Shown: positions 1 through 43,650 of the stretch, piece by piece
Position numbering within the stretch: the stretch's first letter is position 1
Layout: each line of letters opens with the position of its first letter
From: Desulfurococcaceae archaeon
Lineage (GTDB): Archaea > Thermoproteota > Thermoprotei_A > Sulfolobales > Ignisphaeraceae
Direction of reading: 5' to 3'
Length of the DNA: 43,650 nucleotides
NCBI GenBank assembly: GCA_020832925.1
Contig: JAJHRF010000011.1
Span: 1-43,650, forward strand
Position numbers and translations under genes: made by a program
Notes under the pieces: generated by a model
Databases searched by the model: none
Seen by the model: only the letters and a program-made list of their open reading frames with translations
Told to the model about the DNA's origin: nothing

Positions 1-824
1 CTAACAATATTTTGTTTAGGTTTAAACTTAGCTAGATCATCGACAACAAGTTCGTCTATATATCCGTAAACCTTGATAATACTGTTCAAGTCTATATTTT
101 CAGGATTCGTTAATACCATATCTATACACCCCTTATCAATATCGTCGACAAACCCCATAACTATAGGATCTAGAATCTCTGCAATAGGTTGGGTATTCCT
201 AAGTTTACCCATAGCTTCGCCAAGCCCTTTATACACTAGTACATCTCTGAATACTTTTGTATAAACTGTTGTAGAAATAATGATTAGGTCACTCTTGGGA
301 ATGAAGATATCTATCTTCTGCTGCATTACATCGACAACCACAGGCTCTGAAAAGACTATTGATAGCGATGCCCCCGTTTCACCACGTAGAGAAATAGCGT
401 AGACACCTCTACGAGAATCACATTCCTTTGCATCGATTTCGAGGCTGTTCAACTCTACACCTAGAATCTTTACCTTCTCTATCTTGAACCGTGTTAATAT
501 AGTTAAAAACTCGTTGAATACTCTGTATATGTAGAGATTGCGATTCAGATATACGTAGTTAACGCTACTTCTACTCAATATCTTAGAGTTTGCAAACTCT
601 ATATCATTGCTATACCCAGGCAAGACATCTTGGCTGGGGATACATATACTTAAAGCTAAACAGTAGAACAGCTTAAAGTTACCATCATAGGGAACGGGTA
701 TCTGGGTAGTGTAGGGTGCAGTATTTAGGAATACATTTTCATTACCCTCTCTCAGAATCCCTTGGGTTACCAGGAAATCCTTAAGTTTAGGTATGAGATA
801 GTCGGTTCGCGATAATCTCTTCAT
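1..824 (-). CDS. Unidentified protein, 3' end outside the window
   Basis: A minus-strand frame stays open from the ATG at 824 to the left edge, about 274 codons, so the C-terminus is missing. I do not recognise the family. The product looks soluble: no signal peptide or membrane segment is visible, and the second half has alternating beta-type stretches. The frame could extend upstream to TTG codons at 842 or 827 (an in-frame stop lies at 849-851); the TTG at 842 has a GATGAGG just before it, so the start is uncertain. No long plus-strand frame competes convincingly across the whole stretch. It is probably a crenarchaeal conserved hypothetical protein. Confidence 0.6.
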   Translation of the reverse strand, partial: MKRLSRTDYLIPKLKDFLVTQGILREGNENVFLNTAPYTTQIPVPYDGNFKLFYCLALSICIPSQDVLPGYSNDIEFANSKILSRSSVNYVYLNRNLYIYRVFNEFLTILTRFKIEKVKILGVELNSLEIDAKECDSRRGVYAISLRGETGASLSIVFSEPVVVDVMQQKIDIFIPKSDLIIISTTVYTKVFRDVLVYKGLGEAMGKLRNTQPIAEILDPIVMGFVDDIDKGCIDMVLTNPENIDLNSIIKVYGYIDELVVDDLAKFKPKQNIV

Positions 825-1006
825 CAACTCGGTAGGGGGCAAGTATCCTCATCCCATATCAGAGGCTACCACTATCCTCATCTAGAGTTTATCGGCATAG
901 GCCAAGCACATCATTTCTCACTATATACTAGGCGCTAGAGAGAATAAAAACTTTGCCATATTAAATAGATACTATGTATAGAGTATTGGAGCATATAGGG
1001 ATCATT

Positions 1007-1258
1007 ATGGTTAAGTGTAGTAGTACTAGAGATGTACTTAGAACCTACTTCTTGGTGCAACTCTACATAATAGCGATCATGATCTCGATTCTCGGAATTT
1101 TCTACATCATCTCTATGGTAAGCATAGAGCCGAGAGCATTGATAATACCTATTCTAGGAGCTATTGCTATAGCTATAGTGTTTATATGGTATAAAATCAC
1201 GATTAGATTACTGCGTTCTCAACTTAGTAAATTGAAGCAGTATTCATGTTTGTGTTAA
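1007..1258 (+). CDS. Small two-helix membrane protein
   Basis: An 83-residue protein with two hydrophobic helices at about residues 14-38 and 44-66, followed by a basic tail ending in Cys-Leu-Cys. The frame allows an earlier ATG at 974 (94 residues). The ATG at 1007 is preferred because a TATA-like box at 958-967 would start transcription near 988, downstream of the first ATG, and AGGGATC just precedes 1007. Function is unknown. It is a lone gene between the leftward gene and leuS. Codon use resembles neighbouring genes, which supports it as real, but a gene this short cannot be proven from one sequence. Confidence 0.5.
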   Translation: MVKCSSTRDVLRTYFLVQLYIIAIMISILGIFYIISMVSIEPRALIIPILGAIAIAIVFIWYKITIRLLRSQLSKLKQYSCLC

Positions 1259-1318
1259 ACGTTTATTTGTTTAGCTCTCTAGCTTAGTTTCCGATACGGG
1301 TATCGCAGGGTTTAGATC

Positions 1319-4246
1319 ATGAACTTAAACAAGTACTTTGTAGAATTAGCTGAGAAATGGAGCAGAATACTACTTGAAAACCGTGTTTATGAAGCTGATC
1401 TTGATCCTAGCAAACCTAAGTTCTACATAACAGCTGCTTTTATGTACCCTAACGGCCCTATACATATAGGTCATGGGCGTACATACCTTATAGCTGATAT
1501 TATCGCAAGATTTAAGCGTATTATGGGCTACAACGTCCTTTTCCCTATGGGATTCCACTACACAGGAACACCTATAATTGCTATGGCTGAAGCTATAGCT
1601 GAAAACGATAAAGAGCTGATAGAGCTTTTCACAACTGTATACAGAGTCCCTCCAGAGATAATAGATAAGATGAGAGATCCCCTCTTCATGGCTAAGTACT
1701 TCCACGAGATATCTAAGGATGTTATGAATCTCTACGGGCTTTCGATAGATTGGAGAAGAGAGTTCACAACTATAGATCCAGAATTCAGATCGTTTATACA
1801 TTGGCAATTCGAGAAACTACACGAAAAAGGCTATATAGAGATAGGAACCCACCCAGTAGGATGGTGTCCTAAACACGAGATGCCTGTGGGTATGCATGAC
1901 ACTAAAGGCGATGTAGAGCCTGAGGTAGGGGAATTCATAGCAATACTCTTCAGAGACGATAAAGGAGTTGCTTATCCAACAGCAACGCTAAGACCTGAAA
2001 CAATATTCGGCGTAACCAATGTGTGGATCAATCCGTTAGCTGACTACGTTAAGATAAAGTTGGATACTGGAGATATATGGGTAGTAGGGGCGAGAGCTAC
2101 TGAAAGACTCAGGTATCAGATCAGCTTTACAGTTCTAGAACATGTAAAAGGTGAAGATATCCTAGGCAGATTTGTTGTAAACCCGATAACAGGAGAAAAG
2201 ATACCAATCTTACCAGCAACTTTCGTTGACGATTCGTTTGCAACAGGAGTTGTTATGAGTGTGCCTGCTCATGCTCCTTACGATGCGATTGCTTTAGAAG
2301 AGCTGAAGAAAGATCCGAGGTATAGCGTTATCCTAAAACATATCTCGCCACGCGTAATTATCGAGATAAACGGGGAAAAAATAGCTAATGCTTATGAAGC
2401 TCTAAAGAAGTTCGATGTAATATCGCAAAACGAGAAAGAAAAGCTTGATGAGGCTACAAGGTATGTCTATTCGTTAGAGCTTCGTATAGGAGTTATGGCT
2501 AGAGATCTACACGTAGAAGTACCTCTCATAGGCGATGCTAAGAAGTTTGTTGAAGAGAATATAAGTGGGAAGGGTGTTGAAGAAGCGAGAGAAAAAATTA
2601 AGAACTACTTGTTGAATCAGAAGATGGGTTTCGTAGTCTATGAGTTGCTGAATAAACCTGTGTACTGTAGATGTGGTACTGAGGTTGTTGTTAAGCTTCT
2701 AAGAAACCAGTGGTTCATAAACTACGGAGATGTAGAGTGGAAGAAGAAGACTAGAGAGGCTCTGGCTAAGATGATAATAATACCAGAAGAATCTAGACCT
2801 CAATTTGAAGCAACTATCGATTGGCTTAAAAGAAGAGCGTGCGCGCGGACAAGAGGTCTAGGTGTACCACTGCCTTGGGAAAGTGGGTGGATTATAGAGA
2901 GTTTAAGTGATTCAACTATATACATGGCGTTCTACACCGTTATACACAAGATAAGGAGGTATGGTGTCCCTGTAGAGAAGCTCGGTAAAGAGTTCTGGGA
3001 CTATGTGATGCTCGGTATAGGCTCGGCTGAAGCTGTTTCTAGAAAACTAGGTATACCTGTAGAGGTGGTAGAAGATATTAAGAAAGAGTTCTGGTATTGG
3101 TACCCGCTAGACTTTAGGGTTAGCGGGAAAGATTTGATACCTAACCACTTAACGTTCTTCATCTTCAACCACGTCGCTATATTCCCAGAATCTCTACATC
3201 CTAAAGGTATTATAGCAAACGGCTGGGTTCTAGTAAAACAGCAGAAGATGAGTAAATCAGCACGAAATATAATACCTTTAAGAAACATTATTGAGGAATA
3301 CGGATCAGATATCGTTAGGCTTCTCATAGCTCTAGGAGCGGAAGTATATCAGGATGAAAATATAGACTACGACGTGATGGAGAAACTATGTAAACATGAA
3401 TACCCACAGATACTGATATCAATCCACGACATGATTATTAAGCTATTCAGTGAAAGAGATAGACTTAGAGATGAATTAACAGCGATAGATAGATTGTTCT
3501 GGAACGAGTTCTTGTACAAGGTTAGGAAGGTGATAGACTTGCTGAACAACGTTAAGATAAGAGAAGCTGGTATAACGATTTTCTACGATATTAAGAAGCT
3601 CGTTAACGAATATGTAGACCTCGTAAAAATACCTAGCAAGATCATAATTGAGATGTTCAAGATATGGATACCATTGATAAGCATCTACACCCCATTCATA
3701 GCTGAAGAAATGTGGAGCAAAACTTTTAAAGAAGGATTCGTATCGAAGTATGTGATCAAGGTATTACCCGAAATAGATCTTGAAGCTGTTCTAGCATTTA
3801 GGTACGCAGAATCCTTGCTAGAATCTATACAGAATATCTTGAGAGCTACAAAGAGAACAACTATAAACAATGTAACGCTATATATTGCATCTAAAGATCT
3901 GCAAAAGCTTATGCGAAAAGTCATAGCGATGTATAGACAAGGTATGAAGCTGGGAGATATAATCACATCGTTAGCAGAACAGCTAGGCCTTAGTAAGAAA
4001 GAACTGGCCCAAATAGTGCGACAACTACACGAAGTTGCAACAAGTACACCAGGGGAATTAGTTAATCTATATTCTCAACTACTTAATGTAGACGAATTGA
4101 ACATAGCTAAACTAGCAGCTGAATACTTATCGAAAACATTGGGTGTAAAGATAGATGTTTATAGCACTGAAGACCCTGCTGTACCAGATAAAGGTGGTAA
4201 GAAGAAGGCTGCTCTACCTTTAAGACCAGGTATTTTCATAGAGTAA
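1319..4246 (+). CDS. leuS: Leucyl-tRNA synthetase, archaeal type
   Basis: Charges tRNA-Leu with leucine in the cytoplasm. The 975-residue length is normal for archaeal class Ia LeuRS. The ATP-binding HIGH motif is at residues 49-52 (GPIHIGHGRTY) and KMSKS at 643-647. The CP1 editing insertion is recognisable from TLRPETIFG followed by the VPAHAPYD region, which should hydrolyse mischarged tRNA. Cysteine pairs in the insertions (GWCPKH; YCRCGTE) suggest zinc binding. Some Sulfolobales carry a second, catalytically degraded LeuRS; both signature motifs are intact here, so this copy should be active. The first ATG is used and fits the expected N-terminus. It stands alone, with a TATA-like TTTATTTG stretch near 1262. 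Confidence 0.97.
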   Translation: MNLNKYFVELAEKWSRILLENRVYEADLDPSKPKFYITAAFMYPNGPIHIGHGRTYLIADIIARFKRIMGYNVLFPMGFHYTGTPIIAMAEAIAENDKELIELFTTVYRVPPEIIDKMRDPLFMAKYFHEISKDVMNLYGLSIDWRREFTTIDPEFRSFIHWQFEKLHEKGYIEIGTHPVGWCPKHEMPVGMHDTKGDVEPEVGEFIAILFRDDKGVAYPTATLRPETIFGVTNVWINPLADYVKIKLDTGDIWVVGARATERLRYQISFTVLEHVKGEDILGRFVVNPITGEKIPILPATFVDDSFATGVVMSVPAHAPYDAIALEELKKDPRYSVILKHISPRVIIEINGEKIANAYEALKKFDVISQNEKEKLDEATRYVYSLELRIGVMARDLHVEVPLIGDAKKFVEENISGKGVEEAREKIKNYLLNQKMGFVVYELLNKPVYCRCGTEVVVKLLRNQWFINYGDVEWKKKTREALAKMIIIPEESRPQFEATIDWLKRRACARTRGLGVPLPWESGWIIESLSDSTIYMAFYTVIHKIRRYGVPVEKLGKEFWDYVMLGIGSAEAVSRKLGIPVEVVEDIKKEFWYWYPLDFRVSGKDLIPNHLTFFIFNHVAIFPESLHPKGIIANGWVLVKQQKMSKSARNIIPLRNIIEEYGSDIVRLLIALGAEVYQDENIDYDVMEKLCKHEYPQILISIHDMIIKLFSERDRLRDELTAIDRLFWNEFLYKVRKVIDLLNNVKIREAGITIFYDIKKLVNEYVDLVKIPSKIIIEMFKIWIPLISIYTPFIAEEMWSKTFKEGFVSKYVIKVLPEIDLEAVLAFRYAESLLESIQNILRATKRTTINNVTLYIASKDLQKLMRKVIAMYRQGMKLGDIITSLAEQLGLSKKELAQIVRQLHEVATSTPGELVNLYSQLLNVDELNIAKLAAEYLSKTLGVKIDVYSTEDPAVPDKGGKKKAALPLRPGIFIE

Positions 4247-4340
4247 AACTTTAATAACCTCATCTATAGCACTACTCCAGAAACACTTATTTTATCTCTT
4301 ATTGTAGTACAGTATTCCGTGATAGAGAGGTAGACATGAA

Positions 4341-4580
4341 ATGAACCAGGTTAAACAAAGAGTAAGAGTTGTAACCGTAAGAAAGATAACAGGTAAGAAG
4401 AGTATCAAAGACAAGGTGTATACTTACGAGTACTACACATTATCATTGAATCTATATGTACCTAAAGATGTTGTTGAGAGATATGGATCAGAATTCGTTA
4501 TAATTAAAGACGAGGAAAAGAACATCATAACTATTATTCCTAAGAAGATAGCGGAAGAACAGGGAATCAAGGTAGAATAA
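4341..4580 (+). CDS. Small conserved protein, possibly AbrB-like
   Basis: A 79-residue basic protein. The stretch TLSLNLYVPKDVVERYG followed by beta strands ending in IITIIPKK resembles the swapped-hairpin fold of AbrB/SpoVT or antitoxin-type DNA-binding proteins, but the match is by pattern only. GAGAGGT lies about 10 bases before the ATG at 4341; an overlapping ATG at 4336 reads straight into a stop. A TATA-like CTTATTTTATC precedes it. No toxin gene sits beside it, which argues against a toxin-antitoxin pair. It could equally be a small nucleic-acid-binding protein conserved in Crenarchaeota. Confidence 0.65.
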   Translation: MNQVKQRVRVVTVRKITGKKSIKDKVYTYEYYTLSLNLYVPKDVVERYGSEFVIIKDEEKNIITIIPKKIAEEQGIKVE

Positions 4581-4610
4581 CTTTTTCTTGACGATGGCTA
4601 ACCTAAAAAA

Positions 4611-4620
4611 CTTTTTATTT
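4611..4620 (+). promoter_or_regulatory. TATA box of the nicotinate phosphoribosyltransferase gene
   Basis: CTTTTTATTT follows an A-rich BRE-like stretch. Transcription would begin about 25 bases downstream, only a few bases before the ATG at 4651, so the mRNA is probably leaderless or nearly so. There is no ribosome binding site in front of that ATG. Confidence 0.55.
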
Positions 4621-4650
4621 CTAGTTACAGTTCTCCAAACTTGAAGAACT

Positions 4651-5835
4651 ATGGAGCCGAAGATGTATATATTGAGTGCAGACGATATTAGGAAAGGTCT
4701 TGCAACAGATATATACTTCATACGTAGTCGTGAAATCCTCGAAAAGAAAGGTCTTTGTAATACGTTGGTGAGATACGAAATACATACCTACGGTCTTCCT
4801 AGAGGATATAAATGGGCTGTATACACAGGTCTAGAAGAAGTATTGTACATGTTGAAAGGTACGAATGTAACGCTTTACTCTTTACCCGAAGGTACGCTAT
4901 TTAGAGATCTCTATCCTCTAGCCATTGTTGAAGGAAAGATCTGCGATATAATTGAGCTTGAAACAGCTATACTAGGTATACTGAGGTTCTATACAAGCGT
5001 ATCAACCAAAGCCGCTAGGATAAAGAAAGCTGCAGGAGATAAACAGGTGATATTCTTCGGTCTAAGAGTTCAACACCCTGCAATAGCTCCAGCACTAGAT
5101 AGAGCAGCATATATAGGTGGTTGCGATGGAGTTTCAGGAGCTTTTAACGAGAAGACCATAGGGGTAAAGCCTAAAGGCACAATGCCTCACGCCCTAATAA
5201 TAGTTTTTAGAGATCCTGTAGCTGCGTGGAAAGCTTTCGACGAGGTAATGCCCCCTGATGTACCTAGAATCGCTCTTGTAGATACATTCTACGATGAGAG
5301 AGTTGAGAGCTTAATGGCTGCTCAAACCCTTAGCGATAAACTATGGGGTGTAAGACTCGATACTCCTAGAAGTCGTAGAGGCGATATTAAATTGATAGCA
5401 GAGGAAGTTAAATGGACACTGAAGCTCTACGGCTATGAAAACGTTAAGATAGTGATCAGCGGGGGTGTGGATGAGGAACAGATAGCGAACCTGAGAGATG
5501 TGGCGGATGTCTTCGGCGTAGGCACTTCAATAGCTTTTCCACCATCTATAGACATAAGCATGGACATTGTTGAGATTTTCGATGAGAGAGAAAATAGGTG
5601 GATACCTATAACGAAGAGAGGTAAACTTCCAGGATCGAAACAACTCTACAGATGTATCCCTATAGTTGAAGATTATATAGATACCCCGAACAAGAGTATT
5701 CTATGTAAAGATGGTAGAGAAGCTGTCCCTATGCTAGACAAAGTTTTAGATAGAGGCATGATAACTATAGATATACCCAAGGTTGACGAGATAAGGAAGT
5801 ACGTTCTAGATCAGCTTAAATATGTCGAGCTATAG
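4651..5835 (+). CDS. pncB: Nicotinate phosphoribosyltransferase
   Basis: Condenses nicotinate with PRPP to nicotinate mononucleotide, the salvage entry to NAD. The 394-residue length is typical of the archaeal form. Diagnostic stretches are STKAARIKKAAG, FFGLRVQHPA, the Gly-rich GCDGVSGAFNEK and GTMPHALI in the first half, and VIISGGVDEEQI with GVGTSIAFPP near the C-terminus, which build the phosphate and PRPP sites of the type II PRTase barrel. The nicotinamide enzyme NAMPT shares the fold, but the archaeal context and length favour nicotinate. It is a single gene with its own TATA box. Gene-symbol usage for the archaeal form varies. Confidence 0.9.
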   Translation: MEPKMYILSADDIRKGLATDIYFIRSREILEKKGLCNTLVRYEIHTYGLPRGYKWAVYTGLEEVLYMLKGTNVTLYSLPEGTLFRDLYPLAIVEGKICDIIELETAILGILRFYTSVSTKAARIKKAAGDKQVIFFGLRVQHPAIAPALDRAAYIGGCDGVSGAFNEKTIGVKPKGTMPHALIIVFRDPVAAWKAFDEVMPPDVPRIALVDTFYDERVESLMAAQTLSDKLWGVRLDTPRSRRGDIKLIAEEVKWTLKLYGYENVKIVISGGVDEEQIANLRDVADVFGVGTSIAFPPSIDISMDIVEIFDERENRWIPITKRGKLPGSKQLYRCIPIVEDYIDTPNKSILCKDGREAVPMLDKVLDRGMITIDIPKVDEIRKYVLDQLKYVEL

Positions 5836-5916
5836 AGGGAACTTCTGCTGAACTTTATACCCAGCTAAAGTTATTAATAAGCTAAGTAGTGAAGTTATAG
5901 TATTGGAGAGTACTAC

Positions 5917-6630
5917 ATGAAGATTGTAACAGTAAAACTCGACAACGAGATATACGAAGAACTTCTTAAGAAAGCTAAAGAAGAAGGTTTTCTAACTGTT
6001 TCAGAGTATATCTACTCGCTGATTCTGAGAACTATAGAGAGAAGCGGAAAAGAGGTGAAGGAGGGAGGGGAAGAGCCCAAGAAAACAGTTCCAGTTGAAC
6101 GTTTGCTAACAATAGTCGAGAGGAAAGTTCTAGATACTATAAACCCGTTTACCCAGAAGATCGACGATATTAGCAGAAAAATAGCGTTCATTATAGAGAG
6201 GTTAGAGACTCTAGAGGAGAAAGTGAACAGTGTAGAGGAGAAGGTAAAGAGTTTAGAGAAAACATCTGAAGAAGTTCAACCAAAGGAAGCTATAACTAAA
6301 AAACCTAGGAAGACAGCTATAGATATACTGAAGGAGCAGAAGGTGATATTTGAAAGAGATATAGCTAGCAAGATTAGGGATAGAGATACATTTTTCTCGA
6401 AACTTCAACGCGAAGGAGCTATAGTTGTTGAAGGTAAAGATGAGAGATTCGCTGTAGATCCACAATTCTGGCAACAACTACTTGAAAAACTGAATAACAT
6501 TAGGACAAACAACGACGAAGAGCTGAAGAAGATGTTAGATCCTCTCGAATATAAAGTTGTTCAAAAGTTGAGGGAATCAGCATTACTCGTATTTGATAGC
6601 AGTTCTAGAACATGGAGTTTAGTTTTGTAA
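5917..6630 (+). CDS. Ribbon-helix-helix (CopG-like) protein with coiled coil
   Basis: A 237-residue protein in three parts. Residues 1-45 form a ribbon-helix-helix fold (beta strand MKIVTVKLD, then two helices with the GFLTVSEYI turn), a dimeric DNA-binding domain. Residues about 75-125 are a charged coiled coil with heptads (LETLEEKVNSVEEKVKSLE). The C-terminal 100 residues look like a small helical domain, possibly a second DNA-binding unit (ILKEQKVIFERDIASKIRDR resembles a winged-helix start). GGAG precedes the ATG. It is probably a crenarchaeal transcription or chromosome-associated factor; the target is unknown. Confidence 0.75.
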   Translation: MKIVTVKLDNEIYEELLKKAKEEGFLTVSEYIYSLILRTIERSGKEVKEGGEEPKKTVPVERLLTIVERKVLDTINPFTQKIDDISRKIAFIIERLETLEEKVNSVEEKVKSLEKTSEEVQPKEAITKKPRKTAIDILKEQKVIFERDIASKIRDRDTFFSKLQREGAIVVEGKDERFAVDPQFWQQLLEKLNNIRTNNDEELKKMLDPLEYKVVQKLRESALLVFDSSSRTWSLVL

Positions 6631-6741
6631 AGCTGTAGATATAAAGTTAATACTTAATGCTAAAACTTTAAAACAATTGACTAAATAAGCTTTAAATTTA
6701 GACCATAAATAACAGTATCAAAACTCTGAGGTGCCAATGTA

Positions 6742-7263
6742 ATGAGGTTTGTCTCTGTATGCGAACCATTTATTGAGAAAGTTGAGAGAGCTATAGCTAG
6801 GATAGTTGATGAAGCTGTTTCAGCTGACAAAAGCAGAGTCTATATCAATACAGTCTCGGAGGTTAAGTCCTTTATCAAGAATTTTAAAGGTTTTCTGAAT
6901 ACACTTAAATTAGTTGAAGAACATTTCCCTGATCTAAAAGTTGGGAGACCTTGTTTTAGATGGGTATATGTTGAAGATGTTAACAACATTGCATTAACAA
7001 GACTAGAACATGGTCTATCAATGATTTTCACCGGTGATTACCTTAGAATAACATACAACGATAGATCTTTAACTTTATACGGAATACCTAGAATAGGTAT
7101 TAAAGTTAATGAGTATACTGATGAGATATCGTTAGAAGATGAAGAAAATGTTGTAACGAAACGAAGTCTGATAGTCGACGTCATTAACATTATAAGGAGT
7201 GAACTTGAGAAATCTATTGAAAACTTGAACCTTTGTATCAAGTATGTAAAACTTAAAGCTTAA
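6742..7263 (+). CDS. Hypothetical protein, 173 residues
   Basis: I do not recognise this family. The product is soluble and mixed alpha/beta: a helical N-terminal half (FIEKVERAIARIVDEA), a central beta-rich stretch around YLRITYNDRSLTLYGIPRIG, and a long C-terminal helix with two cysteines in the whole protein. GAGGTG lies 9-14 bases before the ATG, and a TATA-like GCTTTAAATTTAG near 6688-6700 gives it its own promoter. It follows the ribbon-helix-helix gene by 111 bases on the same strand but is probably transcribed separately. Confidence 0.65.
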   Translation: MRFVSVCEPFIEKVERAIARIVDEAVSADKSRVYINTVSEVKSFIKNFKGFLNTLKLVEEHFPDLKVGRPCFRWVYVEDVNNIALTRLEHGLSMIFTGDYLRITYNDRSLTLYGIPRIGIKVNEYTDEISLEDEENVVTKRSLIVDVINIIRSELEKSIENLNLCIKYVKLKA

Positions 7264-7267
7264 GAAT

Positions 7268-7330
7268 AGCTTTCAGACGGGGATTCTCACATCATGTTCT
7301 AGCTCAGTCTAGAGGCTAGGCTTCATCACG
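7268..7330 (-). ncRNA. C/D box guide sRNA (first of three)
   Basis: Read on the minus strand: box C GTGATGA (7329-7323), a 15-base guide (7322-7308), box D' CTGA (7307-7304), an 8-base spacer, box C' ATGATGT (7295-7289), a 12-base guide GAGAATCCCCGT (7288-7277) and box D CTGA (7276-7273). This is the layout of archaeal C/D sRNAs that bind L7Ae, Nop5 and fibrillarin and direct 2'-O-methylation at the target base paired with the fifth guide nucleotide upstream of D or D'. A TATA box (7352-7361, minus strand) sits about 26 bases before box C, the spacing expected for a dedicated promoter. The D guide would pair with ACGGGGATTCTC; the target was not identified. Confidence 0.82.
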
Positions 7331-7351
7331 TAATGTAATTTAGCCTGAGTA

Positions 7352-7361
7352 CTTTATAAAT
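7352..7361 (-). promoter_or_regulatory. TATA box of the 7.3 kb C/D sRNA
   Basis: Minus-strand ATTTATAAAG is centred about 26 bases upstream of the sRNA's box C at 7329, so transcription would start almost exactly at the RNA's 5' end. No protein-coding start lies at a matching distance on this strand. Confidence 0.6.
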
Positions 7362-7409
7362 CTAGTTCATATATAGCACAGGTTAAGGTTGAGATGTATA
7401 ACCCAAATC

Positions 7410-7613
7410 TTACGATGCTGTACCCTCTTCATCTCGGAATCCTTCTCGAAGTATAGCTAGGGTACTACTTAGGAATAGAATCCCTATTATAAAGGATAGC
7501 AGTGATTGAATATACTTCTCCATGTATATGAATAGCGCCGCTATAGACATGAATAATATTGAAGATATTGCAAATATATATAGCAAATGTTTTGCGATAC
7601 TAAGCTTAACCAT
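7410..7613 (-). CDS. Small two-helix membrane protein after the MoxR/DUF58 operon
   Basis: A 67-residue protein with hydrophobic helices at about residues 8-30 and 34-54 and an acidic tail (REGFRDEEGTAS). It follows the 216-residue membrane protein by 90 bases on the same strand and may be the last gene of the MoxR/DUF58 transcript. No family is recognised. An overlapping plus-strand frame (7522-7839) is judged a shadow because both minus-strand genes have clear membrane-protein composition. Confidence 0.5.
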   Translation of the reverse strand: MVKLSIAKHLLYIFAISSILFMSIAALFIYMEKYIQSLLSFIIGILFLSSTLAILREGFRDEEGTAS

Positions 7614-7703
7614 TTTATCATCCTACAAATTACTTGTTACTACATTAATAACATGGGTAGGGAATTTAGGTCTTAAAAATCTATTGCGACGCCATGAATA
7701 CTG

Positions 7704-8354
7704 TCAGGAAGTTATGATTATACTTAGCATTAGTACTTGGATAAAGAATAAAGTAACTGCAAGGTGTCCCCATATGAACTCTATTCTATTCCTGAAAAGC
7801 CTTAGAATAAAGATTGAAGCCAAAGGTATCACGATGTAGTACTTAATGTATGGCAGTACGAAGAGTATACATATTGCTCCCACCAGGAGAGCTACTGTAT
7901 ACAGCACTCTTCGTAACGAATCTAATTCTGTAATGAGTAGAAATTTTAAAGGGCTTGAAAGCGACGATAAAGATGGCGAGATGGTTAAGCTTATAGCTAG
8001 GTACGAACAGAATATGAATATTGTTTTCGCTGTCCACGGGTCTAGAGGTAACGCTAAAAATTTCTGTGCAGCTAAACCTATTACAATACCTGAAACAACA
8101 TATGCTAAGGGTTGGATAAACGGTGAAATAACGTACTTTAAACCTAATTTCTTCACTATACTTTTCTGTAGAACGATGTAGATAGGGTATCTTAGGGGTA
8201 GAGCTAGTGCTAGGTAATAACATTCGCTACAGTTTAGTATGGATGCTACAATAATCGATGATAAGACTACTGGGGGTAGCAGATCTGCACCTTTGATTAT
8301 ATCCACTATGAACATAACCACGACCGCTAATGTTAGAAAGAATGAGATGTTCAT
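7704..8354 (-). CDS. Polytopic membrane protein of the MoxR/DUF58 operon
   Basis: A 216-residue protein with about six hydrophobic helices (roughly residues 4-20, 26-52, 82-104, 110-126, 146-186 as two, 192-213) and no large soluble part. Its ATG overlaps the DUF58 stop by four bases, so the two are translationally coupled. The family is not recognised. In many archaea MoxR-DUF58 operons contain extra membrane proteins presumed to assemble with DUF58 and DUF4129 at the membrane, and this is a plausible member of such a set. No catalytic motif is visible. Confidence 0.7.
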   Translation of the reverse strand: MNISFFLTLAVVVMFIVDIIKGADLLPPVVLSSIIVASILNCSECYYLALALPLRYPIYIVLQKSIVKKLGLKYVISPFIQPLAYVVSGIVIGLAAQKFLALPLDPWTAKTIFIFCSYLAISLTISPSLSSLSSPLKFLLITELDSLRRVLYTVALLVGAICILFVLPYIKYYIVIPLASIFILRLFRNRIEFIWGHLAVTLFFIQVLMLSIIITS

Positions 8355-9616
8355 CTTGATCCACCTCTAGGCGTAATTATTTTTAAATCGTCGTTCGAAA
8401 TTTCTGTACCTAAGCCTGAGCTCTCAACAATTGATGATATGATCTTTAGCAACAGTCTCAAGTTCTGTTCACTCATAAGCGATTCATAGTTGAACCTAGG
8501 TATAGCTATCACGAGTTTACTTATGAATACTTCCAACAGAGACTCTAGATCCTCTAGCGTATAGTCTATAGCTATTGTTATAGGATTGGTTATCAATATC
8601 ACGGCGTCGTAGAACTCGTATGTTCTATCTAGGTGTTTAACACTATCGATGAAAACAGATATAGGTGATGAACACCCTTCTCCTGCCGGTAATACAGACA
8701 TAAGGTTATAGATAGCCCCCATAACATCTCTTTCAGCATTTCTAACCACTTTAGGTACTAATCCGCTACATAAAGCTATATCTACTACACATCTATTCTT
8801 AACCAGGTACTCTATCAACGATCTAGCATACCGGAGCTGTATCTGAGCTAAGGTATTAGGTGGGGACCCTATATCCCACATATATTTCCTGAGATCTATC
8901 AGGACAAGTATTTTAGCTATAGATTCACCGTAATCTTCTCGAACTACAAGCTTACCTGTTCTCGCATATGCTTTCCAGAGTATTTTCCTAGCATCATCAG
9001 ATGGAGTATAATCGCGGATATTAGCTAAATCATATGCACCCCCAATAGATTTACCCTTGATCGCTAACCCAATTAATCGTTGAAGACTTTGAAGACTGAT
9101 AGAGAGCCTTGCAGAAAGAGGTAGAACTACTAACGACTCCCTATAGTCAACCATAACCTTTTCACTAAAGTAACCTAGTGTATCGTAGAAAACCATAACG
9201 AGGCTCTGAATATCGTGAACTCCGGGAACTAGCGGCTGAATTTTGTAGCTAATCTCTATACCTTTCTTAGGGGGGATAACTATATTGAAGATAGGTTTAG
9301 AAGGTTTAGACGATAAGAACTTTGGTAAGATATCGATAAGTGTAACCTTCGGTAATGGTGAGCCACAGTTATTCTCTATCACTATCCTCTGCTCAACTTC
9401 TCCCAACTCTTCAACGAACTTCCGATCTAGGAACCTACGTACACGTACCTTCTCTATACATCTACGTATATCAGCAAATGTTCTGTACTCGTAGTAGAAA
9501 AGAAGTATAAGTGCTACTGAAATCGATAAAGTGATAGGGTTTTGATATGCTAACGAATAGATGAGGATAACCATAGCTGAAACTATATGCGCAAGACCTG
9601 CTATGGTGATTGTCAA
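8351..9616 (-). CDS. DUF58 family protein
   Basis: A 421-residue membrane-anchored protein. Two N-terminal hydrophobic helices (about 3-22 and 25-42) precede a beta-rich region. The DUF58 signature follows: DYTPSDDARKILWKAYARTG with LVVREDYGE, then LVLIDLR, a degenerate von Willebrand A-like core whose metal-site DxSxS is reduced to DLRKY. DUF58 proteins are regularly encoded beside MoxR AAA+ ATPases and are thought to be their partners in membrane-associated protein assembly or stress functions; the exact role is unknown. The start overlaps the moxR stop by four bases and the stop overlaps the next start, so it sits in a tight operon. Confidence 0.88.
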   Translation of the reverse strand: MTITIAGLAHIVSAMVILIYSLAYQNPITLSISVALILLFYYEYRTFADIRRCIEKVRVRRFLDRKFVEELGEVEQRIVIENNCGSPLPKVTLIDILPKFLSSKPSKPIFNIVIPPKKGIEISYKIQPLVPGVHDIQSLVMVFYDTLGYFSEKVMVDYRESLVVLPLSARLSISLQSLQRLIGLAIKGKSIGGAYDLANIRDYTPSDDARKILWKAYARTGKLVVREDYGESIAKILVLIDLRKYMWDIGSPPNTLAQIQLRYARSLIEYLVKNRCVVDIALCSGLVPKVVRNAERDVMGAIYNLMSVLPAGEGCSSPISVFIDSVKHLDRTYEFYDAVILITNPITIAIDYTLEDLESLLEVFISKLVIAIPRFNYESLMSEQNLRLLLKIISSIVESSGLGTEISNDDLKIITPRGGSR

Positions 9617-10584
9617 GGCGTTTCCACCTTTTCTAGAATATCGTTGATAATATCGTACGGTGTTACCCCAGATATCCTAGCTTCACTACGAAGTATTATC
9701 CTGTGAGCTAAAGCTGTGTAGGCAACATACTTTACATCGTCTGGCGTCACGTAGTCCCTGCCCTTCATGAACGCTATGGATTTCGATAAAAGGTATAAAG
9801 CTATAGCACCTCTAGGCGATGCACCTAGCTTAACAAGAGGGTGTCTACGTGATGCCTCCACTATCAAAGCGATATATTTCTTTATATTCGCGTCAACATA
9901 TATTTTCTTCACAATCTCGATGATGTTGAGAACCTCTGTTAAACTTAAGATATGCTGAAGTGTCTCTGATTCAACTATATCGTAATATCTATCCAAAATC
10001 GTCACTGTTTCTTCAGCTGTTGGATAGTCTACAACAACCTTAGATAAGAATCTGTCAACTTGTGCTTCTGATAACGGAAAAGTTCCTTCAACTTCTATAG
10101 GATTCATAGTGGCTATCACTAGAAAAGGTCTAGGTAGTTTATATGTAACACCTTCTACTGTTACCTGTCTCTCCTGCATCGCTTCCAAAAGCGCACTCTG
10201 AGTCTTGGGCGGAGCTCTATTGATCTCATCAACAAAGAGTATATTCGTGAATATAGGGCCTCTCCTGAAAACAAATTGCCCTAGCTTTGTATCGTAAATC
10301 TGCACACCTATGATGTCAGAAGGTAGAAGATCTGGTGTTGCTTGAACTCTCTTAAAGTCTAGACCTAGTACTGATGCTATAGTTTTGGCCATAAGGGTTT
10401 TCGCTACACCTGGAATACCTTCAAGAAGAACGTGCCCTTCTGCGAATAGTGTTGCTAACACAAGCTCTATCTCTTTCCTCTTCCCTACAATCTTCTTCTG
10501 AACACCTTCTATAGCTTTGTTCAGCAAGTCTGTATAGATCCTTATCTCATCCTGTAGATCCTCTCTTCGAAAGTCTTTCTCCAC
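9613..10584 (-). CDS. MoxR-type AAA+ ATPase
   Basis: A 323-residue ATPase: Walker A GIPGVAKT at residues 56-63, Walker B LFVDEINRAP near 117-124, sensor 1 VIATMNP, the arginine-rich SEAQVDRFL and sensor 2 GASPRG. This is the full MoxR layout. MoxR ATPases act as chaperone-like remodelers, often with von Willebrand A or DUF58 partners; DUF58 is the next gene here, overlapping by four bases. The start is GTG at 10584, preceded by AAGGTG at good spacing even though this overlaps the upstream DUF4350 gene by 43 bases; a later TTG (codon 20) is possible but would cut the first helix. Confidence 0.92.
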   Translation of the reverse strand: MEKDFRREDLQDEIRIYTDLLNKAIEGVQKKIVGKRKEIELVLATLFAEGHVLLEGIPGVAKTLMAKTIASVLGLDFKRVQATPDLLPSDIIGVQIYDTKLGQFVFRRGPIFTNILFVDEINRAPPKTQSALLEAMQERQVTVEGVTYKLPRPFLVIATMNPIEVEGTFPLSEAQVDRFLSKVVVDYPTAEETVTILDRYYDIVESETLQHILSLTEVLNIIEIVKKIYVDANIKKYIALIVEASRRHPLVKLGASPRGAIALYLLSKSIAFMKGRDYVTPDDVKYVAYTALAHRIILRSEARISGVTPYDIINDILEKVETP

Positions 10585-11522
10585 ACTTCTACACCTTGTA
10601 CGACTCTGTCCTTGAGAACAAGGTATATATGTTCATAAGATTTCGAAGACTTAATAAACTCGAGTTCGTGTTTACGTGGATACCCATACCTAGACATAGT
10701 GTAGACAGCTGATAAGAACGATGTTATCAAGATAACCAAAGCTCTTATCTCGAGAGGCTGATCTAATGCGTATTTCAGCAAGTTCGTGAATATAGATAAG
10801 ACTGCAGAGATATAGCGGAGGATTACGTACGAGAATTCTTGGCTGTAAACCCTAGCACCTTCAAATATTATTAAATGCCTCCATTCTGTGAGCATATCTA
10901 TGAACGCCATGTTTGCTCTATACCATTGTGAAGCCTTTATCGCGATCTCATTTATAATTAGACTTGAATCCCCTACAACGATTATCTTCCCATTGCCGTA
11001 ATTAAGAGAAACTGCTATTGGTACGTATCCGTATCTACATAAAACCGTTGAATTCGTTGAAGGCTTTACCTCTCGAAAGACGTTCAAATATATTACAAGC
11101 TTTGTATTGTTTAACTCACATATAGTTGAAGCTTTTGCACTAATCATTGTACCAAGATCGAACCCGAAATACTTTAGAAGACTTAGACTTCCATTGTACT
11201 CATCTAGAACTATGACCATGCCTCCTCTCCTCACCCACTCTACAACATATTTAACATCAGTTAAATCTTTATCAGGTCCTACAATGAGTAATGCATACAT
11301 AGAAGATTTAGCATAGTAACTTAATTCAGAGAAGCTGTAGATTATATCTACACCTTTACTGAAAACAGTGTCGAGGAAATACCTACTTAAACCACCTGAA
11401 GCTTCATTAAATACTGACGGTGGATCATACTCTAGAACAGTGTATATAGGGATAGATGAAAGAGCTATTAATACCAGTGCTAGTGTAGCTATGAGGACGA
11501 TATACGTTTTACTGGTTCTCAC
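10542..11522 (-). CDS. DUF4350-like membrane protein
   Basis: A 326-residue protein. An N-terminal helix (about 7-28) anchors a predicted extracytoplasmic domain in which LIVGPDKDLTDVKYVVEWV and GGMVIVLDEYNG form the DUF4350 core (a glutamine-amidotransferase-like Rossmann fold without the catalytic cysteine); a second hydrophobic stretch lies near 258-275, followed by a basic cytoplasmic tail. DUF4350 proteins co-occur with MoxR, DUF58 and DUF4129 in archaea and bacteria. The gene overlaps both neighbours, 14 bases with the DUF4129 gene and 43 with moxR. Family assignment rests on context and pattern. Confidence 0.72.
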   Translation of the reverse strand: MRTSKTYIVLIATLALVLIALSSIPIYTVLEYDPPSVFNEASGGLSRYFLDTVFSKGVDIIYSFSELSYYAKSSMYALLIVGPDKDLTDVKYVVEWVRRGGMVIVLDEYNGSLSLLKYFGFDLGTMISAKASTICELNNTKLVIYLNVFREVKPSTNSTVLCRYGYVPIAVSLNYGNGKIIVVGDSSLIINEIAIKASQWYRANMAFIDMLTEWRHLIIFEGARVYSQEFSYVILRYISAVLSIFTNLLKYALDQPLEIRALVILITSFLSAVYTMSRYGYPRKHELEFIKSSKSYEHIYLVLKDRVVQGVEVWRKTFEERIYRMR

Positions 11523-12048
11523 TAAGATACTTCTTCACCTCATTAACTATATCCACAGCATCAAGCCTTAACTTCATCCCGTAAACAACATCCTCGTATA
11601 TTTCTGCGAATAAGCTCATTATTCTAGCTGATGAGAGTTTTAAAGCTGTTTCTCTAGGTGTACAATACCTGCCGCAGAACCTATCCCTGATATTCACAAA
11701 TAGTTCTCTTAACATCTTTGCAAGACCTTCATATACATAGCCATACGTAAACAAATCTATACCAGAACCTCTATCTCTGTAAATAGATATATATGGTGAA
11801 GAGCCTGGTACTCGTGATCTGAAGTATAATAGCATTATATATATTATCAAGATAGAGAAGAGAATTATGAAGGCATAGAGAATTATGTAGACATAACTCG
11901 TATTAGGTTGTTGAGGATAAGTAGTGATATTATACTCCATTATCTCGCTTAATTGTTGAGAAGGTAGGGAGATATTGACATTTCTATATCCGAGAGATAT
12001 ATTAACGTTCTCTACATCTGTTATAAATATAGGCAGATACCTATACAC
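11509..12048 (-). CDS. DUF4129-like protein with short N-terminus
   Basis: A 179-residue protein with one strong membrane helix (about 52-77). The soluble C-terminal half carries the DUF4129 signature: TPRETALKLSSAR, then LFAEIYEDVVYGMK. DUF4129 domains usually form the cytoplasmic tail of longer proteins with several helices or a transglutaminase domain; here only about 50 residues precede the anchor, so this is a minimal or N-terminally shortened version. The start is GTG at 12048; an in-frame stop lies three codons upstream and I found no coding remnant further out. It is first in the operon with DUF4350, MoxR and DUF58, and a TATA-like ATATTTAATCC lies near 12090. Confidence 0.72.
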   Translation of the reverse strand: MYRYLPIFITDVENVNISLGYRNVNISLPSQQLSEIMEYNITTYPQQPNTSYVYIILYAFIILFSILIIYIMLLYFRSRVPGSSPYISIYRDRGSGIDLFTYGYVYEGLAKMLRELFVNIRDRFCGRYCTPRETALKLSSARIMSLFAEIYEDVVYGMKLRLDAVDIVNEVKKYLSENQ

Positions 12049-12517
12049 GTAAACTCACACAAAATTGATCGTAATTTAGAGGATTAAATATCTTATCATT
12101 GCTTCTACAAGCTTTAGCTTCTGAAGGTAGACAAAATTCGTTAAAGATAAGTAAAGTGATGTTGAATATTCATTTACAGGTTCTCCTCAAGACATGTAGA
12201 ACCATAATCGCAATAAAGCCCTACATTGCAAGTATTTTAATACTTTTGTGATGATCTACAACGTAGTCTGGAAATATGCTGAGGAACAGGCTTTGCCGAT
12301 TTTCGTTCAGCTACTTGTTCTATAGTAACTTAGATACACTATTTATCGCTATCTTATCTACAACTTTGGGTATTATCTATCTTTAACTTTAGACGTTAGT
12401 ACACCTCTATTCTACTTTGTAAAATCAATAACTACAGCTATCCCTAGCAAAGAGTTTGACTTGATAATCGTTGATTTAGTTGGGTATCACATGTTTTATC
12501 TTAAGGATATATCTACG
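12049..12517. other. Gene-free gap, 469 bases
   Basis: No frame here has plausible coding content on either strand. The right part is AT-rich. The stretch 12248-12300 is more GC-rich and has a degenerate C/D-box-like layout on the plus strand (exact box C GTGATGA, the other boxes one base off), described under findings. A TATA-like box for the leftward DUF4129 operon lies near 12090. Confidence 0.6.
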
Positions 12518-13486
12518 CTATACCTGATGTTTATTCAGATTTGCTAAACTATTATTGAGCAACGATGAGAGTTCATCTAAACTTAGTTTTGAGTATTTTG
12601 ATGCATAGTCTATTAACCATCTGAATCCATTATTGCTATAGATCGTATCTATGAAATTCTTCATAATCCATGCATTGACTATAGCTCTCCCTTTAAATGT
12701 TTTGAGAAGATCTTTTAGTTTATCAATATAGGGAAATCTTGTTCTGTATAGTGATTCCTCGAGTATTCTGAAGTCTTCTTCAGCCAAATCTTTACGTCCG
12801 AACTTCGCTTTCCCATTACCAACATATCTCTCACCTAAACCTGGTATCATTACCTTACCATAAGCGGCTTTTGTTCTCCATGACGAGGAGTCTAGAGAAT
12901 TCGTACCGAGAATAGTTAAAGCTTTATATATAGCTGGCGCTCCTCCAATACCGAGAGCGTGAATCCATTTATTAAAAGCCTTTCTCACTATAGCTAATCC
13001 GAGTAGCGGTAAAGTTCTACTACCTTTACCCATACGCGCCATTGATGGGGGAACAGCCCCTCCATAAGCTATCATGTCTACACCATAGGATTTATATATA
13101 TCTATCGCGTTAAGGAGTATGCTACTTTCATAACAGTGTACCACAGGTATTATTTTCTTATCCTCTAACTTTTCATACATAAGCTCGAAGTTCTTTATAT
13201 TATGTTCTACAAGTTCTTTAGAAGCTGAGCAAAGTTCTCGGGGTGGTATATCGAGAGAAACGAATATATCGCCATCTATTGCGCGGTAACGGTTGATTAT
13301 CTCAACTATATCTATATTAATCTTCTTAATCATTATCTGATACCCTCCAGAATCAACCCAAACTCTTCTAACGCTAGGTCTTGACCATCTCCACCTGATG
13401 TTGTTAACCATCACCTCAATATCTGGTATAAACTCCCATATCTTTATCATGGTGTCAGGAAGTCCGAAAACAACGCTAGGTTTCAA
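12518..13486 (-). CDS. TGT/DpdA-like guanine transglycosylase
   Basis: A 322-residue protein of the tRNA-guanine transglycosylase superfamily, which swaps guanine for a 7-deazaguanine base. Key parts are present: VDSGGYQ at 44-50 (general-base Asp45), SLDIPP around Asp79, YGGAVPP at 141-147 (as in archaeal TGT), HALGIGG at 176-182 and the nucleophile region SLDSSSW with Asp199. It lacks the Cys-rich structural zinc site of canonical TGT (its only cysteines are at residues 86 and 118) and has no PUA domain. These traits resemble DpdA-type DNA transglycosylases or a single-domain TGT paralogue more than the archaeosine tRNA enzyme. It is divergent from the radical SAM gene across a 567-base gap, with no other deazaguanine gene nearby. 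Confidence 0.78.
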   Translation of the reverse strand: MKPSVVFGLPDTMIKIWEFIPDIEVMVNNIRWRWSRPSVRRVWVDSGGYQIMIKKINIDIVEIINRYRAIDGDIFVSLDIPPRELCSASKELVEHNIKNFELMYEKLEDKKIIPVVHCYESSILLNAIDIYKSYGVDMIAYGGAVPPSMARMGKGSRTLPLLGLAIVRKAFNKWIHALGIGGAPAIYKALTILGTNSLDSSSWRTKAAYGKVMIPGLGERYVGNGKAKFGRKDLAEEDFRILEESLYRTRFPYIDKLKDLLKTFKGRAIVNAWIMKNFIDTIYSNNGFRWLIDYASKYSKLSLDELSSLLNNSLANLNKHQV

Positions 13487-14053
13487 AGTCTTTACACACC
13501 AAATCTATGACTTTATCGATAATAGAGATGTTTTAAGGTATTACACTTATTCACTGTAGCTGAATCTATCGGTTGATATGTAATTAGTTTTTAACTAACT
13601 ATAAACAGTTTTGGTAATCTCTATTATTTATTAAGTTTTGTAAAATAATTATTTTCAGTACCTATGAAGGATTCCTCTGTTCATTCGTAAAGCTGATCTC
13701 GAAAGAATGAGTCTAGGATTGAGAAGAAGTATAGATGGATATAGAGTATAGGTTGCTTTAAGACTCTTCGCAATTAATGTGAAGTCGGAGAGCAGATGAC
13801 TAGGAGGTGTAGAAGATAATTGGAGTTGCTCACAGCTAGTTAAAACTTAGCACCAAACGAACCCTACCTCTAGTAGATACTTCTACAGTCTTGGATATTC
13901 TATACATCAACAGGATTAGGAGAACAGAGATACAAAGCTCTAACACCTTGAGAAGTTTAGCCTTAGCAAAAAGAGCTATATACTTAATTTTCATGATAGG
14001 TAACGTTAAATACTACTGCTTTACCTACACTTCGTAGAGCTGGTGTTCACTAG
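13487..14053. other. Gene-free gap between divergent genes, 567 bases
   Basis: No credible open frame, tRNA fold or C/D box set was found on either strand. The left third is very AT-rich and should hold the promoter of the leftward transglycosylase gene. The right third leads to the radical SAM gene and has GGTG shortly before its ATG. The middle (about 13680-13900) has more mixed composition and may be decayed coding sequence or an unrecognised RNA. Confidence 0.5.
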
Positions 14054-15823
14054 ATGAGTAGTAAACCATTAGTTGTAGCTAATTATGATAGAGATCGTAA
14101 TGTTGTTCTAGTTGGTAAGAAGGAGGTAAAGATTGGGGGAAGCATACCTGGTTTAAGGGATGGTGAAAAACTTGTACGGCACACATCTTCCCTATGTCCG
14201 TACTGTTTCAGGATTCTTCCAGCTATCGTTATCGAAAGAAATGGTTCTTTGTATATCAGGAGGGTATGCCCTGAACATGGAGAGGTCGAGGAGATATATT
14301 ACTCTGATTCTGAGCTTCTAAAACGATTTGAGAAGTACTCGTTCGAGGGTAAAGGTCCTAGATATGTCTATACAGCGAGTACAGCTCCTTGTCCTCTTAA
14401 CTGCGGTCTCTGTTCAATGCATAGAACTCATACAGCTCTCCTCAATATTGATGTAACTAATAGATGTGATCTAAGTTGCTGGTACTGCTTTTACTATGCT
14501 GAACGAGCAGGCTATGTCTATGAACCTACACTCGAAGATATTAAGAACATGATCGAGTCCTTAAAGAAACAAAAGGATATAGTACTAGCTGTCCAGATCA
14601 CCGGTGGCGAACCTACTGTACGTGAAGACTTGGTAGAGATAGTTAAGCTTCTACGAAGTCTTGGTGTTAGACATATCCAGCTTAATACCCATGGAATAAA
14701 GTTTGCAAAGCTTTACCTAGAAGATAGAGAGAAAGCTATTGAGTATACGAGAAGTCTTAGAGAAGCTGGTGTAAACACTGTTTACCTTAGTTTCGACGGA
14801 GTGACACCTCAAACAAATCCTAAGAATCACTGGGAAGCACCATACACACTCCAAGCTTTTAGAGAAGGTGGGATGACTAGCGTAGTTTTTGTACCAACAG
14901 TAATTAGAGGAGTTAACGATCATGAACTAAGCGATATCTTGAAAGTCGCGGCACATAACATGGATATCGTACGAGGTGTTAACTTCCAGCCTGTTAGCCT
15001 TGTGGGGATGATGAGAAAGTATGAGAGAGATAAGTATAGGATCACGATACCTGACATCATTAAAGCTCTCGAGGATCAGACAAACGGTGAAATTGATAGA
15101 AACTCCTGGTTCCCTGTAGGTGCAGCAGTACCTATAGCTAGATTCTTGGAGCTTCTAAGCCCATCGAAGAGGGCTGAATTTACTACCCACCCAGCTTGCG
15201 GTGCTGCTACATATCTATATGTTGAAAAGGTTGGCAATGACTACAGATTTATACCTGTAACCAAGTTTATTAAAGCTGAAGAGCTATTAGACTACTTAGA
15301 GAAGAAAGTAGAGTCTTTAGCAGATAAACCTAGATATATAGCTAAACTCAATGCATACACATCAATTCTAAACATCTTGAACAAGTTTATTCTATGGCAT
15401 AAAGTTCCTAAGGATATAAAAAGCGAGTTGAGATCGATACTTCTAGACATATTCTTTAAGAGAGATTATAGTGCTTTAGGCAGATTCCACTATAAGTTCT
15501 TATTTGTAGGAATGATGCATTTTATGGATGAGTGGAACTACGATGTAGCGAGAGTCATGAGATGTGCTGTTCATTACGCTCTTCCTGATGGAAGGATAAT
15601 ACCGTTCTGCGCTTTCAATATACTTAACGAAATCTATAGAGATACCCCGCATAAAACCTTCGGTGTACCTCTAGACGAGTATGTAAAGAAACATAGCGAG
15701 AAGACTCTTACTGAAATTAAATACGTTAGGAGTAGAGATCTTATTGATAAAATGGCTAGAGGAGAACCATACATCAGAACTTACGCACCTATCATCAACA
15801 AAATCACTAGAAGCCCTAGCTAG
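14054..15823 (+). CDS. tes: Radical SAM protein, probable tetraether lipid synthase (Tes)
   Basis: A 589-residue radical SAM enzyme. Cysteines come in the order CPYC (48, 51) and CPEHG (72), then CPLNCGLC (113, 117, 120), then the SAM-cluster motif CDLSCWYC (138, 142, 145), with more cysteines near the C-terminus (THPACG; RCAVHY; FCAFN). This matches the archaeal Tes/GDGT-MAS family (MJ0619, Saci_0703), which couples two archaeol chains by C-C bonds to make membrane-spanning tetraether lipids and binds several iron-sulfur clusters plus a rubredoxin-like iron. ITGGEPTVRED is the SAM-contacting GGE motif. The rings-forming GrsA/B enzymes differ by having a B12 domain. Membrane lipids of this type are expected in a hyperthermophile. 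A paralogue with another substrate cannot be excluded. Confidence 0.75.
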   Translation: MSSKPLVVANYDRDRNVVLVGKKEVKIGGSIPGLRDGEKLVRHTSSLCPYCFRILPAIVIERNGSLYIRRVCPEHGEVEEIYYSDSELLKRFEKYSFEGKGPRYVYTASTAPCPLNCGLCSMHRTHTALLNIDVTNRCDLSCWYCFYYAERAGYVYEPTLEDIKNMIESLKKQKDIVLAVQITGGEPTVREDLVEIVKLLRSLGVRHIQLNTHGIKFAKLYLEDREKAIEYTRSLREAGVNTVYLSFDGVTPQTNPKNHWEAPYTLQAFREGGMTSVVFVPTVIRGVNDHELSDILKVAAHNMDIVRGVNFQPVSLVGMMRKYERDKYRITIPDIIKALEDQTNGEIDRNSWFPVGAAVPIARFLELLSPSKRAEFTTHPACGAATYLYVEKVGNDYRFIPVTKFIKAEELLDYLEKKVESLADKPRYIAKLNAYTSILNILNKFILWHKVPKDIKSELRSILLDIFFKRDYSALGRFHYKFLFVGMMHFMDEWNYDVARVMRCAVHYALPDGRIIPFCAFNILNEIYRDTPHKTFGVPLDEYVKKHSEKTLTEIKYVRSRDLIDKMARGEPYIRTYAPIINKITRSPS

Positions 15824-15908
15824 TTGTTAAAAATCATTATGAAGTTATGTAGGGTACAACATTTATTAGGTATGAAAACGCTTGACTTAGCGTTAGGTGT
15901 GAAAACTA

Positions 15909-17354
15909 GTGAGCCATCACATTGAAGGAGTAAAGGTTTACAGCTTTACACCTATCAAAGCACCGGGGTACAAAGTATACGCGGTAGAGAATATAACGGT
16001 AGTACCTAACACAAAAGTTCTACCGGTATTATCTAGAATCGTTAAGTATTTTAGGTATCCATTAGAAACAAACATAAGGTTAAAGATCAAGAGCTCGCAA
16101 TTATTGAAGATAAGTCCAGAGAAGTTGGCGTACCTAGTTTACTTGTTATCAGATATCGTTGTACCTCTATATCTAAGTAGGTATGAAAGCCATTCGCAAG
16201 TACTGATCGCTTTTCTTGAGAATCTGAAAGATGGGGGTACTATAGTTCATTGCGTAGCCTTGATAACGAAGAAAGATGTTAAAGTTTTTAGTAGAAGACC
16301 TACGATATTCATAGCCATAGTTAGAAATCCTGATCAAGAATCTGAAGTACTACAAGTAAGTAATCTCTATAAAATATCGTGGCTCTACTTGTCACAGATT
16401 CTCAAAGTGAATAAGAACATAGATATACCCTACATACCTTTGAGAACATATACTGTTCTCATCTTATTCGAAAGTAAAACCGAGGATGATAAGTACATAG
16501 AGGTTACGGTACCTGAGCTACATGAATCAGTAAGAGTGAAAATACCTATAAAACCAGCTGAATGGACTTTAGAAGATCTTCCGCCAAAGTTGAGAGGGGA
16601 TCTCGAGACAATAGTTATAAAGCCTATAGCGTCTGGGGCATCTTACGCTCCACGAGGTATACTGATAACAGGTCCTCCAGGTGTAGGTAAGAGTGTTACG
16701 GCAGAGGTTATTGCTTCAGCTTTAAAACTTAAGATAATAGAGCTTAGACCTAGTCTGTACAGATCTATGTGGTACGGATTAACTGAGAAGATACTTGAGA
16801 ACGTTCTTAAGGCTATTAAAACTCGTAGAAACGCCTTGGTATTGATGGATGACGCGGATTTCTTGGTGGGGAGGCATGTATCTATTCATGAAACACATGT
16901 TAGTGAAGTAACTATACTTCTAAGGTATCTACAGGAACAGTTTAGACCTTTAACAATATTAACAACAAATGCTCCAGAGCTTCTCGATTCAGCATTGATT
17001 AGACCTGGAAGAATAGATGTAGTGATAGTAATGGGCTACCCAGATAAAGAGTTCAGGAAACAGATAGCTATGAGAAGTGCTAAAAAGTACGGCTTGACGT
17101 TATCCCCAGAGCTTTTAGACACAATTGCTAGTATCACCCGCTGGTTTACTAATGCGGAGATAGATGCTCTTCTAAGGCTTGCAGCTAGCAAAGGTGAAGG
17201 AAAGATAACTGAAGAAGCATTGCTGTGGGCTAGAAGTAGGTTTAACATAAATGAACAGCTACGAGCATCTATCCAGAATCAGTTGAGATGGTTTGGAGAA
17301 CAATACCAAGGTATAATAGTGAAGTACGTAGTAAATGATAGCGAGATAATTTGA
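15909..17354 (+). CDS. AAA ATPase with an unidentified N-terminal domain
   Basis: A 481-residue protein. Residues 1-210 form an alpha/beta region I cannot assign; a single AAA module follows, with Walker A GPPGVGKS at 255-262, Walker B ALVLMDDADF at 309-318, sensor 1 TILTTNAPE and the arginine-finger region SALIRPGRIDVVIVMGYPD. The C-terminal lid contains TNAEIDALLRLAA. The AAA part resembles CDC48/proteasome-activating classes, but one module and a unique N-domain set it apart. The start is GTG at 15909 with AGGTG upstream. It lies 85 bases after the radical SAM gene on the same strand and could be co-transcribed; the role is unknown. Confidence 0.8.
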   Translation: MSHHIEGVKVYSFTPIKAPGYKVYAVENITVVPNTKVLPVLSRIVKYFRYPLETNIRLKIKSSQLLKISPEKLAYLVYLLSDIVVPLYLSRYESHSQVLIAFLENLKDGGTIVHCVALITKKDVKVFSRRPTIFIAIVRNPDQESEVLQVSNLYKISWLYLSQILKVNKNIDIPYIPLRTYTVLILFESKTEDDKYIEVTVPELHESVRVKIPIKPAEWTLEDLPPKLRGDLETIVIKPIASGASYAPRGILITGPPGVGKSVTAEVIASALKLKIIELRPSLYRSMWYGLTEKILENVLKAIKTRRNALVLMDDADFLVGRHVSIHETHVSEVTILLRYLQEQFRPLTILTTNAPELLDSALIRPGRIDVVIVMGYPDKEFRKQIAMRSAKKYGLTLSPELLDTIASITRWFTNAEIDALLRLAASKGEGKITEEALLWARSRFNINEQLRASIQNQLRWFGEQYQGIIVKYVVNDSEII

Positions 17355-17371
17355 TATCATACACATTAAAC

Positions 17372-18349
17372 TTATTCTGCTGAACACATATTCTTTAGAT
17401 CTTGCCTAAATCTCTCTATCTTATCGAAAACATCTTCAACAATACGCTTCTTCGCTAAATCTATACCTATACTGTTAAGCACCTTATAGACTAAAGGTAT
17501 CTCTAGTGGTGCTCCAGCTGCTCTAGGGTGACCACCACCGTTGAATAGCTTCGCTATCTCCCTTACATTACACCTCCTAGATCTAAAACTTAAACTTCTC
17601 AAGGATTCATGAACAACTATAGCTATATCACATATACTTAGCATAGCATTGCCTATAATACTTGTTGAAGGGATTGACCTCTTTTTGAAATAAATACATA
17701 CCTTCATACTGTCTACAACTTTCTGAATGATCTCGTTCCTCATCTCCGATAAAACCTTGAGCTCCTCATCTACATACCTAGATACATCCTCTTCAATAGT
17801 CGATACTATATCTTCTACAACTCCTTCTAAAAAAGCCTTTATAGTGTTGAACACCTTAATACGCCAACTACCGGAATTACCGAGGTCTGTGTATCTAAAT
17901 AAGAACGTTGATTCATATCTGTTGAACCTCCATAGATCTGCATCACAAACAATATCGATCAGTTGTTTAACCTTATTCTGATCCTCTATACAGACGTTCT
18001 TAGCTACAACACCTGTAGCACAAGTTGATCTATCGATATTCAGATACACTCCTTTCTCCCTTAGGACGTTAACCCATTCCTGATCCCATACATGGTGATC
18101 ATACCACTCTATATGTACACCGCTTAGATCTATATCCTTAAGCTCGTTATATGCATCATTATTCAGCCCTACATCAATTATAACAAAATGTCTTCCTAGC
18201 TTATAGTACCTCCTCAAAATCTTAAGAAGGTTGCTAGGCTCGATAAAAACAAGTTTTAGCTTATCTTCAGTAAGTTTTCTGCAGTACATGTATAACGAAG
18301 CTCCCGCAATACCATCGAGATCTCTATGCGTTACCACGATATACTTCAT
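17372..18349 (-). CDS. DHH/DHHA1 family phosphoesterase
   Basis: A 325-residue protein with the DHH superfamily metal motifs: HRDLDG at 8-13, IIDVG (Asp59), YDHH at 83-86, and the DHHA1 substrate motif GGGHPRAAG from residue 271. Such enzymes hydrolyse phosphodiesters in short oligonucleotides (NrnA type), cyclic dinucleotides or single-stranded DNA (RecJ/GAN type). The short length, with only DHH and DHHA1 domains, favours a nano-RNase-like or other small-substrate enzyme. It is convergent with the AAA ATPase and 26 bases downstream of the DegT gene, probably the last gene of that transcript. Confidence 0.85.
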   Translation of the reverse strand: MKYIVVTHRDLDGIAGASLYMYCRKLTEDKLKLVFIEPSNLLKILRRYYKLGRHFVIIDVGLNNDAYNELKDIDLSGVHIEWYDHHVWDQEWVNVLREKGVYLNIDRSTCATGVVAKNVCIEDQNKVKQLIDIVCDADLWRFNRYESTFLFRYTDLGNSGSWRIKVFNTIKAFLEGVVEDIVSTIEEDVSRYVDEELKVLSEMRNEIIQKVVDSMKVCIYFKKRSIPSTSIIGNAMLSICDIAIVVHESLRSLSFRSRRCNVREIAKLFNGGGHPRAAGAPLEIPLVYKVLNSIGIDLAKKRIVEDVFDKIERFRQDLKNMCSAE

Positions 18350-18375
18350 ATGATGCCCCTACGAAAAAGATGACT

Positions 18376-19497
18376 CTACTTACTGCAGTAAGCTTCAATA
18401 CATTCTCTGATAGACTCTATAATAATGTTTATATCTTCGTCAGTAAGCTTGGGGTGTACAGGTATACTTAGTTCTACAGAGGATAGGTATGAAGCGTTAG
18501 CACAGCATTCTTCGTATCCTAGAGATTTGAATAACGGTTGTTTATGTAGAGGTAATGGATAATGAATTCCTACCTCGATTCCTTTACTAGTTAAACAGTT
18601 GTATAGAGAGTCTCTACATATTGAGTCAACGATTTTTAGTGCATAGATATGGTAAACATGTTTAGCCCATGGTTTTTCAACAGGTGTTTTAATGTAGTCA
18701 ACGTTCTTCAGTAATTCATTGTATTTATATGCAACAGATCTCCTCATAGAATTCAGTTTATCGAGTTTCTTAAGCTGAATTCTACCTAGAGCAGCTTGAA
18801 TTGATGTCATCCTATAGTTCCCCCCGAGCTCTGCGTGTACATATCTAGCGATTTGACCGTGATTTCGTAGAAGCTTCACCTTCTCTATAACCTCTTTCTT
18901 ATCGGATACAACCATACCTCCTTCACCTGTAGTCATATTCTTCGTCGCATAGAAGCTAAATACTGCTGCATCACTAAAACTCCCTACCTTCCTACCGTAG
19001 GCCTCCGCTCCGTGAGCTTGAGCCGCGTCTTCTATCAAAATAAGCTTCCTATCTTCTGCTATCTCTTTCAACACCTTCATATCTGCCGGATGACCAAAGA
19101 GGTGAACCACCATAACTGCTTTAACCTTGTCGTCGATTTTACTAAGCAGATCCTCTACATCTATATTGAAAGTCTCGACATCAACATCTACAAACCTTGG
19201 TCTTGCCCCCATCATCAACACAGACGTTGCTGAAGCTATGAAGGTGTAATCAGGTACTAATACAACATCGCCATTCTTTATACCCAAAGCTTTCAACGCT
19301 AACATAAGACCTACAGTTCCATTGCTTACAGCTGCTGCATATTTTACTCCTATGTATTCGGCGAACTCTTGTTCAAAAGCTTCTACCTCTGGTCCGTGTG
19401 CAAGCCAACCAGATTTTAATACCCTGATCACAGCCTCTATATCCTCATCTTCTATCACAGGCTCGAACATCTTGATCCGTTTTCCTAAGGAGTTCAT
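18376..19497 (-). CDS. DegT/DnrJ/EryC1/StrS aminotransferase
   Basis: A PLP-dependent sugar aminotransferase-fold enzyme, 373 residues, the usual family length. The PLP lysine is Lys186 in FYATKNMTTGEGG, with the cofactor contacts IEDAAQAHGA (Asp157, His162) and the N-terminal SGWLAHGPEVEAFE substrate loop. The family makes amino sugars for glycans and lipopolysaccharide-like polymers; in archaea a role in N-glycan or surface sugar synthesis is likely. No sugar nucleotide or glycosyltransferase gene is nearby, so the substrate is unknown. Its ATG overlaps the stop of the M24 peptidase by four bases, implying coupled translation with an apparently unrelated enzyme. Confidence 0.92.
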   Translation of the reverse strand: MNSLGKRIKMFEPVIEDEDIEAVIRVLKSGWLAHGPEVEAFEQEFAEYIGVKYAAAVSNGTVGLMLALKALGIKNGDVVLVPDYTFIASATSVLMMGARPRFVDVDVETFNIDVEDLLSKIDDKVKAVMVVHLFGHPADMKVLKEIAEDRKLILIEDAAQAHGAEAYGRKVGSFSDAAVFSFYATKNMTTGEGGMVVSDKKEVIEKVKLLRNHGQIARYVHAELGGNYRMTSIQAALGRIQLKKLDKLNSMRRSVAYKYNELLKNVDYIKTPVEKPWAKHVYHIYALKIVDSICRDSLYNCLTSKGIEVGIHYPLPLHKQPLFKSLGYEECCANASYLSSVELSIPVHPKLTDEDINIIIESIRECIEAYCSK

Positions 19498-20612
19498 AGC
19501 TCTATCACCTTAACACCTTTAGTTAAAATATTTGCACCACTTTTTGTTACTTGAACAATATCCTCGATCCTGACGCCATACCTACCATATATATAGACCC
19601 CAGGCTCTACTGTTATGACATCACCTTCTGTAAGGCGATCCTTCGAGTTAGGCGATAGCCTAGGTTCTTCATGAACATCTACCCCTACACCGTGGCCAAG
19701 ACCGTGTATAAAGAAGTTGCTTAAGTTACGCTCTCTTAACCTTGATCTAGCTATAGAGTCTACGTCTTTGCATAGTACACCACTCTTAATAGCCGATATA
19801 GCTTCGTTTTTTGCGTTATCGATAATCTCTATCAACTCTCTGTAGTTTTTATCAACAGATTTAGGTATGAGGATTCTAGTGACGTCGCTTACATAACCTT
19901 GAATTCTTACCCCGAAGTCTATGAGTATCGGTTCATAACCTCTGTAAACTTTACGTGTCGGGATATGATGAGGTTTCGCTGTATTTTCACCTATAGCTAC
20001 GATAGCTGTAAAAGCGAATCCTTCTGCCCCTAGATCTCTAGCGATACTCTCGATCATTGAAGCGATACGTATCTCACTAAAATCTTTCTCGATCATCGAA
20101 GCTACGGTGTTTATTGCTTTCTCTGCTATCTCAGCTGCACGCTTCATTATCTCTAGCTCTTCATCACTCTTACTCCTCCGAATATACTTGATGGCGTTCC
20201 TAATATCTATACATACGATATCTTCACATATGGATACATCATCTACCGCAACGTGTTTATACGTCTTGAGCTTATCTTTAATCTCTGCATCAGCTGAGTT
20301 CCTGTCTATACAATTCATGTCTAGCGGAACTTCTCCACAATTTGTTGTTACAGCATAAACCTTCACACTCTCGCCTCCATACACCTCCTTTACTCTATAG
20401 TACTCGAGAGGAGAAGTATAGATTTCTAAAGCTTCGCTATCTAGATTCAGAACTATTCTATAGGTAGCTACTTCCTCAGGCGGAGGCGAATATATCTCCG
20501 ACAACATATACTTAAGAGCTTCTTTACTCTGGATAACAGCTATATCTACATCGATACCGAGAGTTCTTAGATACCTCCTTAACTTATCTATTTTAACTTT
20601 TAGCAGAGACAT
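19494..20612 (-). CDS. M24 family aminopeptidase (Xaa-Pro dipeptidase-like)
   Basis: A 372-residue pita-bread metallopeptidase that removes residues ahead of proline in small peptides. An N-terminal creatinase-like domain (about 1-130) precedes the catalytic domain. The five dinuclear-metal ligands are all visible: two aspartates in LIDFGVRIQGYVSDVTR, the histidine in HGLGHGVG, the glutamate in VEPGVYI and the final glutamate in GVRIEDIV. PepQ-type prolidase or PepP aminopeptidase are both possible. It is first in a minus-strand group with DegT and DHH, divergent from the zinc-ribbon gene across 126 bases. Confidence 0.9.
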   Translation of the reverse strand: MSLLKVKIDKLRRYLRTLGIDVDIAVIQSKEALKYMLSEIYSPPPEEVATYRIVLNLDSEALEIYTSPLEYYRVKEVYGGESVKVYAVTTNCGEVPLDMNCIDRNSADAEIKDKLKTYKHVAVDDVSICEDIVCIDIRNAIKYIRRSKSDEELEIMKRAAEIAEKAINTVASMIEKDFSEIRIASMIESIARDLGAEGFAFTAIVAIGENTAKPHHIPTRKVYRGYEPILIDFGVRIQGYVSDVTRILIPKSVDKNYRELIEIIDNAKNEAISAIKSGVLCKDVDSIARSRLRERNLSNFFIHGLGHGVGVDVHEEPRLSPNSKDRLTEGDVITVEPGVYIYGRYGVRIEDIVQVTKSGANILTKGVKVIEL

Positions 20613-20738
20613 AAATACCGTTCTAGATTTTATTGATATAAAAGCTTATGAATCTGTATGTAGATTTTAAGAAGTGAGGCGAGAGCTCAACAAAGACTAG
20701 GTATCGTTGAGTATCTAAAAGAGATGAGGTGTAACTAC

Positions 20739-20951
20739 ATGACAAAGATAGCGACGCCGCCGATATGCCCAAAATGTAAAGGAAGTCTAAGGTTTGTAGT
20801 AGAATCTGAGACAAAGTATAGAGAGACAGTGATAAGATATATCTACGTATGTGACACCTGTAGGTATAGATATGTCAATGAAAATATTGTACTTAAGATG
20901 GATGGAGGTAAACTAATAGTTACGAGAGCTCCTAAAGCTCAATATAGCTGA
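20739..20951 (+). CDS. Small zinc-ribbon protein
   Basis: A 70-residue protein with one zinc ribbon: CPKC near the N-terminus and CDTC some 27 residues later, linked by beta strands, typical of nucleic-acid-binding ribbons. The frame also allows the ATG at 20724. The ATG at 20739 is preferred because GAGGTG at 20727-20732 lies at ideal spacing before it and the protein then starts close to the ribbon. It precedes two membrane-protein genes on the same strand. Function unknown. Confidence 0.75.
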   Translation: MTKIATPPICPKCKGSLRFVVESETKYRETVIRYIYVCDTCRYRYVNENIVLKMDGGKLIVTRAPKAQYS

Positions 20952-21041
20952 AATACGTTTTTAACTTAGCTTCCTATAATAAACTTCTGTACACGTAAAA
21001 CAAAACTGGTGTACACTAACGTTTAGAAGTTGGGTAGAGCT

Positions 21042-21734
21042 ATGGATGTCATATACATAGTGAATAGCTTGATAGGAATAGTTCTATTTGCGTTTCTATC
21101 AACATTACTACCTCGGGACTACCTGATCATAGTTGTAATAGCCTATGTATTGATGTATACAGCTATCCTAAGTTCTATCCAGAGACTACGATCTAAGAAA
21201 AAGATCCCGAAAACGACCACGACTACGACACTGTTTAAGGTTAATGAGAGAGTATCTATGGACTTAATTTTAAGAGATCAAGAACTTGTAAAGGAGTTGA
21301 ATAAGCAGTTATGGGGAATGATATTCATGCTAGTCGCATCTATGTTGATAGTCTTTCTAGTAATACCGTTGATTAACTCTATGATCTTTGGTAGCGGTGA
21401 TCAGCCTTTCACTGAGAGATTTTTACGGTATCTAGTATTCTATACCATAATGTGGGGGTTTATGTATGGACTTAGAGTTGTTTTTATGCCTAAGAAAATG
21501 GTTATACCTATTACTAAATACGAGGTGTATACAACAGGTATTAGATACGGAGGATCGTATGGAAATACATGGATTACTTTTCCATTAGATCAAAAGAGGT
21601 ATAGAGTCCATGTAGATCGTAGAAGAGGTTTCGTTGAAATTTACGATGTTAAAGCTAGCCAAGCTCTTAGATTCTATACCGAAGATGTTGATAAACTACA
21701 TTCAATAATAGAGAGGTATGGTTTAAGAAGATGA
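21042..21734 (+). CDS. DUF2208-like archaeal membrane protein
   Basis: A roughly 230-residue protein with four hydrophobic helices: two near the N-terminus (about 5-22 and 25-43), then two after a Thr-rich cytoplasmic stretch (about 90-112 and 125-145), followed by a beta-rich C-terminal domain (ITKYEVYTTGIRYGG, YRVHVDRRRGFVEIYDV) resembling a PH-like fold. The pattern matches crenarchaeal DUF2208 proteins; the role is unknown. The ATG at 21042 is chosen; an in-frame TTG at 21030 would add four residues. The following small membrane gene overlaps its stop by four bases. Confidence 0.7.
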   Translation: MDVIYIVNSLIGIVLFAFLSTLLPRDYLIIVVIAYVLMYTAILSSIQRLRSKKKIPKTTTTTTLFKVNERVSMDLILRDQELVKELNKQLWGMIFMLVASMLIVFLVIPLINSMIFGSGDQPFTERFLRYLVFYTIMWGFMYGLRVVFMPKKMVIPITKYEVYTTGIRYGGSYGNTWITFPLDQKRYRVHVDRRRGFVEIYDVKASQALRFYTEDVDKLHSIIERYGLRR

Positions 21735-21934
21735 GTTTGCCGCCTTGGGAAACGCAAAACAGTACCTCGATTGTTATGAGTAGAAGCTTCGATATCTTAG
21801 AGTTCTTATTAAAGCCTTTGAATTATTCGCAAATCGTGATCATAGTATTTTTAACACTATCTTTTCTACTACTAGCTGTAGGTATTATAGAGGTATGCAG
21901 AAGTTTTAGAAATCGTATCCGTAAACCTATATAG
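21731..21934 (+). CDS. Small single-helix membrane protein coupled to the DUF2208-like gene
   Basis: A 67-residue protein with one strong membrane helix (about 36-57, ending in a Cys-Arg boundary) and a basic tail. Its ATG overlaps the stop of the upstream membrane-protein gene, the usual sign of translational coupling, which supports it as a real partner subunit. No family recognised. Its last codons lie in the palindrome CCTATATAGG shared with the convergent THUMP gene. Confidence 0.65.
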   Translation: MSLPPWETQNSTSIVMSRSFDILEFLLKPLNYSQIVIIVFLTLSFLLLAVGIIEVCRSFRNRIRKPI

Positions 21935-22478
21935 GTTCCCCAACCTCGCCAACCCTAACGTTTTTAAAGACGAAAGCTCGTGCAACACTTACTGTAGCAA
22001 CTATCTGCCAACGTCTAACTGGTATAATCCTCACGTATACAACCCATTGAGGGTTCTTTAAACTGACTTTCCTATAGATGTTCTCAGCTATAGCTTTTAC
22101 AGCGTCTATACTATGTACTTTAGTAAGTCTTCCACTTTCATTGATAGAGTATAGATGTCCGTGCAGTGTTACTCTGTACGTCTCGTTCTCGGGTATTCTT
22201 CTTAATGCATACTCTGTAGCTACTTTAACAACTCTATCTAATAGAGGATCTACTACAGCATCCACAGGTATTATTCTGTGTATCGGCGTATCTTTCCCTT
22301 GTAGACATAGCTTAAGGTTGTACCAGAAAGTATAAGGGTTCTGAACATTTAACAATATTATAGAGCTACGTACTTTAACTACTATATATGAAGACCCTAC
22401 ACAGCTATTTATTTGAGAGAAAACCCAGTTACTGTTCTCTTCCCCAGGTTCGTACGTAATCACCACATTGAACTCCAT
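21927..22478 (-). CDS. THUMP-domain protein (Tan1-like)
   Basis: A 183-residue protein whose C-terminal two-thirds fit the RNA-binding THUMP fold: helix SIDAVKAIAENIYRKVS, then the NPQWVVYVRIIPVRRW strand pair and VATVSVARAF. Stand-alone THUMP proteins of this size in archaea are relatives of eukaryotic Tan1, the adaptor for tRNA acetylation at C12 (ac4C). No methyltransferase or thiolase domain is attached. It starts two bases after the stop of the Sm-like gene, so the pair is an operon and both products probably handle RNA. The exact role is inferred from the family. Confidence 0.75.
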   Translation of the reverse strand: MEFNVVITYEPGEENSNWVFSQINSCVGSSYIVVKVRSSIILLNVQNPYTFWYNLKLCLQGKDTPIHRIIPVDAVVDPLLDRVVKVATEYALRRIPENETYRVTLHGHLYSINESGRLTKVHSIDAVKAIAENIYRKVSLKNPQWVVYVRIIPVRRWQIVATVSVARAFVFKNVRVGEVGEPI

Positions 22479-22480
22479 AG

Positions 22481-22894
22481 CTAGCGCCTCACTATCTTTA
22501 TATACAGAATGCTACTTCTAGGTATTATTAAAGCTCTGTTACCTTGGGCAACACCTATTTCATTCTTCGTAATCTTGATGAGCCTCCCACCTATTTCTTC
22601 CCCATTCACCAGCTTAACTGTTATATCCGAGCCTATGAAATCTTCATCTAAAACGTATTCAGCTTCACAACATTCTCCGAAGCCATGGATATCACTTAAA
22701 CCTGTAACAACATAGAGAATGGCATTCCTAGGAACTATCGTAGCAACCTCTTCAGCTAGTATCCCTATTTCGTTGATAGTTACCTCATCAACAAGCCCTA
22801 CTATTCTTTCGCCGTTCAGCACAAAAAGCTCAATACTCCTACCCTCAAACCTTCCATTTAGCAGTGTACTATATCTTCTCCTATGGATAGACAC
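22481..22894 (-). CDS. Tandem Sm-like (LSm/Hfq-fold) repeat protein
   Basis: About 137 residues holding two copies of an Sm-like unit. Copy one reads IELFVLNGERIVGLVDEV, then NEIGILAEE, then IVPRNAILYV. Copy two reads ITVKLVNGEEIGGRLIKI, then NEIGVAQGN, then IIPRSSILYI. Each matches the Sm1 pattern (hydrophobic strand, NG turn, G.L) and an Hfq-like Sm2 strand. Sm proteins form RNA-binding rings from single domains, so a covalent tandem is unusual. GTG at 22894 is chosen because AAGGTG sits six bases before it; GTG at 22903 would overlap that site. It is co-operonic with the THUMP gene. RNA binding is inferred. Confidence 0.65.
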   Translation of the reverse strand: MSIHRRRYSTLLNGRFEGRSIELFVLNGERIVGLVDEVTINEIGILAEEVATIVPRNAILYVVTGLSDIHGFGECCEAEYVLDEDFIGSDITVKLVNGEEIGGRLIKITKNEIGVAQGNRALIIPRSSILYIKIVRR

Positions 22895-22986
22895 TGAACA
22901 CACCTTCTAGAATATTTTGAGTTGAACAGAATATTTAAGTTAATTGTAGACCTCTATACAGATGTAAGAGCTTTAGCGTGTAGACT

Positions 22987-23748
22987 ATGACAAGAGATAG
23001 CTACTCGAAAGAGGTTAAGGAGAGGATAAGGATGCGAATATGGAATTTGATGGAGAAAACCAATGTAGCTCTATTCCCTAGACCTGTATACAATAGAATA
23101 CCAAATTTTGTAGGAGCTGAAGTGGCAGCGATGAAGTTAGCTTCTATGGATATCTTCAAGAATTCTAAAGTTGTTAAGGTGAACCCCGATTCACCGCAAA
23201 AACATGTTAGATATCTTGCATTGCTTCAGAACAAGGTTGTTGTTATGCCTACACCGAGAATAAAGGATGGTTTCTTGGTTCTAGATCCTTCTAGAATACC
23301 TAGGGATAAATATGCTGAAGCAAGTACTATAGCTGGAGCCTATAGGTATGGAATACCAGTGAAACCCTGGTTATTACCGAAGATAGATCTCGTGGTTATA
23401 GGGTCTGTTGCTGTAAATACCGGAGGTGCTAGGCTTGGTAAAGGTGAAGGCTACGCAGAGCTTGAGTATGCTATTCTTAGAATGATGTGCAAAGTAGCCG
23501 AGGATACATACGTCGTTACAACTGTTCACGATATCCAGATTGTAGATGATGATATACCTGTAGAGCCTTACGATGTCAACGTAGACATAATAGTGACACC
23601 TACGAGAGTTATCTACATCAACCCTAGACCTCCGAAACCTAAGGGTATTATCTGGGAATTACTACCAGAGGAAAAGCTAAGATCAATACCGATTCTAAGA
23701 GAGCTTAAAGATAAGTTTAAGAGCGTAAAGGATATATTCTGTAGATAG
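22987..23748 (+). CDS. 5-formyltetrahydrofolate cyclo-ligase family protein
   Basis: A 253-residue protein with the cyclo-ligase/NagB-like fold. IWNLMEKTNVALFPRPVYNRIPNF near the N-terminus, ASTIAGAYRYGIPV, and the Gly-rich GARLGKGEGYAELEYAIL are the family signature for nucleotide and folate-polyglutamate binding. The bacterial enzymes convert 5-formyl-THF to methenyl-THF with ATP; this archaeal branch resembles MTHFSD-like proteins, for which the activity is not established. It is followed by cysS after 29 bases on the same strand and probably co-transcribed. A TATA-like ATATTTAAG lies about 50 bases before the ATG. Confidence 0.82.
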   Translation: MTRDSYSKEVKERIRMRIWNLMEKTNVALFPRPVYNRIPNFVGAEVAAMKLASMDIFKNSKVVKVNPDSPQKHVRYLALLQNKVVVMPTPRIKDGFLVLDPSRIPRDKYAEASTIAGAYRYGIPVKPWLLPKIDLVVIGSVAVNTGGARLGKGEGYAELEYAILRMMCKVAEDTYVVTTVHDIQIVDDDIPVEPYDVNVDIIVTPTRVIYINPRPPKPKGIIWELLPEEKLRSIPILRELKDKFKSVKDIFCR

Positions 23749-23777
23749 TGAAAATATTGCAAAGGTGGTAAACCTTT

Positions 23778-25208
23778 GTGTCTATAGTTATATACAATAC
23801 ACTAACTAAAAACCTCGAACTTTTCGAACCTCTATCTAAATACATAGTTAAAGCCTATTTCTGTGGGCCCACAGTTTACGACTATACCCACCTAGGGCAC
23901 GTTAGAGCCTACGTAGCTTTCGACTTTATAAAACGTTACCTAGTGCTAAGAGGATACGATGTATTTCATGTACAGAACATCACGGATATCGACGATAAAA
24001 TAATTAAGAAGTCTCAGGAAGAAGGTATTCCTTGGAACCATGTAGCAGAACGCTATACTAAAGACTATCTCGAGGTTCTGAATACATTAAATATTAAAGT
24101 TAATCTTCACCCTACAGTGACATCGCATATCAAGGAGATCATAGAGTTCGTACAGCTACTAATAGACAAGGGATACGCATATGTTACTCCAAGTGGTTCT
24201 GTATACTTCGATCTCTCAACAGTGGAAGACTACGGTAAGTTATCTAGTAGGAGAACAGCTGAAGAATGGAGGCAAGAAGAAGAATTCTTAGCTGAAAAGA
24301 AGAATCCATACGATTTCGCTTTATGGAAAGCATCGAAACCTGGCGAACCTTGGTGGGAATCGCCATGGGGTAGAGGTAGACCTGGTTGGCATACAGAGTG
24401 CGCTGTCATGAGTTCAAAATACCTCGGTAAACAGTTCGATATTCACGGTGGTGGCCAAGATCTTATATTCCCACATCACGAGAATGAGATAGCTATGGCC
24501 GAGGCTGCCTATGGTATCAAGCCTTGGGTAAAGTATTGGATTCACGTAGGTTATCTAACAATTAAAGGAGAGAAGATGAGTAAGAGCCTTGGAAACGTTA
24601 TCTACGCTAAAGAGGCTATAAACAAGTGGGGGGCTGAGACACTAAGGTTGTGGGTTTTCTCAGCACACTACAGAAAACAGATAGAGTTCAACGAAGATAT
24701 TGTTAACCAGTTCAAAGAGCTATACCGAAGACTCATCATGGCTACGGAAATCCTCAAGAAGATCCTGAAGAGCTCGACAGCTACCTTTAATCTTAGTGAA
24801 CAAGAACTTAACCTACTTAGAACTCTTGAATTAATCGAGGTGCAGTTTCACGATGCTATGTCAGACGACTTCAATACACCTAAAGCTCTTGAAGCTATCA
24901 ATAAGTTATTGACTACAATTTTTAGAGATATAGAGCCTAGAGAGAACTACGCTTTAGCGTTTCGAGCATACTCCATACTCTACAACTTTAACAAAGTCCT
25001 AGGCGTTCTAGATAAATACTTCGAAGAAAGAACTCCAGTAGATATAGAATTTGTGGAGAAGCTTATAGATCTGATCATAAGAGTTAGATCTGAACTCAGG
25101 AAGAGACGTGATTACGAGTTAAGCGATAAGATACGTGAAGAACTTCTTAAACTAGGTATAAAAGTTTTAGACTATAAAGATGGAAGTAAATGGGTATTGG
25201 AAAAATGA
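23778..25208 (+). CDS. cysS: Cysteinyl-tRNA synthetase
   Basis: A 476-residue class Ia synthetase that charges tRNA-Cys. Signature parts: CGPTVYDYTHLGH with zinc ligand Cys29 and HLGH at 38-41; the second zinc ligand cysteine in WHTECAVMS; HHENE; and KMSKS at 266-270. Length is normal and all active-site motifs are intact. The start is GTG at 23778 with AAGGTGG at 23762-23768, good spacing. The stop overlaps the start of the next small gene. Its presence means cysteine is charged directly rather than only through phosphoserine (SepRS/SepCysS). Confidence 0.97.
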   Translation: MSIVIYNTLTKNLELFEPLSKYIVKAYFCGPTVYDYTHLGHVRAYVAFDFIKRYLVLRGYDVFHVQNITDIDDKIIKKSQEEGIPWNHVAERYTKDYLEVLNTLNIKVNLHPTVTSHIKEIIEFVQLLIDKGYAYVTPSGSVYFDLSTVEDYGKLSSRRTAEEWRQEEEFLAEKKNPYDFALWKASKPGEPWWESPWGRGRPGWHTECAVMSSKYLGKQFDIHGGGQDLIFPHHENEIAMAEAAYGIKPWVKYWIHVGYLTIKGEKMSKSLGNVIYAKEAINKWGAETLRLWVFSAHYRKQIEFNEDIVNQFKELYRRLIMATEILKKILKSSTATFNLSEQELNLLRTLELIEVQFHDAMSDDFNTPKALEAINKLLTTIFRDIEPRENYALAFRAYSILYNFNKVLGVLDKYFEERTPVDIEFVEKLIDLIIRVRSELRKRRDYELSDKIREELLKLGIKVLDYKDGSKWVLEK

Positions 25209-25534
25209 TCTGCGTACTGGTGCTGGATGACGAACCTATAGCGAGAACTGATAAAGTTATTGCTACAGCTATACAGAAAGCAAGGATATCTAAAACCCCT
25301 TACATCAGTATAGTATTCCTATCAACTTCATCAACAAACGTATTTAAGTACAGAGATGTATTTACAAAGTACATCGATATAGGGGTTAGAGTCTACATAG
25401 AGCACAATATAGAGAACTTGAAGAAGATTATGGTAAGCGAGAACTGCAAAAATATCTACATCCCCTCGGGGAACGAGAATTTACGTAGAACTATAGCTGG
25501 TCTAGGGATAGCGATGAATATCGAGGAAGTGTAG
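25205..25534 (+). CDS. Hypothetical protein coupled to cysS
   Basis: A 109-residue soluble alpha/beta protein beginning MICVLVLDDEP, with a Rossmann-like alternation of strands (PYISIVFLS; RVYIEHN; NIYIPSG). The ATG at 25205 overlaps the cysS stop (ATGA), the usual coupled arrangement; an earlier ATG at 25190 inside cysS is possible but less likely. It resembles Toprim or small nucleotide-binding folds only in general pattern, and I do not recognise the family. Confidence 0.6.
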   Translation: MICVLVLDDEPIARTDKVIATAIQKARISKTPYISIVFLSTSSTNVFKYRDVFTKYIDIGVRVYIEHNIENLKKIMVSENCKNIYIPSGNENLRRTIAGLGIAMNIEEV

Positions 25535-25624
25535 CGGTCCCAATCGCTCCACCTGCATCATCACCTCAGCAATGCTCCTAAGGTCATCCCGTCATATATA
25601 TGCTGTAGCTAGGGTTATAAACAT

Positions 25625-25939
25625 ATGCTAAAATGCGAACTCTGCGATGAGATGCCTGCTACTCATAAATGTAGATTATGTGGAAGATATGTTTGCGAAC
25701 ATCATTTCGATAAAAATCGAGGAATATGTTTAGCATGTATTGAAAGTTTATGTAACGTATGTTTTAAACATTTATCTGTAGGTTTATGCTCTGTATGTAA
25801 AAGAATTGTTTGTACTGAATGCTCTATCGATTTAGATGGTGTTCGAAGAGTTTGTATATATTGTGTAACTAGGTTCTCTATGGAGTACAAACACTTAAGA
25901 AGCCCAAAATCAAAAACTTGCTACAGCTTCAATTCGTAA
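25625..25939 (+). CDS. Twin cross-brace zinc-module protein (B-box-like)
   Basis: A 104-residue protein that is almost entirely two zinc-binding modules. Module one uses Cys4, 7, 16, 19, 24, His27, Cys35 and 38; module two uses Cys43, 46, 55, 58, 63, 66, 77 and 80. Spacing is nearly the same in both (C-x2-C-x8-C-x2-C-x4-C-x2-C/H-x7-10-C-x2-C), the layout of B-box or RING-like cross-brace fingers binding two zinc ions each. Such domains bind proteins or nucleic acids. The gene may be leaderless: ATATATAT lies about 27 bases before the ATG. No neighbour suggests its partner. Confidence 0.75.
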   Translation: MLKCELCDEMPATHKCRLCGRYVCEHHFDKNRGICLACIESLCNVCFKHLSVGLCSVCKRIVCTECSIDLDGVRRVCIYCVTRFSMEYKHLRSPKSKTCYSFNS

Positions 25940-26093
25940 CAATATCCACCACCTCTAAACATCCAGACCTCAAACCAAAACACTTCTTCACCTACATTAC
26001 TCTTCTCAGCTTCTTACTGAAGATAACTATAAAACTTGATTCGATAGGTGTTTCTTAAGTTTGTCGAAGAACTTTCCCTGAACCACGTCTATA

Positions 26094-26153
26094 GTGCATC
26101 AGCGAGGTTCGCGTACATCATGTATCAGCAAGGATACGTTACATCATCTAGGA
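26094..26153 (-). ncRNA. C/D box guide sRNA (second of three)
   Basis: Minus strand: box C ATGATGT (26147-26141), 12-base guide AACGTATCCTTG (26140-26129), D' CTGA (26128-26125), spacer TAC, C' ATGATGT (26121-26115), 12-base guide ACGCGAACCTCG (26114-26103), D CTGA (26102-26099). Both halves have identical geometry and identical C boxes, each one base off the RTGATGA consensus. The guides would pair with CAAGGATACGTT and CGAGGTTCGCGT, placing 2'-O-methyl groups on the fifth base (G) of each; targets were not identified. A TATA-like TATATTAAT (26179-26187 region, minus strand) is at suitable distance. It lies in a 338-base gap that has no other feature. Confidence 0.85.
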
Positions 26154-26277
26154 ATAACTGGTGAAACACTTAGCGAAATTAATATAGTCTCTATCTACAT
26201 AATCTATGTAAAAACTCTTTTCAATTACCCTGTTAACAGCTTTATACCGCGCATAATACAGTTATCTGGGTAAGAAC

Positions 26278-26955
26278 ATGCCTCGTGTACCTGTTAAATT
26301 GGTGAGCTGGGAAGATATTGTTGAATGGAGTTGGGGATTGGCAAAAAAGATTGAAGTCGATGGATATGTACCCGACGTTATTATAGCCATATCGAGAGGT
26401 GGATATGTACCTGCAAGACTTCTATGCGACTTTCTGGGTGTAGAGAACTTAATATCTATACAATCGCAACACTGGACTGAAGCTGCTAAAAAAGGTGAAA
26501 AAGCTATAATTAAGTTTGAGTACACTATAGATCTATCTAATTACAGAGCACTACTTGTAGACGATATCATTGATACGGGTGAATCTGTAATTCTCGCTAA
26601 GAACTTTATCTTAGAGCGGTGGAAACCGAAAGATCTCAGGGTTGCAGCTTTACAATGGATTTCAACAGTGGCTAAGATCAAACCTGATTACTACTATATA
26701 GAGGTTAGGGATTGGGTATGGTTCCAGTATCCATGGACAAGGCTAGAAGATATAACACAATTCATCAACAGAATGATGATGGAGGTGAAGAAGGAGATAG
26801 GAATATATGTATGGACTCTAGACGATGTGAAGAAGACTTTCTATGAGTGGTACGGTATACAAGTAGATGATAGGTACTACGTTGAGGCTTTAAACAAGCT
26901 TGCTAAGAAAGGTCTTGTAGAAATTGATCAAGGGGTATATAAATACAAAGGCTGA
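26278..26955 (+). CDS. Purine-type phosphoribosyltransferase
   Basis: A 225-residue type I PRTase that joins PRPP to a free base for nucleotide salvage. The PRPP loop is LLVDDIIDTGES at 92-103, and IIAISRGGYVPARLL supplies the pyrophosphate loop. Residues about 150-225 add a second region, with KTFYEWYGIQVDDRYYVEALNKLAKKG as a likely winged-helix-like tail, so it is longer than a minimal Gpt. The base specificity (hypoxanthine, guanine or xanthine) cannot be told from sequence; regulatory use as a PurR-like protein is a less likely option. The RecA-like gene follows after 29 bases. Confidence 0.85.
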   Translation: MPRVPVKLVSWEDIVEWSWGLAKKIEVDGYVPDVIIAISRGGYVPARLLCDFLGVENLISIQSQHWTEAAKKGEKAIIKFEYTIDLSNYRALLVDDIIDTGESVILAKNFILERWKPKDLRVAALQWISTVAKIKPDYYYIEVRDWVWFQYPWTRLEDITQFINRMMMEVKKEIGIYVWTLDDVKKTFYEWYGIQVDDRYYVEALNKLAKKGLVEIDQGVYKYKG

Positions 26956-26984
26956 TACTTGATCAAATTAGATAAGGCTTGTCC

Positions 26985-27620
26985 ATGAGCTTAAGCATAT
27001 GTAATGAAGATCTAGACCACATATTTTTTGTTAAACCTAGTAAAATCGTTATATATGGAGAAGCAGCTGTAGGTAAAACTAATCTATTACTGAATATATT
27101 GAAATGCTCGGTAAATAGACTTAAATTGAGCGAAGTTATATACTTCATAAGTACCGAAGGATCTACATTTATTGAAAAACTTCGTAAACTTAGACTAGAT
27201 AATGAGAAGATGTTCATCTCCATAGCTATAGATCAGCTACACTTAGTACATATGTTGATAGATATAGTACGTATGCTTGATAAGTATAGCCCTTACTGCG
27301 TAATCATAGACAGTATAAACAGTCATTATAGAGTAGAATCTATTTCTACAGAAGGAATAGTATTGTTTAACGAGATCCTGACCCTGCTAGATATGCTAAA
27401 CACGAGCAATGTTTACGTAGTTGTGTCCGCCCAAGTTAGGAACATCGATGGAAAACAGGAGATACCGGGGTACGAGTATTTACAGCTATGGGCTGATGTT
27501 GTTGCGTACGTATCGCGGAACCATCCATTCTACCGCATACTCAGAATACACAAGCCCTCAATAGATAAGATGTTCTACTTTGACATCACGTTGGATGGTG
27601 TTAGATGGATACGGATATAA
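26985..27620 (+). CDS. RecA-superfamily ATPase, RadA-paralogue type
   Basis: A 211-residue RecA-fold ATPase core. Walker A is GEAAVGKT at 25-32; Walker B is YCVIIDSIN, followed by a VVVSAQVRN strand as in RadA/KaiC-like proteins. It lacks the N-terminal helix-hairpin-helix domain of the recombinase RadA, so it belongs with the crenarchaeal RadA paralogues (aRadC/RadB-like) that assist recombination or regulate it. The ATG at 26985 is taken; an in-frame TTG at 26979 adds two residues. It follows the phosphoribosyltransferase closely and is convergent with nop10. Confidence 0.78.
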   Translation: MSLSICNEDLDHIFFVKPSKIVIYGEAAVGKTNLLLNILKCSVNRLKLSEVIYFISTEGSTFIEKLRKLRLDNEKMFISIAIDQLHLVHMLIDIVRMLDKYSPYCVIIDSINSHYRVESISTEGIVLFNEILTLLDMLNTSNVYVVVSAQVRNIDGKQEIPGYEYLQLWADVVAYVSRNHPFYRILRIHKPSIDKMFYFDITLDGVRWIRI

Positions 27621-27653
27621 GGATATAACAACGTTAACACTATGTAATGTTTA

Positions 27654-27869
27654 CTAATGACCTTGAATTTTTTCACTCTCTTTACTAAACTTTTCTTCGA
27701 GTTTAGCTATCAGCTCTGGGTACTTCATTCTTACTCTATGCATAACATATTTATCCTCGGGTGAGAATCTTGGTGGATGAGGTACAATGGTTTTAGAACC
27801 GCAACGAGGACATACCTCCTTAATTGTATAGATCTTGCAGTTGACGCATTTCCTAATCCTCCAGTGCAA
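27654..27869 (-). CDS. nop10: Nop10, H/ACA ribonucleoprotein subunit
   Basis: A 71-residue protein of the H/ACA RNP, which with Cbf5, Gar1 and L7Ae makes pseudouridine in rRNA. The N-terminal zinc ribbon (KCVNC and VCPRCGS) and the conserved PHPPRFSPEDKY linker are diagnostic, followed by the helix that binds Cbf5. Length is slightly above the usual 55-65. It is the last gene of the L44e-S27e-aIF2-alpha-Nop10 set, starting three bases after the aIF2-alpha stop. Confidence 0.94.
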   Translation of the reverse strand: MHWRIRKCVNCKIYTIKEVCPRCGSKTIVPHPPRFSPEDKYVMHRVRMKYPELIAKLEEKFSKESEKIQGH

Positions 27870-27872
27870 ACT

Positions 27873-28697
27873 TTATCCTCCTCTCTCGATCTCTTCCCTT
27901 ACCACTTCTACAAACTCTATTCCTAATTCTTTCGCTAACGTATGAACGTCTTGCTCTATCTTGTTCAGAACAGCTTCTGCCTCTCTATAATTTGTAGCCA
28001 CTATCTCTACCCTATAACGTGGAGCACCTATAGTATAAACACTTATCTTCACATTCTGAGGTAATTGCATGTCTTGGATATGCGATAAAATCTTCTTTAT
28101 TTTCTCAACACCATCAGGTTTATATGTAGTTATCCTAACGATGACCCTAATCTTAACCATCTTTATAGTTATGTGTTTCTTAGCTTCTTCACACACAGTT
28201 TTACTCCAGTCCTCCGGAACCCCTCTCTTGACAAGCTGTTCATAACCCAAAAGAACACAGTCTTCAAGAACCGATAGAGGATCCAGCTCTTTCTCTATCT
28301 TAGACCATAAAGCTATGTATGCTTCTTCTAGAGATTTACCCATGTTTTTAGCTGCTAGTTCTACGATTTTCTGCGCTTTTTGAAGTCTTTTCCATCTAAG
28401 CATCTTAACCTTTTTCTCGTTTTCGAAAACTCTTTTTATTGATAAATCTACTTGAACTCTAGGAGCTCTCTTGTCAACCCTGATAACTTTTGCTACAACG
28501 ACCTGCCCTTCCTTCAAAACATCCCTAATATCCTTTACATACTTAGTACTAACTTCGCTCCATGGAATAAAGGCGTTATCAATACCATACTCTAACAATG
28601 TGCAATAAGCTCCCTGCTCAATCACTTTATCTATCTTAGCTACGACGAGCTCTCCTACCTCTGGTAGACCTTTTTTCTTAAAAGGTACTAAGCTCAT
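27873..28697 (-). CDS. eif2a: Translation initiation factor aIF2 subunit alpha
   Basis: The alpha subunit of aIF2, which brings initiator tRNA to the small ribosomal subunit. The N-terminal S1 domain (LPEVGELVVAKIDKVIEQGA, FIPWSEVS, DIRDVLKEGQVVVAKVIRVD) is followed by a helical domain and the C-terminal alpha/beta domain (IYTIGAPRYRVEIVATNYREAE). The frame reaches 28766, but family alignment favours ATG at 28697 (about 275 residues), ten residues before the S1 core; ATG at 28712 is also possible. It lies between S27e and Nop10, the standard archaeal order. Confidence 0.95.
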   Translation of the reverse strand: MSLVPFKKKGLPEVGELVVAKIDKVIEQGAYCTLLEYGIDNAFIPWSEVSTKYVKDIRDVLKEGQVVVAKVIRVDKRAPRVQVDLSIKRVFENEKKVKMLRWKRLQKAQKIVELAAKNMGKSLEEAYIALWSKIEKELDPLSVLEDCVLLGYEQLVKRGVPEDWSKTVCEEAKKHITIKMVKIRVIVRITTYKPDGVEKIKKILSHIQDMQLPQNVKISVYTIGAPRYRVEIVATNYREAEAVLNKIEQDVHTLAKELGIEFVEVVREEIERGG

Positions 28698-28770
28698 ACA
28701 GTTCTTACCCATGGAATTCCATGAAATCCTTAGGTAAGCAAGGTATAATCTCCGTAGCAACAACATTTAT

Positions 28771-28974
28771 TTAATCGAGTACTCTAACAATTTCAGCATT
28801 TATGAGCTTAGCCTTGCCACCTGTTGGTTGCACTAACTGAGTACCGCAAACTAAACATCTAGCAGGAAACGTTGCGTGGCTGAAAACAACCTGTTCATTT
28901 CCGCAAACTGTGCATCTTACTCTAAGGAATTTCGATCTTGGCTCAGGTATCAAAATCCTCCTCTTCTTAACCAT
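28771..28974 (-). CDS. rps27e: Ribosomal protein S27e
   Basis: A 67-residue small-subunit protein with a C4 zinc ribbon: CTVCGNEQ and [16 protein letters not shown], the family signature. The length and the N-terminal basic tail ([16 protein letters not shown]) are normal. It lies 16 bases after L44e and directly ahead of aIF2-alpha. Confidence 0.97.
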
Positions 28975-28990
28975 GCCGTACCCCCGGATG

Positions 28991-29266
28991 CTAGGCTAAC
29001 TCGGCTTTCTTAAGCCTTATACCCTTCCTATGCAAAGTATAGCCGCATTTCGTACACTTAAGTTTCAGTACAACTTTTTTCGTAACTTTAGCAAACCTCT
29101 TTTGTTCTGGTTTTCGTTTAGATCCGTAACCCTCCTGTTTTCTTAAATACCTACGCTGTCCCTGGGCCAAAGTTCTACGCTTACCATGTTTATAGATCGT
29201 TACTGAATGCTGTGTATGAGTTTTACATCGCGGACAGTATGTGTTTATGGTCTTCGGGATCTTCAA
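28991..29266 (-). CDS. rpl44e: Ribosomal protein L44e
   Basis: A 91-residue large-subunit protein that sits near the tRNA E site. It begins [21 protein letters not shown] and ends with [20 protein letters not shown], giving the family's zinc site of two CxxC pairs. The start is TTG at 29266, with GTGGTGA close upstream. It begins the translation half of the cluster and has its own TATA box at 29319-29329. Confidence 0.97.
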
Positions 29267-29318
29267 GGTTCACCACATTATCGACTTCCTCACTTTGAAG
29301 ATATATTGAACTGGGTAA

Positions 29319-29329
29319 ACTTATAAGTA
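29319..29329 (-). promoter_or_regulatory. TATA box ahead of L44e
   Basis: Minus-strand TACTTATAAGT lies about 55 bases before the L44e start, giving a leader of some 30 bases that includes GTGGTGA. It suggests that the L44e-S27e-aIF2-alpha-Nop10 genes can be transcribed apart from the replication genes upstream. Confidence 0.45.
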
Positions 29330-29366
29330 ATTATGATTCGTAACGATGCTAACCGTTATACAGATA

Positions 29367-29876
29367 TTACGTAGGTGCGTACTGTGCTACAATAGGCTCA
29401 ACGTATCCTAGAACTGTTAAGACTATAGCTAGGTCTAGAGGCAACAAGGCGACATACCCTTTCTCTACAACTTTTTCTGAGGATATAGTTGTAGGTTTCT
29501 TAATTTTGCACAGAACTTTCTCTTCTTGAACTATCAAGCTATACCTAATCAACTTCTTAAATACATCAGCTAAACTCGATAAGAGATTCAACAATCTAGA
29601 CAAAGCATCGTTACCCAGCTTTACTCGACCTTCTATTTGTTTAAGAATTGTGTAGTTGAATATAGATCTCGCAGCTTCGTCAATAATATTAAAACTCTTT
29701 GAACAGATATCGCTGTAGACCTTCTCCTGAATATTAGATAAACACCAAGAGCTCAACATAGCTGAGATAGCATTTGTATCTACAGCTCCTCTTAGAATCT
29801 CTTCTGCTAAAACTTCTTCATTAACAAGTAGATACTCAATAAGTTTGTACAGTCTATCAAAAGTTTTTTCTGACAA
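29367..29876 (-). CDS. gins15: GINS complex subunit Gins15 (Sld5/Psf1 family)
   Basis: A 169-residue subunit of GINS, which joins MCM and Cdc45/GAN in the replicative CMG helicase. The first 120 residues are all helical (the GINS A domain); the C-terminal 45 form the small beta B domain, with the signature KGYVALLPLDLAIVLTVLGYVEPI shortened here to its pattern of KG-V-LP-D-A-G-EPI. A-before-B order is the Gins15/Gins51 type. The start is TTG at 29876, with GAGGTGATG upstream that overlaps the priS stop. The pairing with primase PriS is a known crenarchaeal linkage. Confidence 0.85.
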   Translation of the reverse strand: MSEKTFDRLYKLIEYLLVNEEVLAEEILRGAVDTNAISAMLSSWCLSNIQEKVYSDICSKSFNIIDEAARSIFNYTILKQIEGRVKLGNDALSRLLNLLSSLADVFKKLIRYSLIVQEEKVLCKIKKPTTISSEKVVEKGYVALLPLDLAIVLTVLGYVEPIVAQYAPT

Positions 29877-29883
29877 TTCTGCA

Positions 29884-30981
29884 TCACCTCATTATCGATA
29901 CTACTTGTGCAACTTCTTTAAATATAAAGTAAGATGCATATGGATATTCTAAAACAACTTCGTCGCCTTTGCTGAACTTTAGCTGCGTATCGATAATTGT
30001 TATCTTGGGTATACCTACGGTAAACTTAATCTTCAACTTAGTATCTATAGGCTTTACTATCTCCGATGTAAACTCGAAATTACTTAGATCGTTGTTTTTA
30101 ATGAATACGGCTATCCACCCTGTTTTACCGTTTATACTGTTGGGCATTCTAACGAGGTGTGATATATCTATCGTAACCTTGGGGTCTATAGCTATGGATA
30201 ACGCTTTCGAGATGTCTGCGATGTGCTCTAATAGAATGGCATACGCTTTTCGAGCTTCTGCATAACTAATAGTGGATCTCAACTCCATTATGTAAGCCTT
30301 GACATCTTTTTCAACATAGTTTGCCAAAACTAGAGCTATTCTACGCCTTATACCACCATCTGTGATCCTCGGTATCAGAGGAACAGCTTTTTTAAGACCT
30401 TTAACTAGATTTCTAACTATATAGTTGATCTGTTGCTCATCAAGCTTTATATAGGATACAATCTCGCGTCTCTCATCCGAAGACATGTACCTGTAATCTT
30501 CATCAAGTTCTACAACTATATGGAATCCTCGATTCCCCGAAAAAGCTGTGTAGATATTAGTGAATCCGAAATCTTGCTCAAGAACATCTATGAGCTTCGC
30601 TGCATGGTTTTTCGCCATAGTAATACACTCCGGTTCTACATGTTCGAATCTAGATAACTCAGAACCGCAGTTAGGGCATGTCTTTACCTCTTGCTGATCC
30701 ACTACATATCCACATTTCTTACAAAAACGTAGCTGCACAACCATACCTTTCTCAATACATTCATATATCTCGTTTGCATCTATATCAAACACTAAATCGC
30801 TTCCCAGCCACTTCTTCTCATCCATAACAGGGTTGCCAGGCTCTTGATATCGAGCTGAAGAGTAGTATACATGCCTAGGGATGTTATTTATAATATAGTT
30901 CTTCAACTCAGCTATACTTGAAAATGCTAGATGTCTTACGTAAGTATCTAGGTTTAGCGGTTGTATAGCTATCTCTCTCAA
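29884..30981 (-). CDS. priS: DNA primase small (catalytic) subunit PriS
   Basis: The catalytic subunit of archaeo-eukaryotic primase, making primers with PriL. The coordinates give the shortest frame, starting at TTG 30981. From there: YVRHLAF, the catalytic DxD in LVFDIDAN (66-68), a zinc knuckle with Cys87, 90, 102 and 105, SGNRGFHIVV and the RMPNSINGKTGW nucleotide site. The conserved N-terminal helix (as in Sulfolobus PriS, ...IKSFFRNYY...) is encoded in frame upstream of this TTG, from about 31062, but contains no ATG, GTG or TTG. The true start is therefore probably an unusual codon (ATT 31062 or ATA 31068) or the sequence has an error. It follows the second PCNA gene directly. Confidence 0.94.
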   Translation of the reverse strand: MREIAIQPLNLDTYVRHLAFSSIAELKNYIINNIPRHVYYSSARYQEPGNPVMDEKKWLGSDLVFDIDANEIYECIEKGMVVQLRFCKKCGYVVDQQEVKTCPNCGSELSRFEHVEPECITMAKNHAAKLIDVLEQDFGFTNIYTAFSGNRGFHIVVELDEDYRYMSSDERREIVSYIKLDEQQINYIVRNLVKGLKKAVPLIPRITDGGIRRRIALVLANYVEKDVKAYIMELRSTISYAEARKAYAILLEHIADISKALSIAIDPKVTIDISHLVRMPNSINGKTGWIAVFIKNNDLSNFEFTSEIVKPIDTKLKIKFTVGIPKITIIDTQLKFSKGDEVVLEYPYASYFIFKEVAQVVSIMR

Positions 30982-31078
30982 ATAGAAATCTGCTGGTAGT
31001 ATCGGTTCATAATTTTCGTAATATTTCCTCAGTATCTCCTTAATTACGTTAATCGTTTTAATGTCTATATAGAACCCC

Positions 31079-31837
31079 TTACTCCGTCCTCGGCGCTATA
31101 TAAACTTTCAACTGTGTACCAGATACCAAATCTAGGCTTATTTCGCAAGGCAAATCTTTGCCGAGCTTAATTGACACAGTCTCAGCAAGTTTAGATAGAG
31201 ATACTAGTGATGCGATATACTCCATTGAGTAACTATTCGATATCTCATCAGCACTTGTAGGTGGTTGATAATCTGTGAGAGTCCCTGTAGTAACTGTAAA
31301 TGGTATCTCTACTTCACCTAGTTCAGAAGATGCTATCAAGGATATGCCTTCTTTAAGCGCTTTTATCTTCAGTACATCCCCTACATCCTCGAGAATACTC
31401 AATGCTACAGCTAAAGTAGGCCCTAAGATCTTGGCTTGCACTTCGAATTCTAATGAAAGCTCCGGTATTTCTTCATAGCTACCAGTTAGCAACGGTAGGG
31501 TGAAGATCCTCTCAACACCTCCTTTAGATATAAGCCCTACTGTAAGTTTAGAGCCGTCGCTTACAAGCATAAGCTTATCGTTTTTCTTAGCTCTTCTAAG
31601 GATTTTTGCAACAGATTCTAGAGGTATTATAAGCGTTGTTTCTTGTTCAACGTTGTAAACTTCAAATGCTGTTGGAGGTATGTAGAAATCTACGAGCATA
31701 ACATGGCTCGGATCCATCGCTTTCAGTCTAGCTCCTTCACTAGGACTAAATTTTATACCTACAGTCTCTAGAAACTCTGCTAGCTCTTTTAAGACATATC
31801 TCCATAGTCTAGCATCGAGGAATGTAACCTTCAGCAC
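31079..31837 (-). CDS. pcn: PCNA sliding clamp, second copy of the cluster
   Basis: A 252-residue DNA clamp with the two-domain PCNA fold: LKAMDPSHVMLVDFYIP in domain one (the PCNA LxAMDxSHV motif), KNDKLMLVSDG, the interdomain region ending ELSLEFEVQAKI, and the C-terminal APRTE. Crenarchaea use heterotrimeric clamps of three different PCNAs; this copy differs clearly from the one at 32263-33036, so both are likely subunits of one ring. The start is GTG at 31837 with GGTGATG nearby. It precedes priS and follows an AbrB-like gene. Confidence 0.93.
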   Translation of the reverse strand: MLKVTFLDARLWRYVLKELAEFLETVGIKFSPSEGARLKAMDPSHVMLVDFYIPPTAFEVYNVEQETTLIIPLESVAKILRRAKKNDKLMLVSDGSKLTVGLISKGGVERIFTLPLLTGSYEEIPELSLEFEVQAKILGPTLAVALSILEDVGDVLKIKALKEGISLIASSELGEVEIPFTVTTGTLTDYQPPTSADEISNSYSMEYIASLVSLSKLAETVSIKLGKDLPCEISLDLVSGTQLKVYIAPRTE

Positions 31838-31884
31838 TCTACATCACCAATAATAATCTATTCTGAAGAAACTATATAAATAGA

Positions 31885-32223
31885 TTAGTCGCTAAAACAG
31901 TTAAGTTTTCCAAGAACTTCACCTAACACTTCTTTACCTTCTATAACCATATCGCATCTATACTCATCATGTTTACCTTCTAGAACAAAACACCGAGATG
32001 CTATAACCTTGGCCTCGTTAAACAGTTTAACTAGCTCTCGCTTCGTCAAAACACCCCAACACCTAGTCCAATTCTCTTGGAAAACCTTCAGCATTATAAC
32101 CCCTTTATCCTCATCAACGTTCATCAACACCCTACCGCCGTTATCTATATTCAGGAGAAGCCTTACGTATGCAGGTATAGTTATCCTACCTTTTGCATCC
32201 ACTTTTACTACTTCAGATATCAC
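31885..32223 (-). CDS. AbrB/SpoVT-like DNA-binding protein between two PCNA genes
   Basis: About 112 residues. The first 45 match the swapped-hairpin AbrB domain (VVKVDAKGRITIPAYVRLLL, then a beta hairpin ending in VIMLKV), a dimeric DNA-binding fold. The rest is an unassigned tail with several cysteines. The frame opens at TTG 32259, but GTG at 32223 is chosen because GGTGGTATGCT precedes it and the AbrB domain then begins almost at once. It starts just after the first PCNA stop and is in the same operon, so it may regulate the replication genes; this is inference from position. Confidence 0.68.
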   Translation of the reverse strand: MISEVVKVDAKGRITIPAYVRLLLNIDNGGRVLMNVDEDKGVIMLKVFQENWTRCWGVLTKRELVKLFNEAKVIASRCFVLEGKHDEYRCDMVIEGKEVLGEVLGKLNCFSD

Positions 32224-32262
32224 AGCATACCACCTGGAGAACTTTGGAAAGCTATTCAAGCC

Positions 32263-33036
32263 CTAACTTCTAGGGGCTACCCATGTCGTTATCTTGCCTC
32301 CTCCAGCTATATTCAACGTTATTTTCAAAGGTTTATCAGGGCCGAAAGCAATAGTACACTCATCTGCCAAATCGAGAACTTTAGCTAAAGCTTTCAGATG
32401 ATCTACCCCATACTTAACTATAGCACTACTTATCGATGCTTCGAGATATGATAAAGGTTGGAATTGCTTTAGAATAGTTGAATACTCAGCAAGCTCTCCA
32501 TATGCTGAAACCTTTATAGCATTAAGTTCTGATGAATATATAAATGTTATCTCATCACCTACAAGAGCAGCATCTTTTATTATCTCTACAAATTCCGATG
32601 TTGGTAACGATGCTTGTACTTCGTAATTAAGCTCTATACCCCCGATTCGTTCAAACCCTATCTCACTCAGAGGGATGCTGACCTCTTTCTCAACGTTTGA
32701 TCTTACATTGAATACCTTTATCTTGAGCTCTCTAACACCCTCAACATACTCAAACGAAACTTTATCACGTTTCGTAGCACGTCTGAAAGCTTTTACAAAC
32801 TCATCTCTATCAGCAACTACTTTAACAGGTGATGTGATAGTGTATTCCTCAAAACTCGATGCAGGGATTTCAAATATAATCATCGTTACTTTGTCTGGGC
32901 TTAGAGCTTCTATAACAAATCCCGGTTCTTCAAAAGCTATTGGGATCTGGTCTACTATCCCTTTAAATGCTGAAACCACTTTCTTAAAAACAATACCTGT
33001 AGGGTACACAGCTCTAATACTCATAGAGATACCCAT
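32263..33036 (-). CDS. pcn: PCNA sliding clamp, first copy of the cluster
   Basis: A 257-residue PCNA. Domain one reads GIVFKKVVSAFKGIVDQIPIA, then FVIEALSPDKVTMIIFEIP; the C-terminus is KITTWVAPRS, the usual PCNA end. The LxAMDxSHV motif is altered to EALSPDKV, typical of specialised crenarchaeal heterotrimer subunits. It begins the replication operon: a TATA box lies at 33056-33067 and AAGGAG precedes the ATG at 33036. A second ATG at 33024 is possible. Only two of the expected three PCNA genes are in the window. Confidence 0.92.
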   Translation of the reverse strand: MGISMSIRAVYPTGIVFKKVVSAFKGIVDQIPIAFEEPGFVIEALSPDKVTMIIFEIPASSFEEYTITSPVKVVADRDEFVKAFRRATKRDKVSFEYVEGVRELKIKVFNVRSNVEKEVSIPLSEIGFERIGGIELNYEVQASLPTSEFVEIIKDAALVGDEITFIYSSELNAIKVSAYGELAEYSTILKQFQPLSYLEASISSAIVKYGVDHLKALAKVLDLADECTIAFGPDKPLKITLNIAGGGKITTWVAPRS

Positions 33037-33055
33037 ATAGTTACTACTCCTTACA

Positions 33056-33067
33056 GAATTTAAAATT
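33056..33067 (-). promoter_or_regulatory. TATA box of the replication operon
   Basis: Minus-strand AATTTTAAATTC about 25 bases before the PCNA start region, followed by AAGGAG. It would drive PCNA, AbrB-like, PCNA, priS and gins15. Confidence 0.5.
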
Positions 33068-33147
33068 GCTACAATTCGTTAACACCACTATTTTCAGTAG
33101 AGATATGTATCCATAATCTTGAAGTTGATTAACTTAATTATCTAACG

Positions 33148-33158
33148 GATATATAAAG
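33148..33158 (+). promoter_or_regulatory. TATA box of the unknown gene at 33204
   Basis: GATATATAAAG predicts a start of transcription near 33179-33183 and a leader of about 20 bases that contains AGGTGAT ahead of the GTG at 33204. Confidence 0.5.
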
Positions 33159-33203
33159 TATACAGCATATCTAGAGTATGTAGATATACCTCAGGTGATC
33201 TCT

Positions 33204-33578
33204 GTGAATACAAAGATTAAAATCTTTAAAACCGTAGGTGACTACATAGCTATAGAAGTTGAGGCTCAGGAAGCTCCTAAGATAATAGATGTTTTGAGCA
33301 ACGGGTTGGGTAGAGGAGGTGAGGATGTTTGGGATGCCTTGAGGATGATAAAGCATTTCGATACATTCTATGATTTGATGAGGAGAAAATTCAAGGAGTA
33401 TCTAACACCTAGGAAAGATGTAGGAGATATCTTAAAGAAACGCGTTCTCATAGATAAGATAAAGCTTGTGAGAAAAGATAACAAGAAATTTGTTGAAATA
33501 GTTCTCGATAAAACCATAGCTTTAGACGACGTTTTAAATATCTTGAAGAGCAACGGTATCGAGATAGAACAATGTTAG
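33204..33578 (+). CDS. Hypothetical protein, 124 residues
   Basis: A soluble alpha/beta protein I do not recognise. It begins with a beta strand (KIKIFKTVGDYIAIEVE), has a helical middle and ends IALDDVLNILKSNGIEIEQC. The start is GTG at 33204 with AGGTGAT four bases upstream; an alternative GTG at 33195 lies inside that site. It is divergent from the PCNA operon and convergent with rpo13, overlapping the latter by four bases at the stop codons. This conserved-looking position beside replication and RNA polymerase genes may matter. Confidence 0.6.
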   Translation: MNTKIKIFKTVGDYIAIEVEAQEAPKIIDVLSNGLGRGGEDVWDALRMIKHFDTFYDLMRRKFKEYLTPRKDVGDILKKRVLIDKIKLVRKDNKKFVEIVLDKTIALDDVLNILKSNGIEIEQC

Positions 33579-33847
33579 CTCGATCTCTTCTTACGTGAAC
33601 GCCTAGACACTTTTACTGATGTCTCAATTTGCTGAGCCTCGATAGACGATAGTATGTTCTTAGCCTCCGCAATAGATATCTTGTTCTGTAGTAAGTTATC
33701 CCAGATCTCAGCTCTCGATAAAAATAGCTCTACCTCCGCTATACTCATCCCTTCAACCTCTACATCCTCTCCAAATATATCTTCTTCTACTTCCTCTGTC
33801 TGACCCTCTTCTGTAGCAGGTTCTTCAACAATTTCTTCTTCAGACAT
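33575..33847 (-). CDS. rpo13: RNA polymerase subunit Rpo13
   Basis: A 90-residue protein: a very acidic N-terminal third, a central helix-turn-helix-like segment and a basic C-terminal tail (SRRSRKKRSS). The centre, with AEIWDNLLQNKISIAEAKN, closely matches Sulfolobus Rpo13 (EIWDNLLNGKISVDEAK), the archaea-specific subunit that sits in the downstream DNA channel of RNA polymerase and binds DNA through its basic tail. Rpo13 occurs in some Crenarchaeota only. The gene has a strong TATA box (33905-33922). Confidence 0.88.
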   Translation of the reverse strand: MSEEEIVEEPATEEGQTEEVEEDIFGEDVEVEGMSIAEVELFLSRAEIWDNLLQNKISIAEAKNILSSIEAQQIETSVKVSRRSRKKRSS

Positions 33848-33904
33848 AGAATCCGAACCCTTGAATAGACTACATCGTTGCAGTCCTTTACTGTATCTAC
33901 ACAG

Positions 33905-33922
33905 CTTTATATTTTTATATAT
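33905..33922 (-). promoter_or_regulatory. TATA box of rpo13
   Basis: The minus-strand stretch ATATATAAAAATATAAAG gives one or two overlapping TATA boxes; transcription would start about 40 bases before the ATG at 33847. Confidence 0.45.
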
Positions 33923-33980
33923 CGCTTAACCATATACATAAAAAATCAAGAACTCAAATACTGCAAACTCTCCTGTACAT

Positions 33981-34661
33981 CTATTTGACGAGCTTTCCTA
34001 TCGATAACATCTTCTGGATAACCAGTACTACACCAAAGGGGGGTATGGCCGCTGCAACCATGTAGAGATTCGCTAAAGATGTTGAATTAAATCGGTAGAG
34101 AGCTAATTCTGTAAACATCAATGCTACTACGTATAAGAGAAGAGATAGGGTTTTTATTGGTATAAAGTATGAATAGAGGATATGCATCAAAATAGTTGTA
34201 CCTAGAGAAACAAATACTAGACCCCGGAACCCCTCAGTATTGCCAGTACCTGTCTTACCTGTAATAATAACGTTGTCAATGTAGATCTTTGTCGTAATGA
34301 AATTCTGAAGTATGTTTAACACAATATATGCGAATAGTATGTAGATCAACGATACGAATATATTCCAAACATACATGAATAAGAGAACAGCCTCGATCAA
34401 TATTAACTCTCTAACATCCAGTACAACGACTCTCACTACCTCAGCTATGGTTAAGATAATCAGTATCGATAACAAATACACGTTCTTTTGAAGAATTTCT
34501 ATAACTACAAAGAATACAGCTAAGATACTTGTTCCACCAGCAATACCGGATACCTCTGTAAACGATGCTTTAACTAGTAAAGTGTTTATAGATAGTAAAG
34601 CCACAACACCATAAATTACAGGGTATAGATACAGTATGAGAGAACCGGTTCTAGGCACCAT
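33981..34661 (-). CDS. Polytopic membrane protein, 226 residues
   Basis: About six to seven hydrophobic helices fill the protein (roughly 8-30, 40-58, 62-82, 85-125 as two, 150-165, 170-188 and 195-215). A short polar stretch (IITGKTGTGNTEGFRG) resembles a P-loop by chance but lacks the fold around it and lies between membrane helices. The family is not recognised. It is a single gene, divergent from the large helicase, with no neighbours suggesting a role. Confidence 0.6.
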   Translation of the reverse strand: MVPRTGSLILYLYPVIYGVVALLSINTLLVKASFTEVSGIAGGTSILAVFFVVIEILQKNVYLLSILIILTIAEVVRVVVLDVRELILIEAVLLFMYVWNIFVSLIYILFAYIVLNILQNFITTKIYIDNVIITGKTGTGNTEGFRGLVFVSLGTTILMHILYSYFIPIKTLSLLLYVVALMFTELALYRFNSTSLANLYMVAAAIPPFGVVLVIQKMLSIGKLVK

Positions 34662-34729
34662 GAACTGCCCACACTTTATACTACTGACTACTTAGGTTGC
34701 TAGGTACTAAATATGTGTACATGTATTTA

Positions 34730-34775
34730 ATTAAGATAACCTGATAACGCTTCAGAGCTAAAACGTTATCTTAAT
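34730..34775. repeat. 11-bp inverted repeat between divergent genes
   Basis: ATTAAGATAAC at 34730-34740 and its exact complement GTTATCTTAAT at 34765-34775, separated by 24 bases. A second GATAACG (34743-34749) and CGTTATC (34764-34770) pair is nested inside. It may be an operator for a dimeric regulator or an RNA hairpin, between a membrane-protein gene and the helicase gene. Confidence 0.6.
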
Positions 34776-34848
34776 AAATAGCTTATCGTAATATACTTAA
34801 TATCTGGGCATCGTTGTTCACAGAATGATATTAAAGGTTTAACTAAGC

Positions 34849-37740
34849 ATGAATGCAACAGTTAATGATCTTGAAGAGGCGATTAAAGATATTGCTGAGC
34901 TACTTAGTAAACTAGGTTTCGCAAAATTTACAGCTATACAATCTATAGCTATACCTAAGATATTGAAGCACGATTTAGATATCGTGATATCTGCTCCAAC
35001 AGGTAGTGGGAAAACTGAGGCAGCTCTTTTACCTACGCTCTACACTTTGTATAGAGGTGGTTATACCCCTGGACAAGGTATCAAGGTTATCTATGTAACA
35101 CCTCTCAGAGCTCTGAACAGGGATATCCATGTAAGGATAGAGAGAATATCTAATCTATTCGGTTACAGCTCTATGATATGGCATGGAGATACTCCGCAGA
35201 ACGCTAGGAAGAGGATACTCCGTACGCCACCCGATATACTCATAACCACTCCCGAAAGCTTACAGATATTGTTAATAAAGAAAGAGGTTAGGGAAAAACT
35301 AGGTACTTTACGTATTATTATCGTAGATGAAGCGCAAGAACTTTTTGGAAGTGAACGTGGAGCTGAACTTTCTGTAGCGTTAGAGAGAATAGATTCTGTT
35401 GTCGGTAAGCATGTCCGGAGAATCCTTATCTCAGCACCTGTAGGCGATGTTGATGCTATTGGTAGGTACTTTTTCGGCGGTAGGAGATACGATGTGGCTT
35501 TAGTTAAAGGTTCGAAGAAGTACTCTGTAGAGATTCTAGTGACTAGTGATAAATATATTGAAGGATTCTTCAGTGTAGAACATGTTTATAGCTATATATG
35601 TAGAGAAGTTTTACAAAATATGCAGGGGAGACAGGTTCTAATATTTGCAAACACTAGAACGTCAGCTGAAGAACTCGGATTCCATCTATCTAAGTGTCTA
35701 GAAAATAACGTAGCTTTGCATCACGGGTCTCTATCAAGAGACTTGAGGGAAGTTGTCGAAGCTATGTTTAGGAGAGGAGATCTCCAGGTTGTTGTAGCTA
35801 CGTCAAGTCTTGAGCTAGGTATAGATATAGGGGGTATAGATCTCGTTATACAGTATCTATCTCCTAGACAAGCTGTAAAACTAGTTCAAAGAGTTGGTAG
35901 AGCAGGTCATAGAGAATACTCTGAATCTAGAGGTATAATTGTTGTTCCACCTATAATTACAGAAATTATTGAGTCTCTCGTTATAGCTAGGAGAGCATCT
36001 GAAGGTCTTCTAGAGGTTGTAGTTCCGCATACAGAGCCCATAGACGTTCTCGTACATCAAGTAGTCGGTCTAACTCTCGAAAGAGAAGAGATATCGTTAA
36101 ACGATATCTACAACATAATTTCCAGAGCCACACCATTCAATAACTTAACTATATCAACATTAGAGAAGGTTCTAGATTTTTTAAACTCGTTGAACCTAGT
36201 TAAATGTGATAAAGAGATTTGCAGATCGACTAAGAAAGGTCTTCTCTACTACATAACCACCAATATGATACCCGATACAGTACACTATACAGCAAGATCT
36301 ATACTCGATGGCAAGCCTATAGGTCTATTAGATGAAGAGTTCGCTCTCACATGTTCTGAAGACGATGTAGTTGTTCTAGCTGGTAAACTTTGGAAACTCG
36401 TGAACATCGATATCGATAAGAAGGAGATTCTTGTAGCACCTATAGAGACTTCCGATCTTGCTGTTCTACCGAAGTGGGTAGGGGAGCTAATACCTGTTCA
36501 CAGAAACGTATCAAGAGAAGTCTGCGCATTCATTAGGAGGTTCTGTGGTTGCAAAGACCACGAATGCCTAGCCAACCTCTTTAACCAGTATAGAGTTGGA
36601 GAAAAACTCAAGGAATTCCTAATCAATAACAGGGAAAAACTGTGTAGAGTATATCCAAGAGACGATGCTCTAGTGATCGAGGTTAACAATCTTCTAAATG
36701 AGGGTAAGACCATGATAACGTTTTACACATGCCTAGGTTCAAAAGGATCAGAAACTTTCTCCTTAATTCTCTCATACTTGGTCAAGGAGCTTTTCGGGTA
36801 TTCAACAGCTTACAAATCTCACCAGCTAGGCACGGTTATACTTATTAACGGTTTAATCGATAAAAACGGTATTGCAAAACTTATTAAAAGTCTCTACAGT
36901 ATCTCTAAGCAACTAGATTCTGTTAAAGAAATTGTAAAGCGAGAGGTTATGAATACAGCCATCTTTAAGCATAGGCTTATATCTGTTGCAAAGAAGATGG
37001 GTGTTATAAGCAGTGATATAGGGTCTAGCGAGATTAGAAGAGTTGTAGAAGGATTGATGAACTTAGATCTAGTCGCTTTAGAAACTCTTCGAGAGGTTCT
37101 GACAGAGAAAATCGATTTAGATGAAGTGCTACAATATCTACAAAACATAGCATCGAAAAAACTAAAGATTAAGGTTGTGATAAGCCGTAAGCCTTCTCCT
37201 TACGCTGAAGAAATATCTTCTCTAGGTATACTTAGAACGCTTATCAAGCAATCTTTTATACCTAAAGACGTGATGATAGAGATAGTTAAACGGAGGCTTC
37301 TCGATAAAGAAATAAAAGTCTTGTGCACATCTTGTTTCTACACGTGGAGTTTTAAGCTAGCTCAAAAAGTCGAGAAATGCGAAAACATATTCGCATGCTC
37401 TATAGAATGTCCTCAATGCCGTTCTAGAGCTATAACATTAATCGATGACGAGGAGGAGATCAAGATACTTAGAAAAGCCTTGGACAAGATTAAGAGAAAC
37501 AACTTCGAGAAACCTAAGCTTCTAACAGTAGAGAAAGAGGTTCTAGAGAAACATAAAAAACTTGTAGATTTCGTCATGAGTCACGGTGTTGCAGGAGTTA
37601 TAGCTCTTCAAGGGATAGGTATAGGTGTTGAAACAGCGAAAAGAGTTCTAGCGAAATCGTACAATCTTGAATCTCTAATATTAAACATAATTGAGCAAGA
37701 GAAAACTTTTCTACGGACATGGAAGTACTGGAAGAAGTAA
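34849..37740 (+). CDS. Lhr-like superfamily 2 helicase
   Basis: A 963-residue helicase of the Lhr group. Walker A APTGSGKT at 49-56; TPLRALNRD (Ia); TTPESL (Ib); motif II DEAQ at 160-163 in place of the usual DEVH/DEIH; motif III SAPVGD at 195-200 in place of SAT; FANTRTSAEELG (IV); TSSLELGIDIGGIDLV (V); and QRVGRAGHR (VI). The C-terminal half carries a cysteine zinc site (CTSC...CPQC, about residues 825-865) and ends in a helix-hairpin-helix-like GIGIGVETAKRVL. Lhr proteins unwind RNA:DNA or branched DNA in repair. The unusual motifs II and III set this apart from the canonical Lhr-core and suggest a diverged paralogue. Confidence 0.88.
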   Translation: MNATVNDLEEAIKDIAELLSKLGFAKFTAIQSIAIPKILKHDLDIVISAPTGSGKTEAALLPTLYTLYRGGYTPGQGIKVIYVTPLRALNRDIHVRIERISNLFGYSSMIWHGDTPQNARKRILRTPPDILITTPESLQILLIKKEVREKLGTLRIIIVDEAQELFGSERGAELSVALERIDSVVGKHVRRILISAPVGDVDAIGRYFFGGRRYDVALVKGSKKYSVEILVTSDKYIEGFFSVEHVYSYICREVLQNMQGRQVLIFANTRTSAEELGFHLSKCLENNVALHHGSLSRDLREVVEAMFRRGDLQVVVATSSLELGIDIGGIDLVIQYLSPRQAVKLVQRVGRAGHREYSESRGIIVVPPIITEIIESLVIARRASEGLLEVVVPHTEPIDVLVHQVVGLTLEREEISLNDIYNIISRATPFNNLTISTLEKVLDFLNSLNLVKCDKEICRSTKKGLLYYITTNMIPDTVHYTARSILDGKPIGLLDEEFALTCSEDDVVVLAGKLWKLVNIDIDKKEILVAPIETSDLAVLPKWVGELIPVHRNVSREVCAFIRRFCGCKDHECLANLFNQYRVGEKLKEFLINNREKLCRVYPRDDALVIEVNNLLNEGKTMITFYTCLGSKGSETFSLILSYLVKELFGYSTAYKSHQLGTVILINGLIDKNGIAKLIKSLYSISKQLDSVKEIVKREVMNTAIFKHRLISVAKKMGVISSDIGSSEIRRVVEGLMNLDLVALETLREVLTEKIDLDEVLQYLQNIASKKLKIKVVISRKPSPYAEEISSLGILRTLIKQSFIPKDVMIEIVKRRLLDKEIKVLCTSCFYTWSFKLAQKVEKCENIFACSIECPQCRSRAITLIDDEEEIKILRKALDKIKRNNFEKPKLLTVEKEVLEKHKKLVDFVMSHGVAGVIALQGIGIGVETAKRVLAKSYNLESLILNIIEQEKTFLRTWKYWKK

Positions 37741-37812
37741 ACCTGAGAAGGCTCCTAAGACCTTTACTACGACACTTTCAAGACTGTCCTTCGATTTAGA
37801 GGTACAGAACTC

Positions 37813-37820
37813 TTTTTATA
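37813..37820 (+). promoter_or_regulatory. TATA box of the Ced-like genes
   Basis: TTTTTATA about 30 bases before the ATG at 37846, with AGGGA (37836-37840) as ribosome binding site. It would drive the three-gene Ced-like set. Confidence 0.55.
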
Positions 37821-37845
37821 CCTCTGTATTTGTTTAGGGAGCTAT

Positions 37846-38118
37846 ATGGATATCATTGCATTAATAAAAGACTTGATAAACAAGATAGTTGTTGTATCTT
37901 GGCTACTCTTCTTACTAACGTGGATAATAGGATGGGCTATAAAGGGGGCTCCAATACCCTCTAGTAAAGTTAGGAGAGTTGGGCAAGGGCTTATCGAGGA
38001 CGCTATATGGGGAGCTTTCTGGGTTGCTATAGGAACCTCGATATTCTGGCTAATAACGTACATCTCCTCGGCTCTAGGAACAGCTATGCCTAACCCACCT
38101 ACACCACAACTACCTTAA
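37846..38118 (+). CDS. cedA1: CedA1-like pilin of the DNA-import system
   Basis: A 90-residue protein with two hydrophobic helices (about 13-32 and 52-74), joined by a short basic linker (KGAPIPSSKVRR), and a proline-rich tail. Two helices with a positively charged turn is the architecture of VirB2/TraA-type conjugative pilins, to which archaeal CedA1 is related. It is followed by a large membrane protein with a CedA-like layout and a small two-helix protein, the CedA1-CedA-CedA2 arrangement of the crenarchaeal DNA-exchange system. An 18-residue stretch from Pro36 recurs in CedA with ten identities. Assignment is by architecture and gene order. Confidence 0.65.
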   Translation: MDIIALIKDLINKIVVVSWLLFLLTWIIGWAIKGAPIPSSKVRRVGQGLIEDAIWGAFWVAIGTSIFWLITYISSALGTAMPNPPTPQLP

Positions 38119-38163
38119 TCAAGATGTGTACTCTATAAAATGGACTGAGCTTGGTTATAATCT

Positions 38164-39540
38164 ATGACTACGCTCTTAATAGCTTTCTACTTAGCTATCT
38201 TAACGTTTTATCTAGGGGTCTTAATATACGCTCTACCTATACCTCTCTCAGGGTTAAAGAGATGGGGCCCTAGACTGATAAACGATGCTTTCTTTATAGC
38301 AGCGTTAACCTCTTCCATAAAACTCATAATAGATTTTACAGACTATATAAGATCTGTTCTAGGTGGGGATTGGGATAACTTCTTCTTCCTAGTCAAAGGC
38401 GTGATGATATTCAGATCTCTATTCATACTTGCTTTAAGTAGTACAATAGCTTCTGCAACTAAGATCCTGCCAGGTTTTAGTAGAGTCGTATCCCCTTATC
38501 TCAATATCTTAACAACATCGTTGTACTTCTTAACGCTAATGTATTTCCTAGGTGTAGTTGTGTACTACGGTGTAGCAACACTATCTTCTCTAGGCGTAAC
38601 CCTAATGGCTATACCGTTTAGGATAGCTAGAAATGCAGGTGCATTCCTTCTCTCATTCGCACTAGTACTCTATGTAGCTCTACCTCTATATCCTCACTTC
38701 CTTTCGCTTCTAGTACTACCTCTACCAAGGACATCGTTAAATTTAGTCACAGTCTACGGTGATGTGAAGAACTTCCTCGGGCACAAAATATATAACGGAT
38801 ATTTAGGGGTGAAAGTAGGTGAAGAATACATAGGGCCCGCTAGGCTGGGAATTGATGGTAGGATGGCAATATTTATTCCGAGGGATTACATGGATAAACC
38901 AGCTACAATATATTTCGATGTTTCTGGCCATAGATTCTACACAAATGTTTCTGGAGAACCTCTAGCAACTCTCTGTAAATATACATTCTCAGTCTATATG
39001 TGTCGTATTGATATAGAGGTGAAAGGGCTTATCCACTATAGCAAAGGTATAGCTCTACACATACATCCACCACCGGTAAGTGTTGACAATATCTATGAGA
39101 CTTCAAACAGTGTAATCCTGACCTTGACTGCAGATACAGATACCAAGTTATATATATCGGCAGTAGAAGCGTACACAATTAACGCTATCATTGTTGACGG
39201 TGTAAAGGAAGTAAACGTGGATATGTATAAAGCTTACGAATGGAATTGGTACGGTATTAAAGGCGTTACTTACGTCATACCCCTCTCTAGCGGTCATCAC
39301 GAAATCTGTATAGAGTTCGATGTAAAATCAACTGAAGATTTAGAACCTTCAGTTGAGGATTTATATCCAGGTAAGCTATTTCAACGCGATATCTCGTTAC
39401 TTGAAATTCTAGACTTTCTATCTTCATCCGCTTATCTCGATATAATCTCATCTATTCTATACATATCGTTACTCTTCTCAGCATCTTACGGGTTATCAAA
39501 GGTGTTAGGAGGTGGGGCTAGGCTGAGGTTAACTCCATGA
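38164..39540 (+). CDS. cedA: CedA-like polytopic DNA-import channel protein
   Basis: A 458-residue protein: about six hydrophobic helices in the first 185 residues, a beta-rich presumably external domain (about 190-405) and a last helix (about 428-450). CedA is the VirB6-like inner-membrane component of the crenarchaeal DNA importer. The first hairpin carries PIPLSGLKRWGPRLINDA, which aligns without gaps with the CedA1-like linker. The gene lies 45 bases after the cedA1 candidate and its stop overlaps the next small gene by four bases. The ATPase CedB is not in the window, so import function rests on family inference. Confidence 0.62.
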   Translation: MTTLLIAFYLAILTFYLGVLIYALPIPLSGLKRWGPRLINDAFFIAALTSSIKLIIDFTDYIRSVLGGDWDNFFFLVKGVMIFRSLFILALSSTIASATKILPGFSRVVSPYLNILTTSLYFLTLMYFLGVVVYYGVATLSSLGVTLMAIPFRIARNAGAFLLSFALVLYVALPLYPHFLSLLVLPLPRTSLNLVTVYGDVKNFLGHKIYNGYLGVKVGEEYIGPARLGIDGRMAIFIPRDYMDKPATIYFDVSGHRFYTNVSGEPLATLCKYTFSVYMCRIDIEVKGLIHYSKGIALHIHPPPVSVDNIYETSNSVILTLTADTDTKLYISAVEAYTINAIIVDGVKEVNVDMYKAYEWNWYGIKGVTYVIPLSSGHHEICIEFDVKSTEDLEPSVEDLYPGKLFQRDISLLEILDFLSSSAYLDIISSILYISLLFSASYGLSKVLGGGARLRLTP

Positions 39541-39716
39541 ACTTCATATCATCTCTACGAGGTAAAGTCGTTCTATTAAACATACTCATAATATCTATGT
39601 ATATACTAACTGTGGTTAGAGAATCGAGAACTCCTAGCATAATCGATATTGTTACACTTGTAAGCCTTCCAATAGTATCATATATATTTCTAAGGAGATA
39701 TGCGGAAAATGTGTAG
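39537..39716 (+). CDS. cedA2: CedA2-like small membrane protein
   Basis: A 59-residue protein with two hydrophobic helices (about 10-27 and 36-52) separated by a short charged turn (RESRTPS). Its ATG overlaps the CedA-like stop (ATGA), so it is translationally coupled. In Sulfolobus, cedA is flanked by two small two-helix genes, cedA1 and cedA2; this gene takes the cedA2 position. It is short enough to be missed by usual ORF cut-offs. Confidence 0.6.
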   Translation: MNFISSLRGKVVLLNILIISMYILTVVRESRTPSIIDIVTLVSLPIVSYIFLRRYAENV

Positions 39717-39722
39717 AGCTAC

Positions 39723-40001
39723 TTATCTAACCTCTATAACCTCTGTTTTAAACCATGAAACTACCTCACTTAGTTTAGCTAACTTTGCTTCAATTTTATT
39801 CTTTAGATCCTCTAGATCTACAGATGTACAGTTTATCTTTATGTAGTAGAAATTGCCTAGGAAACTCTTCTTTACATCGTACCTACACCCTTGTACCCCA
39901 ACAACATCTTCAATAACCTTGACTACGCTACCTATATCCTCATCTCTCCCCAGGAGAACAAAGACGTTTACATACCTTAACCTTTTCCCCTCAACCCCCA
40001 T
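39723..40001 (-). CDS. Hypothetical ACT-like small protein
   Basis: A 92-residue alpha/beta protein with alternation compatible with an ACT or ferredoxin-like fold: VNVFVLLG strand, DIGSVVKVIEDVVG helix, YYIKINCTS strand, DLEDLKNKIEAKLAKL helix. I do not recognise the family. GGTGTTGGT lies just before the ATG. It is convergent with the Ced-like set, six bases away. Confidence 0.55.
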   Translation of the reverse strand: MGVEGKRLRYVNVFVLLGRDEDIGSVVKVIEDVVGVQGCRYDVKKSFLGNFYYIKINCTSVDLEDLKNKIEAKLAKLSEVVSWFKTEVIEVR

Positions 40002-40074
40002 ACCAACACCTACAACCTCGTACTCATAGCTATATACCTAAACATTAGATTTTGACAAAACTCTGATATAAAGC

Positions 40075-40134
40075 TTTCATCAGCACTCGGCAAAATCATC
40101 ATGTATCAGGTTTCGGTAGATTCATCACCTCGAT
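40075..40134 (-). ncRNA. C/D box guide sRNA (third of three)
   Basis: Minus strand: box C GTGATGA (40128-40122), 12-base guide ATCTACCGAAAC (40121-40110), D' CTGA (40109-40106), spacer TAC, C' ATGATGA (40102-40096), 12-base guide TTTTGCCGAGTG (40095-40084), D CTGA (40083-40080). All four boxes match consensus exactly. The D guide would pair with CACTCGGCAAAA, which resembles the conserved 23S rRNA stretch (GAACUCGGCAAA...) just before CCCCGUAACUUCGGG, so a 23S target is likely; the predicted methylated base is the C at position five. A weak TATA-like CCTATACTT lies about 26 bases upstream. Confidence 0.9.
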
Positions 40135-40240
40135 TTTGAAGGTTTAGCCTAAGTATAGGAGTCTGAAAGAGTTTATTAAGCTGTTTAATACTAAATACCT
40201 AGGTTTAGCAATAACTCATGTAAAGGTATAGGTGGTGATT

Positions 40241-40351
40241 GTGGGCGGTAAACAGAGGACAACTCTGTTTATGGTTAAGGAAACCACTAGTAGCTCAAGT
40301 AAATCGAAACAGCAGCAACAACAGCAACAGCAGAAAAAAGCTAAAAAGTAG
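40241..40351 (+). pseudogene. Short Gln-rich ORF, possible S25e remnant
   Basis: GTG at 40241 with GGTGGTGATT directly upstream opens a 36-codon frame. The product starts MGGKQRTTL, has a run of serines, then eight consecutive glutamines and a KKAKK end. MGGK-type starts with Lys/Gln-rich tails are typical of crenarchaeal ribosomal protein S25e. Past the TAG the same frame reads SKYNISLS, like the S25e winged-helix stretch (ASKYNIS...), then stops. This suggests an S25e gene reduced by an internal deletion; a genuine short peptide gene or chance are alternatives. It lies upstream of L3, inside the 427-base gap at 40002-40428 that also contains the third sRNA. Confidence 0.4.
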
Positions 40352-40428
40352 CTCAATCTTAGTAGCTCTAAGTATAACATCTCTCTAAGCATCATAGTCC
40401 TCTACAGCGAGTATGGTGTGTAGAAGGT

Positions 40429-41457
40429 ATGGCTCATAGGAAGACCAATGCTCCTAGGAGAGGTAGCCTAGGGGTAAGACCTCGTAAAAGAGCTAGCAGT
40501 ATAATTCCTAGGATAAAAAGTTGGCCTGAGATAGATGTTGCTGAACCCAAGATACTTGCATTCCTAGGGTACAAGGTCGGTATGACACATATAGTAGTTG
40601 TTGACGATAGGCCTGGCTCTATTACAGAAGGTAGAGAGATAGTTGTGCCTGTAACCATCGTGGAAACACCGCCTATGATGCCTATAGCTCTTAGAACCTA
40701 TGCATACGATAATTGGGGATCTCTACAGACATTCGTCGATATATGGGTTCAACCCCCAGACGAATTAGAGATATGGAGAACTTGTTCGACGTACAGACCT
40801 ACAAAAGATGTGGAGAAACGTATTCAAACGATAAAGGAGAACATAGATAAGATCGCTAGCATAAGCGTTGTATTAGCATCGATGCCTAAGCTCGCAGGTG
40901 GTCTTAGTAAGAAAAAACCTGATTTAATAGAGGTTAAAATAGGTGGCAAGGTTTCAATCCAAGAGAAGATCGAATACGCTCTAAACATACTCGGTAAGCC
41001 TATAACTGTAGACTCCGTTTTTTCACCAGGACAGTTTGTCGATGTTATAGGTGTTACAAAAGGTAAAGGATTCCAAGGAGTTTTAAAGAGATTCGGCGTT
41101 AAAGAGTTACCCAGATGGCATAAGCATAGAAAAGGTAGTAGAAGAGTCGGTTCTAGAAGTCCAACGATAGGCGCTATGTCGGAGGTACCTCAACCGGGTC
41201 AGATGGGGTTCCATAGAAGAACCGAATACAACAAGAGGATCTTAGTTATAGGCCAGAACGGCGAAGGATTGACACCTAAAGGTGGGTGGCCTCATTACGG
41301 ATATGTGAAAACATGGTACGTTATGCTGCATGGAAGTATCATGGGTACACCGAAGAGACCTATTGTTTTAAGATGGCCTATAAGACCTCCTAGATGGGTG
41401 CCCCAAGGACCTCCTATGATAAAGTACATAAGTTTAGAGAGCAAGATATCTGGGTGA
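40429..41457 (+). CDS. rpl3: Ribosomal protein L3
   Basis: A 342-residue large-subunit protein binding near the peptidyl-transferase centre; length is normal for archaea. MAHRKTNAPRRGSLG at the start and GFQGVLKRFGVKELPRWHKH in the C-terminal loop are diagnostic. GAAGGT precedes the ATG at 40429. It begins the ribosomal operon; L4 follows after seven bases. Confidence 0.98.
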   Translation: MAHRKTNAPRRGSLGVRPRKRASSIIPRIKSWPEIDVAEPKILAFLGYKVGMTHIVVVDDRPGSITEGREIVVPVTIVETPPMMPIALRTYAYDNWGSLQTFVDIWVQPPDELEIWRTCSTYRPTKDVEKRIQTIKENIDKIASISVVLASMPKLAGGLSKKKPDLIEVKIGGKVSIQEKIEYALNILGKPITVDSVFSPGQFVDVIGVTKGKGFQGVLKRFGVKELPRWHKHRKGSRRVGSRSPTIGAMSEVPQPGQMGFHRRTEYNKRILVIGQNGEGLTPKGGWPHYGYVKTWYVMLHGSIMGTPKRPIVLRWPIRPPRWVPQGPPMIKYISLESKISG

Positions 41458-41464
41458 AGTAGGT

Positions 41465-42280
41465 ATGCTTAAGTTAACAGTTGTATACCCACTCGAGAAA
41501 AGGTACGGTGTGTTGATAGATCTAGACGGGAATGTTGTAGATAAAGTAGAGCTTCCGCTGGTATTCAGTTTACCTGTAAGGCTAGATCTTATACGTAGAG
41601 CTTTTCACTCAGCTTTAACAGCAAGACTGCAACCTAAGGGTAGGGATCCTCTAGCTGGTATGAGAAGAGTTGGAGAATCCTGGGGTATAGGTTACAGTGT
41701 TGCAAGAGTCCCGAGACTAGATACTGGTAGAGCTATTCTAGCACCTAACGTTAGAGGTGGTAGAAGACAGTTTGCACCTACACCTCTTAAGAAGATACAT
41801 GAAGAGGTAAACCATAAAGAGATGAAATTAGCCATAGCTTCAGCGTTAGCGGCTTTAGCGAATAAATCGTTCGTCTTGAAGAGAAGCTATATAATACCCT
41901 CTAACATCACAGGTCTACCTATAATTGTTGTTAATGCTGTTGAAAACATATCTAAGGCTAAGGACTTAAAATCTTTCCTAATTAAAGCTGGTCTATGGGA
42001 GAATATTGAAAGAACTCAAGAGAGGATAAGGATAAGAGCTGGTAAGGGTAAGATGAGGGGTAGGAGATACGTAGAGCCGAAGAGCTTGCTATTCATAGTC
42101 TCTAGCCTCGATACACCGATAGTTAAAGCTGTAAGAAATCTACCAGGTGTAGACTACCTAACACCAACAACACTGAATATCCTCAAACTAGCTCCAGGAG
42201 GTTTACCGGGTAGGTTATGTCTTATATCAGCTAAGGCTCTCGAGATAATAGGGCAGATATACCAGGTGGAGAGGCCGTGA
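41465..42280 (+). CDS. rpl4: Ribosomal protein L4
   Basis: A 271-residue large-subunit protein lining the exit tunnel. The archaeal/eukaryal type is shown by VNHKEMKLAIASALAAL, GKGKMRGRRY and the long tunnel loop near GRDPLAGMRRVGESWG. The stop overlaps the GTG start of L23 (GTGA). Confidence 0.97.
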   Translation: MLKLTVVYPLEKRYGVLIDLDGNVVDKVELPLVFSLPVRLDLIRRAFHSALTARLQPKGRDPLAGMRRVGESWGIGYSVARVPRLDTGRAILAPNVRGGRRQFAPTPLKKIHEEVNHKEMKLAIASALAALANKSFVLKRSYIIPSNITGLPIIVVNAVENISKAKDLKSFLIKAGLWENIERTQERIRIRAGKGKMRGRRYVEPKSLLFIVSSLDTPIVKAVRNLPGVDYLTPTTLNILKLAPGGLPGRLCLISAKALEIIGQIYQVERP

Positions 42281-42546
42281 GTAACGAAACGAATACTGAA
42301 CCGATAATCATCAGCGTTGTAGCTACAGAGAAAGCTTATAGACTTGCTGAAAAACAGAATTACTTGATATTCAAAGTTCGTAGAGATACAACCAAGAACG
42401 AGATAAAGAGAGCTGTTGAACAGATGTACAACGTGAAGGTTGTCAAAGTGAACACAGCTATCGATAGAGACGGCTACAAGAAAGCGTATGTAAGGTTAGC
42501 TCCTGAATACAATGCTTTAGATATTCTTGAAAGATTGACACGCTGA
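42277..42546 (+). CDS. rpl23: Ribosomal protein L23
   Basis: An 89-residue tunnel-exit protein, an anchor for SRP. Signature: VVATEKAYRLAEKQNYLIFKV with VEQMYNVKVVKVNT. The start is GTG, overlapping the L4 stop by four bases. S19 follows rather than the expected L2. Confidence 0.97.
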   Translation: MSNETNTEPIIISVVATEKAYRLAEKQNYLIFKVRRDTTKNEIKRAVEQMYNVKVVKVNTAIDRDGYKKAYVRLAPEYNALDILERLTR

Positions 42547-42550
42547 TGTT

Positions 42551-42560
42551 TATTTATAAA
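42551..42560 (+). promoter_or_regulatory. TATA box inside the ribosomal operon, ahead of S19
   Basis: TATTTATAAA in the 51-base L23-S19 gap would start transcription near 42582, giving a short leader with AAGGGG (42585-42590) before the ATG at 42598. Promoters within this tight operon are uncommon. Confidence 0.5.
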
Positions 42561-42597
42561 CTTCTGAATCATTTATACGTAGACAAGGGGTTTGAAT

Positions 42598-43050
42598 ATG
42601 AGTACTAAGCAAGAGAAGCAACTCTGCTGGGATATACCTATAGAGTGGCAGAAGTTTAGGTATAGAGGTAAAACATTGAAAGAGCTGCTAGAGATGCCCA
42701 TGGACGAGCTAGCTAAGTTATTACCAGCTCGTGCTAGAAGATCGTTGTTAAGAGGGTTCGCACCAGCGCAAAGAAGATTACTAGAGAAGGTTATAGATGC
42801 TAGGCAGAAACTCTTGTATGAATGCAAAGAAGTTACTATAAAGACGCATGTAAGGGATATGATAATTTTGCCTGTCATGGTGGGGCTAAAGATAGCTGTA
42901 CACAATGGGAAAGAGTTCGTACCTGTTAAGATAACCCCCGAGATGATAGGTCATAGACTTGGGGAGTTCGCTCCTACAACTAAGCAAGTTAAACACGGAG
43001 AACCAGGTCTAAAAGCTACAAGAAGTACACTATTTGTAGCGCTGAAGTAG
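42598..43050 (+). CDS. rps19: Ribosomal protein S19
   Basis: A 150-residue small-subunit head protein. Signature: [33 protein letters not shown], and the C-terminal [26 protein letters not shown]. The ATG at 42598 is preferred over an in-frame TTG at 42592 because AAGGGG lies eight bases before it. It lies between L23 and L2; in most archaea the order is L23-L2-S19. Confidence 0.97.
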
Positions 43051-43064
43051 TAGGTGGAGTAGAG

Positions 43065-43650
43065 ATGGGTAAGAGAATCCTTGCTCAAAGACTTGGACGC
43101 GGAACATCTACATTTAGATCTCCTGGGCATCTCAAGATAGCCCCTGTCAGGTATCCACCACCATCAACAAGTACTGTGAAAGGAATTGTAGTAGATATAG
43201 TGCATGAGCCAGGGCGTAGCGCCCCTGTAGCCATTATAAAGCTTGAAGATGGTAGAGAGGTGTATAACGTAGCTGTAGAAGGTCTTAGAGTTGGGCAGAT
43301 AATAGAGATAGGCTCTGCGGCATCACCATCTAATGGGAATATCCTTCCGCTGAAAAACATACCTGAAGGTACTAAGATATGTAATATAGAGGCTAGACCT
43401 GGAGATGGTGGAAAATTTATAAGATCTGGTGGTAGCTACGCTATTCTCATAGGTAAGACTGCTACCCATGCAATAGTTGTTCTCCCGAGTGGTAAACAGA
43501 AAGAGTTCTTACTAGATTGCAGAGCTACTATAGGTGTTGTTGCTGGTGGTGGGAGACTAGAGAAACCATTGCTGAAAGCTGGAAACGCCTACTATAAGTG
43601 GAAACCGAGAGCAAGGAAATGGCCTAGAGTTAGAGGTGTAGCTATGAATG
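43065..43650 (+). CDS. rpl2: Ribosomal protein L2, 3' end outside the window
   Basis: The first 195 residues of the conserved large-subunit protein L2, running off the right edge. GKRILAQRLGRGTSTFRSPG at the start, DIVHEPGRSAPVA, RPGDGGKFIRSGGSYA, and WPRVRGVAMN (the start of the conserved VAMNPVDHPHGGG region) identify it. AGGTGGAG lies about seven bases before the ATG at 43065. Confidence 0.97.
   Translation, partial: MGKRILAQRLGRGTSTFRSPGHLKIAPVRYPPPSTSTVKGIVVDIVHEPGRSAPVAIIKLEDGREVYNVAVEGLRVGQIIEIGSAASPSNGNILPLKNIPEGTKICNIEARPGDGGKFIRSGGSYAILIGKTATHAIVVLPSGKQKEFLLDCRATIGVVAGGGRLEKPLLKAGNAYYKWKPRARKWPRVRGVAMN

What the first reader, a model, noticed from the sequence alone, without database searches (positions are those of the whole stretch)
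37846..38295. CedA1-like pilin and CedA share an 18-residue hairpin signature
CedA1 residues 36-53 and CedA residues 25-42 align without gaps: P-I-P, S5, R9, G11, L14-I15, D17-A18 are identical (10 of 18), in both cases in the loop and second helix of an N-terminal two-helix hairpin. The CedA channel may have arisen by fusion or duplication of a pilin-like hairpin, or the two may share a docking surface.
Basis: seen in the sequence. Interest (0 to 1): 0.68.

Follow-up and report, generated by a model that had tools for sequence, protein, structure and literature searches.

The report
Pilin and channel share one hairpin
In this heat-loving archaeon the tiny protein that builds a DNA-uptake pilus and the membrane channel encoded next to it begin with the same two-helix unit, a true family relationship that was already published in 2023, although how often the pilus protein arose from the channel is still open.

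Summary
CedA1 (37846-38118) and CedA (38164-39540) share 10 of 18 identities, as stated. The match runs ungapped over the whole hairpin, CedA1 12-80 against CedA 1-69 (hhalign E 7e-11, score 67; best of 200 block-permuted controls 26). A CedA profile has one significant hit among 177,635 PDB sequences: the A. pernix CedA1 pilus (8dfu, E 3.5e-10). Across 113 CedA1 and 117 CedA sequences, nine of the ten shared positions are conserved or conservatively varied in both families; the serine is not. The refutation condition is not met.

The core idea is already published: Beltran et al. 2023 (PMC9905601) state that the CedA N-terminus is homologous to nearly the whole CedA1 pilin and that one evolved from the other.

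Beyond that: the duplication predates the class sampled. Three CedA-like operons outside it repeat the pilin-then-channel order, and the best tree groups hairpins by system rather than by role, but a single pilin origin is not rejected (AU p 0.14). A second loop of CedA resembles the motif only weakly. The docking idea remains untested.

The parts
37846..38118 (+). CedA1-like pilin, 90 aa; predicted helix 3-34, break 35-39 at P36-I-P38, helix 40-77 (in the read-through model)
   Evidence: NCBIfam NF041797 CedA1 105.1 bits, above its cut-off of 100; phmmer to 8dfu pilin E 4.2e-24; DSSP of model
37879..38085 (+). Part of CedA1 (residues 12-80) homologous to the CedA N-terminus
   Evidence: hhalign E 7e-11, 69 ungapped columns; 5.1e-11
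37951..38004 (+).
38164..39540 (+). CedA-like channel, 458 aa: helices 2-23, 29-65, 70-101, 105-148, 156-183, beta-rich domain about 194-387, helix 412-450
   Evidence: NCBIfam CedA 125.7 bits over residues 3-185, below the equivalog cut-off of 330; AlphaFold model, mean pLDDT 92.3
38164..38370 (+). CedA N-terminal pilin-like hairpin (residues 1-69)
38236..38289 (+).
38611..38652 (+). Second conserved loop of CedA (residues 150-163, IPFRIARNAGAFLL; P151 and G159 invariant) that resembles the motif; internal repeat not shown
38743..39342 (+). Beta-rich, presumably extracellular domain of CedA (about residues 194-393), absent from the short CedA of family f11

Best explanation
CedA1 is the pilin and CedA the VirB6-like channel of a Ced-type DNA-import machine, and their shared sequence is common descent by gene duplication. 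The pilin is essentially the free-standing form of the channel's first hairpin, or the channel carries a pilin-like hairpin at its N-terminus. In both, two membrane helices are joined by a short loop with the pattern P-I-P-x4-K-R-x-G-x2-L-I-x-D; by the positive-inside rule the loop faces the cytoplasm while the protein is in the membrane (inferred). In the pilus the same loop should face the lumen (inferred from bacterial pili). The loop is probably kept in both because the same machinery handles it: the membrane-insertion route, and recruitment of pilins onto the ring of channel hairpins at the pilus base. Shown: homology, its extent, conservation, tandem order. Inferred: topology, function of the loop, docking. 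The confidence given is for the homology by duplication; for the docking and recruitment role I would say 0.4.
For: Profile-profile E 7e-11 over 69 ungapped columns, score 65-67 against a permuted maximum of 26. CedA profile to the 8dfu pilin E 3.5e-10, the only significant hit in the PDB. CedA1 finds CedA in about 20 genomes by plain phmmer. The CedA profile also finds CedA1 in the same genomes, typically at E 1e-8 to 1e-13. NCBIfam cross-hits. Shared conserved columns. Gene order CedA1 then CedA, 2-61 bp apart, in the 86 pairs found. Helix breaks fall at the same aligned place, 35-39 and 24-28, an offset of 11. Published: the same homology, and a weaker VirB2/VirB6 match. R388 co-evolution places the VirB2 recruitment site on VirB6 helix 1, supported by mutants.
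Against: Pilin-specific invariant residues (W19, W26, W30, E51, W59, G63, F67) are not kept in CedA, so CedA's hairpin is not a pilin that could simply enter the filament. The own-pair excess in identity is only about 1% of positions and one of 130 shifted registers exceeds it. In one family the two genes are unlinked, so adjacency is not obligatory. Loop function and docking are not tested.
Confidence: 0.9

Rival explanations
1. The similarity is convergence: two unrelated two-helix membrane hairpins with a proline turn and basic residues that insert in the same orientation.
For: Two-helix hairpins with basic loops are common; a third loop of CedA resembles the motif without a shown common origin.
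Against: 69 ungapped columns, shared G, T, P-x-P, K and D columns beyond hydropathy, E 7e-11, and no match to any other membrane protein seen in 60 genomes searched with CedA1. Block permutation that keeps local composition does not reproduce it.
Confidence: 0.03
2. One ancient duplication gave a pilin lineage and a channel lineage before all these systems split; present differences are simple divergence.
For: Within the class, CedA1-CedA identity does not rise with relatedness of the genomes (0.24-0.26 in all well-filled bins); a single clade of all pilins is not rejected (AU p 0.14).
Against: The best tree puts pilins of the distant operons with the G511 channel (97/96) and Ced pilins with Ced channels (94/91), 12.9 log units better than one pilin clade. 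Pairwise scores go the same way for the window's channel and for the G511 channel.
Confidence: 0.45
3. The pilin was derived from, or repeatedly homogenised with, the channel hairpin of its own system, so hairpins cluster by system.
For: Trees; G511 pilin KFVPGVSR against its channel RFLPGVSR; small own-pair excess, marginal against the register control.
Against: 69 columns, three distant operons in the test, AU p 0.14; composition or long branches may contribute; G519 rows are too divergent to place.
Confidence: 0.35

Closest known systems
Ced system: CedA1 pilin and CedA channel (Aeropyrum pernix, Sulfolobus)
   Same: CedA1 passes the NCBIfam equivalog cut-off and matches the 8dfu pilus protein at E 4.2e-24; tandem CedA1-CedA; the CedA1/CedA homology itself is published (PMC9905601).
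   Different: CedA here is 458 aa with an added beta-rich domain and scores 125.7 bits, below the CedA cut-off of 330; that model is 259 positions long, the length of the short form.
Bacterial VirB2 pilin and VirB6 (type IV secretion)
   Same: Beltran et al. report that VirB2 and VirB6 of Agrobacterium also match each other, with lower significance; the VirB2 recruitment site is placed on VirB6 helix 1 (PMC9259494).
   Different: Not compared directly here; no sequence match to bacterial T4SS chains appeared.
Ted system (TedC pilin, TedA channel) of Thermoproteales
   Same: Published as the same kind of system.
   Different: Not identified in these searches; the published TedA-CedA link needed HHpred.
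CedE (channel paralog in Saccharolobus)
   Same: CedE model also matches window CedA (93.1 bits, residues 4-181) and CedA1 (27 bits).
   Different: The single-protein search found only one CedA-type channel in this genome.

Membership tests
CedA1 pilin | Sequence match above the curated equivalog score | tested here: met
   NF041797, 105.1 bits against a cut-off of 100
CedA1 pilin | Two helices, no signal peptide cleavage, polymerises with lipid into a pilus | tested here: inconclusive
   Two predicted helices; close to the 8dfu pilin; assembly and processing not testable here
CedA channel | Sequence match above the curated equivalog score | tested here: not met
   NF041796 125.7 bits against 330; the model is 259 positions long and matched residues 3-185, so this is a long relative of CedA, not a member by that cut-off
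CedA channel | Polytopic membrane core with gene next to CedA1 | tested here: met
   Five N-terminal helices plus one C-terminal; adjacency here and in the 86 pairs found
Ced system | CedB ATPase in the same genome | tested here: inconclusive
   Best CedB-model match C49:21536-22519, 124.1 bits, below the cut-off of 700
Ced system | DNA import on DNA damage | not testable with these tools
   Needs a genetic assay
VirB2/VirB6 | Detectable homology to bacterial proteins | not tested
   Taken from PMC9905601

The most novel reading that the evidence does not exclude
Type IV secretion pilins were made more than once from, or are kept matched to, the first hairpin of their own channel, so pilin and channel loops co-evolve within each system and the channel hairpins act as the first ring of the pilus lattice.
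Probability: 0.2. Interest if true: 0.65.

Novelty: already known. Interest (0 to 1): 0.35.

Why it matters
The homology explains how a filament can grow from a channel, if the channel presents the same unit as the pilin. That core is published. What remains open, and is sharpened here, is direction and number of origins: the best tree groups hairpins by system in operons the Beltran paper does not mention, which larger sampling could decide. A caution also follows for co-evolution studies: apparent VirB2-VirB6 helix 1 coupling could partly reflect homology between the two proteins (inference).

Tried and rejected
A first Pfam guess was the wrong family; Pfam gives no match over its cut-off for either protein. 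Internal repeat inside CedA: CedA1 against the rest of the membrane core scores 14.1 against a null 95% of 15.4; hairpin 1 scores 20.2 against a null maximum of 18.4 but over nine columns only; left as unproven. Recent gene conversion within the class: cross-genome identity is flat with relatedness, so rejected as a general explanation. The own-pair excess was considered as co-evolution; the shifted-register control leaves it marginal, 1 of 130 shifts as high. A CedA1-CedA read-through was folded as a stand-in for the complex, but no contacts can be read from the output, so it is used only for helix boundaries. Foldseek on CedA gave nothing below 0.001; the top rows were mostly beta-domain proteins and no T4SS protein was among the 50 shown.

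Full report
Observation. CedA1 (37846-38118) and CedA (38164-39540) lie in tandem on the plus strand, in the same frame, 45 bp apart. Ungapped matches of this quality occurred in 1 of 2000 block-shuffled controls. The relation extends over the hairpin: hhalign aligns CedA1 12-80 with CedA 1-69, no gaps, E 7e-11, and the block-permuted maximum is 26.3 against 65-67 observed. The CedA profile's only significant PDB hit is the A. pernix CedA1 pilus protein, E 3.5e-10.

Specificity. Searching 60 genomes in six frames with CedA1 alone returned CedA1 in 49, and the second matches, E 3.5e-9 to 9e-4, fall in the N-terminal part of CedA frames. The reverse search with the CedA profile over the phylum returned CedA1 in the genomes that hold CedA. 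NCBIfam models made by others cross-match in the same way.

Over 113 CedA1 and 117 CedA sequences the shared columns are A18/A7, L21/L10, L24/L13, T25/T14, G29/G18, P36/P25, I37/I26, P38/P27, K43/K32, R44/R33, G46/G35 (or A), L49/L38, I50/I39 and D52/D41. In 76 long CedA sequences the six invariant columns are G18, P25, P27, K32, P151 and G159: four of the six are in the pilin-like hairpin. Pilin-specific invariants, mainly tryptophans and E51, are absent from CedA, so the membrane faces have diverged while the loop has not.

What is known. Beltran et al. [quoted passage not shown] The finding is therefore a rediscovery in a further genome. I found no other paper in the library that develops it.

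Timing. Among 85 pairs, CedA1-CedA identity averages 0.258 within a genome and 0.249 between genomes and does not depend on relatedness. So the event is older than the class. A small own-pair excess survives removal of near-copies (permutation p 0.001), but 1 of 130 shifted registers is as high, so part or all of it may be amino-acid composition.

Distant systems. CedA-like channels were found outside the class in G212 and G218, named Caldarchaeum and Terraquivivens by the genome scan, and in G511. In each, a small hairpin protein precedes a channel of about 280 aa, and a second, larger channel-like protein follows; in G218 a VirB4/CedB-like ATPase follows that. Pilin and own channel hairpin match strongly in G511 (score 90 against a shuffled median of 31), only marginally in G212 (p 0.05) and not significantly in G218 (p 0.16) by the same test. 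The best hairpin tree groups Ced pilins with Ced channels (94/91) and the other pilins with the G511 channel (97/96), but a single pilin clade is not rejected (p-AU 0.138), with only 69 columns. A G519 operon has a similar layout but rows too divergent to place.

Structure. AlphaFold of CedA is confident (mean pLDDT 92.3): helices 2-23 and 29-65 with the break at P25-P27, further helices, a beta-rich domain at about 194-387 and a last helix. The read-through CedA1-CedA model (mean pLDDT 82.1) breaks CedA1 at 35-39, the equivalent place. Contacts could not be extracted.

Mechanism and limits. I take descent by duplication as shown. The function of the conserved loop is inferred: cytoplasmic in the membrane, lumenal in the pilus, probably the part handled during insertion and recruitment. 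R388 data that place the VirB2 site on VirB6 helix 1 (PMC9259494) fit, with the caution that homology could itself contribute to such couplings. Direction of the duplication, number of origins and docking are open.

Noticed in passing
window 38743-39342 (CedA residues about 194-393): CedA here is about 460 aa with a beta-rich, presumably extracellular domain; members of family f11 (probably Sulfolobaceae) have mostly 253-303 aa forms without it. Foldseek gives only weak matches to Gram-positive pilin and other beta-sandwich proteins.
   Followed up: partly
window 39537-39716: A 59-aa ORF overlapping the CedA stop codon, apparently with two hydrophobic stretches; a weak match (E 5.6e-5) lies directly after CedA in one same-genus genome (G002). 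Possible CedA2-like protein; not found in most relatives.
   Followed up: partly
L242, L243, L241, L244: Operons outside the class with order pilin, short CedA-like channel, larger second channel-like protein (1174 aa in L243), and in L243 a VirB4/CedB-like ATPase; the G212/G218 type is in 2 of 43 genomes of its class, so probably on mobile or patchily inherited elements.
   Followed up: partly
G022, G032, G051 (family f6): CedA1 and CedA are far apart on the contig or on different contigs in this family, unlike the tandem order elsewhere.
   Followed up: no
L096 (G109): The pilin and channel loops are unusually alike (ALKGLPIPL..VKK.G.R...DGV in both); gene conversion or chance not resolved.
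   Followed up: no
window 34849-37740: The gene upstream of CedA1 encodes an Lhr-type helicase (Pfam DEAD, Helicase_C, DEAD_assoc, WH_Lhr).
   Followed up: no

Follow-up and report, generated by a model that had tools for sequence, protein, structure and literature searches.

Archaeal C/D box sRNAs are the closest described counterparts of the element that we report here. In the sections of the literature on which we draw, kink-turns in these RNAs are bound by L7Ae and then by Nop5 and fibrillarin, after which fibrillarin adds a methyl group to the ribose of the N+5 target nucleotide (PMC7994747). The RNAs are about 50–70 nt in length (PMC7994747; Breuer et al. 2021). The same sections list helix 61 in domain IV among the hotspots and describe sRNA genes that adjoin or separate ORFs (PMC4644070; PMC7994747). 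In its box consensus, its two guides, its size, and its agreement with the N+5 rule, the element at positions 40080–40128 on the minus strand of the window (the whole 43,650-nt stretch of DNA that was analyzed) resembles the RNAs described there.

The core of the element, from box C to box D, is defined by boxes read directly in the sequence, by Rfam matches below threshold, and by simulations. Followed along the minus strand, it comprises box C (GTGATGA, 40122–40128), a 12-nt D′ guide ATCTACCGAAAC (40110–40121), box D′ (CTGA, 40106–40109), the D′–C′ spacer TAC (40103–40105), box C′ (ATGATGA, 40096–40102), a 12-nt D guide TTTTGCCGAGTG (40084–40095), and box D (CTGA, 40080–40083). The order C-D′-C′-D, with RUGAUGA for the C and C′ boxes and CUGA for the D and D′ boxes, is the one expected of an archaeal C/D box sRNA. 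At 49 nt without flanks, the core also fits the size range of the class; in the mature RNA, it is probably extended by several nucleotides at each end. The original prediction had described four consensus boxes, guides of 12 and 12 bases, and a 3-base D′–C′ spacer within 40075–40134, in a gap without a gene. All of these were found, on the minus strand, which the prediction had left unstated, and in the program-made ORF list of the window no entry of at least 40 aa overlaps the four-box element. ARAGORN detected no tRNA in the whole window. We consider it very probable that 40080–40128 is a guide sRNA gene of the C/D box class from an Ignisphaera-like archaeon, and that its D guide directs methylation of 23S rRNA. 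Such an rRNA modification guide would be overlooked by ORF-based annotation.

By analogy with the described particles, boxes C/D of the transcribed RNA would fold into a kink-turn and boxes C′/D′ into a k-loop, onto which L7Ae, Nop5, and fibrillarin would be loaded. The guide on the D box side would then base-pair with 23S rRNA at ACUCGGCAAA, and fibrillarin would methylate the ribose of the nucleotide opposite the guide base that lies five positions upstream of box D. A fibrillarin gene is present in all 11 genomes of the genus, including the genome under study, where it lies at G000:C87:48726-49397 (348 bits).

At gathering score, Rfam gave no match anywhere in the window, which counts against the assignment. 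Below the cut-offs, the interval 39990–40260 gave 17 matches, all on the minus strand and all overlapping the element, to one SNORD family and 16 C/D families of the sR or snoPyro type. The highest-scoring of these, snoPyro_CD (RF00095), matches over its full length on the same strand and span, with the four boxes in line (28.5 bits, E 3e-4 in a 271-base search), but the score is below the gathering score of 45 and the guides differ. In the sR11 family (RF01150), the C–D′ guide, UUUGCCcAGU, is the same guide as ours except at the base facing the predicted methylation position, and the family matches six of the 20 homologous loci scanned, in other genera, at 28.7–31.1 bits. However, our gene scores only 13.2 bits against sR11, every match seen is below the gathering score of 39 bits, and the guide follows box C in sR11, whereas it follows box C′ here. 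Judging from its guide, sR11 would be expected to act at this 23S site too, on a G. We regard the element as a further member of the known archaeal C/D box sRNA class, and the target of one of its guides is well supported.

Neither 16S nor 23S rRNA of the organism itself was found with Rfam profiles in its assembly of 101 contigs, and targets were therefore sought in related genomes. Among the 11 genomes in the genus, our own included, eight yielded 23S and four 16S. The best site for the D guide in the 23S rRNA of the genus is AACTCGGCAAAT, with which it forms ten contiguous Watson–Crick pairs; the guide base five positions before the D box faces a C. The D guide is complementary to relatives' rRNA with the N+5 nucleotide paired, and the organism's own 23S presumably carries the same site. 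The N+5 nucleotide is C in most relatives. In E. coli K-12 23S, the same stretch starts at 1668, hence the equivalent nucleotide is A1672, which we take to lie near helix 61 in domain IV. As the original prediction had it, the complement of the D guide comes close to a conserved 23S stretch, although in relatives the uninterrupted pairing covers ten of the 12 bases rather than all of them. The accompanying claim that few chance sequences would pair in this way was overstated, since five of 150 shuffled guides score equally in one relative's rRNA plus our own tRNAs. Taken on its own, the pairing of the D guide is weak and not significant. The case for the 23S target is strong because of conservation across the order, not because of pairing alone. 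The 23S pieces at one time suggested introns near the target, and this idea was dropped since the pieces abut or keep the distance expected from the model. Separately, the 23S at one locus, L161 (genome G120), differs from the others from about four bases before the target site, as if an intron ended there.

Within the genus, DNA similarity finds the element in 3 of 11 genomes, our own and two of the ten others. Across the order, the pattern WTTGCCRAGTNCTGA, which joins the guide to its D box, occurs in 74 of 214 genomes, once per genome, whereas its reversed form gives a single match over all 214. Many of the 140 genomes in which the pattern is absent are incomplete assemblies. A TGANG box stands 1–4 nt upstream of the guide at 62 of the 74 places, compared with 0, 1, 3, and 1 of 74 when the rule is shifted by 10, 20, 30, and 40 nt. 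Six of the places that fail the rule (G001, G013, G015, G016, G047, and G048) show a displaced or degenerate box by eye. The other six (G050, G086, G133, G135, G002, and G204) show no C box by eye and are probably chance matches, which makes about six of 74, more than the single reversed-control match implies. An A replaces a G of the guide at six places. Five of them belong to the six places without a box, and the sixth, in G009, is boxed. A related guide with one mismatch, TCTGCCGAG, occurs downstream of L3 in two Ignisphaera records.

The boxed exception in G009 links guide and target. Its 23S site, AACTTGGCAAAT, is the only one with T at the target nucleotide among 45 distinct archaeal 23S sites, the other 44 having C; this count sets aside L243, which is of bacterial type and likely a contaminant, L250, which is not a 23S, and L015, which gave no match, and treats L131 as the same genome as G030. 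The G009 guide, ATTTGCCAAGTT, pairs with its own 23S at 13 of 13 positions when the base before the guide is counted. Among the 62 guides boxed by the rule, only that of G009 has A at the corresponding base. Thus, the guide has followed a change at the nucleotide predicted to be methylated. The co-change is one event, and such a natural compensatory change of guide and target at the nucleotide to be methylated is a sign of selection for the modification. The broader table of guide and 23S pairs is less informative in this respect. At least ten contiguous bases pair in all 13 of its genomes, but these 13 of 13 pairings provide no independent test because the search pattern spells most of the complement of the conserved 23S stretch. 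The table excludes G001, whose C′ box is outside the rule and whose guide pairs over 11 bases by eye. Against the 23S reading, the site in G002 and G008 carries an inserted C, and no guide fitted to the inserted base was found, though one was expected; a guide search allowing one mismatch in eight genomes matched in none of them. The original proposal, a guide sRNA of the C/D box type that acts on 23S rRNA, is borne out by the recurrence of guide and D box across the order, by the upstream C box, and by the G009 co-change.

The genomic setting of the element would allow a different function. It sits between a small ORF (39723–40001, minus strand), which has no Pfam match, and the gene for ribosomal protein L3 (40429–41457, plus strand; Pfam L3, 258 bits). 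In G009 and G017, the element lies on the same strand and upstream of the same small ORF, as in our genome; the small ORFs of these two genomes are 42 and 37% identical to ours. Since the arrangement is shared by three genomes, and since binding of L7Ae in archaeal messages has been proposed in the portion of the literature consulted (PMC5539422), the element could be a kink-turn leader through which L7Ae controls translation of the small ORF, rather than a guide RNA. Two observations argue against it. First, in G001, which belongs to the same genus, the element is found elsewhere, on the strand opposite to both of its neighbors; the translation of one neighbor resembles an ABC transporter ATPase. 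Second, what is conserved is the guide, and the guide follows 23S. We therefore regard a leader in place of a guide RNA as very improbable, while a double role, in which a guide RNA also acts as a kink-turn leader, is conceivable. Accidental assembly of four short boxes in intergenic DNA is the least credible account of all, for although the boxes are short and the D guide's rRNA pairing is by itself within reach of shuffled sequences, the strict four-box layout was found a single time in the window and never in 200 simulated windows (order-1 Markov, from the window's dinucleotide statistics, with a mean of 0.045 loose layouts per simulated window), guide and box recur in 74 of 214 genomes, and guide and target have changed together.

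A guide RNA gene is thus by far the preferred reading, and its position relative to L3 varies. Among named genomes, the closest relatives of the L3 protein are those of Ignisphaera and of Desulfurococcales metagenome assemblies (67–68% identical, in a comparison collection that may omit records very near the window). Nine of 30 L3 loci carry the guide or variants of it in the flanks that were fetched, and both its strand and its side of L3 differ among them.

The position of the 23S guide within the RNA varies as well. It is the D guide in our genome, in G009, and in G001. By rule, a second box pair lies downstream in 46 of the 68 boxed cases, so that in those 46 the 23S guide is the D′ guide; these 46 are the parsed cases, our genome and G001 stand apart, and the other 20 are unparsed. 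Partner guides differ between genomes, and our own D′ guide is partly conserved. The partner guide shared by G137, G138, and G139, CTACCGAAGG, has eight bases in register with our own partner guide, CTACCGAAAC, and, when our guide was shuffled 20,000 times, 25 of the shuffles matched one of the 36 distinct partner guides equally well. These shared bases suggest that the two guides of our gene are also paired in G137–G139, with their order reversed. There is precedent in the portions of the literature consulted, where guides for one site adjoin box D in some species and box D′ in others (Dennis et al. 2015; PMC4644070), and where a circular rearrangement has been proposed for Methanopyrus sR88 (PMC4644070). 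One guide has decayed in sR88, whereas both would be kept in the pair formed by our gene and those of G137–G139. The 23S guide is common in the order, yet its partner, the half of the RNA that it occupies, and its genomic location all vary, so that this family would be well suited to the study of recombination between the halves of C/D sRNAs.

In this class, a second guide usually, though not always, has a target; that of our partner guide is less certain than the 23S site of the D guide. When both guides were searched against rRNA and tRNA, as the original prediction had proposed, the D guide found its site in relatives' 23S. By comparison, the D′ guide found no target beyond chance in 16S, 23S, and the 44 tRNAs of the genome, and over relatives' rRNA plus our own tRNAs its best score was reached by 48 of 150 shuffles. 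Two candidate targets, tRNA D loops and the 23S hairpin TTCGGGAGA, nevertheless deserve consideration.

In the first reading, to which we give somewhat less than an even chance, the D′ guide directs methylation of the C that immediately precedes the D-loop GG in several tRNAs, and a single sRNA serves both rRNA and tRNAs. Our guide forms at least seven Watson–Crick pairs through N+5 in six of our 44 tRNAs and in none of the 44 of G009; the matches are tRNA-Asn with eight pairs and Thr, Met, Lys, and two more with seven. Conversely, the G009 guide forms eight pairs in two of 44 G009 tRNAs, both for Thr, and in none of our 44. The G009 guide carries one additional C, and the D loop of G009 tRNA-Thr has one additional G to match it. 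Equal numbers of tRNAs were reached by 3 of 1,000 shuffles of our guide and by 25 of 1,000 shuffles of the G009 guide, figures that flatter this reading because the restriction to D loops was post hoc, chosen after D-loop matches had been seen. Against it, the advantage over shuffles disappears over all rRNA and tRNA, the pairing is short (7–8 bases), and D loops have GGTAG in common. In Pyrobaculum, moreover, the partner of a tRNA guide is described as being without a target in the section consulted (PMC7994747), which also counts against it. If the D′ guide does serve tRNA D loops, then one RNA links rRNA and tRNA modification.

The alternative, which we consider unlikely, is pairing of the D′ guide to the 23S hairpin TTCGGGAGA, located 22 nt beyond the D guide's 23S site, with the equivalent of E. 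coli C1694 as the predicted target nucleotide. The RNA would then be a double guide on one small region and might help it to fold. Our guide pairs there at eight of nine positions, with one mismatch, and the G001 guide at nine of nine with two G-U pairs in the same register. Partner guides of some other genomes also pair with this hairpin, which is the best 23S site for those of G153, G168, and G173. Yet for our own guide the hairpin is only second-best in 23S (6.5, versus 7.3, 6.6, and 8.3 at the 23S 5′ end), and the G009 scan ranks other sites first, six contiguous pairs at the hairpin being visible by eye only. The best 23S site is near the main target for only 3 of 55 parsed partner guides, a rough fraction because some parses are wrong (G137, G155, and G175); the 55 exclude the six chance places, the three genomes of our own type, and ten that could not be parsed. 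Finally, the mismatched A recurs in G137–G139, but no 23S with U at that position was seen among 50 places in 48 genomes. The possibility that our own 23S carries the hairpin as TTCGGTAG, which would fit the D′ guide, was rejected as unsupported: the exact pattern occurs in 48 of 214 genomes, and the only T variant is not 23S.

Because the D-loop-restricted test does better than chance, we prefer tRNA D loops to the hairpin, which reverses our earlier order, when the D loops had seemed improbable and the hairpin a fair way ahead though itself doubtful. Combining these results yields a bolder picture that is possible but rather doubtful. One sRNA would serve both rRNA and tRNA, and between our genome and G009 each half would track its own target, the D guide through the replacement of C by U in 23S, the D′ guide through the extra G of the tRNA-Thr D loop; the gene would also be permuted relative to that of a sister lineage, G137–G139.

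The 23S site itself may well be in print already. In PMC4644070, which uses its own alignment numbers and keeps its site lists in supplements, Table 3 includes positions near 1937–1961 that, by the stated offsets, could be in the same neighborhood. Neither Ignisphaera nor position 1672 appears in the main text of that paper or of PMC7994747. Searching the literature for the guide letters gave only unrelated matches among those listed, and none of the matches listed for archaeal snoRNA or methylation involved Ignisphaera.

The window holds further candidates of the same kind. A C/D box sRNA candidate at 7273–7329 on the minus strand reads GTGATGA ... CTGA ... ATGATGT-GAGAATCCCCGT-CTGA; no ORF of 70 aa lies over it, and a scan of guides against targets gave no clear target. 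Another, at 26099–26147 on the minus strand, reads ATGATGT-AACGTATCCTTG-CTGA-TAC-ATGATGT-ACGCGAACCTCG-CTGA, and is likewise free of overlapping ORFs of 70 aa; its D′ guide pairs over ten bases, one of them G-U, with two of our own tRNAs, a count made without a shuffle control. Immediately 5′ of L3, a short Q/K-rich plus-strand frame, VGGKQRTTLFMVKETTSSSSKSKQQQQQQQQKKAKK (40241–40351), has no Pfam match; its start resembles archaeal ribosomal protein S25e. At the G017 locus (L023), the interval between the sRNA and L3 instead contains an ORF of 306 aa (1719–2639), where the window has only this short frame.
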